From Oxalobacteraceae bacterium (GTDB lineage: Bacteria; Pseudomonadota; Gammaproteobacteria; Burkholderiales; Burkholderiaceae_D): DNA of 64,000 bases. Positions 1 through 64,000 of the stretch are shown piece by piece (positions within the stretch are counted from its first letter, which is position 1; every line of letters starts with the position of its first letter). The notes under the pieces were generated by a model. That model saw only the letters and a program-made list of their open reading frames with translations, was not told the DNA's origin and did not search any database. The stretch is taken from NCBI GenBank assembly GCA_021299035.1, contig JAJTGD010000011.1, positions 1 through 64,000 on the forward strand. The letters run 5' to 3'. The translations under genes were made by a program, and so were the position numbers.

Positions 1-277
1 GGTCATACTGAAGGTCGACGGTGCTTGCATTCAGCTGCGGGAGAAGCTGGGACATCCGCTGGGTAATCAGTGCTGCATTGGCATCACAAACCACCGCCAA
101 TCGCGCGCCCAAGCGCGTTGCTTCATTAGCTGTATTGAGGATGAATAGCAAACGGCCGAGCTCAAATACAGCAAATAACACCACGATGAATCCTGCGCTT
201 GTCACAAGCGCGAATTCGACCAGTGCTGCGCCACGCTGGTATCGATGCCGGTATAGATGCTTGAGCTGTGGCCTCAT
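1..277 (-). CDS. TadE-like pseudopilin, partial (runs off left edge)
   Basis: Only the first 92 residues are inside the window. After a short basic N-terminus the protein has the TadE signature (QRGAALVEFALV), one hydrophobic segment at about residues 16-40, and then ELGRLLFILNTANEATRLGAR. This is the usual start of TadE/TadF proteins, minor pseudopilins that sit in the inner membrane and help assemble Flp pili. The ATG at 277 overlaps the stop of the upstream tadE gene by four bases (ATGA), so the two are translationally coupled. It is the second of two tandem TadE-like genes in the pilus operon. Whether it should be called TadE or TadF cannot be decided from the fragment. Confidence 0.8.
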   Translation of the reverse strand, partial: MRPQLKHLYRHRYQRGAALVEFALVTSAGFIVVLFAVFELGRLLFILNTANEATRLGARLAVVCDANAALITQRMSQLLPQLNASTVDLQYD

Positions 278-759
278 AGCCCCCTCATCACCGAGCTGAT
301 GGTATTGAACTGAAGCGATGGGCCAGCACCCGTAAACGGAAGACCAAGAAATCCAAACTGATAGCCCTCGATACGCACAACCACTAGCTGGATGTTGCCG
401 GTACCGCTGCCGGTAACAACATTCTGAACATCACTCACCTGCAGGTCTGGACACTGCGCCACCGATGCACGAGTACAAATCTTGATATGCGACGTACTGA
501 GACCAGGTGCTAGTGGTATCGCGCCGACTTCACAGGTTGTTTTACCAAATACGGCGAGGCAGCGCGCCTGGGTAGCGGCATTGGAAAAACTCGTCGTGTC
601 GGATGGGTCATAGGTGGCGATCAGACGAGATGCTGACCTGACCGACTTCGCAACAATATCGTAGTGATAGATCGCGCGGCCATATTCGACGATGCCGAAC
701 GCCAAGACTAGTAAAGGTATCAGTACCAAAGCAAATCGGATCGGGCTCATCTTACTCAT
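274..759 (-). CDS. tadE: TadE-like pseudopilin of the Tad/Flp pilus
   Basis: 161 residues from the ATG at 759, which overlaps the TGA of the preceding gene by four bases. A longer reading to 825 is open but would run far into the upstream gene. Residues about 5-25 are a hydrophobic segment ending in VEYGRAIYHYDIVAKSVRSA, which matches the membrane anchor and conserved start of TadE proteins. The remaining part is a periplasmic domain with four cysteines that may form disulfides. TadE proteins are processed like prepilins and are needed for Flp pilus assembly. The place in the operon, between the TadG-like gene and a second TadE-like gene, supports the call. Confidence 0.82.
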   Translation of the reverse strand: MSKMSPIRFALVLIPLLVLAFGIVEYGRAIYHYDIVAKSVRSASRLIATYDPSDTTSFSNAATQARCLAVFGKTTCEVGAIPLAPGLSTSHIKICTRASVAQCPDLQVSDVQNVVTGSGTGNIQLVVVRIEGYQFGFLGLPFTGAGPSLQFNTISSVMRGL

Positions 760-1908
760 CGTACTAATGCCGATACAAGCGGCCCATTCGATCCACCACC
801 ACCTGGTAATCCAACCGAAGCGCAAGGGCTACCGGCATCTGAAGTATTACCTAAATATTCCAAGTACATGCGCGGCACCGATGTGTTACCACCGCTATTA
901 CCATTTCCATTGCCGTTGCTTTTCCCGTTTCCGTTACCGTTACCGTTACCACCGGTAGTGCTTGAACCACCTGCCACCAACTGTGAATTTCCGCTTGCAT
1001 TGTTGACTATGGGATGCAGCAACAGCACACACGCCCACTGCTGTACTGGTGCTGTCTGGCTGCTTTGGTAAGCAGCACAGTCAACTACCGGTGCGATCAT
1101 GATGCGGCGATCACCCCCCTGCGCTGCGAGATTACTCGCACTGAGCACACTACCGCGCACGTCCGAATTACCGCCTTGATAGGGTGTATTGGTCGTACGC
1201 TTAGAAACAAAGTCTGAATAAGCGTTACCGGTCGATTTATTCCAGTTACCACCAAAACTATTATCGGTATACGCAAAACCGGTTCGATCCGGTTGTGCCT
1301 CAGTCGAGCGTACATTTCCTTGGTAAATACCGAAACGACTGTTGTAATCATTCGCCAATGAGACAATGTTACCTGGCTGCCCGACCGGCGATCCTGCGGG
1401 CGGCAACTGGCACTGCCCTGTGCCGGTCAGATTCGCTGCCAACTCAGCCGCACCACCTTGTGGCGGACTGAGATCTGCCCACATGAAGCTTCCAGTCAGT
1501 GCGCCACTGGCATTTACTGCGCCTTCCAGCCAACCACCCTTGGTACCGAGCGTCGACTGGCAAATTGCCACCGGCATTGCGCAGGTTGTTTGCGAACTCG
1601 ATGCTGCCATCGGATTGAGTGGCGACTGTGCGTGATTGAAACAATACGCGGTGACGCTGGGCTGTAGTAAGACCCGCAGCCTGACTGATTTGAAGCTGCT
1701 TTCCATCACTACCAGAGAGCGACTGTGCCGCTGATAAAGCACAGGCGTCAGCTGCATTCTGAAGTTCTGTTTTCGCGACATAAAGCTGACCAAGGTCGAG
1801 CGCTAACCCCGCCATACCTATCATTGCGGTAATTACGATAGCGAAGATCACTGCAACCGCACCTTGCTGACGTCTATGCGGTATGGTTTGGCGCATCGGT
1901 TGGAGCAC
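756..1908 (-). pseudogene. TadG-like pilus protein, broken by frameshift with internal loss
   Basis: The product starts at a GTG at 1908 with GGAG eight bases upstream. Its first part, in one frame, has the Tad N-terminus (QQGAVAVIFAIV, then a membrane segment, LDLGQLYVAKTELQNAADACAL) and reads as far as SDGSIEF near 1595. From there the family-like sequence continues in a different frame (QTTCAMPVAIC, GGWLEGAVNASG, DLSPPQGGAAELAA, GGDRRIMIAPVVDC) down to 756. In relatives I remember, about 55-60 residues separate these two parts, so the junction looks like a deletion of a length not divisible by three. The C-terminal part also has a low-complexity Gly-Asn stretch (GNGNGNG) near 890-955. As written, the gene cannot give a full protein. 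Assembly error is a real alternative. Confidence 0.75.
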
Positions 1909-1949
1909 GATTTTTTCTCCTCGGCGATATCGAGAATGAATATCTAGAT

Positions 1950-2231
1950 TCAGCGCGAAACACCAATCGTGAACGCTGAACTTGCCGGCGCCGGCTCTTT
2001 GAATGAGCTGCGATAACGCACAATGGCTTCACGGCCACTTGCACCATCAATACCATTCACTGGTGCGTCACCACCTGCAGTCGGATCGATGATCTGCTGC
2101 TGCTGTGAGAGTCTGACCGACTGTCCGAACTGTGCATCCCACTGCGGTGTCGTGGGCACACATGCAGTGAGTAACAACAAGACCGTTCCGGACAACAGTA
2201 ATCGCTTGTATTGAGTATTTAGCATAGTCAT
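1950..2231 (-). CDS. Small lipoprotein of the Tad pilus locus
   Basis: 93 residues from the ATG at 2231, which has GAGGAA a few bases upstream. A GTG at 2246 overlapping the cpaC stop is an alternative start. The N-terminus is a lipoprotein signal peptide with lipobox LLTAC, so the mature protein should begin at that cysteine and be anchored in a membrane. The mature part contains TTPQWDAQFGQSVRLSQQQQ and ends in AFTIGV. Betaproteobacterial tad operons often have a short lipoprotein of this kind right after cpaC. It probably serves as a pilotin or stabilising partner of the secretin, but that role is inferred from position only. Confidence 0.75.
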   Translation of the reverse strand: MTMLNTQYKRLLLSGTVLLLLTACVPTTPQWDAQFGQSVRLSQQQQIIDPTAGGDAPVNGIDGASGREAIVRYRSSFKEPAPASSAFTIGVSR

Positions 2232-2242
2232 GATTAGGTTCC

Positions 2243-3793
2243 TCACTTCAATTCGAATCCGGTATTGGCATCACGGGGCGACGTACGCGATTCACTTTCA
2301 CGCTGACTTTCACGCTGATTTTCCCGATTACCCTCAAGCTTGCCGTCGATGAATAGCTCCTTACGGCTAGGATCGCGCAAGCCATCGGTCGGTAATTTAT
2401 TCGGTAGGGGTAGAGGTTTTACGAGTCGCGGTGTAACAACAAAAACCAGCTCGGTTTTGTCATTCTGGAAGTCAGTACTGCGAAATAGTGCGCCGATCAC
2501 CGGTAACTCACCCAGTATCGGAAACGCTTTTATATTGGCTGTTGAGTTATTTTTGATCAGACCACCAATCGCAAAGCTTTGGCCATCCGCCAGCTGCACC
2601 GTAGTTGATGCGCGGCGTGTGGTAATCAAAGGCAAGATTGCACGTGCTTGGGTTGTACCGTTGCTGATACCGACACCGTCGCGCGACAACTCAGATACCT
2701 CGGGCGATACCCGTAAATTGATCCGACCACCTGACAGCACAGTTGGCGTGAACCGCAAGCCGACGCCGAACTCTTTTTCTTCCAGCGCGATCCGACCCAG
2801 TGCATCCTGGGAAACCGGAATTAAAATTCTGCCGCCGGCGAGAAAACTCCCCTCCTGCCCACTGATCGCCATGACGTTGGGCTCAGCAAGCACTTTCACC
2901 AGGGATTCTTTTTTCTCGGCATCCAGATAAACCCCCGAGCCTGAGGCGCGGGTGACGCTCAAATTTCCACCCAGATTGCCGACCAAAAAGCTCGACAGGA
3001 TGCTGGTCGTGACTGATCCACTCAATGGCGATCCCTGTACACCGACACCAAGCTTGTCGATCAGCGCTTTTGAGACCTCGGCAACCTTGACTTCAAGCAT
3101 GACTTGCTGTGCTGCAGCGACCTGCAATAGATTCACGACGCGCAATTGCTGAAGGGCGAGGTTGCCCGATTGTGCAGCAGCACTCACACCCGTATTGTTT
3201 GTGGTCATGCCATCTTGCAAGGCGCCCGGGCTAACACTGGACGGCCGGCGTACATACGCTAATGCCAAATCATTGACGCGTGCGGCGGCCATAGTGTCAC
3301 TGACGGTACCACTCAAGATCAGACTGTCAGCGGCTGCGCTGACCCGAATATCTTTTTCCTCCGGCATCAATTCGAGCAATGTGGCTTGGAGCGCTCCGGG
3401 GTCAAGGGTGACCACCACATCAATTGCACTGCAGCGTCCGCTTCGGCCCTGCACAATCATGTTGGTACTACCAATCTCAACACCGAGTAGATAGAGCGTC
3501 TCAGGTGAGACCAGCATTGCCTGTGCGACTGCCGGGTTCCCCAGCGTCCGATTAGTCACTGGTTCTGGTAGACGCAACAAGGTTGATTTACCGAGCGGCA
3601 GTGTCATCCGGCTAGGTGCTGCGGGTTCGCCATTACAGTTGAGTGGTGCCAAGCTATTTAACTGATTCGAAGCCAGCTTTTCGCTGTTGGGGCGGCGCGT
3701 GGCACCATCCACTTCCTGTGCGATTGTTACCGTCGATGCGCTGATGCAGGTGACCATCAGCAACTGGTACAAAGCTTGTGTATTTTTCTTCAT
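2243..3793 (-). CDS. cpaC: CpaC/RcpA-type secretin, outer-membrane pore of the Flp pilus
   Basis: 516 residues from the ATG at 3793, with GGAGAAAG just upstream. The open frame extends to 3856, but the extra part overlaps cpaB and has no signal sequence. A signal peptide ending near VTIAQ is followed by an N-terminal pilus-secretin domain (LPLGKSTLLRLPEPV, VSPETLYLLGVEIGSTNMIV), a BON-like segment (VSAAADSLILSGTV), and the C-terminal secretin core (VMLEVKVAEVSK, EGSFLAGGRILIPV, VGLRFTPTVLSGGRINLRV, FAIGGLIKNN, PILGELPVIGALFRS). The protein forms the oligomeric outer-membrane channel for the pilus. A Ser/Arg/Glu-rich tail follows the core. Spacing to cpaB upstream is 31 bases. Confidence 0.93.
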   Translation of the reverse strand: MKKNTQALYQLLMVTCISASTVTIAQEVDGATRRPNSEKLASNQLNSLAPLNCNGEPAAPSRMTLPLGKSTLLRLPEPVTNRTLGNPAVAQAMLVSPETLYLLGVEIGSTNMIVQGRSGRCSAIDVVVTLDPGALQATLLELMPEEKDIRVSAAADSLILSGTVSDTMAAARVNDLALAYVRRPSSVSPGALQDGMTTNNTGVSAAAQSGNLALQQLRVVNLLQVAAAQQVMLEVKVAEVSKALIDKLGVGVQGSPLSGSVTTSILSSFLVGNLGGNLSVTRASGSGVYLDAEKKESLVKVLAEPNVMAISGQEGSFLAGGRILIPVSQDALGRIALEEKEFGVGLRFTPTVLSGGRINLRVSPEVSELSRDGVGISNGTTQARAILPLITTRRASTTVQLADGQSFAIGGLIKNNSTANIKAFPILGELPVIGALFRSTDFQNDKTELVFVVTPRLVKPLPLPNKLPTDGLRDPSRKELFIDGKLEGNRENQRESQRESESRTSPRDANTGFELK

Positions 3794-3824
3794 ATTCTTT
3801 CTCCGGTAGCTTTGGTCGTACGGA

Positions 3825-4763
3825 TCAGTAGCATTCCTGCCCATTACGCAAACCATTGATCACACCGACGCAGGTCATCGGCGTCGCTGCTACTGTTGAT
3901 GTTGCATTCGACGGTGCTGCGCTAGAGGCGGTACTCGTGACGGGTGCAGCAACAGCTTTTTTCTTCCTCGTCGATGTGATTCGCGGATTACGACTGACTG
4001 GAGGGGTAATGCTTGGCGAGTTCTTACTCTGCTCAGCCAGCATGACCGGTGCAGCAACTTGTCGCAGCAAGCTAGTTTTAGTTACGCCCTCCGTATCAGC
4101 TACCATGGGATCAATCTGGTTGCGCAAGACCAGTGAGAGCGTGCCGACACTACGTGCAAGATCGATCTTCTCGGCCTGTTGCGGCGTCACTTCCAACGTG
4201 ACGGCATTCACGACGCGTGGTTTGGTATCGTCGCGACCAACCTCTTGTGCGACAGCTAGTACCAAAATACGCTCGAGCACTATTTTGGAAATTGAGTTAT
4301 CGCGCGCTGTGGTATCACTCGATTCGCGCTGGGTGTTTACGATGATGTCGACGTAATTTCCCGGTAGCGCAAAACCGGCGACGCCGATCACATCATTCAC
4401 CCTAACGGTAATTGCGCGCTTACCATCACCGATGACCGCAGATAAGCCGCCTTGCGTACCCACCGGCGCCAGCTTGGCTTGCAGCACGGGTTCACCACGT
4501 AACAGGTTCGTTCTTAATACTCGGCCATCCAAGCCATCAAGCTGCTGAAATGCCCCTGGCGGTACGCTGCGTGATGGCCAATCAACTAACTGCACTAATT
4601 CCGGTGTAAGGCGATGCCCAAGACTGATATCGGTCGATGCTACCGCCACCTTGGTCATGCCACTCCCGGATTTAGCATCTAGCCATTGAGAGGCAAGTAG
4701 TACTGCCATCAACCCGGCGACCAAAGCGACGCTTAGCATGATCCATGGTCTTGTTATTCGCAT
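3825..4763 (-). CDS. cpaB: CpaB/RcpC Flp pilus assembly protein
   Basis: 312 residues. A single N-terminal membrane segment (about residues 8-27) is followed by a SAF domain (VAVASTDISLGHRLTPELVQLVDWP, given here by its ends VAVAST and LVDWP) and by the RcpC-like segment with IGDGKRAITVRVNDVIGVAG and LPGNYVDIIVN. CpaB is a periplasmic inner-membrane protein that links the secretin to the assembly platform. The C-terminal 70 residues are Ser/Thr/Ala-rich with a basic RKKK patch and look disordered. An ATG with AGGAAC just upstream fixes the start. It lies between the prepilin peptidase gene and cpaC, the standard tad order. Confidence 0.92.
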   Translation of the reverse strand: MRITRPWIMLSVALVAGLMAVLLASQWLDAKSGSGMTKVAVASTDISLGHRLTPELVQLVDWPSRSVPPGAFQQLDGLDGRVLRTNLLRGEPVLQAKLAPVGTQGGLSAVIGDGKRAITVRVNDVIGVAGFALPGNYVDIIVNTQRESSDTTARDNSISKIVLERILVLAVAQEVGRDDTKPRVVNAVTLEVTPQQAEKIDLARSVGTLSLVLRNQIDPMVADTEGVTKTSLLRQVAAPVMLAEQSKNSPSITPPVSRNPRITSTRKKKAVAAPVTSTASSAAPSNATSTVAATPMTCVGVINGLRNGQECY

Positions 4764-4793
4764 AGTTCCTCCGGACAGGTAGTCGCTTCGTGA

Positions 4794-5345
4794 TCAGCGA
4801 TTCGGATACATCTCGATTGCGATGAGTACCAAGGTGCTTCCGATTGCGATTACCACGCCATAGGGCAGCGTTGCACGCGAATCCTTCAACATGCGCGGCG
4901 CAGGAATACGCTTGCGCGAATACATCATCCCTTCACCCATGGCACTCATCCAGTCGGCATAGGGTGAGCGTGCAAATAGCAGAGCAATCGCCCAAACACC
5001 TCCTACTAGTGCGCTAATCAGAGCGACATGTAAGGTCGCCAGCCAGCCCATATGCATGCCGAGCACGCCCAACAACTTGACATCGCCGGCGCCCATGCCG
5101 CCCATTAAATAAAACGGCAGTAGGATCACGAGTCCGGTGACACCGCCAAGTAAACAATCTCGCAGCGTGAGGTTGTCGGGTGTGAACATCGAGAACATCA
5201 AGGCAGCAGCCATACTCGCTGCCAGCAACTGATTCGGTATGCGCCAGTGTTTCCAGTCAGAGGCGGCGGCTAACCAAGCAGTGATCAGCACTGCTGCAGT
5301 ACTCGTGAAAGATAGAACTGGCGGAATCGTGGAAAATTCACTCAT
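4794..5345 (-). CDS. cpaA: Prepilin peptidase of the Tad system (CpaA/TadV)
   Basis: 183 residues from the ATG at 5345. A GTG at 5378 is also possible, and neither has a clear ribosome binding site. The protein has about six hydrophobic segments. It also has the two aspartate sites of the A24 peptidase family: D in ASDWKHWRIPN near the N-terminus and the GxGD motif in GGMGAGDVKLLG. It cleaves the leader of the Flp prepilin and probably of the TadE-type pseudopilins at the inner membrane. It sits directly after flp, as in other tad loci. Confidence 0.92.
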   Translation of the reverse strand: MSEFSTIPPVLSFTSTAAVLITAWLAAASDWKHWRIPNQLLAASMAAALMFSMFTPDNLTLRDCLLGGVTGLVILLPFYLMGGMGAGDVKLLGVLGMHMGWLATLHVALISALVGGVWAIALLFARSPYADWMSAMGEGMMYSRKRIPAPRMLKDSRATLPYGVVIAIGSTLVLIAIEMYPNR

Positions 5346-5384
5346 GATCGTCGGCCCGTAAAAAATAAGTGAAGACACTTGGCG

Positions 5385-5408
5385 GATGGCGGTTGATTGA
5401 CCGCCATC
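5385..5408 (-). promoter_or_regulatory. Inverted repeat between flp and cpaA
   Basis: GATGGCGGT and ACCGCCATC form a perfect nine-base stem with a six-base loop, just downstream of the flp stop in the direction of transcription. There is no run of T after it, so it is not a standard intrinsic terminator. Such a hairpin could protect the 3' end of an abundant flp message or reduce transcription into the lower-expressed assembly genes. The structure is seen directly; the role is inferred. Confidence 0.5.
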
Positions 5409-5429
5409 CCATCCTGAGAATCCTCTGGA

Positions 5430-5630
5430 TCAACCGCCCGTGCCCGTGGTACCGGCGTTCTTAACTGCGTCCTTCACGGTGGTAAATTTGGTGTTGAGTT
5501 CAGTCCCCAACAGTCCGACTGCGACAAGAATGGCTGCGGCAATCAGTGCGATCATCAAGCCGTACTCGACAGCAGTCGCACCCTGCTCATCAGCGAGGAA
5601 GGACTGCAGCTTTTGCATCAATGTGTTCAT
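5430..5630 (-). CDS. flp: Flp-type major pilin precursor
   Basis: 66 residues, a normal Flp length. The leader has the Flp cleavage motif: cleavage is expected after Gly17, giving a mature pilin starting ATAVEYGL with the conserved Glu5-Tyr6 pair, followed by one hydrophobic segment (MIALIAAAILVAVGLL). The C-terminal tail is short and Gly/Thr-rich (NAGTTGTGG). A strong AAGGAG lies eight bases before the ATG. It is the first gene of the minus-strand tad operon, so the promoter should lie in the 350-base gap upstream. Confidence 0.95.
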   Translation of the reverse strand: MNTLMQKLQSFLADEQGATAVEYGLMIALIAAAILVAVGLLGTELNTKFTTVKDAVKNAGTTGTGG

Positions 5631-5980
5631 TTAGCGACTCCTTGATTAATGAGATCAACTGCAAATGCTCGGGCACCGAGACAGCGCAAGGCCGCGCGGT
5701 AAAGCCGAAGCGCCGATCCGTACTGGGGGAAATCCACCGACGGATGCCTGACAAAGTGTTGTTTATTTGTCATTGACCGCAGTGTCGGCGGATATTGTCA
5801 AAAATTAAATAGTGCAAATGTGTCAGATAGTGTTGCTAATCCACACAATCCTAATGTTTGATACCTATTGCAAAATAGTATGCGCTCACTTTTCAGGCTC
5901 CCAATGCCCCGCTATTTGATTCTGGGCAAGCCGAACAGCACCCTGCCGGTTGGGCTAAGCAGCTGCCAGCGCCTGGTCAG
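5631..5980. promoter_or_regulatory. Divergent intergenic region between flp and thpR
   Basis: 350 bases with no recognised gene. The middle (about 5790-5885) is clearly AT-rich and is the likely place for promoters of the leftward flp operon and the rightward thpR gene, but I could not assign convincing -35/-10 boxes. A 26-codon reading frame (ATG at 5904, MPRYLILGKP...) ends in an ATGA overlap with the thpR start. It could be a leader peptide or chance. Confidence 0.4.
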
Positions 5981-6544
5981 ATGACTGCCAAGGGAAAAGA
6001 TCAAGCGCGGCTGTATTTCGCGCTCTGGCCGGATGAACCGACGCTTCGCGGGCTGGGAGTTGCGCAGGCGGACCTGGCCGGACGGAAGACGCAGAAAGAT
6101 CAGCTTCACCTGACGCTGGCCTTTCTGGGCAATCAGCCCATCGGCAAGCTACCCGCGTTGGCCGCTGTATTGGAGCAGTTACCGGAGAAGAGTTTTGTGA
6201 TCGAACTTGATCAGTACGGTTATTTCAAGCAGCAGCGAATCGCGTGGATTGGCTCCGCCGAGGTACCGCTGGCGCTGCTGGATTTGAGGGAGTATTTACT
6301 GAAGGGCTTGTCAATAGTCGCGCCGCACTACAAGCGTGAATCGCGCTTTATTCCCCATGTGACACTGGCACGCGATGCGGAACGACCGGTTCAGCCATTT
6401 GCAAGCAGCATTTGCTGGCCAGCGAAGCGGGTAGTGCTGGTGCAATCCTTGCCGACTAGCCAAGGCGTGATTTACTCGTTGATTGCAGAGCGATTACTCG
6501 ATGACGCAGTAGCACCAGTGGCGCCAGTAGCGCCGGCAAGTTGA
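5981..6544 (+). CDS. thpR: RNA 2',3'-cyclic phosphodiesterase (2H family)
   Basis: 187 residues. The two HxTx motifs that define the 2H phosphoesterase family are present: H43 in HLTLAFLG and H126 in HVTLAR. The N-terminal LYFALWPDE strand also fits ThpR. The enzyme opens 2',3'-cyclic phosphates at RNA ends and acts in the cytoplasm as a single-domain protein. The last ten or so residues (VAPVAPVAPAS) come from a short imperfect repeat and overlap the convergent tcdA gene by 73 bases. Confidence 0.88.
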   Translation: MTAKGKDQARLYFALWPDEPTLRGLGVAQADLAGRKTQKDQLHLTLAFLGNQPIGKLPALAAVLEQLPEKSFVIELDQYGYFKQQRIAWIGSAEVPLALLDLREYLLKGLSIVAPHYKRESRFIPHVTLARDAERPVQPFASSICWPAKRVVLVQSLPTSQGVIYSLIAERLLDDAVAPVAPVAPAS

Positions 6545-7401
6545 TTCAACACATGCGCAGCCGCGATGAAACCGAAGCTGGCAGTCACCACCACCGCTGA
6601 TCCATAGCCCGCGCAGTGCAGACCCGTCAGACCCGCGCTTTCATCCACAGCAGACACAGCGTCATCCTGATCGGGCAAGCATAGTTCCGGGAAGCGCAAT
6701 GGCTCGGTCGAGTACACCGCATCAATACCGAACTTGTGTTTGCGACCGCGCGGAAATCCATGCCGAATACGTAAATTCTTGCGCACACGCGCGAGCAAGG
6801 GTTCTTGCTCAGTGCGCGACAAATCGCAGACTTCGATACGGGTTGGGTCGATTTGTCCACCAGCGCTACCCACCGTCACGAGTGGAATGCACTGCTCACG
6901 GCAATGCACGATCAGCGCTGTCTTGGCGCGCGCATCATCGATAGCATCAATCACGAAATCAAAATGGCCAGGCACAATCAACTGCGCGACATTCTCGGCA
7001 CTAATAAATTCTTCAATACCATCCACCTGACACAGCGGATTAATCTGTGTGATACGCTCAGCGAGTGTCAGGACCTTGGCCTTGCCCAGAGTATCGGTCA
7101 GCGCATGGATTTGGCGATTAACGTTGGATTCAGCAAGATGATCCAGATCGATCATCGTAATGCGGCCAATCGCACTGCGTGCCAACGCCTCGACGGCCCA
7201 GCAACCAACGCCGCCGACACCGATCACACACACATGAGCAGTACGGAATCGCGCCAGCCCCGCCGCGCCGTACAAGCGAGCGACACCCGCAAAGCGACGA
7301 TCCGCATCCACCTCACTATCGCGATGATTGGGATTGTCGGGATGATTCGAATCTTCCGGATGGTCCGGAGGCTTAGGCAGGGGAGAGGCGGCAGACATCA
7401 C
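6472..7401 (-). CDS. tcdA: tRNA threonylcarbamoyladenosine dehydratase (TcdA/CsdL)
   Basis: 309 residues of the E1-like ThiF/UBA family. The nucleotide-binding motif GVGGVGCW is at residues 61-68, followed by the IDLDHLAESNVNRQIHA segment and DAIDDARAKTALI. TcdA uses ATP to cyclise the t6A base of tRNA to ct6A. A Pro/His/Asp-rich leader of about 33 residues comes before the conserved RFAGVARLYG start, so a later start is conceivable but no better start codon is evident. The C-terminus (AGATGATGATASS) is low-complexity and overlaps thpR on the other strand. Another t6A-pathway gene, tsaC, lies at 12.7-13.7 kb. Confidence 0.92.
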   Translation of the reverse strand: MMSAASPLPKPPDHPEDSNHPDNPNHRDSEVDADRRFAGVARLYGAAGLARFRTAHVCVIGVGGVGCWAVEALARSAIGRITMIDLDHLAESNVNRQIHALTDTLGKAKVLTLAERITQINPLCQVDGIEEFISAENVAQLIVPGHFDFVIDAIDDARAKTALIVHCREQCIPLVTVGSAGGQIDPTRIEVCDLSRTEQEPLLARVRKNLRIRHGFPRGRKHKFGIDAVYSTEPLRFPELCLPDQDDAVSAVDESAGLTGLHCAGYGSAVVVTASFGFIAAAHVLNQLAGATGATGATASSSNRSAINE

Positions 7402-7477
7402 TGCATTCTAACGGACAGGATTCAGGTTCGACGTACACTGTCAGCTGCGTACCCTGACTGATCTGCTGTTGACCCTC

Positions 7478-8653
7478 GTGCCCCGCCCCTCCCCGCTGCT
7501 TGCCTTGATTGGCGTCGCTGTCTGTGCCCATGTCGCGCTGGCGGCAGCGCGCGTCACCACATCGCTCTACGCACTGTCGCTGCACGCCTCCGAGTTCACG
7601 GTCGGCACCTTGATCGCCCTGTTCGCCGTGTTTCCCATGCTGTTGGCAGTAGGTATGGGGCGAATCATCGACCGTATCGGTGTCTACCAGCCGCTGCGCT
7701 TCGGCGCTCTGATTGGCTCTGCGGGTGTATTAGTGGCTGCGGCTGTGGAATCGGTCGCCGGGCTTTATGTCGCCGCCGTGTTAATCGGCACCGGGTTCAT
7801 GGCGATTTTCATTGCGACTCAGTATGCAGTGGGTACGCTCCTCGAGGGCGAGGAAAAGACGGCTGGCTTCTCGCAACTGGCGGTCGGTTTTTCGGTATCG
7901 GCATTCATCGGCCCGATGATGGCAGGCTTTACCATCGACCATGCAGGCCATGCTGTCGCATTTTTAGTGTGCAGCGTCTTCACACTGCTCGCTTTTGCTA
8001 TCGCCTCCGGTCCTACTCTGCGCAATCTACCCGCACACCAGAGCACGCACCCGCGTACTCGCAGCAGCGCGCTACAGTTGCTTGGCTATCGCGAGCTACG
8101 TGGTCTGTATTTCGTCAGCATCACACTCGCCGCAGCCTGGGATTTATTCACCTTCATAGTCCCGGTGCGCGGCACGCAGCTCGGTTTCTCTGCATCGACC
8201 ATCGGCTTGATTCTGGCCTGCTTCTCAGTCGCCACCTTCACCGTACGCATTGCCATGCCCTACCTCTTGCGTCGCGCACATGAGTGGCAGATTTTGAGTA
8301 TGACGCTCGCTGCCGCCGCGCTGTGCTACTTGCTGCTACCCTTCGCACAGCAACCACTGACGATGGCGGCAGCTGCCTTCGCGCTCGGGCTAGCGCTCGG
8401 CAGCGGTCAGCCGAATGTACTGGCATTACTCCATAGCGGTGCGCCATCGGGCCGCGGTGCTGAGGCGATTGCCATTCGTGCGAGCTTGGGTAACTTGTCG
8501 TCGGTCTCGCTGCCGCTAGCCTACGGGGCCATGGGCGCCGTGCTGGGTCCATTTGCCGTATTCTGGGGCTTGGGGGTGGTAATCACCTTCGCCATACCCG
8601 TTGCCGCTCGTCGTGCGCGACGTGTGTCTGCCAACCGCTCAATTGCGCCATGA
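7478..8653 (+). CDS. MFS transporter
   Basis: 391 residues from a GTG at 7478; a TTG at 7469 in frame is an alternative, and neither has a clear ribosome binding site. The sequence is hydrophobic throughout with about twelve membrane segments, and the loop after segment 2 (GMGRIIDRIGVYQPLR) is a form of the MFS loop 2-3 motif. The substrate is not predictable. It lies head-to-head with tcdA (76 bases apart) and upstream of pdxH, with no obvious functional link to either. Confidence 0.85.
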   Translation: MPRPSPLLALIGVAVCAHVALAAARVTTSLYALSLHASEFTVGTLIALFAVFPMLLAVGMGRIIDRIGVYQPLRFGALIGSAGVLVAAAVESVAGLYVAAVLIGTGFMAIFIATQYAVGTLLEGEEKTAGFSQLAVGFSVSAFIGPMMAGFTIDHAGHAVAFLVCSVFTLLAFAIASGPTLRNLPAHQSTHPRTRSSALQLLGYRELRGLYFVSITLAAAWDLFTFIVPVRGTQLGFSASTIGLILACFSVATFTVRIAMPYLLRRAHEWQILSMTLAAAALCYLLLPFAQQPLTMAAAAFALGLALGSGQPNVLALLHSGAPSGRGAEAIAIRASLGNLSSVSLPLAYGAMGAVLGPFAVFWGLGVVITFAIPVAARRARRVSANRSIAP

Positions 8654-8685
8654 AATTTTCCATCGTTAATCAATAACAAGCCACC

Positions 8686-9327
8686 ATGACTATTTCTATT
8701 GCAGATCTTCGCCGTGATTACAGCCAGGCCACGCTCGCTGAGCACGAGGTAGACAGTGATCCGATCAAGCAGTTTGCTCTGTGGTTTCAGCAAGCGCTCG
8801 AGACCGAAGTGCCTGAGCCAAATGCCATGGGGCTAGCTACCGTCGATGGCAGCGGGCGGCCCTCGCTTCGTATCGTGCTGCTGAAAGATTTTGACGAACG
8901 TGGCTTCACCTTTTATACCAATTACCAAAGCCGCAAGGGTGAGCAGCTACTACACAATCCGCATGCAGCATTAAGTTTTCACTGGCACGATCTCGAGCGC
9001 CAGATTCGTATTGAAGGCACTGTCGAGCGCGTCGCCGCCGAAGAAAGCGATGCCTACTTTGGCATTCGACCACTGAAAAGCCGTATCGGCGCGATTGCCT
9101 CGGCACAAAGCCGTACGATCGCCAGCCGCGAGCAGCTTGAGCAGCAATTTGTAGAGGCTGAAGCTCACTTTGGTGAGCAGCCACCACGCCCGCCACACTG
9201 GGGTGGCTACCGGCTAAATCCGAGCTGGATAGAATTTTGGCAGGGGCGGCGCTCGCGATTACATGATCGAATCGCTTACCAGCGAGAGCACGACGGACAT
9301 TGGTCACGAGTCCGTCTACAACCCTGA
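8686..9327 (+). CDS. pdxH: Pyridoxamine 5'-phosphate oxidase
   Basis: 213 residues, the usual length. Family segments are visible in order: [12 protein letters not shown] at the N-terminus, [20 protein letters not shown] and the FMN-contact segment [16 protein letters not shown] with SRKGEQL, then the C-terminal signature [20 protein letters not shown]. It oxidises pyridoxine or pyridoxamine phosphate to pyridoxal phosphate with FMN in the cytoplasm. The C-terminal VRLQP is typical. It stands alone between the MFS gene and cfa. Confidence 0.96.
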
Positions 9328-9465
9328 TAAGGTTTCTTGACACATGCTTTTCGCGAGTCGCGGAAAGCCGCCAATAACACCAGCGGTAGTTTGTTCAAGG
9401 CTTTTAGATAAACATCAATGTACTGATCCTGAGCAGACAGCACAGTCCACCGCGGGAGGTGGGCT

Positions 9466-10668
9466 ATGTTTTGGGAGAAAAAGCTCGATCGCTGGATCAG
9501 CCGTGTGTATACCCAAATTGGGATACCGCTGCGCCTTAAGCTCTGGAATGGTCATCAACTCGATCTGGGTGGCAGCCATCCGGAGGTAACGATTCGAGTA
9601 CCCAAGCCTTCGGCGCTCGCTTACTTGGTGCAACCTTCACTTGAGTCGCTCGGTAAAGCTTATGTGGAGGGCAAGCTGGAAGTTGAGGGTCGGCTACGCG
9701 CCACAATTCAAATCGCCAACCAGCTGGCTGAGTTAAGCCAACGTCATCGATCGCGACTTGGACGGCTGTTTACAGCGAGGGCGCATAGCAAAGCGCAGGA
9801 TGCTCGCGCAATCGCTTATCACTATGACGTATCAAATGAGTTTTATCAGACATTTCTCGATCGTGAGATGGTGTACTCCTGCGCTTACTTCGAGCAAGGT
9901 GATGAGGACTTAACGACCGCGCAACAGAAAAAGATCGACCATATCTTGAATAAGATCGCGCTACAGCCAGGTCAGCGATTGCTGGATATTGGCTGCGGCT
10001 GGGGCGCGCTAGTGATTCGCGCTGCGCAACACTATGGTGCCCACTGTGTCGGCATCACACTCTCTGCGCAACAACGGACATGGGCAACTGAACGTATAAA
10101 AATGCTGGGCTTGGAAAATCAGGTCAGCATCCAACTACTCGACTATCGTGATGTCTATGGGCAGTACGATCGAATTACCAGTGTCGGGATGTTCGAGCAC
10201 GTCGGCATAAAAAATCTACCTCTGTATTTCTCCAAGCTGAGCCAACTCCTCACCGAGGATGGCCTGATCATGAATCATGGCATCTGCACCACCAATACCG
10301 ATCATCGTACGGCACGCTATGGTGCTGGCGAGTTTATTTCTCAGTATGTTTTCCCGCATGGCGAGTTGCCGCATATTGGCACGGTCATGCTCGCCATGCA
10401 GGATGGTGGACTAGAAAGTATCGATGTCGAAAATCTGCGTCGCCACTATGCGCGTACTTGCATGCTATGGGCAGACAACTTCGAACGAAATGATGAGCTG
10501 ATCCGAAGCCTGGTTGATGCCAAGACTTATCGTATTTGGCGCATCTACCTCGCTGGCTGCGCACATGCGTTTGAACATGACTGGGTCTCGCTGTACCAAG
10601 TGCTATGCGGCAAAGCCGGCCGGGCATCGAGCGAAATTGCGTGGTCGCGGCGATACATATATCGCTAA
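9466..10668 (+). CDS. cfa: Cyclopropane-fatty-acyl-phospholipid synthase family methyltransferase
   Basis: 400 residues. The N-terminal domain of about 120 residues contains YVEGKLEVEG. The SAM-dependent methyltransferase domain follows, with AYHYDVSNEFYQTFLD, VYSCAYFEQGDEDLTTAQQKKIDHI and the SAM-binding loop LLDIGCGWG at residues 172-180. Then come SVGMFEHVG and the C-terminal RTCMLWADNFERN. The enzyme adds a methylene bridge from SAM to unsaturated acyl chains of membrane phospholipids, usually on entry into stationary phase. The ATG at 9466 has GGGAGGTGGG about ten bases upstream. The 138-base gap before it holds nothing I recognise. Confidence 0.93.
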   Translation: MFWEKKLDRWISRVYTQIGIPLRLKLWNGHQLDLGGSHPEVTIRVPKPSALAYLVQPSLESLGKAYVEGKLEVEGRLRATIQIANQLAELSQRHRSRLGRLFTARAHSKAQDARAIAYHYDVSNEFYQTFLDREMVYSCAYFEQGDEDLTTAQQKKIDHILNKIALQPGQRLLDIGCGWGALVIRAAQHYGAHCVGITLSAQQRTWATERIKMLGLENQVSIQLLDYRDVYGQYDRITSVGMFEHVGIKNLPLYFSKLSQLLTEDGLIMNHGICTTNTDHRTARYGAGEFISQYVFPHGELPHIGTVMLAMQDGGLESIDVENLRRHYARTCMLWADNFERNDELIRSLVDAKTYRIWRIYLAGCAHAFEHDWVSLYQVLCGKAGRASSEIAWSRRYIYR

Positions 10669-10706
10669 ACGCCTGCGATAACCACGCCCGTCATTTAAGC
10701 GGACGA

Positions 10707-11240
10707 CTAGTCGTGACCGAGTCTCGAACCAAATACCTTTTTGAACTTCATCACCTTTGGCTCAACCACAAACACACAGTAGGACTGCAGTGGGTTATTA
10801 GCGAAATAGTTCTGGTGATATTCCTCGGCACGATAAAACACTGGCGCCTCAAGCAACTCGGTCACGATAGGCCCGTCCCAGACGTGTGCCATTTCAGCGA
10901 TCACCTGCTTGGCTGTGGCTACCTGCTGCGCATCATGCGTATAGATCACTGAACGATACTGCGTACCGACATCATTGCCTTGACGATTCGGCGTGGTGGG
11001 ATCGTGAATCGTAAAAAAAACTTCCAGGATGTCGCGGTAACTGCTCTGCGTAGAATCAAAATGAATCCGCACGACCTCTGCATGTCCGGTCGTTCCCTGA
11101 CATACCGCCTCGTAGCTTGGGTTCACCACATGGCCACCGCTATAACCAGACTCGACCAATGAGACACCGCGCATTTGTTGGTACACCGCTTCCAGACACC
11201 AGAAGCAGCCACCACCCACGGTAGCGATTTCTGTACTCAT
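10707..11240 (-). CDS. msrA: Peptide methionine (S)-S-oxide reductase
   Basis: 177 residues. The catalytic motif GGGCFWCLE places the nucleophilic cysteine at residue 12, followed by SGYSGG, GHAEVVRIHFD, FFTIHDPTTPNRQGNDVGTQ (given by its ends FFTIHD and GNDVGTQ) and YHQNYFANNP, all MsrA signatures. It reduces the S-epimer of methionine sulfoxide in proteins using thioredoxin. There is no leader, so it is cytoplasmic. It is convergent with cfa (38 bases apart). Confidence 0.96.
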   Translation of the reverse strand: MSTEIATVGGGCFWCLEAVYQQMRGVSLVESGYSGGHVVNPSYEAVCQGTTGHAEVVRIHFDSTQSSYRDILEVFFTIHDPTTPNRQGNDVGTQYRSVIYTHDAQQVATAKQVIAEMAHVWDGPIVTELLEAPVFYRAEEYHQNYFANNPLQSYCVFVVEPKVMKFKKVFGSRLGHD

Positions 11241-11395
11241 GTGAGGCTCCCTAATCTTTGTAGGCTAGTACTGTAACGTATCGTGTTCAGATCTGCCGGC
11301 GCGCCCGCCAGCCCAGCAACGACATCGCCAACAACACAAGATGTACGATCAATGCTCCCAAACCTGTAGGTAGTTTTAACCACTTGGAGCAGTTG

Positions 11396-12040
11396 TTAAG
11401 AACCTGTCCCCGGCACCCTGTCAGTCGCCGCAAATTGCATCAACTGATGATCACGTAGCGATGGCAGCACAGTATGTCGAAGTAACTCAGCACTGAAGAT
11501 ATGCTGATCGATGAAAGTCGTGCGTGGTGTAGCTGGTAGCGTCGCACACAATTGATCGAGGCTAGTCGGGCACCAATCTTGTGCAGTATCGCGAAGCCAC
11601 AAGGTGGCGCGTGACATGGGATCGTCAATCAGCGCTGGATCATGATGACTCCAGGTTGCCAATAAGGCCTCCAGCCGATAGGTCGTTGATCCTGCCATCG
11701 AAGCGGACTGATCTTGGAGTAGCAGCTTAGGTTGTCGCTCCGCGAGAATCTGCGAAACCTGTACGGTCGACATGGACTCCAGCGGCAACAAAATCGCGCC
11801 CAGACGCAGCAGCGCAAAATACAGCACGATCGCATCCGGATGGCCGCGACCGACGTAGGCGACCAAGTCGCCTTCTCTGATGCCCCATTCGCCGTACAGA
11901 CGCGCCGAGCCGCGCTCGATGCGCGACCATAGGCGGCGGTAGGTGATATCGCGATCAGGCAGCACATGGGCGAGTTGATCGCCGTGCTTGTCTGCGTGAT
12001 CCCGCAACAGTGCCAGCAGGTCAGGAGTTCTTGTTGTCAT
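11396..12040 (-). pseudogene. AMP-binding acyl-CoA synthetase-like protein, N-terminal part only
   Basis: 214 residues from the ATG at 12040. The N-terminus is that of an adenylate-forming enzyme (LLALLRDHADKHGDQLAHVLPD, given by LLALLRDHAD; then YRRLWSRIERGSARLY, GIREGDLVAYVGRGHPDAIVLYFALLRLGA by its ends GIREGD and FALLRLGA). The family runs to 500 or more residues. Here there is no YTSGTTG phosphate loop, no YRTGD motif and no C-terminal lysine domain. The end (DRVPGTGS then stop) is encoded by GTGCCGGGGACAGGTTC, a GGGGACAG-containing string I associate with the edges of short mobile repeats. This suggests truncation by an insertion or rearrangement. A natural short stand-alone form cannot be excluded. 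Confidence 0.55.
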
Positions 12041-12127
12041 TTGCCTGATTTTACGCAAGAACCAGCATCCGCCTACTTGACCTGCGCTTTTTCGGCATAA
12101 TTCGGGATTGTCGCGGAAATTTCCAAA

Positions 12128-12643
12128 ATGCTCACCCCTGCAAAACAAGCCGTCGAACCCGAATTCGATACACAGCACTTTCGTGCCGCGCTGTCGCAGT
12201 TTGCGACCGGCGTCACCATCATTACGACCCGCGATCAGGACGGCAGCTTCTTCGGGCTGACCGCAAGCTCATTCAACTCGGTCTCGCTGACACCGCCGCT
12301 GGTGCTGTGGAGTCTCGGGCAAAAGTCGCGCAGCATGCCCTTGTTCGCTGAAAATTCGCATTATGTGATTAATGTGCTGGCGGCCGATCAGGCTGAGTTG
12401 GCTGAGCGTTTCGCCAGCCGTCTGGATGATCGATTTAGCGGTGTCGACTTCAGCTTGTCGCAAAATGGATTGCCAATCCTGAGCGGCGTATCGGCTTGGT
12501 TCGAGTGCCACAACCGCAGCCGCCACCCTGAGGGCGATCATGTGATTTTTGTTGGTGAGGTAGAGCGCTGCGCGTTTGAGCGTAAGCCTGCGCTACTGTT
12601 TCACGACGGTCGCTTCAAGGCATCACCTGATTCACAAAGCTAG
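12128..12643 (+). CDS. Flavin reductase-like FMN-binding protein
   Basis: 171 residues with the flavin reductase-like split-barrel pattern: FRAALSQFATGVTIITTRD, FFGLTASSFNSVSLTPPLVLWSL (shown by its halves FFGLTASSFNSVS and PPLVLWSL), and GDHVIFVGEVERC near the C-terminus. Members reduce FMN or FAD with NAD(P)H, often feeding a partner monooxygenase, but no monooxygenase is nearby, so the partner is unknown. It is divergent from the truncated AMP-binding gene with 87 bases between starts. Confidence 0.88.
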   Translation: MLTPAKQAVEPEFDTQHFRAALSQFATGVTIITTRDQDGSFFGLTASSFNSVSLTPPLVLWSLGQKSRSMPLFAENSHYVINVLAADQAELAERFASRLDDRFSGVDFSLSQNGLPILSGVSAWFECHNRSRHPEGDHVIFVGEVERCAFERKPALLFHDGRFKASPDSQS

Positions 12644-12676
12644 CAGAATCAGGCTGGCTAAATCAGGCCAACGTCA

Positions 12677-13744
12677 TCAGGCCAACCAACGCTCCAGCAC
12701 ACCGGCGGAATCAAACGCAGCACGCTGCAAGCGATCGTTGATACCCTGCCAGGCTGCCGTCTTGGGCGGCTGCTCAACCAAGATCAGATCAGCACCTACT
12801 TGATCCAAGGCGCGTAACTTCGCATACAGTGCCTGCGCATAGGCTTGCGGGTCAGAGGGCATGTGTGTAGTGAATACGCCCTCTCTATCCAAGCTTTCCG
12901 ATTGCAAACCTTCTGCTTGCAATGCTTTTGTTTGTACTACTTCTTTATCGATCACCAGACTTAAGACCTGTCGGTGCTTGGCCTTCAGCGTCGCCATCGT
13001 ATCGACTAATGCTTGGCGTTCTATCAGTGCCAGCGGCGTACGCGGTGCGTAGTGCGCATCTAAACTCCCCGAGACACGCGGGGCAGCGTGATCCGCCGTT
13101 GCTAGCTGACACCCCAATACCTGCTCAAGCTGTTGCACGCTGATCTGACCGGGACGCAGAAGCACTGGTCCCTGCGTGTCGAGACGCGTTAGATCGATAA
13201 TGGTCGACTCGATACCTACCTCGCAGGGGCCACCCTCCAGAACTGCTGCAATCGGACCACTTCCCGGCGAACCGAATTCATCAATCACATGCTGCGCAGT
13301 CGTGGGACTGACCCGACCAAAGCGATTCGCCGACGGCGCCGCAATACCGCCTTGCCCACCACGAAACAATTTCAATAAGGCTTGCGCAATCGGATGCGAT
13401 GGGCAGCGTACACCGATCGAGTCTTGACCACCGGTGATGACATCATCGACACCCGGGGCGCGTTTAAGTATCAGTGTGAGTGGCCCGGGCCAAAATGCTG
13501 CTATCAGCTGTTGGGCTACAGGCGGGATCTCGATGGCCCAGTGCGACAGGTCAGCATCGCGCGCCACATGGACGATCAACGGATGATTGGAAGGCCGACC
13601 TTTGGCACTGAAAATCGCTGCCACCGCTGCCGGGTTATCCGCATCGGCGGCCAAGCCATACACGGTTTCGGTGGGTATCGCGACCAGCTTGCCTTCTTCG
13701 AGCAAACGCACGGCCTGAGCGATCGCGTCAGGACCGGCTGTCAT
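12677..13744 (-). CDS. tsaC: L-threonylcarbamoyladenylate synthase, Sua5 type
   Basis: 355 residues from the ATG at 13744, which overlaps the purK stop by four bases (ATGA). The YrdC domain comes first: VAIPTETVYGLAADA, KGRPSNHPLIVHV and the segment ending in GVRCPSHPIAQALL, SANRFGRVSPTTAQHV and VLRPGQIS-like LLRPGQIS. A C-terminal Sua5 domain of about 130 residues follows (SGSLDAHYAPRTPL onward), so this is the long Sua5 form, not the short TsaC form. It makes threonylcarbamoyl-AMP from threonine, bicarbonate and ATP, the first step of t6A tRNA modification. It is the last gene of the pur cluster. Confidence 0.95.
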   Translation of the reverse strand: MTAGPDAIAQAVRLLEEGKLVAIPTETVYGLAADADNPAAVAAIFSAKGRPSNHPLIVHVARDADLSHWAIEIPPVAQQLIAAFWPGPLTLILKRAPGVDDVITGGQDSIGVRCPSHPIAQALLKLFRGGQGGIAAPSANRFGRVSPTTAQHVIDEFGSPGSGPIAAVLEGGPCEVGIESTIIDLTRLDTQGPVLLRPGQISVQQLEQVLGCQLATADHAAPRVSGSLDAHYAPRTPLALIERQALVDTMATLKAKHRQVLSLVIDKEVVQTKALQAEGLQSESLDREGVFTTHMPSDPQAYAQALYAKLRALDQVGADLILVEQPPKTAAWQGINDRLQRAAFDSAGVLERWLA

Positions 13745-14943
13745 CAAGAGGCAAGACCCAGCAGACTGCAAGCGCTAGCGCTGTGCGCTTGGGCTTCAGC
13801 GAGTGTGCTAGCCACAAAGGTGACGTGCCCCATCTTGCGACCACGACGCGGCTCATCTTTGCCATAGAGATGAAGATTGGCACCCGGGAGTGCGAGTAGC
13901 GCTTCCCATGCCGGCTCACGCGGATGATCGTCGTCTGTGGCAAACCATAAATCGCCGAGCAGATTGAGCATGACGGCGGGTGAATGCTGACGCACGTCGC
14001 CGAGTGGTAGCTTAGCCATGGCACGCGCCTGCTGCGCAAACTGACTCGTTACGCAAGCATCAATCGTGTAGTGACCGCTGTTATGCGGTCGTGGTGCCAT
14101 TTCATTGACCACCAGCGAGCCATCACTCAGCACAAAAAACTCAATGCACAGCACACCAACATATTCAAGTTGCGCAATGATCTCTAGCGTAGCGGCCTGG
14201 GCAAGTGAGGCGCACTCGGTCGTGACATTTGGACCCGGTACAGTCGTGCTGAACAGGATGCCGCCACGGTGTACATTTTCTGCGATCGGGTATACCACTG
14301 CCTGACCGTCGGCACCTCGTACCGCCAATACGGACACTTCATATGCCAGTGGCAGCATTTTCTCCAGCACGCAAGGCACTTGCTGCATCTGTGCAAATGC
14401 AGCACCAACTTCTGCGCGCGTACGAACACGTGCCTGACCTTTACCGTCGTAACCCATGCGTACAGTTTTCAGAATGCCGGGGAACAGCTCATCCGATAAG
14501 GCATCAACATCTGCCTGCGAAGTAATCACCCGATGTGGCGCTGGCAGTACGCCTGATTTTTTCGCGCATTGCGTAAAGAAAGCTTTTTCTGCCGCACGGT
14601 CTTGTGCAACCGATACCGCTGCCGCAGCGGGTGCAACAAAGGCATGCTGCGCCAGTTGCGACAAACTTTGCGCAGGTACGTTTTCAAATTCGGTGGTGAT
14701 GGCGACACACTGCTCACCAAGCGCTGCCAATGCGTTGACATCGGTGTAGCTGGCCACCAGCAAATGATCTGCTGCGTGACCGGCCGGGCAATCAGCCATG
14801 GGCTCGAGCACCGCGACCTTGAATCCCATCGCCTGTGCTGCATGCACAAACATACGGCCTAGCTGGCCGCCACCCATCACACCAAGCCAGGTCGAGGGAT
14901 GTGCGGCCGGAACGAAACTGTCGCTCGGGTCGCGGTGGGTCAT
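13744..14943 (-). CDS. purK: N5-carboxyaminoimidazole ribonucleotide synthase
   Basis: 399 residues. The N-terminal nucleotide-binding start ([14 protein letters not shown]) is followed by the ATP-grasp core ([75 protein letters not shown] by its ends GVLCIEF and [12 protein letters not shown]). The enzyme carboxylates AIR with ATP and bicarbonate to give N5-CAIR in purine synthesis. Four-base ATGA overlaps join it to purE before it and tsaC after it. Confidence 0.97.
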
Positions 14944-15437
14944 GTGGGTAATTTCATCGCCTGCGCAGCTTCGGTCTGCTGCTGACGATACTGCTGAAGT
15001 CGCTCGGAAAGTGCCGCATCATTCAGCGCGAGGATGGCGACCGCCGTCAACGCTGCATTCGCTGCGCCGGCCTCACCAATCGCGAAGGTAGCAACGGGTA
15101 TGCCTTTGGGCATTTGCACAATCGATAGCAGCGAATCTTCACCGCGCAAGTACTTGGATGGTACGGGCACACCGAGTACTGGCACGATGGTTTGCGCCGC
15201 GATCATGCCCGGCAGGTGCGCAGCACCGCCTGCACCCGCGATGATGGCGCGCAAGCCACGCTCGCTCGCCGCTTTGGCATAGGTGAACATTTGATCTGGC
15301 ATGCGATGCGCGGAGACGACCTGCGCCTCGTGCGGGATATCGAATTCCTTCAAGATCGCTACCGCATGCTGCATCACGTCCCAATCCGACGATGACCCCA
15401 TCACCACGCCGACCAAGGGCTTGTTTTGTGTACTCAT
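14940..15437 (-). CDS. purE: N5-carboxyaminoimidazole ribonucleotide mutase
   Basis: 165 residues, the normal length of a class I PurE. The phosphate-binding GSSSDWDVM is at residues 14-22, the catalytic SAHR with His44 follows, and then [16 protein letters not shown] and the segment [11 protein letters not shown]-like [19 protein letters not shown]. It moves the carboxyl group of N5-CAIR to give CAIR, the step after PurK. The stop overlaps the purK start. purC lies one base upstream of its start codon region, so the pur genes are probably one transcript. Confidence 0.98.
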
Positions 15438-15438
15438 C

Positions 15439-16335
15439 TCAGTCCTTCAATTCATTACCGGTGAGTCGCTGCAGTGCCTCGCGGTACTTGTCACCGGTTT
15501 TTCCGATCACCTCGGCCGGCAGCGTTGGCGCCGGCGCGGTTTTGTTCCAATCCTTCAGGGTTTCCAGATAATCGCGAACGAACTGTTTATCGAAAGACGG
15601 CGGCGAAATCCCCTCGGCATAAGAATCCGCAGGCCAAAAACGCGAAGAGTCTGCGGTCAGTACTTCATCCATCAGGTGCAGAGTGCCATGGTCATCCAAG
15701 CCAAACTCGAACTTGGTATCGGCAATAATGATGCCACGCGTTGCGGCATAGTCGGCAGCAGTTTGGTAAAGCTGAATACTTACGGTGCGGATTGTTTCGG
15801 CGAGGTCTTTGCCAATCCGGCTGATCATGTCGTCGAAGCTGATGTTCTCATCATGCTCGCCCAGATCCGCTTTGGCCGCAGGCGTAAAGATAGGCGTCGG
15901 TAGTTTCGCTGCGAGTTTAAGCCCTGCCGGCAATGGAATTCCGCATACAGCGCCGCTACTTTGATAATCCTTCCAACCAGAGCCGATCAGGTAGCCGCGC
16001 ACTACGGCCTCCACCAAAATCGGTTGCAGACGTTTTGCGACCACGGCGCGTCCGCGTACTTGCGACACTTCATCGCTTGCGACAACCGTCTCAGGCGCTA
16101 CGCCGGTGAGATGATTGGGCACGATATGCCCCAGCTTCTCAAACCAGAAATCCGACATCTGATTCAGCACCTTGCCTTTACCCGGAATCGGCTCGTTCAT
16201 CACCACATCAAAGGCAGACAAGCGGTCGGTGGTAACGATCAATAGCTTGTCATCACCAACCGCATAGTTGTCACGCACCTTGCCTCGCCCTAGCAGCGGC
16301 AGACTCTTGATGCTTGATTCATAAAGACTGTTCAT
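15439..16335 (-). CDS. purC: Phosphoribosylaminoimidazole-succinocarboxamide synthase
   Basis: 298 residues from the ATG at 16335, which has AGGA nine bases upstream; an ATG at 16344 and a longer open frame to 16515 overlap that site or the fba gene and are less likely. The SAICAR synthase signature is clear: [19 protein letters not shown] (by its start GRGKVRDNY), [42 protein letters not shown] (by [14 protein letters not shown]) and [13 protein letters not shown]. It joins CAIR and aspartate using ATP. It precedes purE in the operon. Confidence 0.97.
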
Positions 16336-16394
16336 GACACTCATTCCTGGTAATGCACTGGAGCTCGGCTTGCAGTAAGCGCGGCAGTGGATAA

Positions 16395-17459
16395 TTACTT
16401 CACCAACTGCGCCAACTCGCCCTTCTTGTAGCGCTCCGCAACTTTGTCGAGCGAGACTGGCTTGATCTTGCCCGCCTGGCCTTCGCAGCCGAATGATACA
16501 TAGCGTGCTTTGCATACCTGTTTTGCTGCTTCGCGTGCTGGCTTCAAGTAGTCACGCGGATCGAATTTGGATGGGTTTTCAAACATGAAGCGGCGGATTG
16601 CGGCCGTCATCGCCAGACGGATATCAGTGTCGATATTAATTTTGCGCACACCGTGGCGGATGCCTTCCTGAATCTCTTCAACCGGCACACCATAGGTCTC
16701 TTTCATGTCGCCGCCGAACTGACGAATCTCAGCTAAAAGCTCTTGCGGGACCGAGGAGGAGCCATGCATCACCAAGTGCGTATTCGGGATGCGTGTATGA
16801 ATTTCCTTGATGCGGTCAATCGCCAGAATATCGCCGGTTGGCTTGCGCGAAAACTTATACGCACCATGCGAGGTACCGATCGCGATCGCGAGTGCGTCAC
16901 ATTGGGTCTGGCGGACGAAGTCTGCTGCCTGATCTACATCGGTCAGCAGCTGCTCACGGGTCATAGTGCCTTCTGCGCCATGACCATCCTCTTTGTCGCC
17001 CATCATGGTTTCCAAAGAACCGAGCACACCGAGTTCTGCCTCAACCGTCACACCAATCGCATGCGAAAACTCGACCACTTTCTTGGATACTTCGACGTTA
17101 TATTCATAGCTGGCAACACTCTTGCCGTCTTCCATCAGCGAACCATCCATCATCACTGAGGTAAAGCCGGACTTGATCGCCGCCATACAGACTGCGGGTG
17201 ACTGACCATGGTCTTGGTGCATCACGACCGGAATATGCGGATAGGCTTCGACCGCGGCTTCAATCAGATGACGCAGAAAAGCTTCACCCGCGTATTTGCG
17301 CGCACCTGCCGAGGCTTGCATGATCACCGGTGCATTCACCTCATCTGCAGCCTGCATAATCGCAGTGACCTGCTCCAGATTGTTGACATTGAATGCGGGT
17401 AGCCCGTAGCCGTGTTCTGCGGCGTGATCGAGCAACTGGCGCATGGATACGAGAGCCAT
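16395..17459 (-). CDS. fba: Fructose-bisphosphate aldolase, class II
   Basis: 354 residues from the ATG at 17459 with AGGAG upstream. Class II metal-binding elements are visible: [35 protein letters not shown] and [12 protein letters not shown], together with the C-terminal [18 protein letters not shown]. It reversibly splits fructose 1,6-bisphosphate in glycolysis and gluconeogenesis. The length and the C-terminal region resemble the Calvin-type (CbbA-like) branch common in Burkholderiales. It is flanked by pyk and purC and near pgk, and fbp for the reverse direction lies at 31 kb. Confidence 0.97.
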
Positions 17460-17477
17460 CAAAATCTCCTAAATTAT

Positions 17478-18792
17478 TTACAGGTTTCCAATTTGCGTAA
17501 TCTTCAATGCGTTGGTGCCGCCCACCTGCCCCATGGGCTCGCCCCAGGTCACGACAATCATGTCGCCCTTGTCGACCAAGCCTTTTTCTAACAGTGTTTT
17601 TTCTACTTCGGCGAGGACCGCATTACGATCATTTGAGCTACTCGGTAGCTGCATCGGGTAGACGTTACGAAACAATGAAGTCTTGCGCTGCGTACCGAGA
17701 TTCGGTGTCATTGCGTAGATCGGGATATCGACATCATGCCGACTCATCCATAGCGCAGTCGAACCAGATTCGGTGAAAGCAACAATGGCACGCACCCGCA
17801 GATGATGCGCGGTGAACAAGGCACCGTAAGCAATCGACTGATCGATCCGGGTGAAGGTGACGTTCATGAAATCGGTATCGAGCGAACTGAGCTCGGACTT
17901 CTCAGCCTCGATACAGACCGCCGCCATCGTCTCAACCGTCTCGATCGGGTATTTACCCGCTGCGGTCTCTGCTGAAGCCATCACCGCATCAGTACCATCC
18001 AGCACCGCGTTGGCAACATCAGAGACCTCTGCGCGGGTCGGTACCGCATTCTGGATCATGGACTCCATCATCTGCGTCGCGGTAATCACCAGCTTGTTGG
18101 AGGCGCGTGCCATGCGAATCATGCGCTTCTGCAGCGCTGGTACAGCAGCGTTACCTACCTCAACCGCTAGATCACCCCGCGCCACCATGATGCCGTCCGA
18201 GGCATCGAGAATTTCCTGCAGATTCGGAACCGCCTCGGCCCGCTCGATCTTCGCAATCATGCGCGCACGATGACCATAGGGCTCGCCCGCGATGGTGGCG
18301 AGTTGCCGCGCCATCGCCATATCCTTTGTTGTTGGAGAGCTCGCCACCGATTTTTACTGTAGTGAAAATCTGGTGACCGGCGATACGCTCAACATTCAGT
18401 ACGATCAAACCATCGTTTAGCAACAGCACATCACCCGGGTTCAGATCTTTGGGCAGCTCTTTGTAATCCAGACCAACGCGCTCTTGATCACCGAGTTCGC
18501 AATCAGCATCCAGAATGAATTTGTCACCCTTGGCGAGTTGAATCTTGCCGTCTTTGAATTTACCGACCCGGATCTTGGGGCCTTGTAAATCGGCCATGAT
18601 CGCAATCTCGCGACCACAGGTGGCAGCGGCGTCACGCACCATCTGCGCGCGCTCGACATGATCTTCCGCCTTGCCGTGTGAAAAATTCAATCGCACGACA
18701 TCGACGCCGGCAGCGATCATGCGCTCCAGAATCTCCAGCGTGCTTGAGGCCGGACCAATCGTGGCAACAATCTTGGTAGCGCGCTGTTTCAT
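17478..18792 (-). pseudogene. pyk: Pyruvate kinase, interrupted by frameshift with loss of about 40 codons
   Basis: The N-terminal frame (start ATG 18792) is a normal pyruvate kinase start: [57 protein letters not shown] near 18340. It then leaves the family sequence. The C-terminal part continues in another frame from [19 protein letters not shown], through [61 protein letters not shown], to 17478. From memory of Burkholderiales Pyk, the segment starting INRQGGGLTAPALTAKD and ending before DMxMARQLA is absent. The lost part belongs to the catalytic barrel, so the gene should be inactive as written. Either this is a real lesion or the assembly is wrong here. Confidence 0.85.
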
Positions 18793-18822
18793 GTGTTTGG
18801 TCCTGTTATTCAGCGAAGGATT

Positions 18823-20016
18823 TCAGCGATGTGCGCGCTGTTCGAGTATTTCAACCGACGGTAGTACGCGGCCCTCTAAAAATTCCAGAAAGGCTCCGCC
18901 ACCGGTCGAGATGTAACCTACTTTATCGGTAATGCCATATTTCGCGATGGCTGCCAGCGTGTCACCGCCACCTGCAATCGAAAACCCGTGCGATTCAGCA
19001 ATCGCCTTCGCCAATGTTTCGGTACCATGACCGAACTGGTCGAATTCAAAAACGCCGACCGGGCCATTCCACACAATCGTGCCTGCATCCAGCAACTGCG
19101 CCGCGAGTGCGTTCGCCGTCTCTGGTCCGATGTCGAGAATCATGTCGTCATCGGCCACGTCTTGCGCCGATTTCACCACTGCCTCAGCGTCTGATGCGAA
19201 GGTTTTGGCGCACACCACATCGGTCGGGATGGGTACGCTCGCACCGCGCTGCTGCATTAAGGCGATGATGGCTTTTGCTTCGTCGACCAACTCCGCTTCT
19301 GCCAAGGACTTACCAATCGGCAGACCCGCGGCCAACATAAAGGTATTGGCGATACCGCCGCCGACGACGAGTCGATCGACTTTGTCAGCCAGTGATTTCA
19401 AAATCGTGAGTTTGGTCGAAACTTTCGAGCCAGCGACGATCGCCACCAAAGGGCGTGCGGGATGCCCGAGCGCCTTACCCAATGCATCCAACTCCGCTGC
19501 CAGCAAGGGGCCCGCACAGGCGATCGGTGCGAATTTCGCTGCCCCATGCGTGGTGGCCTCGGCGCGATGCGCCGTACCGAAGGCGTCATTGACATACACA
19601 TCACACAGCGCGGCGATCTTTTGCGCCAGCTCGTCGTTATTCTTTTTTTCACCTTTATTGACGCGACAGTTTTCGAGCAACACCAGCTCGCCCGGCTTGA
19701 TGTCGACGCCGTCGACCCAGTTCGACTTCAGCGGCACTGGGCGGCCCAGCAATTCGGATAAACGCTTCGCGATCGGTGCCAGCGAATCCTCTGGCTTGAA
19801 CTCGCCCTCGGTCGGCCGACCTAAATGAGACGTCACCATGACTGCGGCGCCCGCGCCAAGCGCGGCCTGGATCGCAGGCACCGAAGCGCGGATACGCGTT
19901 TCCTCGGTGATGTTGCCGGCATCATCCAACGGCGCATTGAGATCTGATCGGATGAAAACGCGCTTGCCGCGCAGTTGGTCTTGTTGAATGAGGTCAGTCA
20001 GGCGCTTGAACTGCAT
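18823..20016 (-). CDS. pgk: Phosphoglycerate kinase
   Basis: 397 residues, full length. The N-terminal substrate site ([14 protein letters not shown]), [14 protein letters not shown], the basic patch, [54 protein letters not shown] and the C-terminal [11 protein letters not shown] and [13 protein letters not shown] nucleotide site are all present. It makes ATP from 1,3-bisphosphoglycerate in the cytoplasm. It is the first gene of the minus-strand pgk-pyk-fba-purC-purE-purK-tsaC run. Confidence 0.98.
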
Positions 20017-20109
20017 GGGTGACGGGGCAGAATTTGAGGTGGAAAGCCCGCCATTTTACCGCAGCAGGTGTTGCCTAAAACGGTTATCAGATGGACATGG
20101 CGTCAGCGC

Positions 20110-20439
20110 TCAAAGCCAAACCCGAAGCGCGGTGTAACAGGCCATACCCACGGCCAGCGTCCCCAGCATATGACGCGTCAGCAGGAAAAAAATCGTCGCC
20201 ACCATAGCAGCGATCAGCTTGATGTTGAGCCAAGGCTCGACTAAAGCACCCTGCACTACCAGCAAGTCTGGCGCAATGATGGCCGACAAGGCGACCGCAG
20301 GCACATGCGACAGCGAGCGCTGTACCCAATTCGGCATCCGACGAGATCCGCCGACCATGAAGAAGAAACTACGCGTAATTAGGGTGCCCGCCGTCATCAG
20401 GAGCAGCAGAAACAGGTACTCGGGCCACGACATCGTCAT
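20110..20439 (-). CDS. azlD: AzlD-family branched-chain amino acid transport subunit
   Basis: 109 residues from the ATG at 20439, overlapping the azlC stop by four bases. The frame is open to 20718, but that part is only antisense of azlC in another frame. There are about four hydrophobic segments, with TLITRSFFFMVG near the start and HVPAVALSAIIAPDLL in the middle, a pattern typical of AzlD. AzlD is the small partner of AzlC in an inner-membrane exporter linked to branched-chain amino acids. ilvE lies divergently next to the pair. Confidence 0.88.
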   Translation of the reverse strand: MTMSWPEYLFLLLLMTAGTLITRSFFFMVGGSRRMPNWVQRSLSHVPAVALSAIIAPDLLVVQGALVEPWLNIKLIAAMVATIFFLLTRHMLGTLAVGMACYTALRVWL

Positions 20440-21179
20440 ACCTTGTCCTTCGGCTTGACCATCAGCTGATCGGCGAATACAGCAGCCACGATCCCCAGCA
20501 ACATCGCACTCACCAGACCGAGGCGATAAGGCCACTGGACAGTGGCCACGGCTACGGTACACGCGACCACCACGCCCACAATGGTCGGGCGATTTCTGAC
20601 CAGCGGTATGGCAATCGCCAATAACGCCAATGAGCCGGCAAAACCAATGCCCCAGCTCGCGGGTATTTGCTGGGCGAGAAAAATGCCGGTCAGAGAGCCG
20701 ATCTGCCATGCCAACCAATTCGACACCGCCAACCCGCTGAAATAGCCCTGTTTGCCAGCAGGCTTACCCACGGTGTGCGTCGGGAAACGCTGCGGGAAAA
20801 AGCCCATCACCAAATCCACATTGTTGTAGCCGTACCAGAGCCGTTTGCGCCAGCTAAGGTGCTGGAAATGCGGGCCGATCACCGCGCTGAAGATCACGAA
20901 ACGTAAATTCACCATGAACGCGGTAAAAGCGATCACCCATATCGGTGCACCAGCGGCGATGAGTGGCAATGCCGCCAGCTGTGCCGAGCCGGCATACACC
21001 ACGAAGGTCATCAGCAAGGACTGCCAGAGTGACAAGCCGGATTGCATCATGGCCGCGCCGGTCACCACGCCCCAGGCAAATAAACCGGGCATGGTCTGCG
21101 TACTGGCACGCACGGCGTCGAAGAAAGCGGATCTTTCGCGCTCGGCAGCTTGCGCGTCGTCGGAAGGCTGGGGTGTCAT
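20436..21179 (-). CDS. azlC: AzlC-family branched-chain amino acid exporter subunit
   Basis: 247 residues. After a polar N-terminus of about 30 residues there are several membrane segments with AzlC features: PGLFAWGVVTGAAMMQSGLS, FVVYAGSAQLAALPLIAAGA by its start FVVYAGSAQLAAL, AFMVNLRFVIFSA, and GFAGSLALLAIAIPL near the C-terminus. With AzlD it should form an efflux permease. Substrate identity is taken from the family and not shown here. It is divergent from ilvE with 139 bases between starts, which hold the shared promoter region. Confidence 0.9.
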   Translation of the reverse strand: MTPQPSDDAQAAERERSAFFDAVRASTQTMPGLFAWGVVTGAAMMQSGLSLWQSLLMTFVVYAGSAQLAALPLIAAGAPIWVIAFTAFMVNLRFVIFSAVIGPHFQHLSWRKRLWYGYNNVDLVMGFFPQRFPTHTVGKPAGKQGYFSGLAVSNWLAWQIGSLTGIFLAQQIPASWGIGFAGSLALLAIAIPLVRNRPTIVGVVVACTVAVATVQWPYRLGLVSAMLLGIVAAVFADQLMVKPKDKV

Positions 21180-21318
21180 GGTCAGGGCTGAGGCACCGAT
21201 CAGGAAGACCGGTCGGGATAGCCAACGAATAAGCCGCTATTCTAACGAGCAAGCCGCCAAAGGCATTGAATCCGATAGAATCTCGGCTTTGCGACAACGA
21301 ATTTATCGGAGACAGACC

Positions 21319-22239
21319 ATGTCCATGGCCGACCGCGACGGCAAAATCTGGAAGGACGGCAAGCTCGTCGACTGGCGTGACGCCAATCTGCACATGCTCA
21401 CGCACAGCCTGCACTATGGGATGGCGGTTTTTGAGGGTGTGCGCGCCTATAAAACCATTGATGGAACGGCGATTTTTCGGCTGCGCGAACATACGCAGCG
21501 GCTGTTCAACTCGGCCAAGATTTTCCAGATGGCGATTCCGTTTGATATGGAAACGCTGATCGAGGCGCAAAAAGAAGTGGTACGAGCGAATCAGCTCGAA
21601 TCCTGCTACCTGCGTCCCTTGGTCTGGATCGGCTCGGAAAAAATGGGCGTATCGGCGCGTGGCAATACCATCCACGTCGGTATCGCCGCGTGGCCTTGGG
21701 GGGCCTACCTTGGCGAAGAAGGTCTGAAGCGCGGCATACGCGTTAAAACCTCTTCGTTCACCCGACACCATGTAAACGTCTCGATGGTGCGCGCCAAAGC
21801 CAGCGGCTACTATATCAACTCGATACTCGCGAATCAGGAAGTCACTGCCGAGGGCTATGACGAGGCGCTGCTGCTCGATACCGACGGCTATGTGTCCGAA
21901 GGCGCTGGTGAAAATGTATTCCTCATCCGTAACGGCAAAATCTACACGCCGGACTTGGCCAGCTGCCTCGATGGCATTACGCGCGACGCAGTACTGACCA
22001 TGGCACGCGATCTGGGTATCGATGTCATTGAAAAACGCATTACACGCGATGAGCTGTACTGCGCCGATGAGGCTTTCTTCACCGGCACTGCCGCTGAGAT
22101 CACGCCGATTCGCGAACTCGATAACCGTCAGATTGGTATTGGTAGTCGCGGCCCCGTGACAGAGAAACTGCAGTCGCTGTTTTTCGATGTAGTCGGCGGC
22201 AAGGCCCCGCAGTACCAACACTGGTTGACCCGTGTTTGA
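21319..22239 (+). CDS. ilvE: Branched-chain amino acid aminotransferase
   Basis: 306 residues from the ATG at 21319; CGGAGACAG upstream supports it, and the longer open frame back to 20845 is antisense to azlC. It is a fold type IV PLP enzyme: LHYGMAVFEGVRAY, the PLP lysine at residue 160 in MVRAKASGYY, then DGYVSEGAGENVF and FFTGTAAEITPI. It transfers amino groups between glutamate and the keto acids of leucine, isoleucine and valine. The small zinc-finger gene follows after 24 bases and is probably co-transcribed. Confidence 0.96.
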   Translation: MSMADRDGKIWKDGKLVDWRDANLHMLTHSLHYGMAVFEGVRAYKTIDGTAIFRLREHTQRLFNSAKIFQMAIPFDMETLIEAQKEVVRANQLESCYLRPLVWIGSEKMGVSARGNTIHVGIAAWPWGAYLGEEGLKRGIRVKTSSFTRHHVNVSMVRAKASGYYINSILANQEVTAEGYDEALLLDTDGYVSEGAGENVFLIRNGKIYTPDLASCLDGITRDAVLTMARDLGIDVIEKRITRDELYCADEAFFTGTAAEITPIRELDNRQIGIGSRGPVTEKLQSLFFDVVGGKAPQYQHWLTRV

Positions 22240-22263
22240 TCAACTCATCTTCAGGAGCTAGCC

Positions 22264-22455
22264 ATGACACAGCCGGCGCAAGCGATCGAACTTGATGGCA
22301 AGGATCTACCCGCTCACTGTCCAAATAAATCGACGCCGATCTGGTCTTCTCATCCGCGCGTGTCGCTTGATTTTGATGCGCACGGGCATGCGAAGTGCCC
22401 TTACTGCGGCACCGCCTACGCGCTCAAAGATGGCGCGCATGCCCACTCGCACTGA
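22264..22455 (+). CDS. Small CHCC-type zinc-finger protein
   Basis: 63 residues with AGGAG upstream. Cys19, His30, Cys45 and Cys48 (AHCP, SSHPRV, KCPYCGT) fit the CHCC zinc finger found in the C-terminal part of the complex I subunit NDUFS6 and in short bacterial proteins. The Leu-Pro-rich N-terminus and the His-rich tail (AHAHSH) are variable. Function in bacteria is not established. Placement directly after ilvE is common in Burkholderiales. Confidence 0.85.
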   Translation: MTQPAQAIELDGKDLPAHCPNKSTPIWSSHPRVSLDFDAHGHAKCPYCGTAYALKDGAHAHSH

Positions 22456-22461
22456 TTGTGA

Positions 22462-22902
22462 ATGCCACTGCCACGCAAACCCCTCGCGAGCGCTGAAGAC
22501 GTCGAGAACGCCTTCTACGACGCGATGGCGCGCGCCGATCTCGAAATGATGATGGCGCTGTGGGCGGATGACGAAGAGATTTTTTGCGTGCATCCCGGTG
22601 CACCCAGACTGCAAGGCCAGACAGCCATCCGCGAATCTTTCGAGATGATTTTCGAACGCGGCCCGGTGCATATCCGACCGCACCATCTGCATGTGGCACA
22701 TAGTGTTGGCTGCGCAGTCCACAGCCTGATCGAAGAGATCAAAGCGCCCGACGACCCCAACTGGCAAGAAGCACACATCGTTGCAACCAACGTTTATATC
22801 AAGACACCACAGGGTTGGCGCATGGTGTCGCACCATGGCTCGCTCGCACCGGGGCGCCCACCCGAGACACCCGTCGTAACGACACTAGGCGTGCTGCACT
22901 AG
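22462..22902 (+). CDS. NTF2-fold (SnoaL-like/DUF4440-type) protein
   Basis: 146 residues. The sequence has the cone-shaped NTF2 fold pattern: an N-terminal helix (SAEDVENAFYDAMARADLEMMMALWADD, by its end MMMALWADD), the strand EIFCVHPGAPRLQGQTAIRESF (by HPGAPRLQGQTAI), HHLHVAHSVGCAVHSLIEEI and the last strand pair IVATNVYIKTPQGWRMVSHH. Similar small proteins are fused to or found near many enzymes; no catalytic function can be assigned. Six bases separate it from the zinc-finger gene, so the two probably share a transcript. Confidence 0.8.
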   Translation: MPLPRKPLASAEDVENAFYDAMARADLEMMMALWADDEEIFCVHPGAPRLQGQTAIRESFEMIFERGPVHIRPHHLHVAHSVGCAVHSLIEEIKAPDDPNWQEAHIVATNVYIKTPQGWRMVSHHGSLAPGRPPETPVVTTLGVLH

Positions 22903-22910
22903 CACCACGG

Positions 22911-23900
22911 ATGAGTAACTACCGCCCACCCGTCTGGTTACCCGGCGGCCACTTGCAAACCATCTGGGCCGCAAAAATGCTCTCCCATCCAGACCTCACC
23001 TTGAAACGTGAGCGCTGGGACACACCGGATAAGGATTTCATTGATGTAGATTTCGTCGAGGGTTTGCCGGGCAAACCCTTTCTGGTGCTGTTTCATGGCT
23101 TGGAGGGTTCCTCTGATAGCCACTACGCGCGCGCCTTGTTGTCGACGATCGAGGCAATGGGCTGGTCAGGTGCAGTACCGCATTTTCGTGGTTGCTCAGG
23201 CGAGCTGAATAAAGCACCTCGCTTCTATCATTCCGGCGATATCGACGAGATTGACTGGATACTGCGTCGACTGCAACAACATCCGCTGGCTCGTAATGCC
23301 TCAAACTTTTTCTCGGTGGGTGTCTCCCTCGGTGGTAATGCATTGTTACGCTGGCTGGGCACGCGCGAAGAAGATGCCGATTTTGTCGAAGCAGCGGTCG
23401 CAATCTCTGCACCACTTGATTTAAGCGCCGGTGGCAAAGCACTATCGAGTGGCATCAATATGATCTACACGCGCAGCTTCCTGCAAACGCTCAAACCCAA
23501 ATGCCTACAAAAGTTGGCGCAGTACCCCACGTTGTTCGATCGCGATCGTATGCTGGCGGCGCGTAATCTGTATGAATTCGATAACGTCGTTACCGCACCA
23601 CTGCATGGCTTCCGCGATACCGACGATTACTGGCATCGTGCCAGCAGCAAGCATGTGCTGTCCAACATCACCATACCGACGCTGGTGCTTAATGCGCGTA
23701 ATGATCCGTTTTTACCCGCGCGCCATTTGCCGCGTCAGGCCGCCGATGCGGTTATTCTCGAGTACCCGAAGCATGGTGGTCATGTCGGCTTCGTGCGCGG
23801 TAATTTCCCTGGTGCGCTTGATTGGCTGCCACGTCGTATCGTTCGCTTTTTCTCTGAACAAGTACAGCTTCAAGAAAAAATTCCCGATTTGGTTCGGTAA
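22911..23900 (+). CDS. YheT-family alpha/beta hydrolase
   Basis: 329 residues from the ATG at 22911, eight bases after the previous stop. The YheT family start is clear (YRPPVWLPGGHLQTIWAAKM, by PPVWLPGGHLQTIW), with the oxyanion segment FHGLEGSSDSHYA, NFRGCSGE-like HFRGCSGELN, the nucleophile elbow GVSLGGNALLRWLG, and the Asp/His partners in LNARNDPFLPA and PKHGGHVGFV. These proteins are predicted esterases or lipases; the natural substrate is unknown. No signal peptide is present. Confidence 0.9.
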   Translation: MSNYRPPVWLPGGHLQTIWAAKMLSHPDLTLKRERWDTPDKDFIDVDFVEGLPGKPFLVLFHGLEGSSDSHYARALLSTIEAMGWSGAVPHFRGCSGELNKAPRFYHSGDIDEIDWILRRLQQHPLARNASNFFSVGVSLGGNALLRWLGTREEDADFVEAAVAISAPLDLSAGGKALSSGINMIYTRSFLQTLKPKCLQKLAQYPTLFDRDRMLAARNLYEFDNVVTAPLHGFRDTDDYWHRASSKHVLSNITIPTLVLNARNDPFLPARHLPRQAADAVILEYPKHGGHVGFVRGNFPGALDWLPRRIVRFFSEQVQLQEKIPDLVR

Positions 23901-23923
23901 GGTCTTTTCAACCAATACCTGTC

Positions 23924-24517
23924 ATGGATGAGATCGTCCGTCAGGCACTCGCCAAATGGCCGAATGTGCCTGACTGCTATGGATGGCTGGCGCTGGATGC
24001 GCGCGGTGCATTTCGCATGCGCGATGCCGCCGCACAGGCATCAAATGCGCCGGGCGATGTAATCCGTCATACGGCGCTGCTATCTTTTATTTACCGAAAC
24101 TACGCACGGACCGCTGACGGCGCCTGGTTTTTTCAAAACGGCCCACAGCGCGTGTACGTCCAACTTGAGCAGACGCCTTTCATCGCGCGCACTGATCCAC
24201 ATCATGGCTTCGTCACGCACGATGGCGCGCCGATGAACACGATTGAGCAAGTCTGGATCACCCGCGAGGGACGGCTAATCCTGGGCTCGGGCGAGCGAAT
24301 CGCCATGATTGATGACCGTGATCTTGCGGAGTGCCTGCCACTACTTCGCTTGGCAAACAAACCCATCGATGACGAACGTTTAACAGAGGCGCTAGAGAAT
24401 CCTCAGCGCGAACTGCAGCTAATGTGCGCGGGGGGCACTCTTTCCATTCAGTGCTTGCATGACCAAGATCTCGGTACCGCACTGGGATTTGATCCGAATC
24501 CTGCAGCGGCCAAGTAA
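23924..24517 (+). CDS. Conserved betaproteobacterial protein, DUF2946-like
   Basis: 197 residues. It starts DEIVRQALAKWPNVPDCYGWLALD and contains WFFQNGPQRVYVQLE and FDPNPAAAK near the end. I recall proteins with this start as a conserved family in Burkholderiales annotated DUF2946, always next to the YheT-type hydrolase and the M48 protease. There is no signal peptide, membrane segment or recognisable catalytic motif. Function is unknown. It lies 23 bases after the hydrolase gene and is convergent with the protease gene. Confidence 0.7.
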   Translation: MDEIVRQALAKWPNVPDCYGWLALDARGAFRMRDAAAQASNAPGDVIRHTALLSFIYRNYARTADGAWFFQNGPQRVYVQLEQTPFIARTDPHHGFVTHDGAPMNTIEQVWITREGRLILGSGERIAMIDDRDLAECLPLLRLANKPIDDERLTEALENPQRELQLMCAGGTLSIQCLHDQDLGTALGFDPNPAAAK

Positions 24518-24521
24518 GAGA

Positions 24522-26051
24522 TTACTTCTTTCGTTGCGACATGATGTCGCGCCAGCTTGCTTGTAATTCGCGCTCGCGCGCATCGATGATGGCGAGATCA
24601 TGAAACGCTGCGTCGGGCGCACTGCGCGCGATTCGAAGTTGCTCCAAGGCCGCTGGCAATGCGCCGCTTATCGCGTAGAACTCGGCGAGCGCCATATGCT
24701 GGAGCGCCTGTTTGTTCTGCTCGGCGTAGGCACGCGCCAGCGCTTTCTGTATGCCAGCATCCTGCCGATAAATCTGAGCTTGATCACGCAGAAAATTCGC
24801 TGCCTCCTGCTTGCGACCAGTCGCCATCAAAGCCTCAGCATATTGCATCGACAAGCTTCGCGAGAGCGGAAACCGGTTGCGTCCATCAGCAGCCAATGCC
24901 ACGGCTTGCTGTGAATCGCCGTTAGCCAGAGAGATATCCAGCTCGAGTCCCAGCAATAACACCGACTGCTCGGAAGAGGACTTCCGGTCCGCATCCGTAT
25001 GCATCGCATCAAGCAATACGCGTGCTTGCGGTATTTCTCGCTGACGCAACGCAATCATCGCAAGTCCGTAGCGAGCGCCCTGGACTTGTACACGTGTGCC
25101 CTGCTTGATCTGCTCAGCAAATAACATCGATGAATCACGCCAACCACGAGGCGTGTCATCTTGTAAAACTCGGAGCCGTGCTTTCACTAGAGTGAAATCC
25201 AGGCTATCCACCCGCTGACGGTAAGGCATATCACGAATACGTGCCTCGATATCAGCGATTCGCTCGGTCGTGAGTGGGTGGGTACGCAACCAGGCTGGCA
25301 TGTTGTCACTGCGATTGCGGCTGGCATTCTGCAAGCGACCAAAAAAATTTACCATTCCAGAGGTTTCGAAGCCACCACTATTCAGAATATTGAGCCCGAC
25401 ACGATCCGCCTCTCGCTCGGCATCGCGCCCGAAACTGAGACGACGCTGTGCAGCCATTCCTGTGCCACTCATCATGGCGGCGATACCCAAGTCGGGGCTG
25501 GAACGCATAGCCAAAGCCCCAAGTAACATTCCCGCAATCGGCAACAGGGAGTCCTGCTTTTGGTTACCGATCATTCGCGCAATATGCCGCTGCGAAACAT
25601 GGCCAATTTCGTGCGCCATCACCGAAGCCAGTTCAGATTCCGATTGCGCCGCGAGCATCAGTCCGCTGTTGGCGCCGATAAAACCTCCTGGCAGTGCAAA
25701 TGCATTCAGCGAGGGATCGCGTACCGCGAAAAAAAAGAAATCGTAGTCAGCTTCACCACGCGCGTCCGGAGTGGCTGCCAGTAGACTGTTACCAAACTGA
25801 TTCAAATAATCAAGCGTCGGGAGATCGCTCATGAAAGCCGGATCGCGCCGGATACTATTCATGATCTCTTCGCCCAGCTTGCGCTCTTGCAGCGGGGATA
25901 GCTCCGCGCTGTCGCCGCCGCCCAGATTGGGCAGCGCCTGCGCGTGTAACACCGCTGGAGCCAGCAGCACAGGCGTAGCCAATGCCGTCATAGCCGCGGC
26001 AAACATGCGCAGCCCCAGTGAGAGGCCTGATGAGCGGATCAGATTAACCAT
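24522..26051 (-). CDS. Periplasmic M48-family metalloprotease with TPR tail (BepA-like)
   Basis: 509 residues. A signal peptide ending in LHAQA is followed by the M48 protease domain: the zinc motif HEIGH with His147, Glu148 and His151, and the third ligand region GRDAEREADRVG near residue 220. The C-terminal 200 residues are helical with tetratricopeptide character (RYGLAMIALRQREIPQARVLL, by its start RYGLAMIALRQRE). This is the layout of BepA/YfgC, a protease and chaperone that controls outer-membrane protein assembly such as LptD. It is divergent from moaC. Confidence 0.9.
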   Translation of the reverse strand: MVNLIRSSGLSLGLRMFAAAMTALATPVLLAPAVLHAQALPNLGGGDSAELSPLQERKLGEEIMNSIRRDPAFMSDLPTLDYLNQFGNSLLAATPDARGEADYDFFFFAVRDPSLNAFALPGGFIGANSGLMLAAQSESELASVMAHEIGHVSQRHIARMIGNQKQDSLLPIAGMLLGALAMRSSPDLGIAAMMSGTGMAAQRRLSFGRDAEREADRVGLNILNSGGFETSGMVNFFGRLQNASRNRSDNMPAWLRTHPLTTERIADIEARIRDMPYRQRVDSLDFTLVKARLRVLQDDTPRGWRDSSMLFAEQIKQGTRVQVQGARYGLAMIALRQREIPQARVLLDAMHTDADRKSSSEQSVLLLGLELDISLANGDSQQAVALAADGRNRFPLSRSLSMQYAEALMATGRKQEAANFLRDQAQIYRQDAGIQKALARAYAEQNKQALQHMALAEFYAISGALPAALEQLRIARSAPDAAFHDLAIIDARERELQASWRDIMSQRKK

Positions 26052-26113
26052 GGTGCTATGATACCTGCAACCCTATTTTTGCTCTCCCATTCTGTGTGGG
26101 ATGAGCTTTCACT

Positions 26114-26629
26114 ATGAACCAGAAATCGAATCATTCCATGCAAGACAACCACCACGGCGGCCTCACCCATTTCGATGAGGGTGGCCAAGCGCATATGGTC
26201 GATGTCGGCGCCAAACGCGAGACGCATCGCGTAGCGATTGCCAGCGGCATCATCAGTATGAAACCCTCCACCCTCGGCGTGGTGATGGACGGCACTGCAA
26301 AAAAAGGGGATGTGCTTGGGATTGCGCGCATCGCCGCGATCATGGCGGCAAAGCGTACCAGCGATCTGATCCCACTTTGCCACCCACTTGCCCTAACACG
26401 AGTTGCGGTTGAGTTCACCATCGACGAAGCGGACTCCAGCATTATGTGCAATGCACAAGTCGAAACCCACGGAAAAACAGGGGTCGAGATGGAAGCACTC
26501 ACCGCAGTACAAGTTGGTTTGCTGACAATTTACGATATGTGCAAAGCCATCGACCGGGGTATGGTGATGTCCGATATCCGTGTAATGGAGAAGCACGGCG
26601 GTAAGTCCGGGAGTTGGAAGGTCGAGTAG
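26114..26629 (+). CDS. moaC: Cyclic pyranopterin monophosphate synthase
   Basis: 171 residues. MoaC hallmarks are visible: [65 protein letters not shown] (by [11 protein letters not shown] and [10 protein letters not shown]). It converts the GTP-derived cyclic intermediate made by MoaA into cPMP, the first stable molybdopterin precursor. The start ATG at 26114 gives a short polar leader; an ATG at 26138 is possible. No other mo genes are in the window. Confidence 0.96.
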
Positions 26630-26688
26630 TTGATCGATGCTGACACAAACCACCCGCATATTTCCGCGTGAACCCTAGCTTCCTTCAA

Positions 26689-27021
26689 ATGAGCAAGCTC
26701 GGTCTTTGGACCTTATTGTTGCTGACAACGCTTGCTTGCATGGCAGTGAATGCGAGAGCCGCTAGCCTGTTTGGCGATTTATCGTGTCAAACGTGGGCCG
26801 ATATGGACTATCCCAGAAAAAAAACCTGGACCAATGCGTTTCTTGCACCGCTCAGCTTAACTCACCAAGGTCTTAAAAAAAATGCGCCAGATCGGTATAA
26901 CGACGATCCCAACGCCTCAGAGCCCGCTATCGCCAGCATCGATAGCTTTTGCCTTTTGCATCCAAAACTTGGTCCGGCGGAGGGTGCTGTTTCCTATTTA
27001 GATGCCTTAATTGGAAAATGA
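26689..27021 (+). CDS. Small secreted protein of unknown function
   Basis: 110 residues from the ATG at 26689; a GTG at 26668 in frame is also possible and neither has a good ribosome binding site. A signal peptide (LGLWTLLLLTTLACMAVNARA) is followed by a mature part of about 85 residues with two cysteines (LSCQTW and SFCLLHP) that could form a disulfide, and a Lys/Trp-rich middle (PRKKTWTNAFL). The spacing of the two cysteines recalls small helical periplasmic proteins such as HdeA or Rap1a types, but I cannot assign a family. It opens the AT-rich stretch between moaC and tRNA-Thr. Confidence 0.6.
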   Translation: MSKLGLWTLLLLTTLACMAVNARAASLFGDLSCQTWADMDYPRKKTWTNAFLAPLSLTHQGLKKNAPDRYNDDPNASEPAIASIDSFCLLHPKLGPAEGAVSYLDALIGK

Positions 27022-27148
27022 GGACTTACCTGGCTCAAGCTGACACTGCAACAATCTGCTCAGAGACGATCCGTAAGCATGGCGTCCGGACATTGAAAAA
27101 ACGGTGCCTGCACCAACATCGGTCAAGACCCTCAGCGTTACCAGTCGC

Positions 27149-27244
27149 GTAATAGCGGACTGGATCAATATTCACAGCCACCGAAGTCCACATCAAGTAC
27201 TCGGCATGCAAACACTGGCCGAGGCACTCGCCTCAGCGTTCTGA
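27149..27244 (+). pseudogene. Remnant of an IS3-type transposase C-terminus
   Basis: A 31-codon frame reads ADWINIHSHRSPHQVLGMQ and TLAEALAS before a TGA at 27242. This matches the end of the integrase domain of IS3-family transposases, which usually reads W-I-x-x-Y-N-x-x-R-P-H-x-x-L-x-M-x-T-P-A-E. The typical Tyr-Asn is changed to His-Ser and the conserved Pro before Ala-Glu to Leu, so it is decayed. No upstream transposase frame, terminal inverted repeat or target duplication could be recognised. The surrounding 27022-27395 stretch holds nothing else I can identify. Confidence 0.6.
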
Positions 27245-27395
27245 AGCAAGCAAGTCATCCCCCTTCAGATGCTCGTTTTAAATTTGAGCATAGTTCTAAA
27301 CTCTGTAGCAAAAATGTCGATTAGGAATAGGGTCCTTACGTCCTACGAGACACAACTTGGTTTTGCCGAGCCTTCACTACCGCCTGTCAAATCAT

Positions 27396-30278
27396 GTGAG
27401 CAAGATCACAGGGACGATTTTTGCCTTTTTTATATTGAATTCTCATACTTTCGCATCTGCCGAAGATGGGTTCGTTAGGTACCCCGCACTTCCGGAGAAA
27501 GAAAGTAGCAAAATAGAAATCGCCTCTCCCAAGAGCATTTCGTCCAACGACCGTGATGCTGAACTCGAATCTCGTGGGTACGTATTCTTCCCACCCAGGG
27601 AAACCGCCCAATCTGCGAGTCAATCCGACAAGGTATCTGAGAAAAGAACTGTTGAACCCAGAATAGAAACGCGAGCGGAAATTGCTGCCAAAAACCCTAA
27701 AACAGATAAAGAGACAATTGAACCCGCCAAGAGCGCGGATAGATTAGTCATCACCCCCAACGTTAACAGGGTACCGATCGATAATACTCGCGGGAATGTT
27801 GTCACCACATCTTCAACGCAAGTGACCCCAGTAAGAGTTTCTCCAACGATTGAGTTCAAGTTTGATGAAAAGACCAAAGCACAGTTTTCAGAGAATCATA
27901 GTGCAATTCAATACCGAGATACTGCCTCAGAGACATCTGCTGGAATTCAAATTACCAGAGACTCTTTAGGGAATACCTATCTGACTGGACGTGCAGGTGC
28001 AATTCTCAATAAACATATCGCTACAGGTACGCATTTTTCTGCTTCAGATAGACGTCAGGATTTAAATCTAAGTGCAGTAGTTTCGATGAATTCGAATCGC
28101 ATCCAGATCCGATCTACTGTTGGCATCATGAGGGGAACGCAAGGAGCAAACTTTGAGTCGGGTTACTCTGACGTAGACCTGCAACAGGTGAGCAAACTTC
28201 TTGCATTGAACTACCTCCCTACGCTTTCCGATTCACAGATACTTGAACTTATTGGCGTCAACATCTGGGACTCTCGTGCTACGCAGTTATCGACTTTAGA
28301 TGGCATATACATCACACGTGAGACACCCACGAGTTACGACACATACTACGATCCACGTCGCCTTTCTGAGGGCAGAATCGCTGGCGCATCTGGGAAGGTA
28401 AAACTCAGAATTCATGACCGACTACGAATCGAGCAATCATTAGGTAGAGAAAGACTGTACTTTCCCTTTAGTGATGGCAACTTTGAGGAGTCGTACAAAC
28501 TGTACTCAGATACGGTATTAAAAGCGAATATCGGTGACAAGTCGCTTTTGACAATGGGCATTTCCTCGGGGGTATATGAACGAAAGGCGAGGTTTGAACT
28601 TTCATATGATGGGTTTGTATTCAGCTTCTTGGACTCTCAAGGTCTGTCAGGACAGAAGGATTACTGGGCAGCGGGAGTTCAATACAACCTACTTCCTTTC
28701 AAAAATTCTGGAACTGGCATCAGAAATAAAAGGTCACCCAACCTGAACTTGACTACTGCTTCTGCACTGCTTGAGACAGTATCCTCTCGTCCCATCGAGT
28801 TTCCCCATACCTTCACCGTAAAAACTGATCCAACATCAGTTCGACTCGTCTCATCGATCACAAAAGGGACGATTACTTGGCAATCGTCTGGAATTCTAGG
28901 TACGTTCTTCGATTCCGCCACACCATCGCGCCAGAGCATATCTATTCAATTGCAATCGACAAATTCCAGTGGTTACGCCGTTGAGTACGATACAACGCTT
29001 GTTTCCGGATCACTACCTCCAGGTTTGACGTTGAATGCAAGTGGAGTGATATCAGGTACCGCTTCCGCAGTCACTTCAGATACAACCTATACATTTCAAG
29101 TCAAGGCAAAATCAAGTGGCGCGTCTGATCTGGTAAGTACAGCACTATCCATCATAATTAAGGCACCAAGTTCTATCACTTGGGCATCATCTGGATCTTT
29201 AGGGACTTTCTTCGATGTAGGGACTCCATCTAGAAATGGAATAAATCTTCAATTGTCGGCACTGTCATCAACAGGAGATACAGTCACCTACAACACGATA
29301 TTAGTGTCTGGTAGCTTGCCACCAGGACTTTCACTTAACTCTTCCGGCGCGATTGTTGGCACAGCAAGTGCTGTTGCTACTGATACTACTTATACATTTA
29401 AAGTCAGCGCATCAAGTCCGAACTCGGGTAGCGCGTCGAGTGCCGATCTGTCCATCACAATTAAGGCACCCGTATTAGTAAAATTCATCACTTCGGGCGC
29501 CACCATCCTGAGTGGATCGCCAACAGTTTCTTCGAACTCGGTTACTTTCCCGGCTGAGTTGACCAATGCAAAAGTTGTTCTTGCCGGAGGCGGTGGAGGC
29601 GGCGGTAACGGTGATGGCGGTGGAGGTGGTGGCGCTGGTGCCCTCCTGATAAATACGAGTTTTGTACTTGGCGGCCAATTCACCTATTCAATTTCTATTG
29701 GAAGGGGCGGGGTTGGGGGCGGTGCTACTGGAACCTGTGGCGCGGGCGAAGATGGTGGATCGACCGCATTTGGAAGCATTGTTGCGCTGGGCGGCGGCGG
29801 GGGCGGATGCTCAAATCCAGACTATGCAGGACGGAGTGGAGGATCGGGCGGCGGTGCAAGTCAAGACTACGCTGGAGGGAATGCGTCAGGAAGTTGTGGC
29901 CAAGTGATTTCCGGATTTTCTTATCTCTGTAATGCTGGCGGCTCAGGTAACAAGGGGGGTACCTATCGTGCTGGTGGTGGAGGTGGTGCGGGCAGTGCTG
30001 GCACTAGTGGAACAGACACTACCCCAGGAAATGGTGGCGCAGGATATCTGCTGTCGTCAGATCTAGGTGGAGGATACGTCAGCGGCGGTGGGGGGGGTGG
30101 TAACGGTGTTGCAAATTACCCGGTCGCTAGTGGTGGTAGCGGCGTTGGTGGCAATGCCGGTTCTGGAAACGGTTCAAGCGCAACTGCAAACACAGGGTCC
30201 GGTGGGGGCGGAGGTGGGGTATTAGTAAGCGATTTGGGCGGTGATGGTTCCGATGGCTTTGTAATCATAGGTTATTAA
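27396..30278 (+). CDS. Surface protein: beta-rich domain, two Ig-like repeats, glycine-rich C-terminus
   Basis: 960 residues from a GTG at 27396, which gives a good signal peptide (ITGTIFAFFILNSHTFASA); the frame is also open from a TTG at 27357. After about 140 Ser/Lys/Glu-rich residues comes a beta-rich region (about 180-440) with alternating polar and hydrophobic residues and many aromatic ends (YYDPRRL, RLYFPFSDG, AGVQYNLLPF). This may be an outer-membrane barrel. Then follow two related Ig-like repeats of about 100 residues, each starting SSG-GTFF and containing LVSGSLPPGL and SGTAS or VGTAS with DTTYTF, the pattern of the putative Ig (He_PIG) family. The last 230 residues are a glycine-rich domain (GGGGGGGNGDGG). 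The gene is AT-richer than its neighbours and next to an IS remnant, so it was probably acquired. An adhesin role is inference. Confidence 0.75.
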   Translation: MSKITGTIFAFFILNSHTFASAEDGFVRYPALPEKESSKIEIASPKSISSNDRDAELESRGYVFFPPRETAQSASQSDKVSEKRTVEPRIETRAEIAAKNPKTDKETIEPAKSADRLVITPNVNRVPIDNTRGNVVTTSSTQVTPVRVSPTIEFKFDEKTKAQFSENHSAIQYRDTASETSAGIQITRDSLGNTYLTGRAGAILNKHIATGTHFSASDRRQDLNLSAVVSMNSNRIQIRSTVGIMRGTQGANFESGYSDVDLQQVSKLLALNYLPTLSDSQILELIGVNIWDSRATQLSTLDGIYITRETPTSYDTYYDPRRLSEGRIAGASGKVKLRIHDRLRIEQSLGRERLYFPFSDGNFEESYKLYSDTVLKANIGDKSLLTMGISSGVYERKARFELSYDGFVFSFLDSQGLSGQKDYWAAGVQYNLLPFKNSGTGIRNKRSPNLNLTTASALLETVSSRPIEFPHTFTVKTDPTSVRLVSSITKGTITWQSSGILGTFFDSATPSRQSISIQLQSTNSSGYAVEYDTTLVSGSLPPGLTLNASGVISGTASAVTSDTTYTFQVKAKSSGASDLVSTALSIIIKAPSSITWASSGSLGTFFDVGTPSRNGINLQLSALSSTGDTVTYNTILVSGSLPPGLSLNSSGAIVGTASAVATDTTYTFKVSASSPNSGSASSADLSITIKAPVLVKFITSGATILSGSPTVSSNSVTFPAELTNAKVVLAGGGGGGGNGDGGGGGGAGALLINTSFVLGGQFTYSISIGRGGVGGGATGTCGAGEDGGSTAFGSIVALGGGGGGCSNPDYAGRSGGSGGGASQDYAGGNASGSCGQVISGFSYLCNAGGSGNKGGTYRAGGGGGAGSAGTSGTDTTPGNGGAGYLLSSDLGGGYVSGGGGGGNGVANYPVASGGSGVGGNAGSGNGSSATANTGSGGGGGGVLVSDLGGDGSDGFVIIGY

Positions 30279-30631
30279 TACTCGGCTTCTTCAGTGCAAA
30301 AATTATTCGGAATAACGAGATACGACGGCAATCCTCTCAAAGGCGAGAGCTGAAACCGTCGTTTAAGTAGCACTAAAAATAGCGTTATTGCGAAAATAGC
30401 TCAAGAATTCAAAGTAGATGGCTTAGGTTACACAGAGCCGGTTCATTTCCTCTAGAAATTTGGTAACAACTCAATTGAAAATTGGGGCTCATACCTTGTG
30501 AATGACCCTGAAATTGAACGTGAAATTTAGTTTTAATCTGGGCCCATTTTTTCTAAAATCCGCCAAGCCGGCCGTCTAGAAAGTTCTCGATCTAGGCAGT
30601 TTCAAGTAATTGGCCCGGCTGGCACGAAAAC
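30279..30631 (+). other. Non-genic stretch with decayed coding sequence
   Basis: 353 bases without an intact gene. From 30366 to 30530 one plus-strand frame reads as plausible protein (NSVIAKIAQEFKVDG, then FGNNSIENWGSYLVND) but is broken by a TAG at 30453 and preceded by a TGA. It may be the remains of another island gene; I do not recognise the family. The rest shows no clear structure. Confidence 0.35.
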
Positions 30632-30661
30632 AAAAAACCCAGTCCGAGAACTGGGCTTTTT
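30632..30661 (-). terminator. Intrinsic terminator downstream of tRNA-Thr
   Basis: On the minus strand, CCCAGT and ACTGGG form a six-base stem with loop TCTCGG, followed by six T. The other strand also has T after the stem, so it can stop transcription from both sides: the tRNA gene and anything reading out of the island. Confidence 0.85.
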
Positions 30662-30672
30662 GTTTAACACTC

Positions 30673-30748
<76 letters not shown>

Positions 30749-30811
30749 CAAGATTCGAAGTTTAGCAAATCCCACTCCCGCCCCACAAATCCAAGCCGCT
30801 GAAGCGTGGAA

Positions 30812-31816
30812 TCAAGTGGCTTGGTGGTAACCGGTTACTCGCTCGACTTCGTTCTTCGATCCGAGGAAAACCGCAACGCGCTGGTGCAGCCCCGTTGGCT
30901 GAATATCCAAGATGCGATGCTGGCCATCGGTGGCAACACCACCCGCCTGTTCGATGATGAGCGACATCGGATTGGCCTCGTACATCAATCGTAACTTGCC
31001 GGGCTTATCAGGATCACGCGCATCGGCTGGATACATGAAGATGCCACCACGATTCAAGATGCGGTGGACGTCAGCCACCATTGATGCAATCCAGCGCATG
31101 TTGAAATTCTTGCCACGCGGGCCAGCCTTTCCTTGTTCCAGCTCGTCGACATAGCGGCGGACCGGTGGGTACCAGTGGCGTGCATTTGAGGCATTAATCG
31201 CGTATTCAGCGGTGTCAGCCGGAATCTTAATATCTCGCTGCGTCATTACCCACGAACCCATCTCGCGATCAAGCGTGAAGCAGTTAACGCCGTTGCCTGT
31301 GGTGAGTACCAGCATGGTCTGCGGACCATAAACCGCATAGCCAGCAGCGACTTGCTTGGTACCCGCTTGGAGGAAGTCCTGCTCGCTGGGTTCCTGCATT
31401 CCCTCAGGCGCTTTTAACACCGAGAAGATCGTGCCGATGGTTACATTGACGTCAATGTTGGAAGAGCCATCCAGCGGATCAAACAGCAGGAGGTACTCAC
31501 CCTTTGGGTAACGATTCGGTATCGGGTGAAAGGATTCCATTTCTTCAGACGCCATCGCTGCCAAGTGCCCGCCCCACTCATTGGCTTGCAACAGAATCTC
31601 GTTAGAGATGATGTCGAGCTTTTTTTGAATCTCGCCTTGTACATTTTCGGTACTAGCAGCTCCGAGCACATCTCCGAGCGCACCTTTACTGACTGAATGG
31701 CTGATAGTTTTACAAGCACGCGAGACCACCTCAATCAGCAGGCGCAACTCGGAGGGAATCGAATTGTGGAGTCGCTGCTCTTCGATCAGATGCTGGGTAA
31801 GGCTGATCCGCTTCAT
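30812..31816 (-). CDS. fbp: Fructose-1,6-bisphosphatase, class I
   Basis: 334 residues. Class I landmarks: the N-terminal helix region with [17 protein letters not shown], the metal-binding motif [13 protein letters not shown] near residue 110, [16 protein letters not shown], and the substrate site [16 protein letters not shown] followed by GGIFMYPAD and [16 protein letters not shown]. It hydrolyses fructose 1,6-bisphosphate in gluconeogenesis. It is followed on the same strand by nothing but the tRNA, and preceded by pepN 24 bases upstream, so pepN-fbp may be an operon. Confidence 0.97.
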
Positions 31817-31840
31817 GAAATATCCTGATCTGGGAAATAA

Positions 31841-34525
31841 TTAGTCGGCGAGTGCTTTGCCGATCACCTCAGCAACGTCATTCGATAGTGCTTTGGTGGC
31901 TACGACTTTTTCTAGGGCAGCTCTCATGCCGGCTTGTAGTCGCGGGGCATATTTACGCCAGCGATCCAGCGCACGCGCCAGTCGAGCGGCCACCTGCGGG
32001 TTGATCTCGTTAAGCACTATTACTTGCTCCGCCCAGAGCGAATAGCCCGAACCATCTGCTGCATGGAATTGTGCAGGGTTGTTATTGCAGAAGGCGAATA
32101 AAAGACTGCGCGCGCGGTTTGGATTTTTGATGGTAAATGCCGGATGTTGCATCAACTCGCGCACACCTCCGGCAGTGGTTGCATGGGATACCGCCTGAAG
32201 GCTAAACCATTTATCAATCACCAGCGCCTCGGTCTCGAATTCTTGATAGAACTGGCGTAATGCACCTGCTGCTGCGGGATGATCATTATTGATCATGGCG
32301 GCTAGCGCAGCTAAGCGATCCGTCATGTTGCCCGCACTGGCTAACTGGGTCCGCACTATGGCTTGTACCGAAGCATCATGTAATTCAGCCAGATAGCTCA
32401 CAGCATTATTACGCAATGCGCGTCTACCCGTAGCCTGCGGCTCCGAGCTGTAAGGACCGGTAACTTCATTAGCAGCATAAACTTGCTGTAATTCAGATCG
32501 CAGCGAATGTGCAAGGAAGCGACGTAATGCCCTGCGAGCTTGATGGATCGCTTGTGGATCGATCACCTCGACCTGCTCCGAGAGCATGCTTTCGGATGGT
32601 AGGGTAAGCACCAGATCACGGAAAGCGGGATCGAGCGTCTCGTCAATGAGCAATTTGCCCAGCGCGTCAGTGATCAATTGATCGAGCGAATCCGGCGGAT
32701 AGCGCTGATCTAGCGTGACACCATCCGCTGCCAGGGCCAACAGGCGACGTGTCATCAGGCGCTGACCAGCCTCCCAACGATTGAATGGGTCGCTATCGTG
32801 GGCCAGCAAGAAAGCGAGTTCGTCGTCGGTATAGTCGTAGTCCAGAACGACTGGGGCGGAAAAATCCCGCAGCAGCGATGGCACCGGTGCTTGCTCAATA
32901 CCCTCGAAGCTAAAAGTTTGCGTGTGCTCGGTCAGCTCCAGCACCATCGTGGTTGGCAAAGGCCGAATTGCGTGATCATCCGGCGCACTGTCATGCTTGA
33001 GCCTAAGCGGTAAATCATTACCTTGTGCATCGATCAGACCCACAGCGACCGGAATATGCATCGGCAGTTTATGCCGTTGACCGGGTGTGGCCGGACAAGT
33101 CTGCGTTAGTTGCAGGGTGTAGCTACGATTAACCTCGTCATACTCAGTCTGTACTTTGACACGAGGCGTTCCTGCCTGACTGTACCAACGCTCGAACTGC
33201 GCCAAGTCTCTACCTGCGGCATCGGCCATCGCAGCACGAAAATCATCACAGGTCACCGCCTGACCATCATGGCGAGCGAAGTACAAATCCATCCCGCGAC
33301 GGAATGCCTCTCGGCCCAACAAGGTCTGGTACATCCGCACGACCTCAGCACCTTTTTCATAGATGGTGAGCGTGTAGAAGTTATTGATCTCGACATAAGA
33401 ATCTGGGCGCACCGGATGCGCCATCGGACCACCATCTTCGGGGAACTGCGCAGCGCGTAATACGCGTACATCTTCGATGCGCTTGACTGCACGGCCACTG
33501 GCACTACCCATCATGTCCGCTGAAAACTCTTGATCTCGAAATACCGTCAAACCTTCTTTGAGCGACAGCTGAAACCAGTCACGGCAGGTAACGCGATTAC
33601 CCGTCCAGTTATGGAAATACTCATGCGCGACTACAGATTCAATACCTGCGTAGTCAGCATCGGTAGCGATGCGTGAATTCGCTAATACATATTTGGTATT
33701 GAAGATATTCAGACCTTTATTCTCCATTGCTCCCATGTTGAAGTCGCTGACAGCGACAACCATGAAGCGGTCGAGATCCAACTCCAGTCCGAAGCGCTCT
33801 TCATCCCACCGAATACTTTTGATCAGCGAGGACATAGCGTGCGCGGTTTTGTCGAGATTGCCCTCTTCAACCCACACTTGCAGTAAAGCGTCGCGGCCGG
33901 ACTTTAGGCGAATCTGCTGTTCTTCACAAACCAGTTTGCCTGCGACCAAGGCAAATAAATAGGATGGTTTTTTGAAGGGGTCTTCCCACAAGGCGTAGTG
34001 CCGACCGTCACCCAGATCGCCCTCCTCGATCAGGTTACCGTTGGATAGCAGTACTGGGTATTGCTGCTTGTCGGCTCGTAGCATGACTCGATACTTCGCC
34101 ATGACATCGGGACGATCAGGGAAATAAGTGATTTTCCGGAAACCCTCCGCTTCACATTGGGTGAAGAAATTTCCGTTTGAAACATACAGCCCCATCAGCG
34201 AAGTATTCTTCTCGGGGTTTATCAGGGTCTCGATTTCCAGCACGACATGGTCCGGCGCGTTCAGAATCCGCAAAGTTCCTTTGCGTAAGCTGTACTCGCG
34301 CTTACCGAGGGTTTTCCCATTCATTCGCAACGCAAGCAGCTGCAATGAGTCGCCGTGCAAGATGAGTTCTTTTTGCTTGCTTTGCGGATTGCGCTGCAGG
34401 GTGCTGCGCGCCGCCACCCGCGTGTGCCCAGGGTCAAGGTCGAAGCCTATGTCAATGCTCTCCACCAAATAAGCCGGTGGCTGGTAGTCTTGACGGTGAA
34501 TCGCAACAGCGGTGTCGGTACGCAT
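31841..34525 (-). CDS. pepN: Aminopeptidase N
   Basis: 894 residues, normal for M1-family PepN. Substrate-binding GAMENKG is near residue 262. The zinc site HEYFHNWTGNRVTCRDWFQLSLKEG (by HEYFHNW and LSLKEG) begins near residue 301, with the third ligand Glu in the second part. The N-terminal YLVESIDIGFDLDPGHTRV and the C-terminal DUF3458-like helical domain ending in ARALDRWRKYAP are also typical. It removes N-terminal amino acids from peptides in the cytoplasm. Confidence 0.97.
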   Translation of the reverse strand: MRTDTAVAIHRQDYQPPAYLVESIDIGFDLDPGHTRVAARSTLQRNPQSKQKELILHGDSLQLLALRMNGKTLGKREYSLRKGTLRILNAPDHVVLEIETLINPEKNTSLMGLYVSNGNFFTQCEAEGFRKITYFPDRPDVMAKYRVMLRADKQQYPVLLSNGNLIEEGDLGDGRHYALWEDPFKKPSYLFALVAGKLVCEEQQIRLKSGRDALLQVWVEEGNLDKTAHAMSSLIKSIRWDEERFGLELDLDRFMVVAVSDFNMGAMENKGLNIFNTKYVLANSRIATDADYAGIESVVAHEYFHNWTGNRVTCRDWFQLSLKEGLTVFRDQEFSADMMGSASGRAVKRIEDVRVLRAAQFPEDGGPMAHPVRPDSYVEINNFYTLTIYEKGAEVVRMYQTLLGREAFRRGMDLYFARHDGQAVTCDDFRAAMADAAGRDLAQFERWYSQAGTPRVKVQTEYDEVNRSYTLQLTQTCPATPGQRHKLPMHIPVAVGLIDAQGNDLPLRLKHDSAPDDHAIRPLPTTMVLELTEHTQTFSFEGIEQAPVPSLLRDFSAPVVLDYDYTDDELAFLLAHDSDPFNRWEAGQRLMTRRLLALAADGVTLDQRYPPDSLDQLITDALGKLLIDETLDPAFRDLVLTLPSESMLSEQVEVIDPQAIHQARRALRRFLAHSLRSELQQVYAANEVTGPYSSEPQATGRRALRNNAVSYLAELHDASVQAIVRTQLASAGNMTDRLAALAAMINNDHPAAAGALRQFYQEFETEALVIDKWFSLQAVSHATTAGGVRELMQHPAFTIKNPNRARSLLFAFCNNNPAQFHAADGSGYSLWAEQVIVLNEINPQVAARLARALDRWRKYAPRLQAGMRAALEKVVATKALSNDVAEVIGKALAD

Positions 34526-34618
34526 GGAATTGTGATGAGATGCAAAAATAATCAGCAGCGCATTTTACCAAGGCGGCAGCCCGCAGTAACATTCAAGTAC
34601 GCTTAATTCGGAGGACGC

Positions 34619-35272
34619 ATGCCATCGTGGCAAAGAGGGTTTTTAGTCATACTTGTGGCGTTTTCTTTCTTGGTGTCGGGTTGTGCCACGAAAATACGCT
34701 CAGAGGTCACGTCGTTTCATCAGTGGCCCGCGGATGTTGCTGGTCGACGCTTTACGTTTATCCATGAAGGCGATGAAGGCAAGAGCTTGGAACGCCAAAG
34801 CTATGAAAACCTGATTCGTGGCGAGTTGCTGAAGCTTGGTCTGACTGAACAGACCGCCGAAACACCGTCGCAACTCGCGGTGCGCGTTGAGTATCGAATC
34901 AACGGTCGAGATGTTCGGGTCATCGAGACCGTGCTGGTCGACCCTTGGTATGGCACGCCTTGGTATGGCCCGGGCTTCTACAATCCTTACTGGGGCTGGT
35001 ACGGTTACGGACCGCCCTATCCCGGGCCGATGTGGCCGAGCATGCCCGTGGCCCGTGAGCAGTCACGGCGTTATTCGGTATTCCACAGCGAGCTTCGCAT
35101 ACGGATTACCGACAAGGCCAGCGAGCAAACCTGGTTCGAGGTGACGGTCAAAAGCGAAGGCGAGCAAGGCAATCTCGCTACCGTGATGCCCTACTTGGTA
35201 CAGGCCGCGTTCAAGGATTTCCCCGGCACACACGGTGTACCGAGGGTGATTGAGATGAAGTTCAATAAGTAA
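34619..35272 (+). CDS. DUF4136-type lipoprotein
   Basis: 217 residues with CGGAGGACGC before the ATG. The signal peptide ends in lipobox LVSGC with Cys22 as the lipid site. The mature part has the DUF4136 pattern (RFTFIHEGDEGKSLERQSYENLIRGEL, by FIHEGDEGKSLERQ) and a Trp/Tyr/Pro-rich insert (YGTPWYGPGFYNPYWGWY) in the middle. It is expected to be anchored at the outer membrane on the periplasmic side. Function unknown. It is convergent with the quinone oxidoreductase gene. Confidence 0.85.
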   Translation: MPSWQRGFLVILVAFSFLVSGCATKIRSEVTSFHQWPADVAGRRFTFIHEGDEGKSLERQSYENLIRGELLKLGLTEQTAETPSQLAVRVEYRINGRDVRVIETVLVDPWYGTPWYGPGFYNPYWGWYGYGPPYPGPMWPSMPVAREQSRRYSVFHSELRIRITDKASEQTWFEVTVKSEGEQGNLATVMPYLVQAAFKDFPGTHGVPRVIEMKFNK

Positions 35273-35287
35273 AAAAGTCGCTGGCTA

Positions 35288-36262
35288 TTACGGAATCAGA
35301 ATCGTTGATCCTGTGGTCTTGCGCGACTCCAGATCGATATGCGCCTGCTGCGCATCCTTTAATGGGTAGCGCTGATTGATCTCGATCTTGACCTTGCCAC
35401 TGGCGACCATATCAAACAGCTCGTTCGCAGTCGCCTCAAGATCACTACGCGTTGCGGTATAGCTAAAAAGCGTTGGCCGCGTGACAAACAAAGATCCACG
35501 CGAGGCCAATTCTTGCAATGAAAATGGCGGGACTGGCCCGGATGCCGAGCCGTAGCTGACCATCATGCCCATCGGCGACAAGCAATCCAGCGACTTCGTC
35601 CAGGTATCCACACCAATCGAGTCATACACCACTGGCACACCTTTGCCGCCTGTGATCTCTTTCACTCGCGCGACGAAGTCTTCCTTGTTGTAGTTGATGG
35701 TGTGCGTACAACCATGCGCCTTGGCCAAAGCGGCTTTCTCATCGGATCCGACAGTGCCAATCATGGTGACGCCAAGCGCCTTTGCCCATTGGCAGGCAAT
35801 CAGACCAACACCACCAGCCGCCGCGTGAAACAGAATGGTTTCACCGCCCTTGAGTGGAAAGGTGCGTCGGAACAGATACTGCACCGTCATACCCTGCAAC
35901 ATCATCGCTGCGGCCGTATCGAAATCGATCGCATCTGGTAGTTTCACCAGACCAGCAGCTGGCATCACACGCACCTCGGCGTAAGCACCGGGCGGGCGGC
36001 AAGCGTAAGCGACCCGGTCGCCCACTTTCACCTCGGTCACGCCAGTGCCAATTGCCTCAACAACACCGGCACCTTCCATGCCGATACCTGCCGGCAGCGG
36101 TTGCGGGTAGAGCCCGGTACGGAAGTAGACATCGATGTAGTTCAGGCCAATTGCATGATGACGGACACGCGCTTCGCCCGGCCCTGGCTCGCCGACCTCG
36201 ACGTCGACATACTCCATCACCTCTGGGCCACCGTTCTTGAAGCACCGGATTGCTTTTGTCAT
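35288..36262 (-). CDS. qor: Zinc-less quinone oxidoreductase (NADPH:quinone reductase family)
   Basis: 324 residues from the ATG at 36262; the frame stays open to 36289. The MDR pattern without zinc ligands is clear: NYIDVYFRTGLYPQPLP, GMEGAGVVEAIGTGV, VAYACRPPGAYAEVRV, the Rossmann motif LFHAAAGGVGLIACQWAKALG (by HAAAGGVGLIACQ), VVYDSIGVDTW and GMMVSYGSASG. It reduces quinones with NADPH. The gap to yebC (36263-36547) holds a 37-codon frame at 36318 and no feature I can support. Confidence 0.92.
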   Translation of the reverse strand: MTKAIRCFKNGGPEVMEYVDVEVGEPGPGEARVRHHAIGLNYIDVYFRTGLYPQPLPAGIGMEGAGVVEAIGTGVTEVKVGDRVAYACRPPGAYAEVRVMPAAGLVKLPDAIDFDTAAAMMLQGMTVQYLFRRTFPLKGGETILFHAAAGGVGLIACQWAKALGVTMIGTVGSDEKAALAKAHGCTHTINYNKEDFVARVKEITGGKGVPVVYDSIGVDTWTKSLDCLSPMGMMVSYGSASGPVPPFSLQELASRGSLFVTRPTLFSYTATRSDLEATANELFDMVASGKVKIEINQRYPLKDAQQAHIDLESRKTTGSTILIP

Positions 36263-36547
36263 GACTACCCCCGCAATGATTGTTTCCAAAACCCCGGATC
36301 ATACCGACAATCGAGCGATGGTTCCGAGCCTGAGAATCAAGCCGACACTCGGCAAAAAGGCGCCCAACATTGCTGTGTTATCGCTGTGTTTCTGGCTGCT
36401 AGGGGTCATTTTGGCAAGGCCGATATGTTAAGATCGCGTCCCTGTTTGCAAGCCGCCAGCACGCCGAAAAATCTGCGTAAGGCTTTGATTTAAATAAGTA
36501 TTTGCCGACCTAAGCGCGGCACCCCAGGATCAGGAAGACGCACCGAC

Positions 36548-37273
36548 ATGGCTGGACATAGTAAGTGGGCCAACATCAAGCACAAGAAGGCGGCGACCGA
36601 TGCCAAGCGCGGCAGAATCTGGACCCGTCTGATCAAAGAGATTACCGTTGCCGCTCGCTTGGGTGGGGGTGACATTGTTTCGAATCCACGGCTCCGCTTG
36701 GCGGTTGACAGAGCGGCTGACGCCAACATGCCCAAAGATAACGTCAACCGTGCGATTCAGCGCGGCACGGGTGGGCTGGAGGGTGCGAACTATGAAGAGA
36801 TTCGGTATGAAGGTTACGGCCTGAATGGTGCAGCGGTGATGGTCGATTGCATGACCGACAACCGCGTACGTACCGTCGCCGAAGTTCGGCATGCCTTCAG
36901 CAAGTTCGGTGGCAACATGGGCAGCGAGGGCTCGGTCGCTTTCCTGTTCAAGCATTGCGGCCAAATGTTGTTTGCGCCAGGCACGAACGAAGACGCGTTA
37001 ATGGAAGCTGCACTGGAAGCCGGTGCTGAGGATGTGGTTGCCGACGACGAGGGTGGGTTCGAAGTTATCACCGATCCGTATGAGTTTTCGCGGATACGCG
37101 AGGCGTTAGAAAAAGCCGGCTTCACGCCAGCACTAGCCGAGGTCACCATGAAACCATCTACCAGCACTGACCTGAGCGGAGACGATGCGGTAAAAATGCA
37201 GAAACTGCTTGATGCGCTGGAAAACCTAGACGATGTTCAAGAGGTCTATACCAACGCCGTCATCAATGAATGA
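36548..37273 (+). CDS. yebC: YebC/PmpR-family DNA-binding or translation regulator
   Basis: 241 residues, normal length. It starts [21 protein letters not shown], the nearly invariant YebC N-terminus, and continues with [28 protein letters not shown] (by [16 protein letters not shown]), [36 protein letters not shown] and the acidic C-terminus. The family was described as transcriptional regulators; some members help ribosomes at proline-rich stretches. It begins the plus-strand run to rng. Confidence 0.96.
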
Positions 37274-37324
37274 CCTTCTCCGCTGTTTGTCAGCGCCGCA
37301 CACCCGACATCCATTTAATTGCTC

Positions 37325-38599
37325 ATGAAGATTCTCGTTGTAGGCTCAGGTGGTCGTGAACACGCGCTAGCGTGGAAACTGGCCCAATCAAAACGTATCC
37401 AGATCGTGATGGTGGCACCGGGCAATGGCGGAACCGCATCGGATCCACGCCTGAAAAATGTCCCCATCACCGATCCCAAACAACTGGCCGACTTTGCCGA
37501 GCAAGAGCACATCGCATTAACCGTGGTCGGGCCGGAAGCGCCCTTGGCGGCAGGTATCGTCGACTTGTTCCGGGAGCGTGGTCTGAAAATCTTTGGTCCT
37601 ACGCAGCGCGCAGCGCAGCTTGAGGCCTCGAAAGATTTTGCGAAATCGTTCATGCAACGCCATGGCATTCCTACGGCGCATTCCCAAACCTTCGTTGATG
37701 TCGCAGCTGCGCATCAGTATGTGGATCAGCAAGGTGCCCCGATTGTTATCAAGGCCGACGGCCTTGCTGCAGGCAAAGGGGTCGTGGTCGCAATGTCGCT
37801 CGATGAAGCGCATCAGGCGATCGACATGATGCTGTCGGATAACCGCCTTGGCGATGCCGGCGCGCGCGTCGTCATTGAGGAATTTCTCGAGGGTGAAGAA
37901 GCGAGTTTCATCGTTATGGTCGATGGTAGCAATGTGCTGCCACTCGCTACCAGCCAGGACCATAAACGCCTACTGGACAATGATCAGGGGCCGAACACTG
38001 GTGGCATGGGCGCGTACTCACCTGCGCCCATCGTTACACCGCAACTCCATGCGCGGGTGATGCGCGAGATTATCCTACCCACCGTACAAGGTATGGCGAA
38101 AGAAGGTGAGGCCTATACTGGCTTCTTGTACGCAGGCCTAATGATTGATGCGCAAGGCAATCCAAAAACGCTTGAGTTCAATTGCCGCATGGGCGATCCT
38201 GAGACGCAACCCATCATGGCGCGTCTGAAAACTGATCTGGTCACTGTGATTGAGCACGCAGTGAATGGCACGCTGAAAGATATCGAACTTGATTGGGACC
38301 GCAGAACCGCACTCGGTGTTGTGCTGGCCGCTGCAGGTTATCCCGATGCCCCCAGAAAAGGCGATGTCATCAGCGGTATTCCGGAAGAATCAGAAGACAG
38401 CGTTACCTTCCATGCGGGCACGATCATCGATAGCGTTGCGTTGAAAACAGCGGGTGGTCGAGTGCTGTGCGTGGTTGGATTGGGTGACAGCGTGCGCGTA
38501 GCGCAAAAGCACGCCTACGAGGCCATAGAAAAAGTGAAGTTTGACGGTATGCAGTTCCGTCATGACATTGGCTGGCGTGCGCTCAAGCGTCCGGGCTGA
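37325..38599 (+). CDS. purD: Phosphoribosylamine-glycine ligase
   Basis: 424 residues from the ATG at 37325. The start KILVVGSGGREHALAWKL, the ATP-grasp core (VVGPEAPLAAGIVDLF, YVDQQGAPIVIKADGLAAGKGV by its end VIKADGLAAGKGV), EASFIVMVDG, DHKRLLDNDQGPNTGGMGAYSP by NDQGPNTGGMGAYSP and LEFNCRMGDPETQ identify PurD. It joins phosphoribosylamine and glycine in purine synthesis. It fits with purKEC elsewhere in the window, though not in the same transcript. Confidence 0.98.
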   Translation: MKILVVGSGGREHALAWKLAQSKRIQIVMVAPGNGGTASDPRLKNVPITDPKQLADFAEQEHIALTVVGPEAPLAAGIVDLFRERGLKIFGPTQRAAQLEASKDFAKSFMQRHGIPTAHSQTFVDVAAAHQYVDQQGAPIVIKADGLAAGKGVVVAMSLDEAHQAIDMMLSDNRLGDAGARVVIEEFLEGEEASFIVMVDGSNVLPLATSQDHKRLLDNDQGPNTGGMGAYSPAPIVTPQLHARVMREIILPTVQGMAKEGEAYTGFLYAGLMIDAQGNPKTLEFNCRMGDPETQPIMARLKTDLVTVIEHAVNGTLKDIELDWDRRTALGVVLAAAGYPDAPRKGDVISGIPEESEDSVTFHAGTIIDSVALKTAGGRVLCVVGLGDSVRVAQKHAYEAIEKVKFDGMQFRHDIGWRALKRPG

Positions 38600-38621
38600 A
38601 TAGAAAAAGGAAGATCAGGCA

Positions 38622-39533
38622 ATGAGCGGAGTCGATAACAACAGCGTCAAGGATTGGCTACTATCACTGCAGCAGCGCATCGTCAGTGCAGCCGAAGCCA
38701 TCGATGGCAAGCAATTCATCCGTGATGCTTGGGAGCGCCCGGAGGGCGGCGGCGGTATCTCGCGATTGATTGAAGAAGGCAATGTGTTGGAGCGCGGCGG
38801 CGTTGGCTTCTCGCATGTCAAGGGCAACAAACTGCCCCCCTCTGCAATGGCAAATCGCCCGGAGCTGGCGGGTCGCCCGTGGGAAGCCATGGGCGTATCG
38901 CTGGTTTTCCATCCGCGTAATCCGTATGCACCGACAGTTCACATGAATGTCCGATTTTTTTCCACCACCGGCGAGCATGACGAACCGGTGTGGTGGTTCG
39001 GCGGCGGGATGGACCTAACCCCGTATTACGGCTTTGTTGAAGATGCCAAGCACTTTCATCAAACCTGTCACGATGCATTAGCACCCTTCGGCGCCGAATT
39101 GCACCCACGACTTAAAAAATGGTGTGATGAGTATTTTTTCTTGAAGCATCGAAATGAAGCGCGCGGCGTTGGCGGCATCTTTTTCGATGATTTTCATGAC
39201 AGTGGCTTCGAACACACTTTTGCGATGACGCGCAGCGTTGGTGATCATTTTGTCGATGCCTACATGCCGATCCTGCAGCGTCGCAAAGATACGCCGTATG
39301 GCGAACGCGAGCGCGATTTTCAAGCTTACCGACGCGGCCGCTATGTCGAGTTCAACTTGGTATTTGATCGCGGCACGCTGTTCGGGCTACAGTCCGGTGG
39401 CCGTACCGAATCCATCCTGATGTCGATGCCACCCATCGTCAAATGGCGCTATGACTGGAAACCGGAACCCGGTAGCCCTGAAAGCAAGCTCTACACAGAT
39501 TTTCTGCCGCATCGGGATTGGCTGGCTGCGTGA
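38622..39533 (+). CDS. hemF: Oxygen-dependent coproporphyrinogen III oxidase
   Basis: 303 residues. Signatures in order: [56 protein letters not shown] (by [15 protein letters not shown]), [29 protein letters not shown] and [21 protein letters not shown] (by [12 protein letters not shown]). It decarboxylates coproporphyrinogen III using oxygen in heme synthesis, so it indicates aerobic life. Its stop overlaps the nadD start. Confidence 0.98.
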
Positions 39534-40195
39534 CGGAACGCTGTGTTTTACTTCTCGGAGGAAGCTTCGACCCGGTACATCTTGGTCATATCGCACTGGC
39601 GCGTTACTTCTGTGCCTTGCTGCATCCGGATGAACTTCGACTGATCCCGGCCGGGCAGCCTTGGCAAAAGCCCGATCTCACCACACCGCCAGAACATCGT
39701 GTTGCGATGCTGGAGGATGCCTTCGATGATTGGGTAGTCCCCGTCACCATCGATACTCAGGAAATCGAACGCGAAGGACCAACATATACGATCGATACCC
39801 TGCGTGCTCTGCGTAAACAATTGGGTGACGACGTGGCGCTGGTCATACTACTGGGCGCCGACCAACTGTTAAACCTCCATACCTGGCGCGATTGGCAGAA
39901 GCTTTTTGATCTGGCGAATTTATGTATTGCTACGCGCCCCGGTTTCGAGATCCCTGCTGAGGCACTCGACTCTTCCGTCGCAGCAGCTTTAATGCGCCGG
40001 CAGGCCAGTCCGGCACAACTCCGCGCTACGCCGCATGGGCTGATCTATATTGCCCATGACCTGGCGATGGCAGTTTCATCCACCGCGGTGCGTCAAGCGC
40101 TCGCTGAAAACAACCCGCCCGTACTGGAAGGATTGCTGCCACCGCCAGTGCTAGACTATATCCAACACCATCACCTCTATCAGACCCGCCATTAA
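39530..40195 (+). CDS. nadD: Nicotinate-nucleotide adenylyltransferase
   Basis: 221 residues from a GTG at 39530 that overlaps the hemF stop (GTGA); a TTG at 39518 is also in frame. The nucleotidyltransferase motif [11 protein letters not shown] is at the start, with [14 protein letters not shown] and the C-terminal [10 protein letters not shown] that stands for the ISSTxxR motif. It makes nicotinic acid adenine dinucleotide for NAD synthesis. TAATG couples it to rsfS. Confidence 0.95.
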
Positions 40196-40887
40196 TGGAC
40201 ATAAAAAAACTACAAGCGCTCGTGATTGATGCGCTCGAGGATGTGAAAGCCCAGGACATCCATATCTACGACACTACCCACCTGACCAGTATGTTTGATC
40301 GGATCGCGGTTGCCTCGGGTACCTCGAACCGGCAAACCAAGGCATTGGCGGCATCGGTGCGCGACAAGGTGAAAGCCGCCGGTGGCCATATCGTGAATAT
40401 GGAAGGCGAGATAACCGGTGAATGGGTGCTGGTCGATCTGGGTGACATGGTGGTGCACATCATGCAACCTGCGATTCGTGCTTACTACCGCCTGGAAGAG
40501 TTATGGGGTGATAAAGAGATCCGGCTTGCCGATGCTAGGCGTGGTACCGACGCTCGCAAACCCAACACCAAGAAATCGACTGAACCCAAATTAACGGCAG
40601 GTGATTCAAAGACAGCTGCGAAGAAAACAGCGAAGAAAACGCCCAAGACAGTCACAAGTACGGCTGGCAAAGTGCCAGCGTCGTCAGCAGCCCGCACCAG
40701 CAAAACTGCTAGCAAGGCGCCGGCAAAAACTGTGAAAAAGACGACAGCCTCTAAAACTGCCGCTAAATCTGCGGCCAAACCTGCAGCGAAACCTGCGGCT
40801 AAATCTGCCGCCAGACCACCTGCAAAATCACCAGCCAAAACTGCTGCCAAAAAAGCAGCGCCTCGGCGGTCCACGACCAAAGGCTGA
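40195..40887 (+). CDS. rsfS: Ribosome silencing factor RsfS with long Lys/Ala-rich tail
   Basis: 230 residues. The first 115 are a complete RsfS domain: [33 protein letters not shown] by its parts [10 protein letters not shown] and [16 protein letters not shown], then [21 protein letters not shown] and YYRLEELW. RsfS binds ribosomal protein uL14 and blocks subunit joining when nutrients run out. From about residue 121 to the end the protein is a low-complexity tail of repeated Lys-Thr/Ser-Ala-Ala units ([13 protein letters not shown]), like a histone H1 tail, and probably binds RNA or DNA. The start overlaps the nadD stop (TAATG). Confidence 0.94.
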
Positions 40888-40898
40888 CACACCCCACC

Positions 40899-41369
40899 AT
40901 GCAACTGATTGTTGCAGCCGTTGGCCACAAAATGCCGGCCTGGATAGAGGCTGGGTTTCAGGAATATGCCAAGCGTATGCCGCCCGAGTGCCGGCTCGTG
41001 CTCAAAGAGATCAAACCGATTGAGCGCTCTTCCGGCAAAAACGCTGAGACCGTGATGGCCCAAGAGCGCACCCGGATCGAAGCCGCGCTGCCGAAAGGTG
41101 GTCGTGTCATTGCACTCGATGAACATGGCGTGCACATGACCACCGTGCAGTTATCGCAGCAGCTATCAATATGGCAACAGCAAGGAGGCGATGTTAGCTT
41201 CGTCATCGGTGGTGCCGATGGGTTGGATGCTGAATTTAAGAAAAACGCCGATATGCTGTTACGCCTGTCGAACATGACGCTGCCGCACGGACTGGTACGC
41301 GTCATCCTTGCGGAACAGCTGTACCGCGCATGGTCGATCCTGCGGAATCACCCGTATCATCGGGTTTAG
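40899..41369 (+). CDS. rlmH: 23S rRNA pseudouridine1915 N3-methyltransferase
   Basis: 156 residues, the standard length. The SPOUT fold signature is visible: [52 protein letters not shown] and the C-terminal [19 protein letters not shown]. The enzyme methylates pseudouridine 1915 in helix 69 of 23S rRNA. It follows rsfS by 11 bases, the usual rsfS-rlmH pair. Confidence 0.98.
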
Positions 41370-41393
41370 CTCACCGGTACCTGAGATTTACGA

Positions 41394-42014
41394 ATGATCC
41401 AGCCTGAACAGAAAATCTATCTCGCCTCCAAAAGCCCGCGTCGGCGTGAGTTATTGCGCCAGATCGGCGTTGAGTTCGAGATATTGATGCTGCGCGAAGC
41501 CCCGGGGCGCCCCGGCGCAGTGAGTGAAATTCCCTACCCTGATGAAGACCCCGAAGTCTATGTACGGCGGGTAGCGCGTGAAAAAGGCGAGGCCGGCTGG
41601 CAAACCGTGTTGAGCCGCAAACTGCCGATACGGCCCGTTCTGTCGGCCGATACAACGGTCAGCATCGATGGCAAGATTCTTGGCAAACCAGCCGATGCGA
41701 ATGAGGCGATCAAGATGCTCAGGTGGTTGTCCGGTCGTACACATCAAGTACTGACCGCGATTACCGTCACTGCAGACGGCAAAATGTCCGAGGCCTTGAG
41801 CCGGTCCGAGGTGCGGTTTGCGCACCTGGATGAAGCCAGCCTACGTGCCTACTGTGCCACCAAAGAGCCTTACGATAAAGCGGGGGCCTATGGTGTACAA
41901 GGCTTCGCAGCACAATTTATTGAGTTTATGGGTGGCAGTTACTCTGGCATTATGGGGTTACCCCTTTTTGAAACCGCCCGCTTACTGCAAAGGGTTGGCG
42001 TCAGCACACTATGA
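41394..42014 (+). CDS. maf: Maf-family nucleotide pyrophosphatase
   Basis: 206 residues. Maf features: IYLASKSPRRRELLRQIGV, LSADTTVSIDGKILGKP, EAIKMLRWLSGRTHQVLTAI by MLRWLSGRTHQVLT, and KEPYDKAGAYGVQGFAAQFI. Family enzymes hydrolyse dTTP, UTP and modified nucleotides and are linked to cell-division control. The stop overlaps rng by four bases (ATGA). Confidence 0.95.
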   Translation: MIQPEQKIYLASKSPRRRELLRQIGVEFEILMLREAPGRPGAVSEIPYPDEDPEVYVRRVAREKGEAGWQTVLSRKLPIRPVLSADTTVSIDGKILGKPADANEAIKMLRWLSGRTHQVLTAITVTADGKMSEALSRSEVRFAHLDEASLRAYCATKEPYDKAGAYGVQGFAAQFIEFMGGSYSGIMGLPLFETARLLQRVGVSTL

Positions 42015-43474
42015 ACGAAGATTTACTCGTCAATATTACGCCGCATGAGACCCGCGTTGCGCTAATTCAGCAAGGGGCAGTGCAGGAACTGCATATCGAG
42101 CGCACCGCCTCGCGCGGCCGCACGGGTAATATCTATCTGGGTAAAGTCGCGCGTGTTTTGCCGGGTATGCAATCCGCATTTATCGACATTGGCCTGGAGC
42201 GCGCCGCGTTTCTACACGTGGCCGATATCTGGGAAGCAAAAGTTGCAATAACCAATGGCGGCCCGACCATCCCTATTGAAAAGTTGTTATTCGATGGACA
42301 GTCGATATTGGTACAAGTCATCAAAGACCCGATCGGCACCAAGGGAGCACGCCTGTCCACACAAATCTCAATCGCGGGACGCATGCTGGTCTATTTGCCG
42401 CAGGATCCGCACATCGGTGTATCGCAACGTATTGAGAGCGAGGCTGAGCGGGAGCAACTGCGCGCCAAACTACAGCAGTTATTACCCGCGGATGAAAAGG
42501 GTGGCTTCATCATTCGCACCATGGCAGAAGAAGCGAGTGATGAAGATTTAACGATGGATCTTTCTTATCTTCGTAAAACTTGGGAGCAGATTACCCTGCT
42601 CTCAAAAACCGCACCCCCGCCTGCACTTTTGCATGAAGATTTGTCGCTTTCGCATCGCGTATTACGAGACTTTGTCGGTGACCTGACTGCAACCATACAA
42701 ATCGATTCGCGCGAGAATTTTCAGAAGCTAAGTGAGTTCGGTACGACCTATACACCTTCGGTACTGCCCAAGCTTACCCATTACACGGGCGAACGACCAT
42801 TATTTGATTTATATGGCGTCGAGGGAGAAATCGAGAAAGCGCTAGGGCGTCGGGTAGATCTGAAATCCGGTGGTTATCTGATCATCGAACAAACCGAAGC
42901 CATGACTACGATTGATGTCAATACGGGCAGTTATGTCACTGGCCGTAATTTTGACGATACGATCTTCAAGACCAACTTGGAAGCAGCGCATGCCATAGCG
43001 CGCCAGCTCCGGCTGCGAAATCTTGGTGGCATCATCATCCTCGATTTTATCGACATGGAAAACATCGAACACCGCCAAGCAGTGCTGTCTGAACTGCACA
43101 AGGCACTTGCGCGAGATCGCACCAAGGTCACGGTGTCAGAGTTCTCCGCGCTTGGCTTGGTGGAGATGACCCGTAAGCGCACGCGCGAGTCACTCGCGCA
43201 TGTGCTTTGCGAGCCCTGCCCTGCGTGTCAGGGAAAAGGACAAGTCAAGACCGCGCGCACCATCTGCTACGAGATTTTGCGCGAGCTGCTGCGCGAAGCC
43301 AAGCAGTTCAATCCGCGCGAGTTTCGCATCATCGCCTCTCAACTCGTGATTGATTTATTTCTTGAGGAAGAGTCGCAGCATCTCACCATGCTTGGCGACT
43401 TCATCGGCAAGCCAATTTCCCTGCAAGTAGAGACCGCTTTTCATCAAGAGCAGTACGACATTATTTTGATGTAA
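42011..43474 (+). CDS. rng: Ribonuclease G
   Basis: 487 residues. An S1 RNA-binding domain lies at about residues 35-120 (GNIYLGKVARVLPGMQSAFIDIG by GNIYLGKVARVLPG). The RNase E/G catalytic core follows, with MTTIDVNTGSYVTG and IILDFIDMENIEHR carrying the metal-binding aspartates. The zinc-link CEPCPACQGKGQV comes near residue 405. It lacks the long C-terminal scaffold of RNase E, so it is RNase G. It matures the 5' end of 16S rRNA and turns over mRNA. Confidence 0.97.
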   Translation: MNEDLLVNITPHETRVALIQQGAVQELHIERTASRGRTGNIYLGKVARVLPGMQSAFIDIGLERAAFLHVADIWEAKVAITNGGPTIPIEKLLFDGQSILVQVIKDPIGTKGARLSTQISIAGRMLVYLPQDPHIGVSQRIESEAEREQLRAKLQQLLPADEKGGFIIRTMAEEASDEDLTMDLSYLRKTWEQITLLSKTAPPPALLHEDLSLSHRVLRDFVGDLTATIQIDSRENFQKLSEFGTTYTPSVLPKLTHYTGERPLFDLYGVEGEIEKALGRRVDLKSGGYLIIEQTEAMTTIDVNTGSYVTGRNFDDTIFKTNLEAAHAIARQLRLRNLGGIIILDFIDMENIEHRQAVLSELHKALARDRTKVTVSEFSALGLVEMTRKRTRESLAHVLCEPCPACQGKGQVKTARTICYEILRELLREAKQFNPREFRIIASQLVIDLFLEEESQHLTMLGDFIGKPISLQVETAFHQEQYDIILM

Positions 43475-43499
43475 ACAGTACCGCTAAAAAAATAAGTGT

Positions 43500-44573
43500 A
43501 TGAGCCCGGAAGTCATCATTACCAATATAAAAAAGCGCTATTCGGGCGTATCTGGAACAATCAATGCCCTGTTGCCCGTCCAGGCAAAAAATCTTCGAAT
43601 CGGTTTTGTAGGAAACGATCTTCCAGGGTTCGAGATCGCGCAAAAAGAAAACCCCGACCAAATTCAGCGCATGACTATATGGCGGTCGATCGCCATATCA
43701 AGAAAAAAACTAGCCGACGGTCGGTCGCGTATTTGGCATGTGCGCCGTGATCACGAAATGATGCTGGCTATATTTTTACGTGATGTGCTTCAGTTCCCGA
43801 TAAAGATTGTATTTACCTCGGCGGCAAAGCATCGTCACTCATGGTTTCCTCGCTGGCTGATCAGCAAGATGGATGGTGTAATTTCGACGACAGAGGAAGC
43901 AGCAAGCTTTGTACCGAATACGACATTGGTTGCTCCGCATGGTATCAGTCTTCGGCGCTTTGCACCCCCAACTGACAAGATGAATATATGGGCTCGTACC
44001 GGCCTCCCCGGAAAATACGGTATTGGTACCTTTGGGCGCATTCGTGAAGATAAGGGTTCCGATATATTTGTGGATGCGATGATCAAAGTACTTCCCGAGT
44101 TTCCGGAATGGAGTGCTGTTCTAGCCGGACTGTGTGTGCAAAAACATCAAGCATTTCAGCAAGCACTCCTGCAAAAAATCGCTGATGCTGGCTTGTCGGA
44201 CAGGATTGTTTTTTTGGGTGTTATTGGACCCGATCAAGTCGCTGATTGGTACCAAAACGTACTAATAACAGTTGCATGTCCACGTTACGAGCCATTTGGG
44301 CTTACGCCACTAGAGGCAATGGCTTGCGGTTGTGCTGTGGTCGCTAGCAATACCGGTGCATTCAAAGCTATTGTTGACGAAGGCAAAACTGGCTATGTCG
44401 TGCCTACCGATGATGTTGACACACTAGCAGACAGACTCCGAACCATCATGGACCCAAGTAGCGCTTATCACATGGGTCTATTAGGTCGTGAACGTGTTGC
44501 AAAACATTTTACGATCGAGCTCGAAGCAACAAATATTTCGCGCGTGTATAACAAGCTTTGGTTTGGTGACTAG
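43500..44573 (+). CDS. Glycosyltransferase family 4 protein (LPS core-like)
   Basis: 357 residues with a GT-B fold. The C-terminal half shows GTFGRIREDKGSDIFVDAMI, the sugar-nucleotide binding E-x7-E site YEPFGLTPLEAMACGCAVVAS (by EPFGLTPLEAMACG), and TGYVVPTDDVDTLADRL. The N-terminal half (SGVSGTINALLPVQ, FTSAAKHRHSWFPRWLI) resembles LPS core mannosyl- or glucosyltransferases. Acceptor and sugar are unknown. The gene is more AT-rich than rng upstream, and is convergent with the giant adhesin gene. Confidence 0.87.
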   Translation: MSPEVIITNIKKRYSGVSGTINALLPVQAKNLRIGFVGNDLPGFEIAQKENPDQIQRMTIWRSIAISRKKLADGRSRIWHVRRDHEMMLAIFLRDVLQFPIKIVFTSAAKHRHSWFPRWLISKMDGVISTTEEAASFVPNTTLVAPHGISLRRFAPPTDKMNIWARTGLPGKYGIGTFGRIREDKGSDIFVDAMIKVLPEFPEWSAVLAGLCVQKHQAFQQALLQKIADAGLSDRIVFLGVIGPDQVADWYQNVLITVACPRYEPFGLTPLEAMACGCAVVASNTGAFKAIVDEGKTGYVVPTDDVDTLADRLRTIMDPSSAYHMGLLGRERVAKHFTIELEATNISRVYNKLWFGD

Positions 44574-44627
44574 ACAAATAGTATGGTCGATACGCCTGCT
44601 ATCTTTTTTTCATAGCGGAGGTGAATT

Positions 44628-47600
44628 TCACCCCAGCCCGTTTGCCGTCTTGTAAGCCGACGCTGAAATACCTTCCAGCAGAATGATGGCCGAGATGCCC
44701 GTACCGTCATGGTCATAGGCGAGATAGGTGGTGCTGTCGTTGCCTCCGATCAGTACATCAGCGACAGTGTTCAATGAGCTGGTCGTTCCGGTGACTTGCC
44801 CGGTATTGAAATGGTTGATGGCGCTGTTGACAAAGCCATCCAGTGTTCTGGCGGTGGTCGCCACACCAGCAAGGCCATCGAAATGCAGCTCGTCATGACC
44901 AAGCCGAAAACCTTTGATCAATACACGCTGCACAGCTGCATCCGTAAGGCTGTCTTGGTCAGCGCCAAATTCAATGATCGCTTTACCGTTAGCACCGGTA
45001 AAACTGATATCGATATTGTCGAGCAATTGATTAACGGCCGACGCCTTGTCACCGAGGGTCAATGTGGTTGTTCCCGCATGGTCAGTATCGCCTAGCCGCG
45101 CCTTGCCACCGTCTGAAAACAATCTGAGTGACATCGACACTGCGTCATCATGCTGTATCGCGTCCAGAAACACATCGATCGGCGCGCCGCCCAGTTTACC
45201 GACCTGTACATCGGCAGTCGCCTTTGCACCTGCTGCTGAACCGACACTGCTATCTGCACTCATGAAGATCGTGCCGTTGACGCTGACATTACTCCCCGCA
45301 CCCTGACGCAAGACTAAATCAGCATGACTACCCTCACCGAGCGCTCCTATCGAGATACTCTCCATGAGATTGACTGCAGCAGCGCTTGAAACGATATTCG
45401 CCTTGGCCTCACTGCCATTACCGCTAGCGAGAATCGACAAACCGCCCTCAATCGTGATGGGTGACGACGAAGTGCTCAGCGTGAGTGCGCTATGACTGGC
45501 AGTTGCCGTCGCTGATGAGAGCAAGTCACCCGTGATATTGATTTTATCTTGCGCGCTAACGACAGAAACCACTGCCTGCGAATCAACATTCGACGCGATA
45601 GCACTCAAATCACTACCGATACTGACCACACCCCGATCTGCTACGACCGACAGATTTGCCACTGCTGCGACACCACTCGCCTCTACCAAGACTGGACCAG
45701 CGATTGCCACGTTAGCCGACATAGTTGTCGTTGGCGTACGCGCATCGGATCCAGCGTGGCCTGTCAACGTAGCCTGGGCACTGCTGCGGCTTCCACTGGC
45801 GATAACATCGAGTGCACTACCTAGCGTCAAGGCGCTCCCTACAGAAAATACATCGAGTTCGGACGCTGCACCATAGCCCGAACCAATCACCCGCACATTC
45901 CCCGCGATGCTGACCGAACCATAGCCCGTGATAACAGTGTAATCAGTGCTATCGACGCTACTGGCGCTACTCAGAAGACCTGAGCCAGCACCGATACTGA
46001 CCTTGACATCAGGTGTCGTCGTACCAGTATTACCTATCATGGCTAGCGCAGTGAGTTGACCATTGATTATGATATCTCTATTGAAAGTTCTCAAGGCAAT
46101 CGAGGTACTGGTATCAACTGCACCAGACAGCGCCAAGACATCTCCTGATACAGACACAATGCCGCCACCTTCACGATTGGTTTGCGTACTACTTCCAAAA
46201 TTCAGATCCCCAAGCTTTATATTGACTGCGGCATGAGCGTGAGCAGCGCTCGTCGAGGCTTGAATTTGGCCCACACTGAAATCGCCATAGGTATTTTCTG
46301 CACGAAATTCTGATACTGCAGAAGCGCCAGTTGCATGAACCAATAGGCCGCCATCTATTTGTAATGTCGGTGCGGCATTTGATGAGATGCTTGCGTAAGC
46401 TCTCGCAGAGGTGCCGGAGGCTATGATAAGAAGACTGCCAAAAAAACTGATTGTCCGGGACTCCTCTACAGAACGCGACAGAAAATCTTGAGTGATGGCT
46501 AATTCGGCATTTGCTAAAGCACCACTGGCTTGGATGCTGACATCATAAAATTCTAGCTCACCCTTCTTGTAGTTGATTTGCAGACCTGATATAGACTTTG
46601 GCCCAGATGCCACTATCTGTAACGGGCTCTTGAAGAATATTTTGGCCAGAGCACTTTGGGAGAATTTCAAGGTTACTTCGGACTGAAATCCACTAGCCTC
46701 GAGCGTGGCATTACCAAATTGCTGGAACTGCATTTGAGCGCCCATCCTTGCATCGGAAATGCTGAATTCTGACTGAGCATTACTGCCTGTTGCTTGGATA
46801 AGTAAAGGATTATTAATGTTAATTAACTCTGCTTGTAAATTCATACTCACGCGAGACCCATCTCCACTAGCGATGGCTTTAATACCGGCATTAAAAACCG
46901 CTGTACCGACGTCTTGAGTCAAGGTGAACGATACATTACTAAGGAGACCCTCAGCTCTCAGTTCGGTCTGTTGAATGAAAAATCTAGGTTGCCGCATTAG
47001 ATCACTGCCACTAGCAGTCAGATCAATAATAACTTGGCTACGGTAGGCAGATGCGATTGCAGCCAATCCTTTATCCGACACAATCCTTCCATTATTCGTC
47101 TCGAACGTAAGCGTATTTGTTTCAGCAACATCTGCTGTGACGACTAAATCCTCATTTAGGACTATGGGCTCATTGGAGTTGATTAATGATCTAGGATCGA
47201 TATATTCTCGCTGTGCGATGTTGAGAATAGATGAGTTGATCTCTTGCACCGCAGGCACACTTACCTGCCTATCAAAATTGAGATATACCATCTGTACAGG
47301 ATCCATAATACTTATTAAACCTGTCAGCCCGGTACCATCAAGATCATAAGCAATATAAACTGTTTTCTGTGCCACATCGTAAGTCGTTCGAGAACTTGCA
47401 GAATTTGGCGTCGCGGCAAACTGTTGAATAGCGTCATTCAGAAATGCGTCCAGACCAAGAAAATTTGAAAATACAGGATCGTTGAAACCATTACGAGTTA
47501 GTTCTGAAGGAACAATCAACCTATCGAGTCCCTCTCTCCACCCTTCAATTGTCAGCATATTTGCTTTCGCTGATTCGATGCCCATATCTATATCTTTTGA

Positions 47601-50600
47601 TCCTAGAAAAATATTGGCAATTCCATTTCTCCAAAAATTGATTTTTATATTAGCTGCTTGCATATTATCGAGCTGCAAGTAAACCTGACCAGCAGAGGGG
47701 TCAGAACCAAGGTTGAACTGCCCGCCATACGATAGGTTGTTTACCCGCAGGACTGCGATATCAAACCAGTTCACTGCATCTACGTTTGCAATACGAGTGC
47801 TACCACCGTCCATGCTGATAGCTGCGCTCGCAATAGCTCTTGAGATGGGATCTACACTGCTATCCGCCTTAATGCTTATGTTTCCCGTTATTTTTAATGC
47901 GGCGAGGGCATCCAGTGTCGCCGCGGATCCAGCGCCTTGGGCTGAGATTAAGGTATCGCCACCGACGTTCATAGCAGCTGACGATGAACCCACCATGGAA
48001 ACCGTCGATCGACTACCGTAACTCGTAGCCTCCACACTGATGCCGTGGTCGATACTTCCGGTGACAGCAACGCCGGACGACGCATTCGTCACCATAAGAC
48101 TGGTTCGAGCAAAATCACCCGTTGCGTCCAGATGAAGCGCGCCGCCAATATGCAGTGATGGTGCAGCACCACCTAGCGTAATTGCTGCGTGGCTGCCAAA
48201 GTCGAGTGCAACCAAGTTACCACGGGCAGTGGAGTCTATTTTCCAATCGCCGGCGATATCAAGCGCCGAGAGTGTCGCGTTCGTACCGGTATAGAAACGT
48301 GCTCGGCTACCATAACCGATTGAATCCTGTGTCAGATCACCTTCGATCTCCACCCTATAGGGATTAGTTTTTCCAGCTTCCCAAATGGCCGAGGCAATAC
48401 CCCCTGCGGCAGATTGATCCGCCGCGATCTTGAGATCGCCCTGGATATCAACCCGACTACGCACATTCTTGAATGCCAATTGCGTGAGCCTACCCTCTCC
48501 GAGCACTGCCCCATCACGCTCCAAAATTACGTCACCCGCAATCGTGACATCGCCGCTCAGATCAAGTAACGCTGTGCTGCCATGACCCGATGATTGAATC
48601 GCAATGCCTGGATCAGTCGTTGACCCTGAGGTCGTTGCTATCGTGAGTTGTTCGCTCGTCGTAAAACTCAATTTAGCGGAGCTGAGCGTCCCGGTCGATG
48701 CGAGCAATATCTCATTACCTATTGTTATGCTCCCTGGTAAAGAAATTTCACTCTGTGTACTACTCTGTGCCGCAAGACTACTTTGGTTGATTGCTCCTTG
48801 CAGCACCATACCGCCTTGATCTGCCTTGAATGTTATAACTGTTGATGCATCCGTAGCTCCGTGGGCCGTTATCACGTTCAACGATGACGCAAGGGTGAGT
48901 GCGATGCCAGTAGTTGCAGGCGCATAGGCAGACAAGCTTAGTGTTGATACTGTGCCGGCACCCTCAGCCTCTACCGTCACTGGGCCGTTGACACTGATCG
49001 TACCGCGCCCTGTCTCAGCAATTACCGTTGCAACACTGTTCGCACCACTTGCGAGTACATTCACAGACCCCATGCGAATATTGCCTGAAACTGAAGACAA
49101 TTTTACCGTTGCACTGGTACGCAAATCGGTATTCAGCAAGGGTAGCGTGGTCCCAGTAGCGATCGCGCTGACGCCGCCATAGAGCGTGTTGGTACCCGAA
49201 CTTGACTCCAGCAAGATCGCGCCAGTTGTTGAGTTAACCCAGATGGCTGAGGAACTGCCATCACCCGCGGATAGGGCAGATAACTGGCTACCGATCACCA
49301 CATTGCCGCCCGCACTGATCAGGTTTATTTCGGTCGTACTACGCTCAGCATAGCTAGCAGCGGTCAGCAGATTAGTCTTTAGGATGCCGGTGGCACCTGA
49401 CTGTAGCAGTATCCCTGCCTTTGATTGCGTCCCTGTCGCTACCACATAGAGATCCAAAGCCTGCACACTCGTATTGGATATCGCAGTTACATTGGCTATC
49501 GCTTGCTGCCCCGCGGCATGGACCCGAACCGGGCCACTGATATTGCCGCCTAGCGGGGTACCACTAGTGATCGTACCGCCGAGCCCGATCGTCATCTCAG
49601 CTCTACTTAAATTGAAGCCGTTGGCATCCCCTGCTGCGAGTAGCAATAGCGCCCCAAGATTTGCAGTGACACCCTGTGCACTACTGACGGCCGGTAGTTT
49701 TCCTATGTTGAGGGCTGCGCTCGATCCACCACCACGCGCCGTCAAAAGAATATCTTGTTTATTGAGTACCGCGTTGGCCTCCGCTGCGGACCATTTCAAG
49801 TCTAGCCGAGCACTGCTGGTGCCGGTATCAAATACAAATTTGGCTCTATCGTCTGCGCCAAGCGCACCCAATACTTGCGCCTGCGCGCTAGACGGCAACA
49901 CATGCTGGCTGATACTGAGACGGTTTGTCACCGGGTCTGCATTTTTTCCAGCACCAAAATCCGCAGCGATCAATGCGCCATTGACCTTATCCTGAGCATC
50001 GATTCGTCCATCAAGGTTCAGGTCAAACCAGGCGCCGGTCGCGTTGATGACTATGCGCGCACTTGGGCCAGTGAGAGAATCGATTAATGCGCTCCCCAAG
50101 TCTGCAATCAGTCTATCAATACCCGCCTTGATCTCGGACTGGAGTGATGCTTCGCTTAGCTCACCATTGTTTAGCGCGGTATTCAGACCAGCACTTAAAC
50201 GCGACAAGTCTGGTAGTACGGTGTGAACTGCCCTAGCGAGGGTATTTTCACTGTCGAATACTAGGGTATAGGTCGTCATCAAGCGCGCAAGCGTGTTACT
50301 GAGTGCATCATCAACAATAAGTGAGTCTGGCAGCACACTCGCCATTGCGAGCTTCAATTGGGCGACGTCACTAAAATCGAAACTACCGCGACTTGTCATG
50401 AACTGTGCTAACCGCTGAGAAATATCGCTGCTGACAGATGCAGAGAGCTCGAGCGATGCCGCGTCACTTGGGGCATTACTCATACCACTTGCAAGTGAGA
50501 CCAAAACATTCAGTAATACATTAGCCTGCAACTCAGAAACTAATCGTTTATTCGAATCCCGCTCGGGTGCAACCGACATCAGTGTTTCAGCAGATGTGCT

Positions 50601-51893
50601 CAGACCAAGGGTGTTAGCTACAACATTGAGGTGATCCTCGTAGGCCGACGCGATATCGAAACCCTCGGGCGTACCGCGCATGAGCTGGCATTGGAATCGG
50701 TCAGCTGCGAGCGTCGTCAGTGGGCTAAGTACAACCTGAAATAATTTATCGCTCTCAACAACAGCGTTTGTCAAATAGGCGCTGTATTGCAGCGGGCCAG
50801 TGATGGCAAGCTCCCCCCTGATGGTGCTCGCGGTGCCACCGTTCGCCGTGAATTGAAGTATGCCGGTTGTCGGATCGAAGCCCGATAGGGTCTGCGGAAC
50901 TGCAAACTGACCACGTGTGATACTGAATGTACTACCGGTGACGCTAGTACTGAATGCACTAACGGTGACACTATTGACGGTCAATGGCAAAGCCAACTCG
51001 GCGCTATCGATTCGCCCATCAGCGTTCGCGTCATAACGCATCTGTACACTGGCCAGCGCCAAACTTTCCGGTCCTACCATCCCGGCACGATTGGAGATCA
51101 GGGGCAGCGGTGGTGGTTCGGTGCCTGTGTTACCGCCTGTGTTACCGCCGGTATTACCACTGGTATTACCACCCGTATTACCGCCTGTATTGCCACCCGT
51201 ATTACCGCCTGTATTACCGCCTGTATTACCGCCTGTATTGCCACCCGTATTGCCACCGGTATTGCCACCGGTATTGCCCCCGGTATTGCCACCCGTATTA
51301 CCGCCTGTGTTACCGCCTGTGTTACCGCCTGTGTTACCGCCTGTATTGCCACCCGTATTGCCACCCGTATTGCCACCCGTATTACCGCCTGAATTCCCAC
51401 CGGTGTTACCACCTGAACTCAGTGTGCCACTTGACCCACCACCTGACCTCGCGGCCGCCGCCGCTACCGCACCTAGCGCAATCGCCCCACCTAGTAGCCA
51501 ACCCGAACCGCCCTCGCTGTCCTCCCCTGGACCGATGACCACCTTATCGCTGGCACCCACCGGATCACCCGTTAGCAAGGCGTACCCGCTATCGTACTGA
51601 CCGATAGTCGTACTGAATAACTCACCGGAACCATCAAAGGCGGTATTACCATTCGCTGGTAGATAAAAGCCCTCAAGACGAATCAGCGGATCCCCATCGA
51701 TGAATATCTGAAGATCCTGACCGACTCGCTTAGCTTGTAATTTTCCCGGTAGTTTGCCTGTAGTCGCATCAACGACGGTATACGCCGATCCAATTTCAAC
51801 TTGAACGAAGTCCCCAGTAATTTCTTTGGTGGAAATCTTCCCGGCAGGGCTGCGCTTTAGCAGCTTGAATTGTCTCGGGTCGGGTTTAGGCAT
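44628..51893 (-). CDS. Giant BapA-type adhesin, type I secreted, with duplicated C-terminal module
   Basis: 2421 residues, ATG at 51893 with GGAGATC upstream. Order of parts: a BapA/LapF-type prefix of about 115 residues (YTVVDATTGKLPGKLQAKR), a hydrophobic segment (GWLLGGAIALGAVAAAAARSGGG), a tract of about two dozen GGNT repeats (about 158-260), an EF-hand-like loop (DANADGRIDSAE) near 290, a helical region, and a second loop (DLNLDGRIDAQD) near 630. Long beta-rich repeats follow, of the form I-x-G-x-L-x-I-x-A-x-G-x-x-S-x-A. A module with YIAYDLDGTGL lies at about 1340-1537 and a related C-terminal module with YLAYDHDGTGI at about 2209-2421. The last is the expected secretion signal region. 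The transporter genes are divergent next door. Attachment and biofilm formation is the inferred role. Confidence 0.88.
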   Translation of the reverse strand: MPKPDPRQFKLLKRSPAGKISTKEITGDFVQVEIGSAYTVVDATTGKLPGKLQAKRVGQDLQIFIDGDPLIRLEGFYLPANGNTAFDGSGELFSTTIGQYDSGYALLTGDPVGASDKVVIGPGEDSEGGSGWLLGGAIALGAVAAAAARSGGGSSGTLSSGGNTGGNSGGNTGGNTGGNTGGNTGGNTGGNTGGNTGGNTGGNTGGNTGGNTGGNTGGNTGGNTGGNTGGNTGGNTGGNTGGNTSGNTGGNTGGNTGTEPPPLPLISNRAGMVGPESLALASVQMRYDANADGRIDSAELALPLTVNSVTVSAFSTSVTGSTFSITRGQFAVPQTLSGFDPTTGILQFTANGGTASTIRGELAITGPLQYSAYLTNAVVESDKLFQVVLSPLTTLAADRFQCQLMRGTPEGFDIASAYEDHLNVVANTLGLSTSAETLMSVAPERDSNKRLVSELQANVLLNVLVSLASGMSNAPSDAASLELSASVSSDISQRLAQFMTSRGSFDFSDVAQLKLAMASVLPDSLIVDDALSNTLARLMTTYTLVFDSENTLARAVHTVLPDLSRLSAGLNTALNNGELSEASLQSEIKAGIDRLIADLGSALIDSLTGPSARIVINATGAWFDLNLDGRIDAQDKVNGALIAADFGAGKNADPVTNRLSISQHVLPSSAQAQVLGALGADDRAKFVFDTGTSSARLDLKWSAAEANAVLNKQDILLTARGGGSSAALNIGKLPAVSSAQGVTANLGALLLLAAGDANGFNLSRAEMTIGLGGTITSGTPLGGNISGPVRVHAAGQQAIANVTAISNTSVQALDLYVVATGTQSKAGILLQSGATGILKTNLLTAASYAERSTTEINLISAGGNVVIGSQLSALSAGDGSSSAIWVNSTTGAILLESSSGTNTLYGGVSAIATGTTLPLLNTDLRTSATVKLSSVSGNIRMGSVNVLASGANSVATVIAETGRGTISVNGPVTVEAEGAGTVSTLSLSAYAPATTGIALTLASSLNVITAHGATDASTVITFKADQGGMVLQGAINQSSLAAQSSTQSEISLPGSITIGNEILLASTGTLSSAKLSFTTSEQLTIATTSGSTTDPGIAIQSSGHGSTALLDLSGDVTIAGDVILERDGAVLGEGRLTQLAFKNVRSRVDIQGDLKIAADQSAAGGIASAIWEAGKTNPYRVEIEGDLTQDSIGYGSRARFYTGTNATLSALDIAGDWKIDSTARGNLVALDFGSHAAITLGGAAPSLHIGGALHLDATGDFARTSLMVTNASSGVAVTGSIDHGISVEATSYGSRSTVSMVGSSSAAMNVGGDTLISAQGAGSAATLDALAALKITGNISIKADSSVDPISRAIASAAISMDGGSTRIANVDAVNWFDIAVLRVNNLSYGGQFNLGSDPSAGQVYLQLDNMQAANIKINFWRNGIANIFLGSKDIDMGIESAKANMLTIEGWREGLDRLIVPSELTRNGFNDPVFSNFLGLDAFLNDAIQQFAATPNSASSRTTYDVAQKTVYIAYDLDGTGLTGLISIMDPVQMVYLNFDRQVSVPAVQEINSSILNIAQREYIDPRSLINSNEPIVLNEDLVVTADVAETNTLTFETNNGRIVSDKGLAAIASAYRSQVIIDLTASGSDLMRQPRFFIQQTELRAEGLLSNVSFTLTQDVGTAVFNAGIKAIASGDGSRVSMNLQAELININNPLLIQATGSNAQSEFSISDARMGAQMQFQQFGNATLEASGFQSEVTLKFSQSALAKIFFKSPLQIVASGPKSISGLQINYKKGELEFYDVSIQASGALANAELAITQDFLSRSVEESRTISFFGSLLIIASGTSARAYASISSNAAPTLQIDGGLLVHATGASAVSEFRAENTYGDFSVGQIQASTSAAHAHAAVNIKLGDLNFGSSTQTNREGGGIVSVSGDVLALSGAVDTSTSIALRTFNRDIIINGQLTALAMIGNTGTTTPDVKVSIGAGSGLLSSASSVDSTDYTVITGYGSVSIAGNVRVIGSGYGAASELDVFSVGSALTLGSALDVIASGSRSSAQATLTGHAGSDARTPTTTMSANVAIAGPVLVEASGVAAVANLSVVADRGVVSIGSDLSAIASNVDSQAVVSVVSAQDKINITGDLLSSATATASHSALTLSTSSSPITIEGGLSILASGNGSEAKANIVSSAAAVNLMESISIGALGEGSHADLVLRQGAGSNVSVNGTIFMSADSSVGSAAGAKATADVQVGKLGGAPIDVFLDAIQHDDAVSMSLRLFSDGGKARLGDTDHAGTTTLTLGDKASAVNQLLDNIDISFTGANGKAIIEFGADQDSLTDAAVQRVLIKGFRLGHDELHFDGLAGVATTARTLDGFVNSAINHFNTGQVTGTTSSLNTVADVLIGGNDSTTYLAYDHDGTGISAIILLEGISASAYKTANGLG
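51118..51416 (-). repeat. Tandem 12-base repeat coding for GGNT units
   Basis: About 300 bases made of imperfect 12-base units (on the plus strand variants of CCACCCGTATTA, CCGCCTGTATTG) that encode Gly-Gly-Asn-Thr about two dozen times in the adhesin. Unit variants are clustered in blocks, which suggests recent copy-number change. It encodes a flexible linker between the N-terminal prefix and the passenger. A single serine variant interrupts each end. Confidence 0.93.
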
Positions 51894-52210
51894 TCGGGAT
51901 CTCCATCGTTAGTTGAAACACGCAGATACTCACTACTTCGTAGCGTATTTACCGCCAAGGTGCGTCGGAATGATGCACCACGCTGTCCCAATTCTTGTTG
52001 CACTGATCAGACGATTCCCTCGCTTATTTTCATCGTAATGACGGTGCTGTCGTACATTTGCACGCGCCACTCGCTCTTCATCACTGCATTTTTTGGTATC
52101 GCGCATAGGCAAATCACACGTGCAACCAAGCCGTTAGTGACCCCAGAATCCAAGGTGTGCGTTTTACACCACGGGTAGGTGCTCATTCCCTGTTCAAGTC
52201 GAGGTCATGT
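51894..52210. promoter_or_regulatory. Divergent regulatory region between the adhesin and its exporter operon
   Basis: 317 bases with no supported gene. It should hold the promoters for the leftward adhesin and the rightward tolC-ABC-hlyD operon. An inverted repeat GGTGT-GCGTTTT-ACACC lies at about 52155-52171, close to the tolC start, and could be an operator or leader hairpin. I could not identify sigma-factor boxes or a regulator site with confidence. Confidence 0.45.
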
Positions 52211-53506
52211 ATGAGGTTTTGCGCGTTCATTCGAAGGCTGTCGATTTTTCTTGGTGTTCTTTCTTGCATTGCTCACGCGCAAGATTTTTCCGTGATGCAA
52301 GCAGATAAACGAATCGGTGAATCCAATACAGCACTCAGCTTTGAACAGGCACTACGGATTGCCGCTGATACTCATCCCAGTATTGCTCAGCGACTTAGCG
52401 AGCAAGGTGCCAGCGAATACGGTGCAACCGGAGCACGCTGGCAACGCTGGCCGGGTTTGAGTGTGTCTTCTTCGCGTGGCCCACTGGGAAGCACGCTGAC
52501 TGAGCTGCAGCTTGAACAACCGCTGTGGTCGGGGGGGCGTATCACCGCCAACATTAATGCGGCCGAAGCGCGTGCCGAAGCCGCCCGGAACAGTGTCGCC
52601 GAAGCCCGTAAAGTAATTCTCGAACGTGCGATCAATGCCTATGCCGAAGCGATGCGGCTGCAATCACGCCTATTGATTGCGGATACAGCGATTGCTGACT
52701 TTGAGCAGCTGCGCGACATGATTGACCGACGTGTCGAAAGTGGTATCAGCCCAAAAGCCGACGCGATCAATGTACGCGCCCGTTTGCAACAGTCACAAAG
52801 TGAGCGTATGCAAATGAGTCTGCAACTACAAAACACGCGTACCGAGCTGGAGTTACTTCTCGGAAGACGATTCACAGCATTAGTCGTACCGCCACCCCTC
52901 GCGAAACTTTCCCTGAACATGGATGAAGCACTCGATATCGTATTAGACACTGCCCCCGAGCTTGCACGTCTGAATGCAGAAGAGCGCGTTGCCGAGGAGG
53001 CGATAGCCGCGACACGCAGCAGTCTGTCACCCTCACTCGCCTTGCGCTATCAGCGCGTGTTTGGTGGAGGCACATTCTATGCAACTGATCAGGTATTCGT
53101 TGGCGTCACCTACCAACCAGGTAATGGACTGTCATCATTCTCAGCCATCAGCGAGGCTGAGTCACGCCGCACCGGCGCTGTGTATGCGCGCGAGGCAGCA
53201 CGTCTTGATCTCATCAATCGCGTACGAAGTTTATGGCAGCAAGCGGATTCGTCACGCCGTGAGTTGAGTATTCTGAACGAACTCGTTTCTTCTACTCAGC
53301 AGGTCTATGAATCCTGCTTGCGGCAATTTCCGGTTGGACGTCGTACTTGGCTAGAGCTGCTGTTGGCGAGGCGTGATGCCACACAAGCACAGTATGCACT
53401 GGCCGATATCCGCTGGAGTGGTTTTGCATCGCAGCTGAAGCTTGAACTGGTGACCGGCCAGCTTGCTGCGCGTGATTACCGCGTAATTGAGGAGCCATCG
53501 CCATGA
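52211..53506 (+). CDS. TolC-family outer-membrane channel of a type I secretion system
   Basis: 431 residues from the ATG at 52211 (GAGGTC upstream). A signal peptide ending in IAHAQ is followed by two TolC-type repeats: SFEQALRIAADTHPSIAQRLSEQGASEY (by ALRIAADTHPSIAQRL) with LEQPLWSGGRITANINAAEAR (by LEQPLWSGGRI), then LDIVLDTAPELARLNAEERVAEE (by DTAPELARLNAEE) and the C-terminal helices with LNELVSSTQQVYE. It forms the trimeric channel through which the adhesin should leave the cell. The stop overlaps the ABC gene start (ATGA). Confidence 0.92.
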   Translation: MRFCAFIRRLSIFLGVLSCIAHAQDFSVMQADKRIGESNTALSFEQALRIAADTHPSIAQRLSEQGASEYGATGARWQRWPGLSVSSSRGPLGSTLTELQLEQPLWSGGRITANINAAEARAEAARNSVAEARKVILERAINAYAEAMRLQSRLLIADTAIADFEQLRDMIDRRVESGISPKADAINVRARLQQSQSERMQMSLQLQNTRTELELLLGRRFTALVVPPPLAKLSLNMDEALDIVLDTAPELARLNAEERVAEEAIAATRSSLSPSLALRYQRVFGGGTFYATDQVFVGVTYQPGNGLSSFSAISEAESRRTGAVYAREAARLDLINRVRSLWQQADSSRRELSILNELVSSTQQVYESCLRQFPVGRRTWLELLLARRDATQAQYALADIRWSGFASQLKLELVTGQLAARDYRVIEEPSP

Positions 53507-55323
53507 GTCACGCTGAAGATATATCTGCCGTATCGGGTAGAGATCGTATTACTAATCGTAGTGCTCGGCAGTGGTTCATTCATGCAATCGTGGCGCGACA
53601 CTGGGTATTCATGGAGGCAGTCGTCGCTACCTTTGTCATCAGTATGCTGGGGCTGGGTGCATCGTTTTACAGCTTGCAGGTCTATGACCGCGTTATTCCC
53701 ACGCAAGCGCATGCAACATTAGTCGCACTGACTATTGGCGTTGGTATCGCTGTAGTGTTCGAGTTCATCTTGAAGCAAGTGCGATCGCTGATGGTTGATC
53801 GCGGCTGTAAAGCGATCGAAGAAGAGCTATCCGAAGTTTTCTTTAGTCGTATGTTGGCTATACGAATGGAGGCTCGTCCACGCGCAGTCGGCAGCTTTGC
53901 CGCGCAGGTTCGTCAGTTCGAACTGGTGCGTAACTTCATGAGCTCGTCGACAGTTTTCCTGCTCGCTGATCTACCGTTCTGTTTTTTATTCATTATGGTG
54001 ATTGGTGTCATCGGTGGCTGGCTTGCTGTAATTCCCTTACTGCTGCTACCGATCGTGCTGCTCAGCTCGGCCTGGCTAAACTGGCGTATCGGGCGGCTGA
54101 CCACACGTCAGTTGCGCGATACCCGCCATAAGAATGGTTTGCTGGTCGATGTCATCGACGGTATAGAAAGCATCAAGGCTGCGGGTGCCGAAAGCGAGAT
54201 GCTGGAACGCTGGCGCCGGCTGGTAGCGTCGAGCTCGATGCTCGAGCTGGATACCCGCTACCTCTCCACTATGGCATCGAACATTGCGCAATTACTACAA
54301 CAGCTGAGTTATGTTGCCATCATCGGGCTGGGTGCCTGGATGGTCGGCGCTGGTCAGATCACCATGGGTGCACTCATCGCTTGCTCTATTCTCAGCAATC
54401 GCACGCTGTCGCCGATTACCCAGATTGCGACTTGGGTCACGCAGTGGCAACACGCTAAAGAAGCCCTGCGCGGATTGGACGAGATGATGCGACTGCCAAC
54501 CGATCGCCTTGATATCGGGACTGCGATCATGCCGTCATCTTGTAGCGGCGAATTGCGGGTTGAGCAGGCAGCCTTTGCTTTCAATGACAAACTCGCAGCG
54601 TTGCAGCCCCTGACGCTAACGATCAATGCGGGTGAACGGATCGCAATTGTGGGGCCGATCGGCTCTGGCAAGTCAACACTGATTCGACTGCTGTCCGGCC
54701 TTTACCGTCCGATGGCAGGAAAGTTGCTGCTCGATGGTGTTGATATGGCTTTGCTGGCACCATCCTATTTACGTACCCACATTGGCTATCTACCTCAAGA
54801 TGTCCGGCTGCTACATGGCACGCTGCGCGATAACCTCACGCTCGGTATTGCCCCGCCCAATGACAGTACCTTGATCCATGCCGCGAGATTGACCGGGCTC
54901 GATCGGGTCATCAGCGCACACCCGCAGGGTATGGATTTGCCTATTCAGGAAGGCGGGCGCGGTCTGTCGGGCGGACAACGGCAACTCGTCGGCCTGACCC
55001 GTCTGCTTCTTAGTCAGCCGACAGTGTTACTACTGGATGAACCAACGGCGGCTATGGATGCCGAGTTAGAAGCAAACGTGATGCAGCGCATGCTGTCATC
55101 ACTAACGCCTTCGGCGACTGTCGTGTTCGTAACGCACAAGGCCAGCTTGCTGCGGCTAGTTGACCGCGTCATCGTGATGGATCAGGGGCGCGTTTTGATT
55201 GATGGCCCACGTAACGAAGTACTGGCAAAGCTGACTTCGACCGCACCCATCGGGGCGGGAACTAACCCAGCAAGAAATAGCACACCCGACCACCGGCAGG
55301 GCTTAGTGGGAGAGACACTGTGA
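53503..55323 (+). CDS. Type I secretion ABC transporter (permease fused to ATPase)
   Basis: 606 residues. Membrane domain with about six segments from residue 35 to 330 (FMEAVVATFVISMLGLGASF, GSFAAQVRQFELVRNFMSS). The ATPase domain has Walker A GPIGSGKST near residue 384, the Q-loop GYLPQDVRLLHGT, signature LSGGQRQ near 488, Walker B VLLLDEPTAAMD near 508 and the H-loop THK near 543. LapB and HlyB relatives carry an N-terminal C39-like domain of about 130 residues. Here it is missing or reduced to 35 residues. This is the energy-using inner-membrane part of the exporter. Its start overlaps tolC and its stop overlaps hlyD. Confidence 0.94.
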   Translation: MSHAEDISAVSGRDRITNRSARQWFIHAIVARHWVFMEAVVATFVISMLGLGASFYSLQVYDRVIPTQAHATLVALTIGVGIAVVFEFILKQVRSLMVDRGCKAIEEELSEVFFSRMLAIRMEARPRAVGSFAAQVRQFELVRNFMSSSTVFLLADLPFCFLFIMVIGVIGGWLAVIPLLLLPIVLLSSAWLNWRIGRLTTRQLRDTRHKNGLLVDVIDGIESIKAAGAESEMLERWRRLVASSSMLELDTRYLSTMASNIAQLLQQLSYVAIIGLGAWMVGAGQITMGALIACSILSNRTLSPITQIATWVTQWQHAKEALRGLDEMMRLPTDRLDIGTAIMPSSCSGELRVEQAAFAFNDKLAALQPLTLTINAGERIAIVGPIGSGKSTLIRLLSGLYRPMAGKLLLDGVDMALLAPSYLRTHIGYLPQDVRLLHGTLRDNLTLGIAPPNDSTLIHAARLTGLDRVISAHPQGMDLPIQEGGRGLSGGQRQLVGLTRLLLSQPTVLLLDEPTAAMDAELEANVMQRMLSSLTPSATVVFVTHKASLLRLVDRVIVMDQGRVLIDGPRNEVLAKLTSTAPIGAGTNPARNSTPDHRQGLVGETL

Positions 55324-56468
55324 ATCCTATAGAGAGTCGCCCATCGCCCACCATCTGGATCAGTCTATTAGCACTGGTATGTTTTTTCGTATGGGCATCA
55401 CAAGCGGAGCTGGAGCAGCTAACCCGAGCACCAGGACAAATTATTGCCAGTGGGCGCACACAAATCATCCAGGCAAGTGATGGCGGCGTATTGCAGGCAT
55501 TGCGTGTCAAAGAGGGCGACACCGTAGAACGTGGCCAGTTACTGGCACTGCTTGATAGTCAGAAGCTTCGCGCTGCCTATCAGGAAACTCGGTCGCGCGA
55601 GCTTGCGCTGCGTGCTACGGTGGCCCGATTACAAGCAGAATTAGTGGGCGGAGAGCCCGTGTTTTCTTCAGAGATCGCGGGCTATCCGCAATTTCGTACG
55701 AATCAGCTGGCACTGCTACAGAAACGTCGCGCTTCGATCAACGAAGAAACTGCTGCGCTGCGCAAGCTGCTCGAGCTAGCGCAGCGCGAACTTGCGATGA
55801 CATCGCCGCTAGTAAATACTGGCGATGTATCGCAAGCAGATGTATTGAAGCTGGAGCGGCAGGTCGCCGATCTGCAGGCGCAGATCACGAATCGTCAGAA
55901 TAAATATTTTCAGGATGCACAGGCCGACTTGTCGCGCGCTGAAGAAGAGTTAGCGGGCGTGCAGCAGATGCTGGCACAACGCGCTGACCTGCTGGCACGT
56001 ACCGAGCTGCGCGCACCGATGCGAGGTGTCGTAAAAAATATTCGTATGACCACGCTAGGCGGTACCTTAAAGCCCACCGAGGAGCTGATGCAGATCGTGC
56101 CGATCGAAAAGGAGTTATTGGTCGAGGCGCGTATACGACCCGCTGATATCGCCTTCATACACACCGGACAAGCGGCCAGCGTCAAGGTTGATGCTTACGA
56201 CTACACCTTGTATGGCTGGCTGGATGGGAAGGTCAGCTATCTAAGCCCGGATACACTCACCGATGATCTGAAACAAGGTGAGCAAGCCTACTATCGTATG
56301 CAAGTGCGCGCTGAGGGCAAGTCATTCGGTGGCCACGCGGATCAGAGCATACAGCTACAACCTGGCATGACGGTAAGCGTTGAAGTCAAGACGGGCAAGA
56401 ATACGGTGCTGCGCTACCTCGCCAAACCGATCGTCAGAACGCTACGAGAAGCAATGGTCGAGAAATAA
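55320..56468 (+). CDS. HlyD-family membrane fusion protein of the type I exporter
   Basis: 382 residues from a GTG at 55320 that overlaps the ABC stop (GTGA). One membrane segment lies near residues 10-28. A lipoyl-like half follows (GQIIASGRTQIIQASDGGVLQALRVKEGDTVERGQLLALLD by ASDGGVLQALRVKEGD), then a long coiled coil (about 85-225), the second lipoyl half (LRAPMRGVVKNIRMTTLGGTL by APMRGVVKNIRMTT) and the C-terminal beta domain ending in LQPGMTVSVEVKTGKNTVLRYL. It bridges the ABC transporter and the TolC channel. Confidence 0.94.
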   Translation: MNPIESRPSPTIWISLLALVCFFVWASQAELEQLTRAPGQIIASGRTQIIQASDGGVLQALRVKEGDTVERGQLLALLDSQKLRAAYQETRSRELALRATVARLQAELVGGEPVFSSEIAGYPQFRTNQLALLQKRRASINEETAALRKLLELAQRELAMTSPLVNTGDVSQADVLKLERQVADLQAQITNRQNKYFQDAQADLSRAEEELAGVQQMLAQRADLLARTELRAPMRGVVKNIRMTTLGGTLKPTEELMQIVPIEKELLVEARIRPADIAFIHTGQAASVKVDAYDYTLYGWLDGKVSYLSPDTLTDDLKQGEQAYYRMQVRAEGKSFGGHADQSIQLQPGMTVSVEVKTGKNTVLRYLAKPIVRTLREAMVEK

Positions 56469-58379
56469 TCAAGCATCCCAGACGATTTCCGCCTGCAATA
56501 CGCCACGCAGCGCGTTGCAGACACAAACAGCTTGTGCGCGGCGCAGATCCATCAGCGTGATCGACCGTTCGATTACATTCCAGTCAGTATCTTCCAACAG
56601 CAGCGAACGCATTACCCCGGGCAGTACGCCGGCCGATAAGGGCGGCGTTACCCACTGATCATCGAGCTTGATCAAGACATTGCTGCGCCCACCTTCGGTC
56701 AGCTCGCCATGCTCATTGAAGAACAGTGTATCAAAAGCACCGACGCGCTCTGCCTGCTGCCAGCCTTCATCGTAAACATGGCGCAATGAGGTTTTATGCG
56801 CAAGCAGCACATCTTCTGAGGACATGACTATCGGTGAAAGTAAAAGCCTTACAGGTTGCTGTACTAGCTGCAGCCGTGCGCTATGTAACTGTATTTCTCC
56901 GGAGGGCGTCAGCACGAGTCGTAATCGGTAATCATGCTCATCCGCGATCACAGCGCACTCGGCAATAACACGCTGACGCGCAGCTGCAAGATCAAAGGGA
57001 AATCCAAACGCACGGGCTGAAGAGGTCAGTCGTATCAGGTGCCGGTCAAGTAAATCACAACCATGCCGAGTGGCACGCATCGTCTCGAATAGGTTGAATG
57101 CGGATGGCATGCCGGTCAGAAAGCGCGCCTTCAACAGACACTCCTGATATTCCGCCAAGGCATCGCTGTCGTACACAATACCGGCTCCGATGCCCATCTC
57201 TGCCTGTCGATAGTTATTTTCGTTAGGCGCATCGAGAAGTAGCGTTCGAATCGGCACCGAGAGTGCGAAGTCACCGAGTTCCTGCTCGGCCGTCGGCGGG
57301 TCAAACCAACCGATTGCACCGGTATACAAACGCCGCGGCCAAGGCTCTAGCGCATGCAGTATCTGCATAGCCCGACGCTTTGGCGCCCCGGTGATTGAGC
57401 CACAGGGGTACAGTGCTTCGAATACCTCGGACAATCGAGTGCCAGCACGCCGATCTGCGACAATCGTCGATGTCATCTGTAACACCGCACCAAAGCGCTC
57501 GACTGAAAATAAATCAGGCACCTTGACCGAGCCGGTCACTGCAATTCGACCAAGATCATTGCGCAACAGATCAACAATCATCAGATTCTCTGCACGCTCT
57601 TTAGTACTCTCTTGTAAACCTCGAGTTCGCTGTGTATTCAATACATCGTCATCACTCGCAGCGGCTGTACCCTTCATCGGCCGACAGGTGAGTTGTCCGT
57701 GGTCGTGACGTACAAACAACTCCGGCGAGAGCGACAATACCGATGAGCCATCAGGCAAGGCAATCAACGCACCGTAGGGCACAGGCTGTCGCTCGCGCAA
57801 AGCGGCGTATAGCGCCACTGGCTCGCCATGCATCGCGAACCGCAGCGGAAAAGTAAAGTTCGCCTGATAGATATCACCCGCTTCGATATAGCGCTTAATC
57901 CTGTCAATAGCTTGTACGAACTCGGCCTCCGATAGCGCGGGCTGGATTTGTGTGACCGCATAAGACCGGGCGCTCGTCTGTTGCTCCAGCCATGCGTTCA
58001 CCTCTTCTGTGCTTAGCCGCTGATAAGACCTGAACAGAAGCACCGTTGCTAAAGCTTGGTGATCGATACGACGCTGCTGAATATGCTGGCGGATACTTTG
58101 ATCGTTGTCGTGAACGTCAACCTTAACGTCACCTACCTCATCAGCGTTAGTACGATCATCGTCGATACGATGCGCTCGATGACCAAACTCGTAGGTGAAT
58201 AGGGTCACCGCATAGAAGCCTTGATCTAGTGCTCGCTGCAAGTCCTCAAAAAAACGGCCGTCGTCATCACCGTCGTGAAGCTGCAGTGAACCAGTGTAAT
58301 CGGTATAGCAGCGCGATCGTCGCTCAGATGATGGTGAGAGACTTGCATCATCTAATAAGGCAAACACCGTGCTGCTCAT
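56469..58379 (-). CDS. pabB: Aminodeoxychorismate synthase component I fused to aminodeoxychorismate lyase
   Basis: 636 residues. Residues up to about 420 are a chorismate-utilising domain: DIYQANFTFPLRF, the PabB motif CRPMKGTAAASDD, LMIVDLLRNDLGRI and CGSITGAPKRRAMQIL. From about 428 an aminotransferase class IV domain follows (FNLFETMRATRHGCDLLDRHLIRL, by FETMRATRHG; then LAHKTSLRHVYDEG, ELTEGGRSNVLIKL, GVLPGVMRSLLL), as in PabC. The fusion should make 4-aminobenzoate for folate from chorismate, with the amidotransferase PabA supplied elsewhere. The start overlaps the lysR stop by four bases. Confidence 0.94.
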   Translation of the reverse strand: MSSTVFALLDDASLSPSSERRSRCYTDYTGSLQLHDGDDDGRFFEDLQRALDQGFYAVTLFTYEFGHRAHRIDDDRTNADEVGDVKVDVHDNDQSIRQHIQQRRIDHQALATVLLFRSYQRLSTEEVNAWLEQQTSARSYAVTQIQPALSEAEFVQAIDRIKRYIEAGDIYQANFTFPLRFAMHGEPVALYAALRERQPVPYGALIALPDGSSVLSLSPELFVRHDHGQLTCRPMKGTAAASDDDVLNTQRTRGLQESTKERAENLMIVDLLRNDLGRIAVTGSVKVPDLFSVERFGAVLQMTSTIVADRRAGTRLSEVFEALYPCGSITGAPKRRAMQILHALEPWPRRLYTGAIGWFDPPTAEQELGDFALSVPIRTLLLDAPNENNYRQAEMGIGAGIVYDSDALAEYQECLLKARFLTGMPSAFNLFETMRATRHGCDLLDRHLIRLTSSARAFGFPFDLAAARQRVIAECAVIADEHDYRLRLVLTPSGEIQLHSARLQLVQQPVRLLLSPIVMSSEDVLLAHKTSLRHVYDEGWQQAERVGAFDTLFFNEHGELTEGGRSNVLIKLDDQWVTPPLSAGVLPGVMRSLLLEDTDWNVIERSITLMDLRRAQAVCVCNALRGVLQAEIVWDA

Positions 58380-59281
58380 GACCCGGTATCGTTAGCGGAG
58401 GGCGGCAGATGTTTCGCCATAAAATCGATCAGGACCCGCACCCGATGGGGCACCTGCCGGTTGCCGGGCAAGATCGCGTACAACCCTAGTTCAGGCATCG
58501 CATAATCCTCTAATAGTTTGGTCACGCGGCCCGAAGCGAGATAAGGCTCGGCAATGAAATCGGGCTGCACAGTGATGCCGAGACCCTGCGCTGCTGCCTC
58601 GGAGAGCGCCTCGCCATTGCCAGCGCTGATACGCGACGGTACCGTAAAACTTTTCCATTTACCTTCCACCCGATAGATCCAACCAGCAGCCACCCCCGGG
58701 CTGTTGTAGGCCAGACATTCGTGCTGCGCAAGCTCAGCCGGATAACGTGGCTTACCGAAGCGCGCCAGGTAATCCGGCGACGCTAGTGTGTGCAGATGAA
58801 TGGTCCCTAATCTGCGCGCGACCTCGGTCGGGCCAAGCTGTCCGGTAATGCGAATAGCGAGATCAACTCCTTCCTCGATCAGATTGACACGCCGATCGGT
58901 GTAGTCCATGTCCAGCGAGATTTCCGGGTACTGCCGCGCAAAGTCGAGCAGCAGCGGCAGCATACGCTTCAGGCCGTAGCTGAGGGGCAGGCTGATCCGA
59001 ATATGACCACGCGCGGACTGCCGCTGCTCGGCGATACCGGTCTCGGCGGACTCAACCAGATTCAAGATCACACGGCACTTTTCCAGATAGGCGGCACCGG
59101 CCGAGGTCAGCGTCAGACGCCGGGTGCTGCGCGCCATCAGCTTCACCCCAAGATGTTGCTCCAGCGCGGCCACCTGTCGCGTGACGGCCGAGCGAGCAAC
59201 ACCCATTTGTTGGGCGACCGCCGAGAAACTACTTAACTCGGCGACGCGAACGAAGACCCGCATGGCAGAAAAACGGTCCAT
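58376..59281 (-). CDS. LysR-family transcriptional regulator
   Basis: 301 residues. The N-terminal winged helix-turn-helix (FSAVAQQMGVARSAVTRQVAAL with the family ending HLGVKLMARSTRRLTLT) is followed by the substrate-binding domain (RGHIRISLPLSYGLKRMLPLLLDFARQYPEI by HIRISLPLSYG, ending LIDFMAKHLPP). The effector is unknown. It is divergent from the dioxygenase gene with 165 bases between starts, the classic LysR layout, and overlaps pabB downstream, so it could act on either side. Confidence 0.93.
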   Translation of the reverse strand: MDRFSAMRVFVRVAELSSFSAVAQQMGVARSAVTRQVAALEQHLGVKLMARSTRRLTLTSAGAAYLEKCRVILNLVESAETGIAEQRQSARGHIRISLPLSYGLKRMLPLLLDFARQYPEISLDMDYTDRRVNLIEEGVDLAIRITGQLGPTEVARRLGTIHLHTLASPDYLARFGKPRYPAELAQHECLAYNSPGVAAGWIYRVEGKWKSFTVPSRISAGNGEALSEAAAQGLGITVQPDFIAEPYLASGRVTKLLEDYAMPELGLYAILPGNRQVPHRVRVLIDFMAKHLPPSANDTGS

Positions 59282-59446
59282 TGTTGCGTTCGATGAAACA
59301 AATAATTGCAGATTGTCCTCTTTTTCTTTGCAATTGGCACGGGTAGAGTTCGGCTCACTGACGGGGCACGCTGACAGTGACGCGTAGTCTCAGCCATTCA
59401 ATCCCTAGATAGCACTGGTCCGTATCCACCCAATCGGCGATTTATC

Positions 59447-60238
59447 GTGAACCTCCCCTCACTGTTCCTGCCCCACGGCGCACCCACGTTCGCGCTCCGC
59501 CCCGGCGTAGCGGGCCTTGCCATGACCCGCATCGCCGCCGAACTACCGCGTCCAAGAGCCATCGTGATAGTGAGCCCTCACTGGGATACTGCAACGCCGA
59601 CCGTCGGTACCGGCGAGCGGCTCGAGACGATTCATGACTTTTTCGGATTTCCTTCCGAGTTGTATGAGATTCATTACCCGGCGACGGGCTGCCCGGAGGC
59701 AGCGCGTGAAGTGATTCAAGCACTGGACAGTGCTGGTCTCGCGGTGGACGAAGCGCCTGCGCAAGGTCTGGACCACGGCGCCTGGGTACCCTTGCGACAG
59801 ATGTACCCCGATGCCGATGTACCGGTGGTACCGCTGTCCCTCCAAAGCCGCTTGGGCGTGCAAGGTGCGTATCAACTGGGGCAGGCGTTGGCGCCGCTGC
59901 GCGCGCAAGGGTTTCTGGTAATCGGGTCTGGGAATATCACGCATAACCTGGCGGACTACCGCATCGCCAGCGCCCAAGGCACAGCGTCATTTGATTACTT
60001 GCGAGCGTTCCCGAACTGGATGACTGAGCACTTACAGCAGCATGATCTGGCGGCGCTACTGGATTACCGTCGACGCGCGCCTGAAGCCGCCCGTGCGCAT
60101 CCCACCGATGAGCATCTGCAGCCACTGTATGTGGCGCTTGGTGCTGCCGGCCCGCAGGCGACCGTCGAGCATCTGCATACCGGCATCAGCGATTATGTGC
60201 TCGCCATGGATGCGTATTCCTTCACAACACGACACTGA
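59447..60238 (+). CDS. ygiD: DODA-type extradiol dioxygenase (LigB superfamily)
   Basis: 263 residues from a GTG at 59447. Metal-ligand segments of the DODA/YgiD family are present: LFLPHGAPTFA, IVIVSPHWDT, AQGLDHGAWVPLRQMYPDADVPVV by GLDHGAWVPL, and IGSGNITHNL. Members open catechol rings such as DOPA with oxygen, and the E. coli homologue is YgiD; the true substrate here is unknown. It is followed by cybB-type cytochrome b561 after two bases. Confidence 0.92.
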   Translation: MNLPSLFLPHGAPTFALRPGVAGLAMTRIAAELPRPRAIVIVSPHWDTATPTVGTGERLETIHDFFGFPSELYEIHYPATGCPEAAREVIQALDSAGLAVDEAPAQGLDHGAWVPLRQMYPDADVPVVPLSLQSRLGVQGAYQLGQALAPLRAQGFLVIGSGNITHNLADYRIASAQGTASFDYLRAFPNWMTEHLQQHDLAALLDYRRRAPEAARAHPTDEHLQPLYVALGAAGPQATVEHLHTGISDYVLAMDAYSFTTRH

Positions 60239-60240
60239 CC

Positions 60241-60822
60241 ATGGATAGCACCACGACCGCGGACGATCAACGACCTATGCAATACACAGGTACCGCCAAG
60301 GTTTTGCACTGGCTGATGGCACTGCTCATCGTCGGTCTGTTCGCACTCGGCCAGTACATGAGTGATCTGCCGATGTCACCGCGCAAGCTGCAGCTGTACT
60401 CCTGGCACAAATGGATCGGCGTCACGGCATTTCTGCTGCTACTAGTGCGCATGGCCTGGCGCCTCACACATCAACCACCCGCACTACCGACACAGATACC
60501 CCCACTGCTTCGGTTCGCCTCCCATATTGGTCATGGTGCGCTTTATCTGCTGATGCTGGCGATTCCATTATCCGGCTGGTTGATGAGTTCGGCCAAGGGA
60601 TATCAGACCGTGTGGTTCGGCGTGCTGCCGATTCCAGATCTACTCGGCAAAGATAAACAGCTTGGCGACGCACTGGCTGAGGTCCATGGTGCGCTGAATA
60701 GTGTGCTGGCGCTGGTGGTACTAATTCATGTCGCCGCCGCATTGAAGCATCATTTCATCGACCGTGATGATGTACTCCGACGAATACTACCCGCTCGCAA
60801 ACAAGAATCCCAACCGCAGTAA
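60241..60822 (+). CDS. Cytochrome b561
   Basis: 193 residues with four membrane segments and the heme-ligand histidines of bacterial b561: KVLHWLMA, YSWHKWIGVTAF, FASHIGHGALYLLML and VLIHVAAALKHHFIDRDDVL. It is a di-heme inner-membrane electron carrier, perhaps acting on superoxide or quinones. Placed two bases after the dioxygenase and just upstream of yceI. The cytochrome b561-YceI pairing is common and suggests a shared function in quinone or isoprenoid handling. Confidence 0.93.
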   Translation: MDSTTTADDQRPMQYTGTAKVLHWLMALLIVGLFALGQYMSDLPMSPRKLQLYSWHKWIGVTAFLLLLVRMAWRLTHQPPALPTQIPPLLRFASHIGHGALYLLMLAIPLSGWLMSSAKGYQTVWFGVLPIPDLLGKDKQLGDALAEVHGALNSVLALVVLIHVAAALKHHFIDRDDVLRRILPARKQESQPQ

Positions 60823-60847
60823 AACCTTCACCTCTGGAGAAATAACA

Positions 60848-61426
60848 ATGAAGACTATGACTCGCCTGATCACCACTCTTGCACTCAGCAGCGCGATGAT
60901 TGCACCTGTACTTGCAGCACCTGTAACTTACGGCGTAGAAGCTAACCACAGTTTCCCGCGCTTCTCCTATACCCACCTCGGTTTCAGCACACAGCAGTCG
61001 CGCTTCGACAAAACAACTGGCTCGGTGGTATTCGACAAGGAAGGGCGCACCGGATCGGTGGATATCACCATCGATACACGCTCGGTGAATACCGGCTCAG
61101 CGCTGTTTAACCAGCATATCCAAGCGGAAGATTTTCTGGATACGGCCAAGTTCCCGACTGTGACCTTCAAATCGACCAAGGTTGTATTCGATGGTGACAA
61201 GCCCGCCAGCATCGAGGGCGATCTCACCATGAAAGGCATTACCAAGCGCGTCACACTGACCGTCACACGCTTCCTCGCAGCACCGCACCCGATTCAAAAG
61301 AAAGACACGGTCGGTGCCGATGCCTACACTATCGTCAAGCGTACTGACTTCAACATGGGCAAGTACGCACCAGCAGTCAGCGATGAGGTCCGCATTGATA
61401 TCGCGATCGAAGCGCTGAAGCAGTAA
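60848..61426 (+). CDS. yceI: YceI-family periplasmic protein
   Basis: 192 residues from the ATG at 60848, with CTGGAGAAATAACA upstream. A signal peptide ending in VLAAP is followed by the YceI lipocalin-like barrel: YGVEANHSFPRFSYTHLGFSTQQSRFDKTTG by HSFPRFSYTHLG, GSVDITIDTRSVNTGS, AEDFLDTAKFPTVTFKST by FLDTAKFPTVTF and MKGITKRVTLTV, ending in VRIDIAIEALKQ. Family members bind polyisoprenoids such as ubiquinone precursors in the periplasm. It forms an operon with the cytochrome b561 gene. Confidence 0.96.
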   Translation: MKTMTRLITTLALSSAMIAPVLAAPVTYGVEANHSFPRFSYTHLGFSTQQSRFDKTTGSVVFDKEGRTGSVDITIDTRSVNTGSALFNQHIQAEDFLDTAKFPTVTFKSTKVVFDGDKPASIEGDLTMKGITKRVTLTVTRFLAAPHPIQKKDTVGADAYTIVKRTDFNMGKYAPAVSDEVRIDIAIEALKQ

Positions 61427-61447
61427 TTATTAATGCTCACTAGCAAA

Positions 61448-61475
61448 AACGCCCGCGCAATGCGGGCGTTTTTTT
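61448..61475 (+). terminator. Intrinsic terminator after yceI
   Basis: AACGCCCGC and GCGGGCGTT form a nine-base stem with loop GCAAT, followed by five further T. It ends the yceI transcript and, read from the other side, the convergent rhodanese gene. Confidence 0.92.
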
Positions 61476-61493
61476 GAGTACGACTGTGTTTGC

Positions 61494-62102
61494 TTAGCGC
61501 GGCTCAGGCAAAGTGAATTTTTCTTTCTCGAGGCGATAAGACCAGGGCAAGCCTGCATTCTTCCAGCCATTGACTACCCGCTTGCCGGCATTTGGGCCCT
61601 CTTTCGCAACATCGCCTTCGAAGCCATCGACTACCGTATACACCTGCGCAAAGCCCGCCTCTGACAGTTGGGTCGCTGCACGTCCAGAACGATCACCCGA
61701 ACGACAGATCAGCACGATCGGATCACTCTTACTCAAGCCCTTGGCATTTGCACGACGGGCGATTTCTTTTTCAAAGTCTTTATTCAGCTCCAACTGAAAG
61801 CGACCAGCCTTCTCATCCCAGGCAGCATTCGGGGGATGCTCATACATTGGTACATACGCATCGACACTCGTTGCCACGCCGGTGTAGGTAATCTCACCGC
61901 GCGTGCGAATATCCACAAACAGCACCTTGTCGCCCTGCTGCTGCTTCATCTCGTAGGCTTCTTTTACATCCAGATACAAGCCAGGCTTGGTTCTTTTACT
62001 CGTCGGCACCTGCGCTACATCGAGCGCAAACACTGGCGTCAGACCCGATACCAGCGTCGCACAGAAGAAGCTCGCAGTCATTAATCGATGAATGGTCATC
62101 AT
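61494..62102 (-). CDS. Periplasmic rhodanese-like protein
   Basis: 202 residues. Signal peptide ending in VFALD, then a rhodanese domain with VDIRTRGEITYTGVAT at the start and the active-site loop LICRSGDRSGRAA, which keeps the catalytic cysteine. Between them an insert of about 50 residues (PMYEHPPNAAWDEKAG) is typical of the periplasmic rhodanese group. The sulfur donor and acceptor are unknown. The ATG at 62102 has TGGGAGGGC before it. Confidence 0.87.
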   Translation of the reverse strand: MMTIHRLMTASFFCATLVSGLTPVFALDVAQVPTSKRTKPGLYLDVKEAYEMKQQQGDKVLFVDIRTRGEITYTGVATSVDAYVPMYEHPPNAAWDEKAGRFQLELNKDFEKEIARRANAKGLSKSDPIVLICRSGDRSGRAATQLSEAGFAQVYTVVDGFEGDVAKEGPNAGKRVVNGWKNAGLPWSYRLEKEKFTLPEPR

Positions 62103-62126
62103 GCCCTCCCAGTCAATCTCGATCCG

Positions 62127-63137
62127 CTAGGTGGACGCACCATCCGATGCCGGACCAGTACGCTTGACAACACCTATCTGCGCCTCGAAGGCGCGTAGAC
62201 GCTTGTAAACCGAGATCAGCTCGACAATCGTGCTCCAGCTACGTACCAAGAATTGGAACGACATCTCGACGCGTCCGAAGGCACGCACGATCTGCTGCAT
62301 CACTCCCAGCGTAATGGCACCGGACACCACCGTTGGGCCCAGAGCGATATAAGGCACCAGTACCCCGAATTGCAGATAGCTGAACTTCGCGATATCGAAA
62401 TACATGTAATGGAAAAAAAGACGGAAGTAGTTTGTTCTCACATGCGAGAACAGATCTTTGACGATCGGCTCGCTACCGCGCGCCCCATCATCTTCCGCAT
62501 GCACTAACTCTTTGCGATAAGCGGCCTCGACACGCTGGTTATTAAACTCCAAGCCCGGTAGTTTTATACCCACTAGTGCCAACACTACGGTACCAAATAG
62601 TGCGAACAAGATCGCGACATAAACCAGCGCATGCTCCACCTCACCGAACACCGGCACCTCGGAAACTTTCTTCGACAGATTCCAGAGGATCGGCAAAAAG
62701 GCGAATAGCGTCATCAAGGAATCCATCATGTTCGAGCCAAGTGATTCCATGATCACCGAGAATCGCTTGGTATCTTCTTGTACACGCTGGCTGGCACCCT
62801 CGATATGGCGCAGTGTTGACCAGTGCGCCATATAGTAGTCATTCATTGCATCACGCCAGCGGAATACCCAGTGCTTGGTAAAAAATGCCAACAATACTGC
62901 GACCAACACATAGGTGCCTGCCAATTTGGCAAAGGTCATGAGAAAACTGAAGAACTCCTCAAGCGTCACATTGCCGGGCTTGGCCAGCGCTTTTTGGACC
63001 ACATCGTAGAAACCACCGAACCAGTCATTGATGGCGACATCAATCTGTACCTGATACCAAGTACCTAGCAAAATAATGGCCGCACCCGGCCAAGACCACA
63101 GTAACCAGCGCCGCGAAAGAAAGAAAGAATTGAACAT
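62127..63137 (-). CDS. sbmA: SbmA/BacA-like inner-membrane peptide transporter
   Basis: 336 residues, somewhat shorter than the E. coli protein of about 400. Family features: NDWFGGFYDVVQKAL, KHWVFRWRDAMNDYYMAHW (by RWRDAMNDYYMAHW), EGASQRVQEDTKRFS, VEAAYRKELVHAEDDG and RLFFHYMYFDIAKFSYLQ (by FHYMYFDIAKF). SbmA and BacA are proton-driven importers of proline-rich and nonribosomal peptides and have no ATPase. The chaN-like gene lies 18 bases upstream and may share its transcript. Confidence 0.9.
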   Translation of the reverse strand: MFNSFFLSRRWLLWSWPGAAIILLGTWYQVQIDVAINDWFGGFYDVVQKALAKPGNVTLEEFFSFLMTFAKLAGTYVLVAVLLAFFTKHWVFRWRDAMNDYYMAHWSTLRHIEGASQRVQEDTKRFSVIMESLGSNMMDSLMTLFAFLPILWNLSKKVSEVPVFGEVEHALVYVAILFALFGTVVLALVGIKLPGLEFNNQRVEAAYRKELVHAEDDGARGSEPIVKDLFSHVRTNYFRLFFHYMYFDIAKFSYLQFGVLVPYIALGPTVVSGAITLGVMQQIVRAFGRVEMSFQFLVRSWSTIVELISVYKRLRAFEAQIGVVKRTGPASDGAST

Positions 63138-63155
63138 GCCGTGTCTCTTACAGGA

Positions 63156-63998
63156 TTATTTTATTTTGAAATTTTCGCAAGGATCCGATCGCTCCGCCTG
63201 CTCACTCAACCAGACGATGTCATAACGGCCTTTAAGCGACTGTACCAGCTCTTCGCGCATACCGTCGGCCTCGACAAAACCGACTGCCGTGACGCGCAAA
63301 GCAGGTGTCGTGGCACTCAGCACCTGGGGAACACCGTAGTCCTTGCGCACATGGCCGTTACCGGCAACCAGCAACGACGGCACGCGCTCAAGCAGCGCTT
63401 GTGCCATCGAAATATCCGTTGCACGCTGCACCAAGCGCATCGGCTCGATATATCTTTCTGGTAGCTTCCCACAATGACCGTCGATCAGATCCTGATCTAG
63501 TTGCTGGCGCGCGGCTTGAGAGAGCGGCGCATTGCGGTAAGTCTGTCCCAGTGGCGTTGATAGCGCAGATGCACCCTGACTAAATAATTGCTTGGAAAAG
63601 CCTTTCGGTAGATTGCCGCCAACCAGCGGCAGCCCCGCGCTACGAATTGCATCGAATAGGGGCGCATGCAGCGGCCAGCTCCATGCCTGAGGATCGAAGC
63701 CAGCCGCCTGCAGATCAGCAAGTAATGCGCCTTCGCGCACAACCTGTGCGGGCGACGGTAAATGCTCGGCGACTACGGAGAGCTTGTCACGGGCAAGCCT
63801 GCGGATCAGCTGCGCTCGAAGTGCATGGTGCTGCGCGTTGTCGTGTAACTCGCCGAGCAAAACGATATCCTGCGAACGGAGCCTGTCAATCAGTACCTGC
63901 TCGCTAATTTCCTGGCCGCTGCTCAGATCGATGATCTGCGCGTGAGCCGACTGCATCACCCATAGCAGACCGCACAGCGCGACTGCCAGTGCACTCAA
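63156..63998 (-). CDS. ChaN-family lipoprotein-like protein, possibly cut by the right edge
   Basis: 280 residues as seen, from a TTG at 63998; the true start may lie beyond the window. A hydrophobic N-terminus (ALAVALCGLLWVMQSAHA) looks like a signal peptide. The ChaN (DUF399) domain is clear: VLLGELHDNAQHHALR near residue 47, VAEHLPSPAQ, WSWPLHAPLF, PLVGGNLPK, RLVQRATDISMAQAL and LLVAGNGHVRKDYGVP. ChaN of Campylobacter binds heme in the outer membrane; the role here is inferred from that. Confidence 0.87.
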   Translation of the reverse strand: MSALAVALCGLLWVMQSAHAQIIDLSSGQEISEQVLIDRLRSQDIVLLGELHDNAQHHALRAQLIRRLARDKLSVVAEHLPSPAQVVREGALLADLQAAGFDPQAWSWPLHAPLFDAIRSAGLPLVGGNLPKGFSKQLFSQGASALSTPLGQTYRNAPLSQAARQQLDQDLIDGHCGKLPERYIEPMRLVQRATDISMAQALLERVPSLLVAGNGHVRKDYGVPQVLSATTPALRVTAVGFVEADGMREELVQSLKGRYDIVWLSEQAERSDPCENFKIK

Positions 63999-64000
63999 CA

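Follow-up and report, generated by a model that had tools for sequence, protein, structure and literature searches.

An internal homologue of the C-terminal module in a giant, putatively type I-exported adhesin of an Oxalobacteraceae bacterium: a possible folding cap between two solenoid rods

The window analysed here, a stretch of 64,000 nucleotides from an Oxalobacteraceae bacterium (contig JAJTGD010000011.1), carries a giant adhesin gene that adjoins a divergent operon (52157-56468) for a TolC-family protein, an ABC transporter and an HlyD-family adaptor. This is the neighbourhood of a type I secretion substrate, and from it we infer that the adhesin is a surface protein exported by the adjoining system. 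The features of the locus are as follows (residue numbers are those of the adhesin).

44628..51893, minus strand: giant adhesin gene, 2421 aa, one uninterrupted open reading frame
51108..51446, minus strand: Gly/Asn/Thr-rich linker (GGNT repeats), residues ~150-262, preceded by a hydrophobic Ala/Gly stretch
47901..49796, minus strand: solenoid block A, residues ~700-1331, upstream of the internal module (local alignment to block B)
47307..47900, minus strand: internal module, residues 1332-1529, predicted as a beta-solenoid end, a helix (~1481-1494) and three cap strands (1500-1506, 1511-1517 and 1525-1530)
47073..47306, minus strand: linker between the internal module and block B, residues 1530-1607, outside the match to the terminal module
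45306..47072, minus strand: solenoid block B, residues ~1608-2196, upstream of the terminal module (local alignment; modelled as solenoid from residue 2100)
44631..45305, minus strand: terminal module, residues 2197-2421
44631..44654, minus strand: conserved extreme C-terminal tail YKTANGLG, residues 2414-2421, a candidate part of the type I export signal
45594..48146, minus strand: segment in which silent sites differ very strongly between G000 and G167, residues ~1250-2100; it takes in the internal module and the greater part of block B (four-fold sites; compared with L016)
52157..53506, plus strand: TolC-family outer membrane protein, divergent beside the adhesin (Pfam OEP, 2.8e-46; TIGR01844, 1.4e-44, under the curated cut-off)
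53503..55323, plus strand: type I secretion ABC transporter of the LssB subfamily, 606 aa (TIGR03375, 697.3 bits; cut-off 693.1)
55320..56468, plus strand: HlyD-family type I secretion adaptor (TIGR01843, 311.9 bits; cut-off 208.65)

The ABC transporter aligns to TIGR03375 from profile position 129 onwards, the N-terminal part of the LssB profile being absent. The N-terminus of the adhesin lies beside a TolC-like ORF in five of six genomes, the window included (those of the relatives were named by eye and position). A close HlyD relative (at least 71% identity) is encoded by 7 of the 21 genomes of the genus, own genome included, namely the six that carry the modules and G178, whose contig ends less than 100 bases from the 5' end of the HlyD match, with the adhesin region beyond the contig. 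The whole adhesin has no NCBIfam match, and neither module has a Pfam match above the cut-off. Residues 1-150, examined as a LapA-type N-terminal retention module, match no Pfam family and are 64-100% conserved in four relatives. Residues 262-700 (window positions 49794-51110) form a domain that was found within the genus only (4 of 245 family genomes and 4 of 21 genus genomes, counts that miss G145 and G211 because their contigs are cut), with EF-hand/dockerin-like loops that score below the Pfam cut-offs. In G145 (L055, 12300-14948), the adhesin frame ends behind the Gly-rich linker; two ORFs come next that, by eye, resemble an IS21-type transposase pair. No further copy of the adhesin body (residues 262-2421) was found in the own genome.

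The earlier note on this DNA had pointed to a second copy of the C-terminal module at 47275..47880, in the middle of the adhesin. The motifs it quoted are found at the residues given, and the homologous core lies at 47307-47900, close to the reported span. Local alignment of residues 1315-1527 with residues 2193-2404 yields a score of 176, which was reached by none of 1000 shuffles (mean 38.8, maximum 79). The solenoid repeats are also mutually similar (best of 39 pairs 127, median 70). When 61 windows outside both modules were scored, the best reached 70 against the terminal and 50 against the internal module, compared to 167 for the module pair. Chance and plain repeat similarity are thus ruled out by the shuffles and the window control, and the likeness described in the earlier note stands as homology. 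A tblastn search of the own genome with the terminal module (E up to 10) returned, apart from the query, the internal copy alone (E 5.5e-11, 36% identity), while a profile of six terminal modules, including that of the window, found the internal copy at E 7.9e-18. Comparison of the terminal with the internal profile (hhalign) gave a probability of 99.3% (E 1.7e-20, 195 columns), and 11 columns are invariant across all 12 internal and terminal modules in the alignment.

Different folds are not predicted either: both modules are modelled as the end of a solenoid closed by a helix and three strands, in two predictions that are not independent, as they used the same eight sequences with internal and terminal rows mixed. 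Homologous by sequence, the two modules are also alike in the predicted order of their elements. The model covers only the last ~50 residues of block A. The linker at residues 1530-1607 is mostly of low confidence (model residues 256-258, 260-265 and 274-294 have a pLDDT below 50). The best structural match of the internal model is the C-terminal part of RsaA, the S-layer protein of Caulobacter. RsaA is also among the best of the 50 matches listed for the terminal model, where Awp3b (14.3), Awp1 (14.0) and a chain of SufB-SufC-SufD (13.8) score equally high; no AlgE R-module is among these 50. RsaA is 1026 residues long, and the matches reach its residue 1019-1022, near its end. It is type I exported and has five RTX repeats according to PMC3034196, whereas the adhesin lacks the GGxGxD nonapeptide, carries the module twice and shares only 10-11% and 18% identity with RsaA. 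A sequence search of PDB chains returned nothing below E 0.033, with two entries of one unrelated-looking protease.

The two modules differ at their ends. Y218, T220 and G223 of the terminal tail are invariant in all six terminal modules, and the profile matches of the internal copies end at positions 209-213 of 224 in five of six, so that in most copies the last ~12 residues lie beyond the similarity. As far as the alignments tell, the internal copy is an incomplete copy of the C-terminus in which the conserved tail has no counterpart; the idea of a full second secretion module was not borne out. The match in G145, which extends to position 222 of 224, counts against a loss of the tail. PMC6891781 places the export signal of serralysins in the last ~20 residues, and PMC3034196 gives about 60 residues for RTX proteins in general; the terminal tail is only a candidate part of such a signal. 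Because the internal copies lack the conserved tail, they are more likely to serve as folding caps within the chain than to provide a second export signal. An active second station, at which the transporter would re-engage the chain or the distal half would be released by cleavage, is hence very improbable. The internal module is predicted to fold like the export end of a type I substrate and is followed by a low-confidence linker, but besides the missing tail, type I signals are described as C-terminal in PMC3034196 and PMC6891781, and the LapG-type protease family PF06035, the one protease type covered, has no match at E 0.01 in the own genome (94.91% complete), while the same search detected it in Caulobacter among 14 control genomes.

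A DxDGxG pattern occurs in 10 of the 12 aligned modules, and the label of a calcium-type loop relies on this pattern, as the GGxGxD nonapeptide of RTX repeats is found nowhere in the 2421 residues. Calcium-driven folding may apply as a candidate property, in an adhesin that has no such nonapeptide.

The terminal module was found in 7 of 245 family genomes, of which six belong to the genus (own genome included) and the seventh, G219, gave the sole match outside it, a weak one (E 9.5e-4, 31% identity over 111 residues of a 241-residue frame). The genus count is 6 of 21 genomes, and among 399 genomes of the order the module occurs in two, both of this genus. A scan of contigs returned three loci, on the contigs of G167, G145 and G211 with the same modules and thus no extra species, and plasmid records gave no match. 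Four members with other type I operons (G047, G247, G200 and G220) have no module in the genus search; the 3115-residue frame of G047, the one frame of these members of sufficient length for the profile, has no credible module (best E 1). In G047 (L057, 1-9348) and G247 (L058, 2-1123), a different type I operon is preceded by a repetitive ORF with an unlike C-terminus, open at the start of the analysed stretch in G047 and at the contig start in G247.

Both modules lie within one open frame in all six genus proteins that carry the terminal module, four of these frames running off the contig end upstream. The module tree separates the internal from the terminal modules (support 99/99), and it shows no sign of exchange between the two positions. 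Pairwise identities amount to 36-91% among terminal modules, 25-64% among internal modules and 25-30% between an internal module and its own terminal one. Since the two positions group separately, the event predates the six species: by sequence, the modules stem from one event older than these species, either a duplication or the fusion of two homologous genes, and have been distinct since. The common descent implied by the proposed fusion or duplication was thus supported, whereas the two routes are indistinguishable because the 245 family, 21 genus and 399 order genomes yielded no shorter adhesin that ends at the internal module, in a search that short or divergent ones could escape. Block A (residues 700-1327) and block B (residues 1608-2193) align locally with a score of 225. 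A duplicated unit of rod and cap together, upstream repeats included, would be expected to make the stretches just upstream of the modules each other's best match, and this is so in only two of the five proteins tested (G000 and G167), while in G145, G135 and G004 other windows score equal to or above this pair (G211 was left out as its contig is cut).

Between the close relatives G000 and G167, 45-71% of four-fold sites differ in every 75-residue step over residues 1276-2100 (15-24 sites compared per step in the internal module), compared to 2-12% over residues 301-675 and 901-1200, 8% at residues 2101-2175 and 10% at residues 2326-2400. Residues 1201-1275 are intermediate (26%), and residues 151-300, 676-900 and 2176-2325 form smaller patches of divergence. 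In ten neighbouring genes, identity is 91.7-97.0% and 5.8-18.2% of the four-fold sites differ. In the GGNT-repeat linker (51108-51446), 68% of 25 four-fold sites differ at residues 151-225 while the protein is identical; the repeats may be out of register in this alignment.

The internal modules of G000 and G167 retain 64% protein identity while most of the compared four-fold sites differ, and the module is therefore probably under selection. This bears on the idea that the internal module is a relic of the fusion or of a tandem duplication, devoid of a role and kept only since its removal would break the frame or the solenoid. Its missing tail and its faster divergence relative to the terminal copy would agree with a relic, but its presence in six of six proteins, the invariant columns and the amino-acid identity retained although most silent sites differ make this improbable.

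The divergence pattern suggests that the segment of residues ~1250-2100 has been exchanged between lineages, and fits either replacement by a diverged allele or long-kept allelic diversity. The comparison involves two assemblies, one a MAG and the other in 80 contigs, and a chimeric assembly of this repetitive gene is not excluded as its source. Tentatively, the adhesin could be a rod of two parts, the outer one interchangeable: the inner rod would stay with the species, the internal cap and outer rod (~1250-2100) would be swapped by recombination in the flanking conserved sequence, the terminal export module would be retained, and the internal module would be the joint at which a new outer rod is attached and folded.

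A rather unlikely alternative, drawn by analogy, is that the internal module would be a ligand-binding beta-roll on the outer half, fast-changing and exchanged because it is exposed. It does lie inside the divergent segment, and internal copies diverge faster than terminal ones. This faster evolution, which would also fit relaxed constraint, weighs against a folding cap. Other long type I-exported adhesins are known to carry an RTX beta-roll ahead of the one at the C-terminus: AhLap of Aeromonas hydrophila has, apart from its C-terminal RTX domain, another that putatively binds ligand (PMC12077191), and region IV of MpIBP is an ice-binding beta-roll just upstream of the C-terminal region V (PMC6891781). 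However, block B and the upstream repeats in the divergent segment are equally or more divergent, so the module is not singled out, and the two modelled stretches show no domain that buds out of a split one.

We hold with moderate confidence that the internal copy is a structural folding cap between two solenoid rods that has lost the export tail, the terminal cap alone being read by the transporter. In this reading, two beta-solenoid rods would make up the adhesin, and each would be closed by the same type of cap domain, which resembles the solenoid terminator in the C-terminal part of RsaA and of serralysins. The ABC transporter would read only the terminal cap with its tail. As the chain would leave the cell C-terminus first, the terminal cap would fold first outside, followed by rod B; halfway through export, the internal cap would fold and close the exposed edge of rod A. 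It may thereby act as a second folding anchor that hinders back-sliding, would leave a joint between the rods and would persist as a structural cap devoid of the export tail. In RTX beta-rolls, the C-terminal edge is described as requiring protection for proper folding (PMC6891781), and it is because of this need, together with the retained cap and the absent tail, that we propose a structural cap for the inner rod. That unrelated solenoids fit the terminal model no worse than RsaA lowers our confidence.

There are precedents for such internal domains, and the statement that such a module is normally found once, at the very C-terminus, proved too strong as a rule. By analogy, the AlgE epimerases are the nearest precedent: one to four R-modules follow each A-module, two of the enzymes have two A-modules, and R-modules group by position (PMC4444821). 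Each R-module has four to seven nonapeptides and follows an enzyme module, whereas in the adhesin each cap comes after a long solenoid rod. In serralysins, which have five nonapeptides, the cap is the end of a protease (PMC6891781). AhLap differs by its Ig-like extenders, and the internal beta-rolls of AhLap and MpIBP are presented as ligand- or ice-binding domains, a second copy of the C-terminal cap not being described in the parts of PMC12077191 and PMC6891781 drawn on here. A literature search gave no match for an internal secretion signal combined with type I secretion; we do not claim that internal caps in adhesins are unpublished. Mosaic repeat regions have already been described for RTX proteins of Legionella (PMC7730722). 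New here is the segment of silent divergence between two close relatives.

Type I substrates are usually described with one folding-and-export domain, at their end. A conserved internal copy with the fold but without the tail would part two roles that usually go together, solenoid capping and export signalling, and would let each be tested within a single natural protein. Should exchange of the outer half prove real, this would be a natural example of a surface adhesin being renewed in modules among environmental bacteria.
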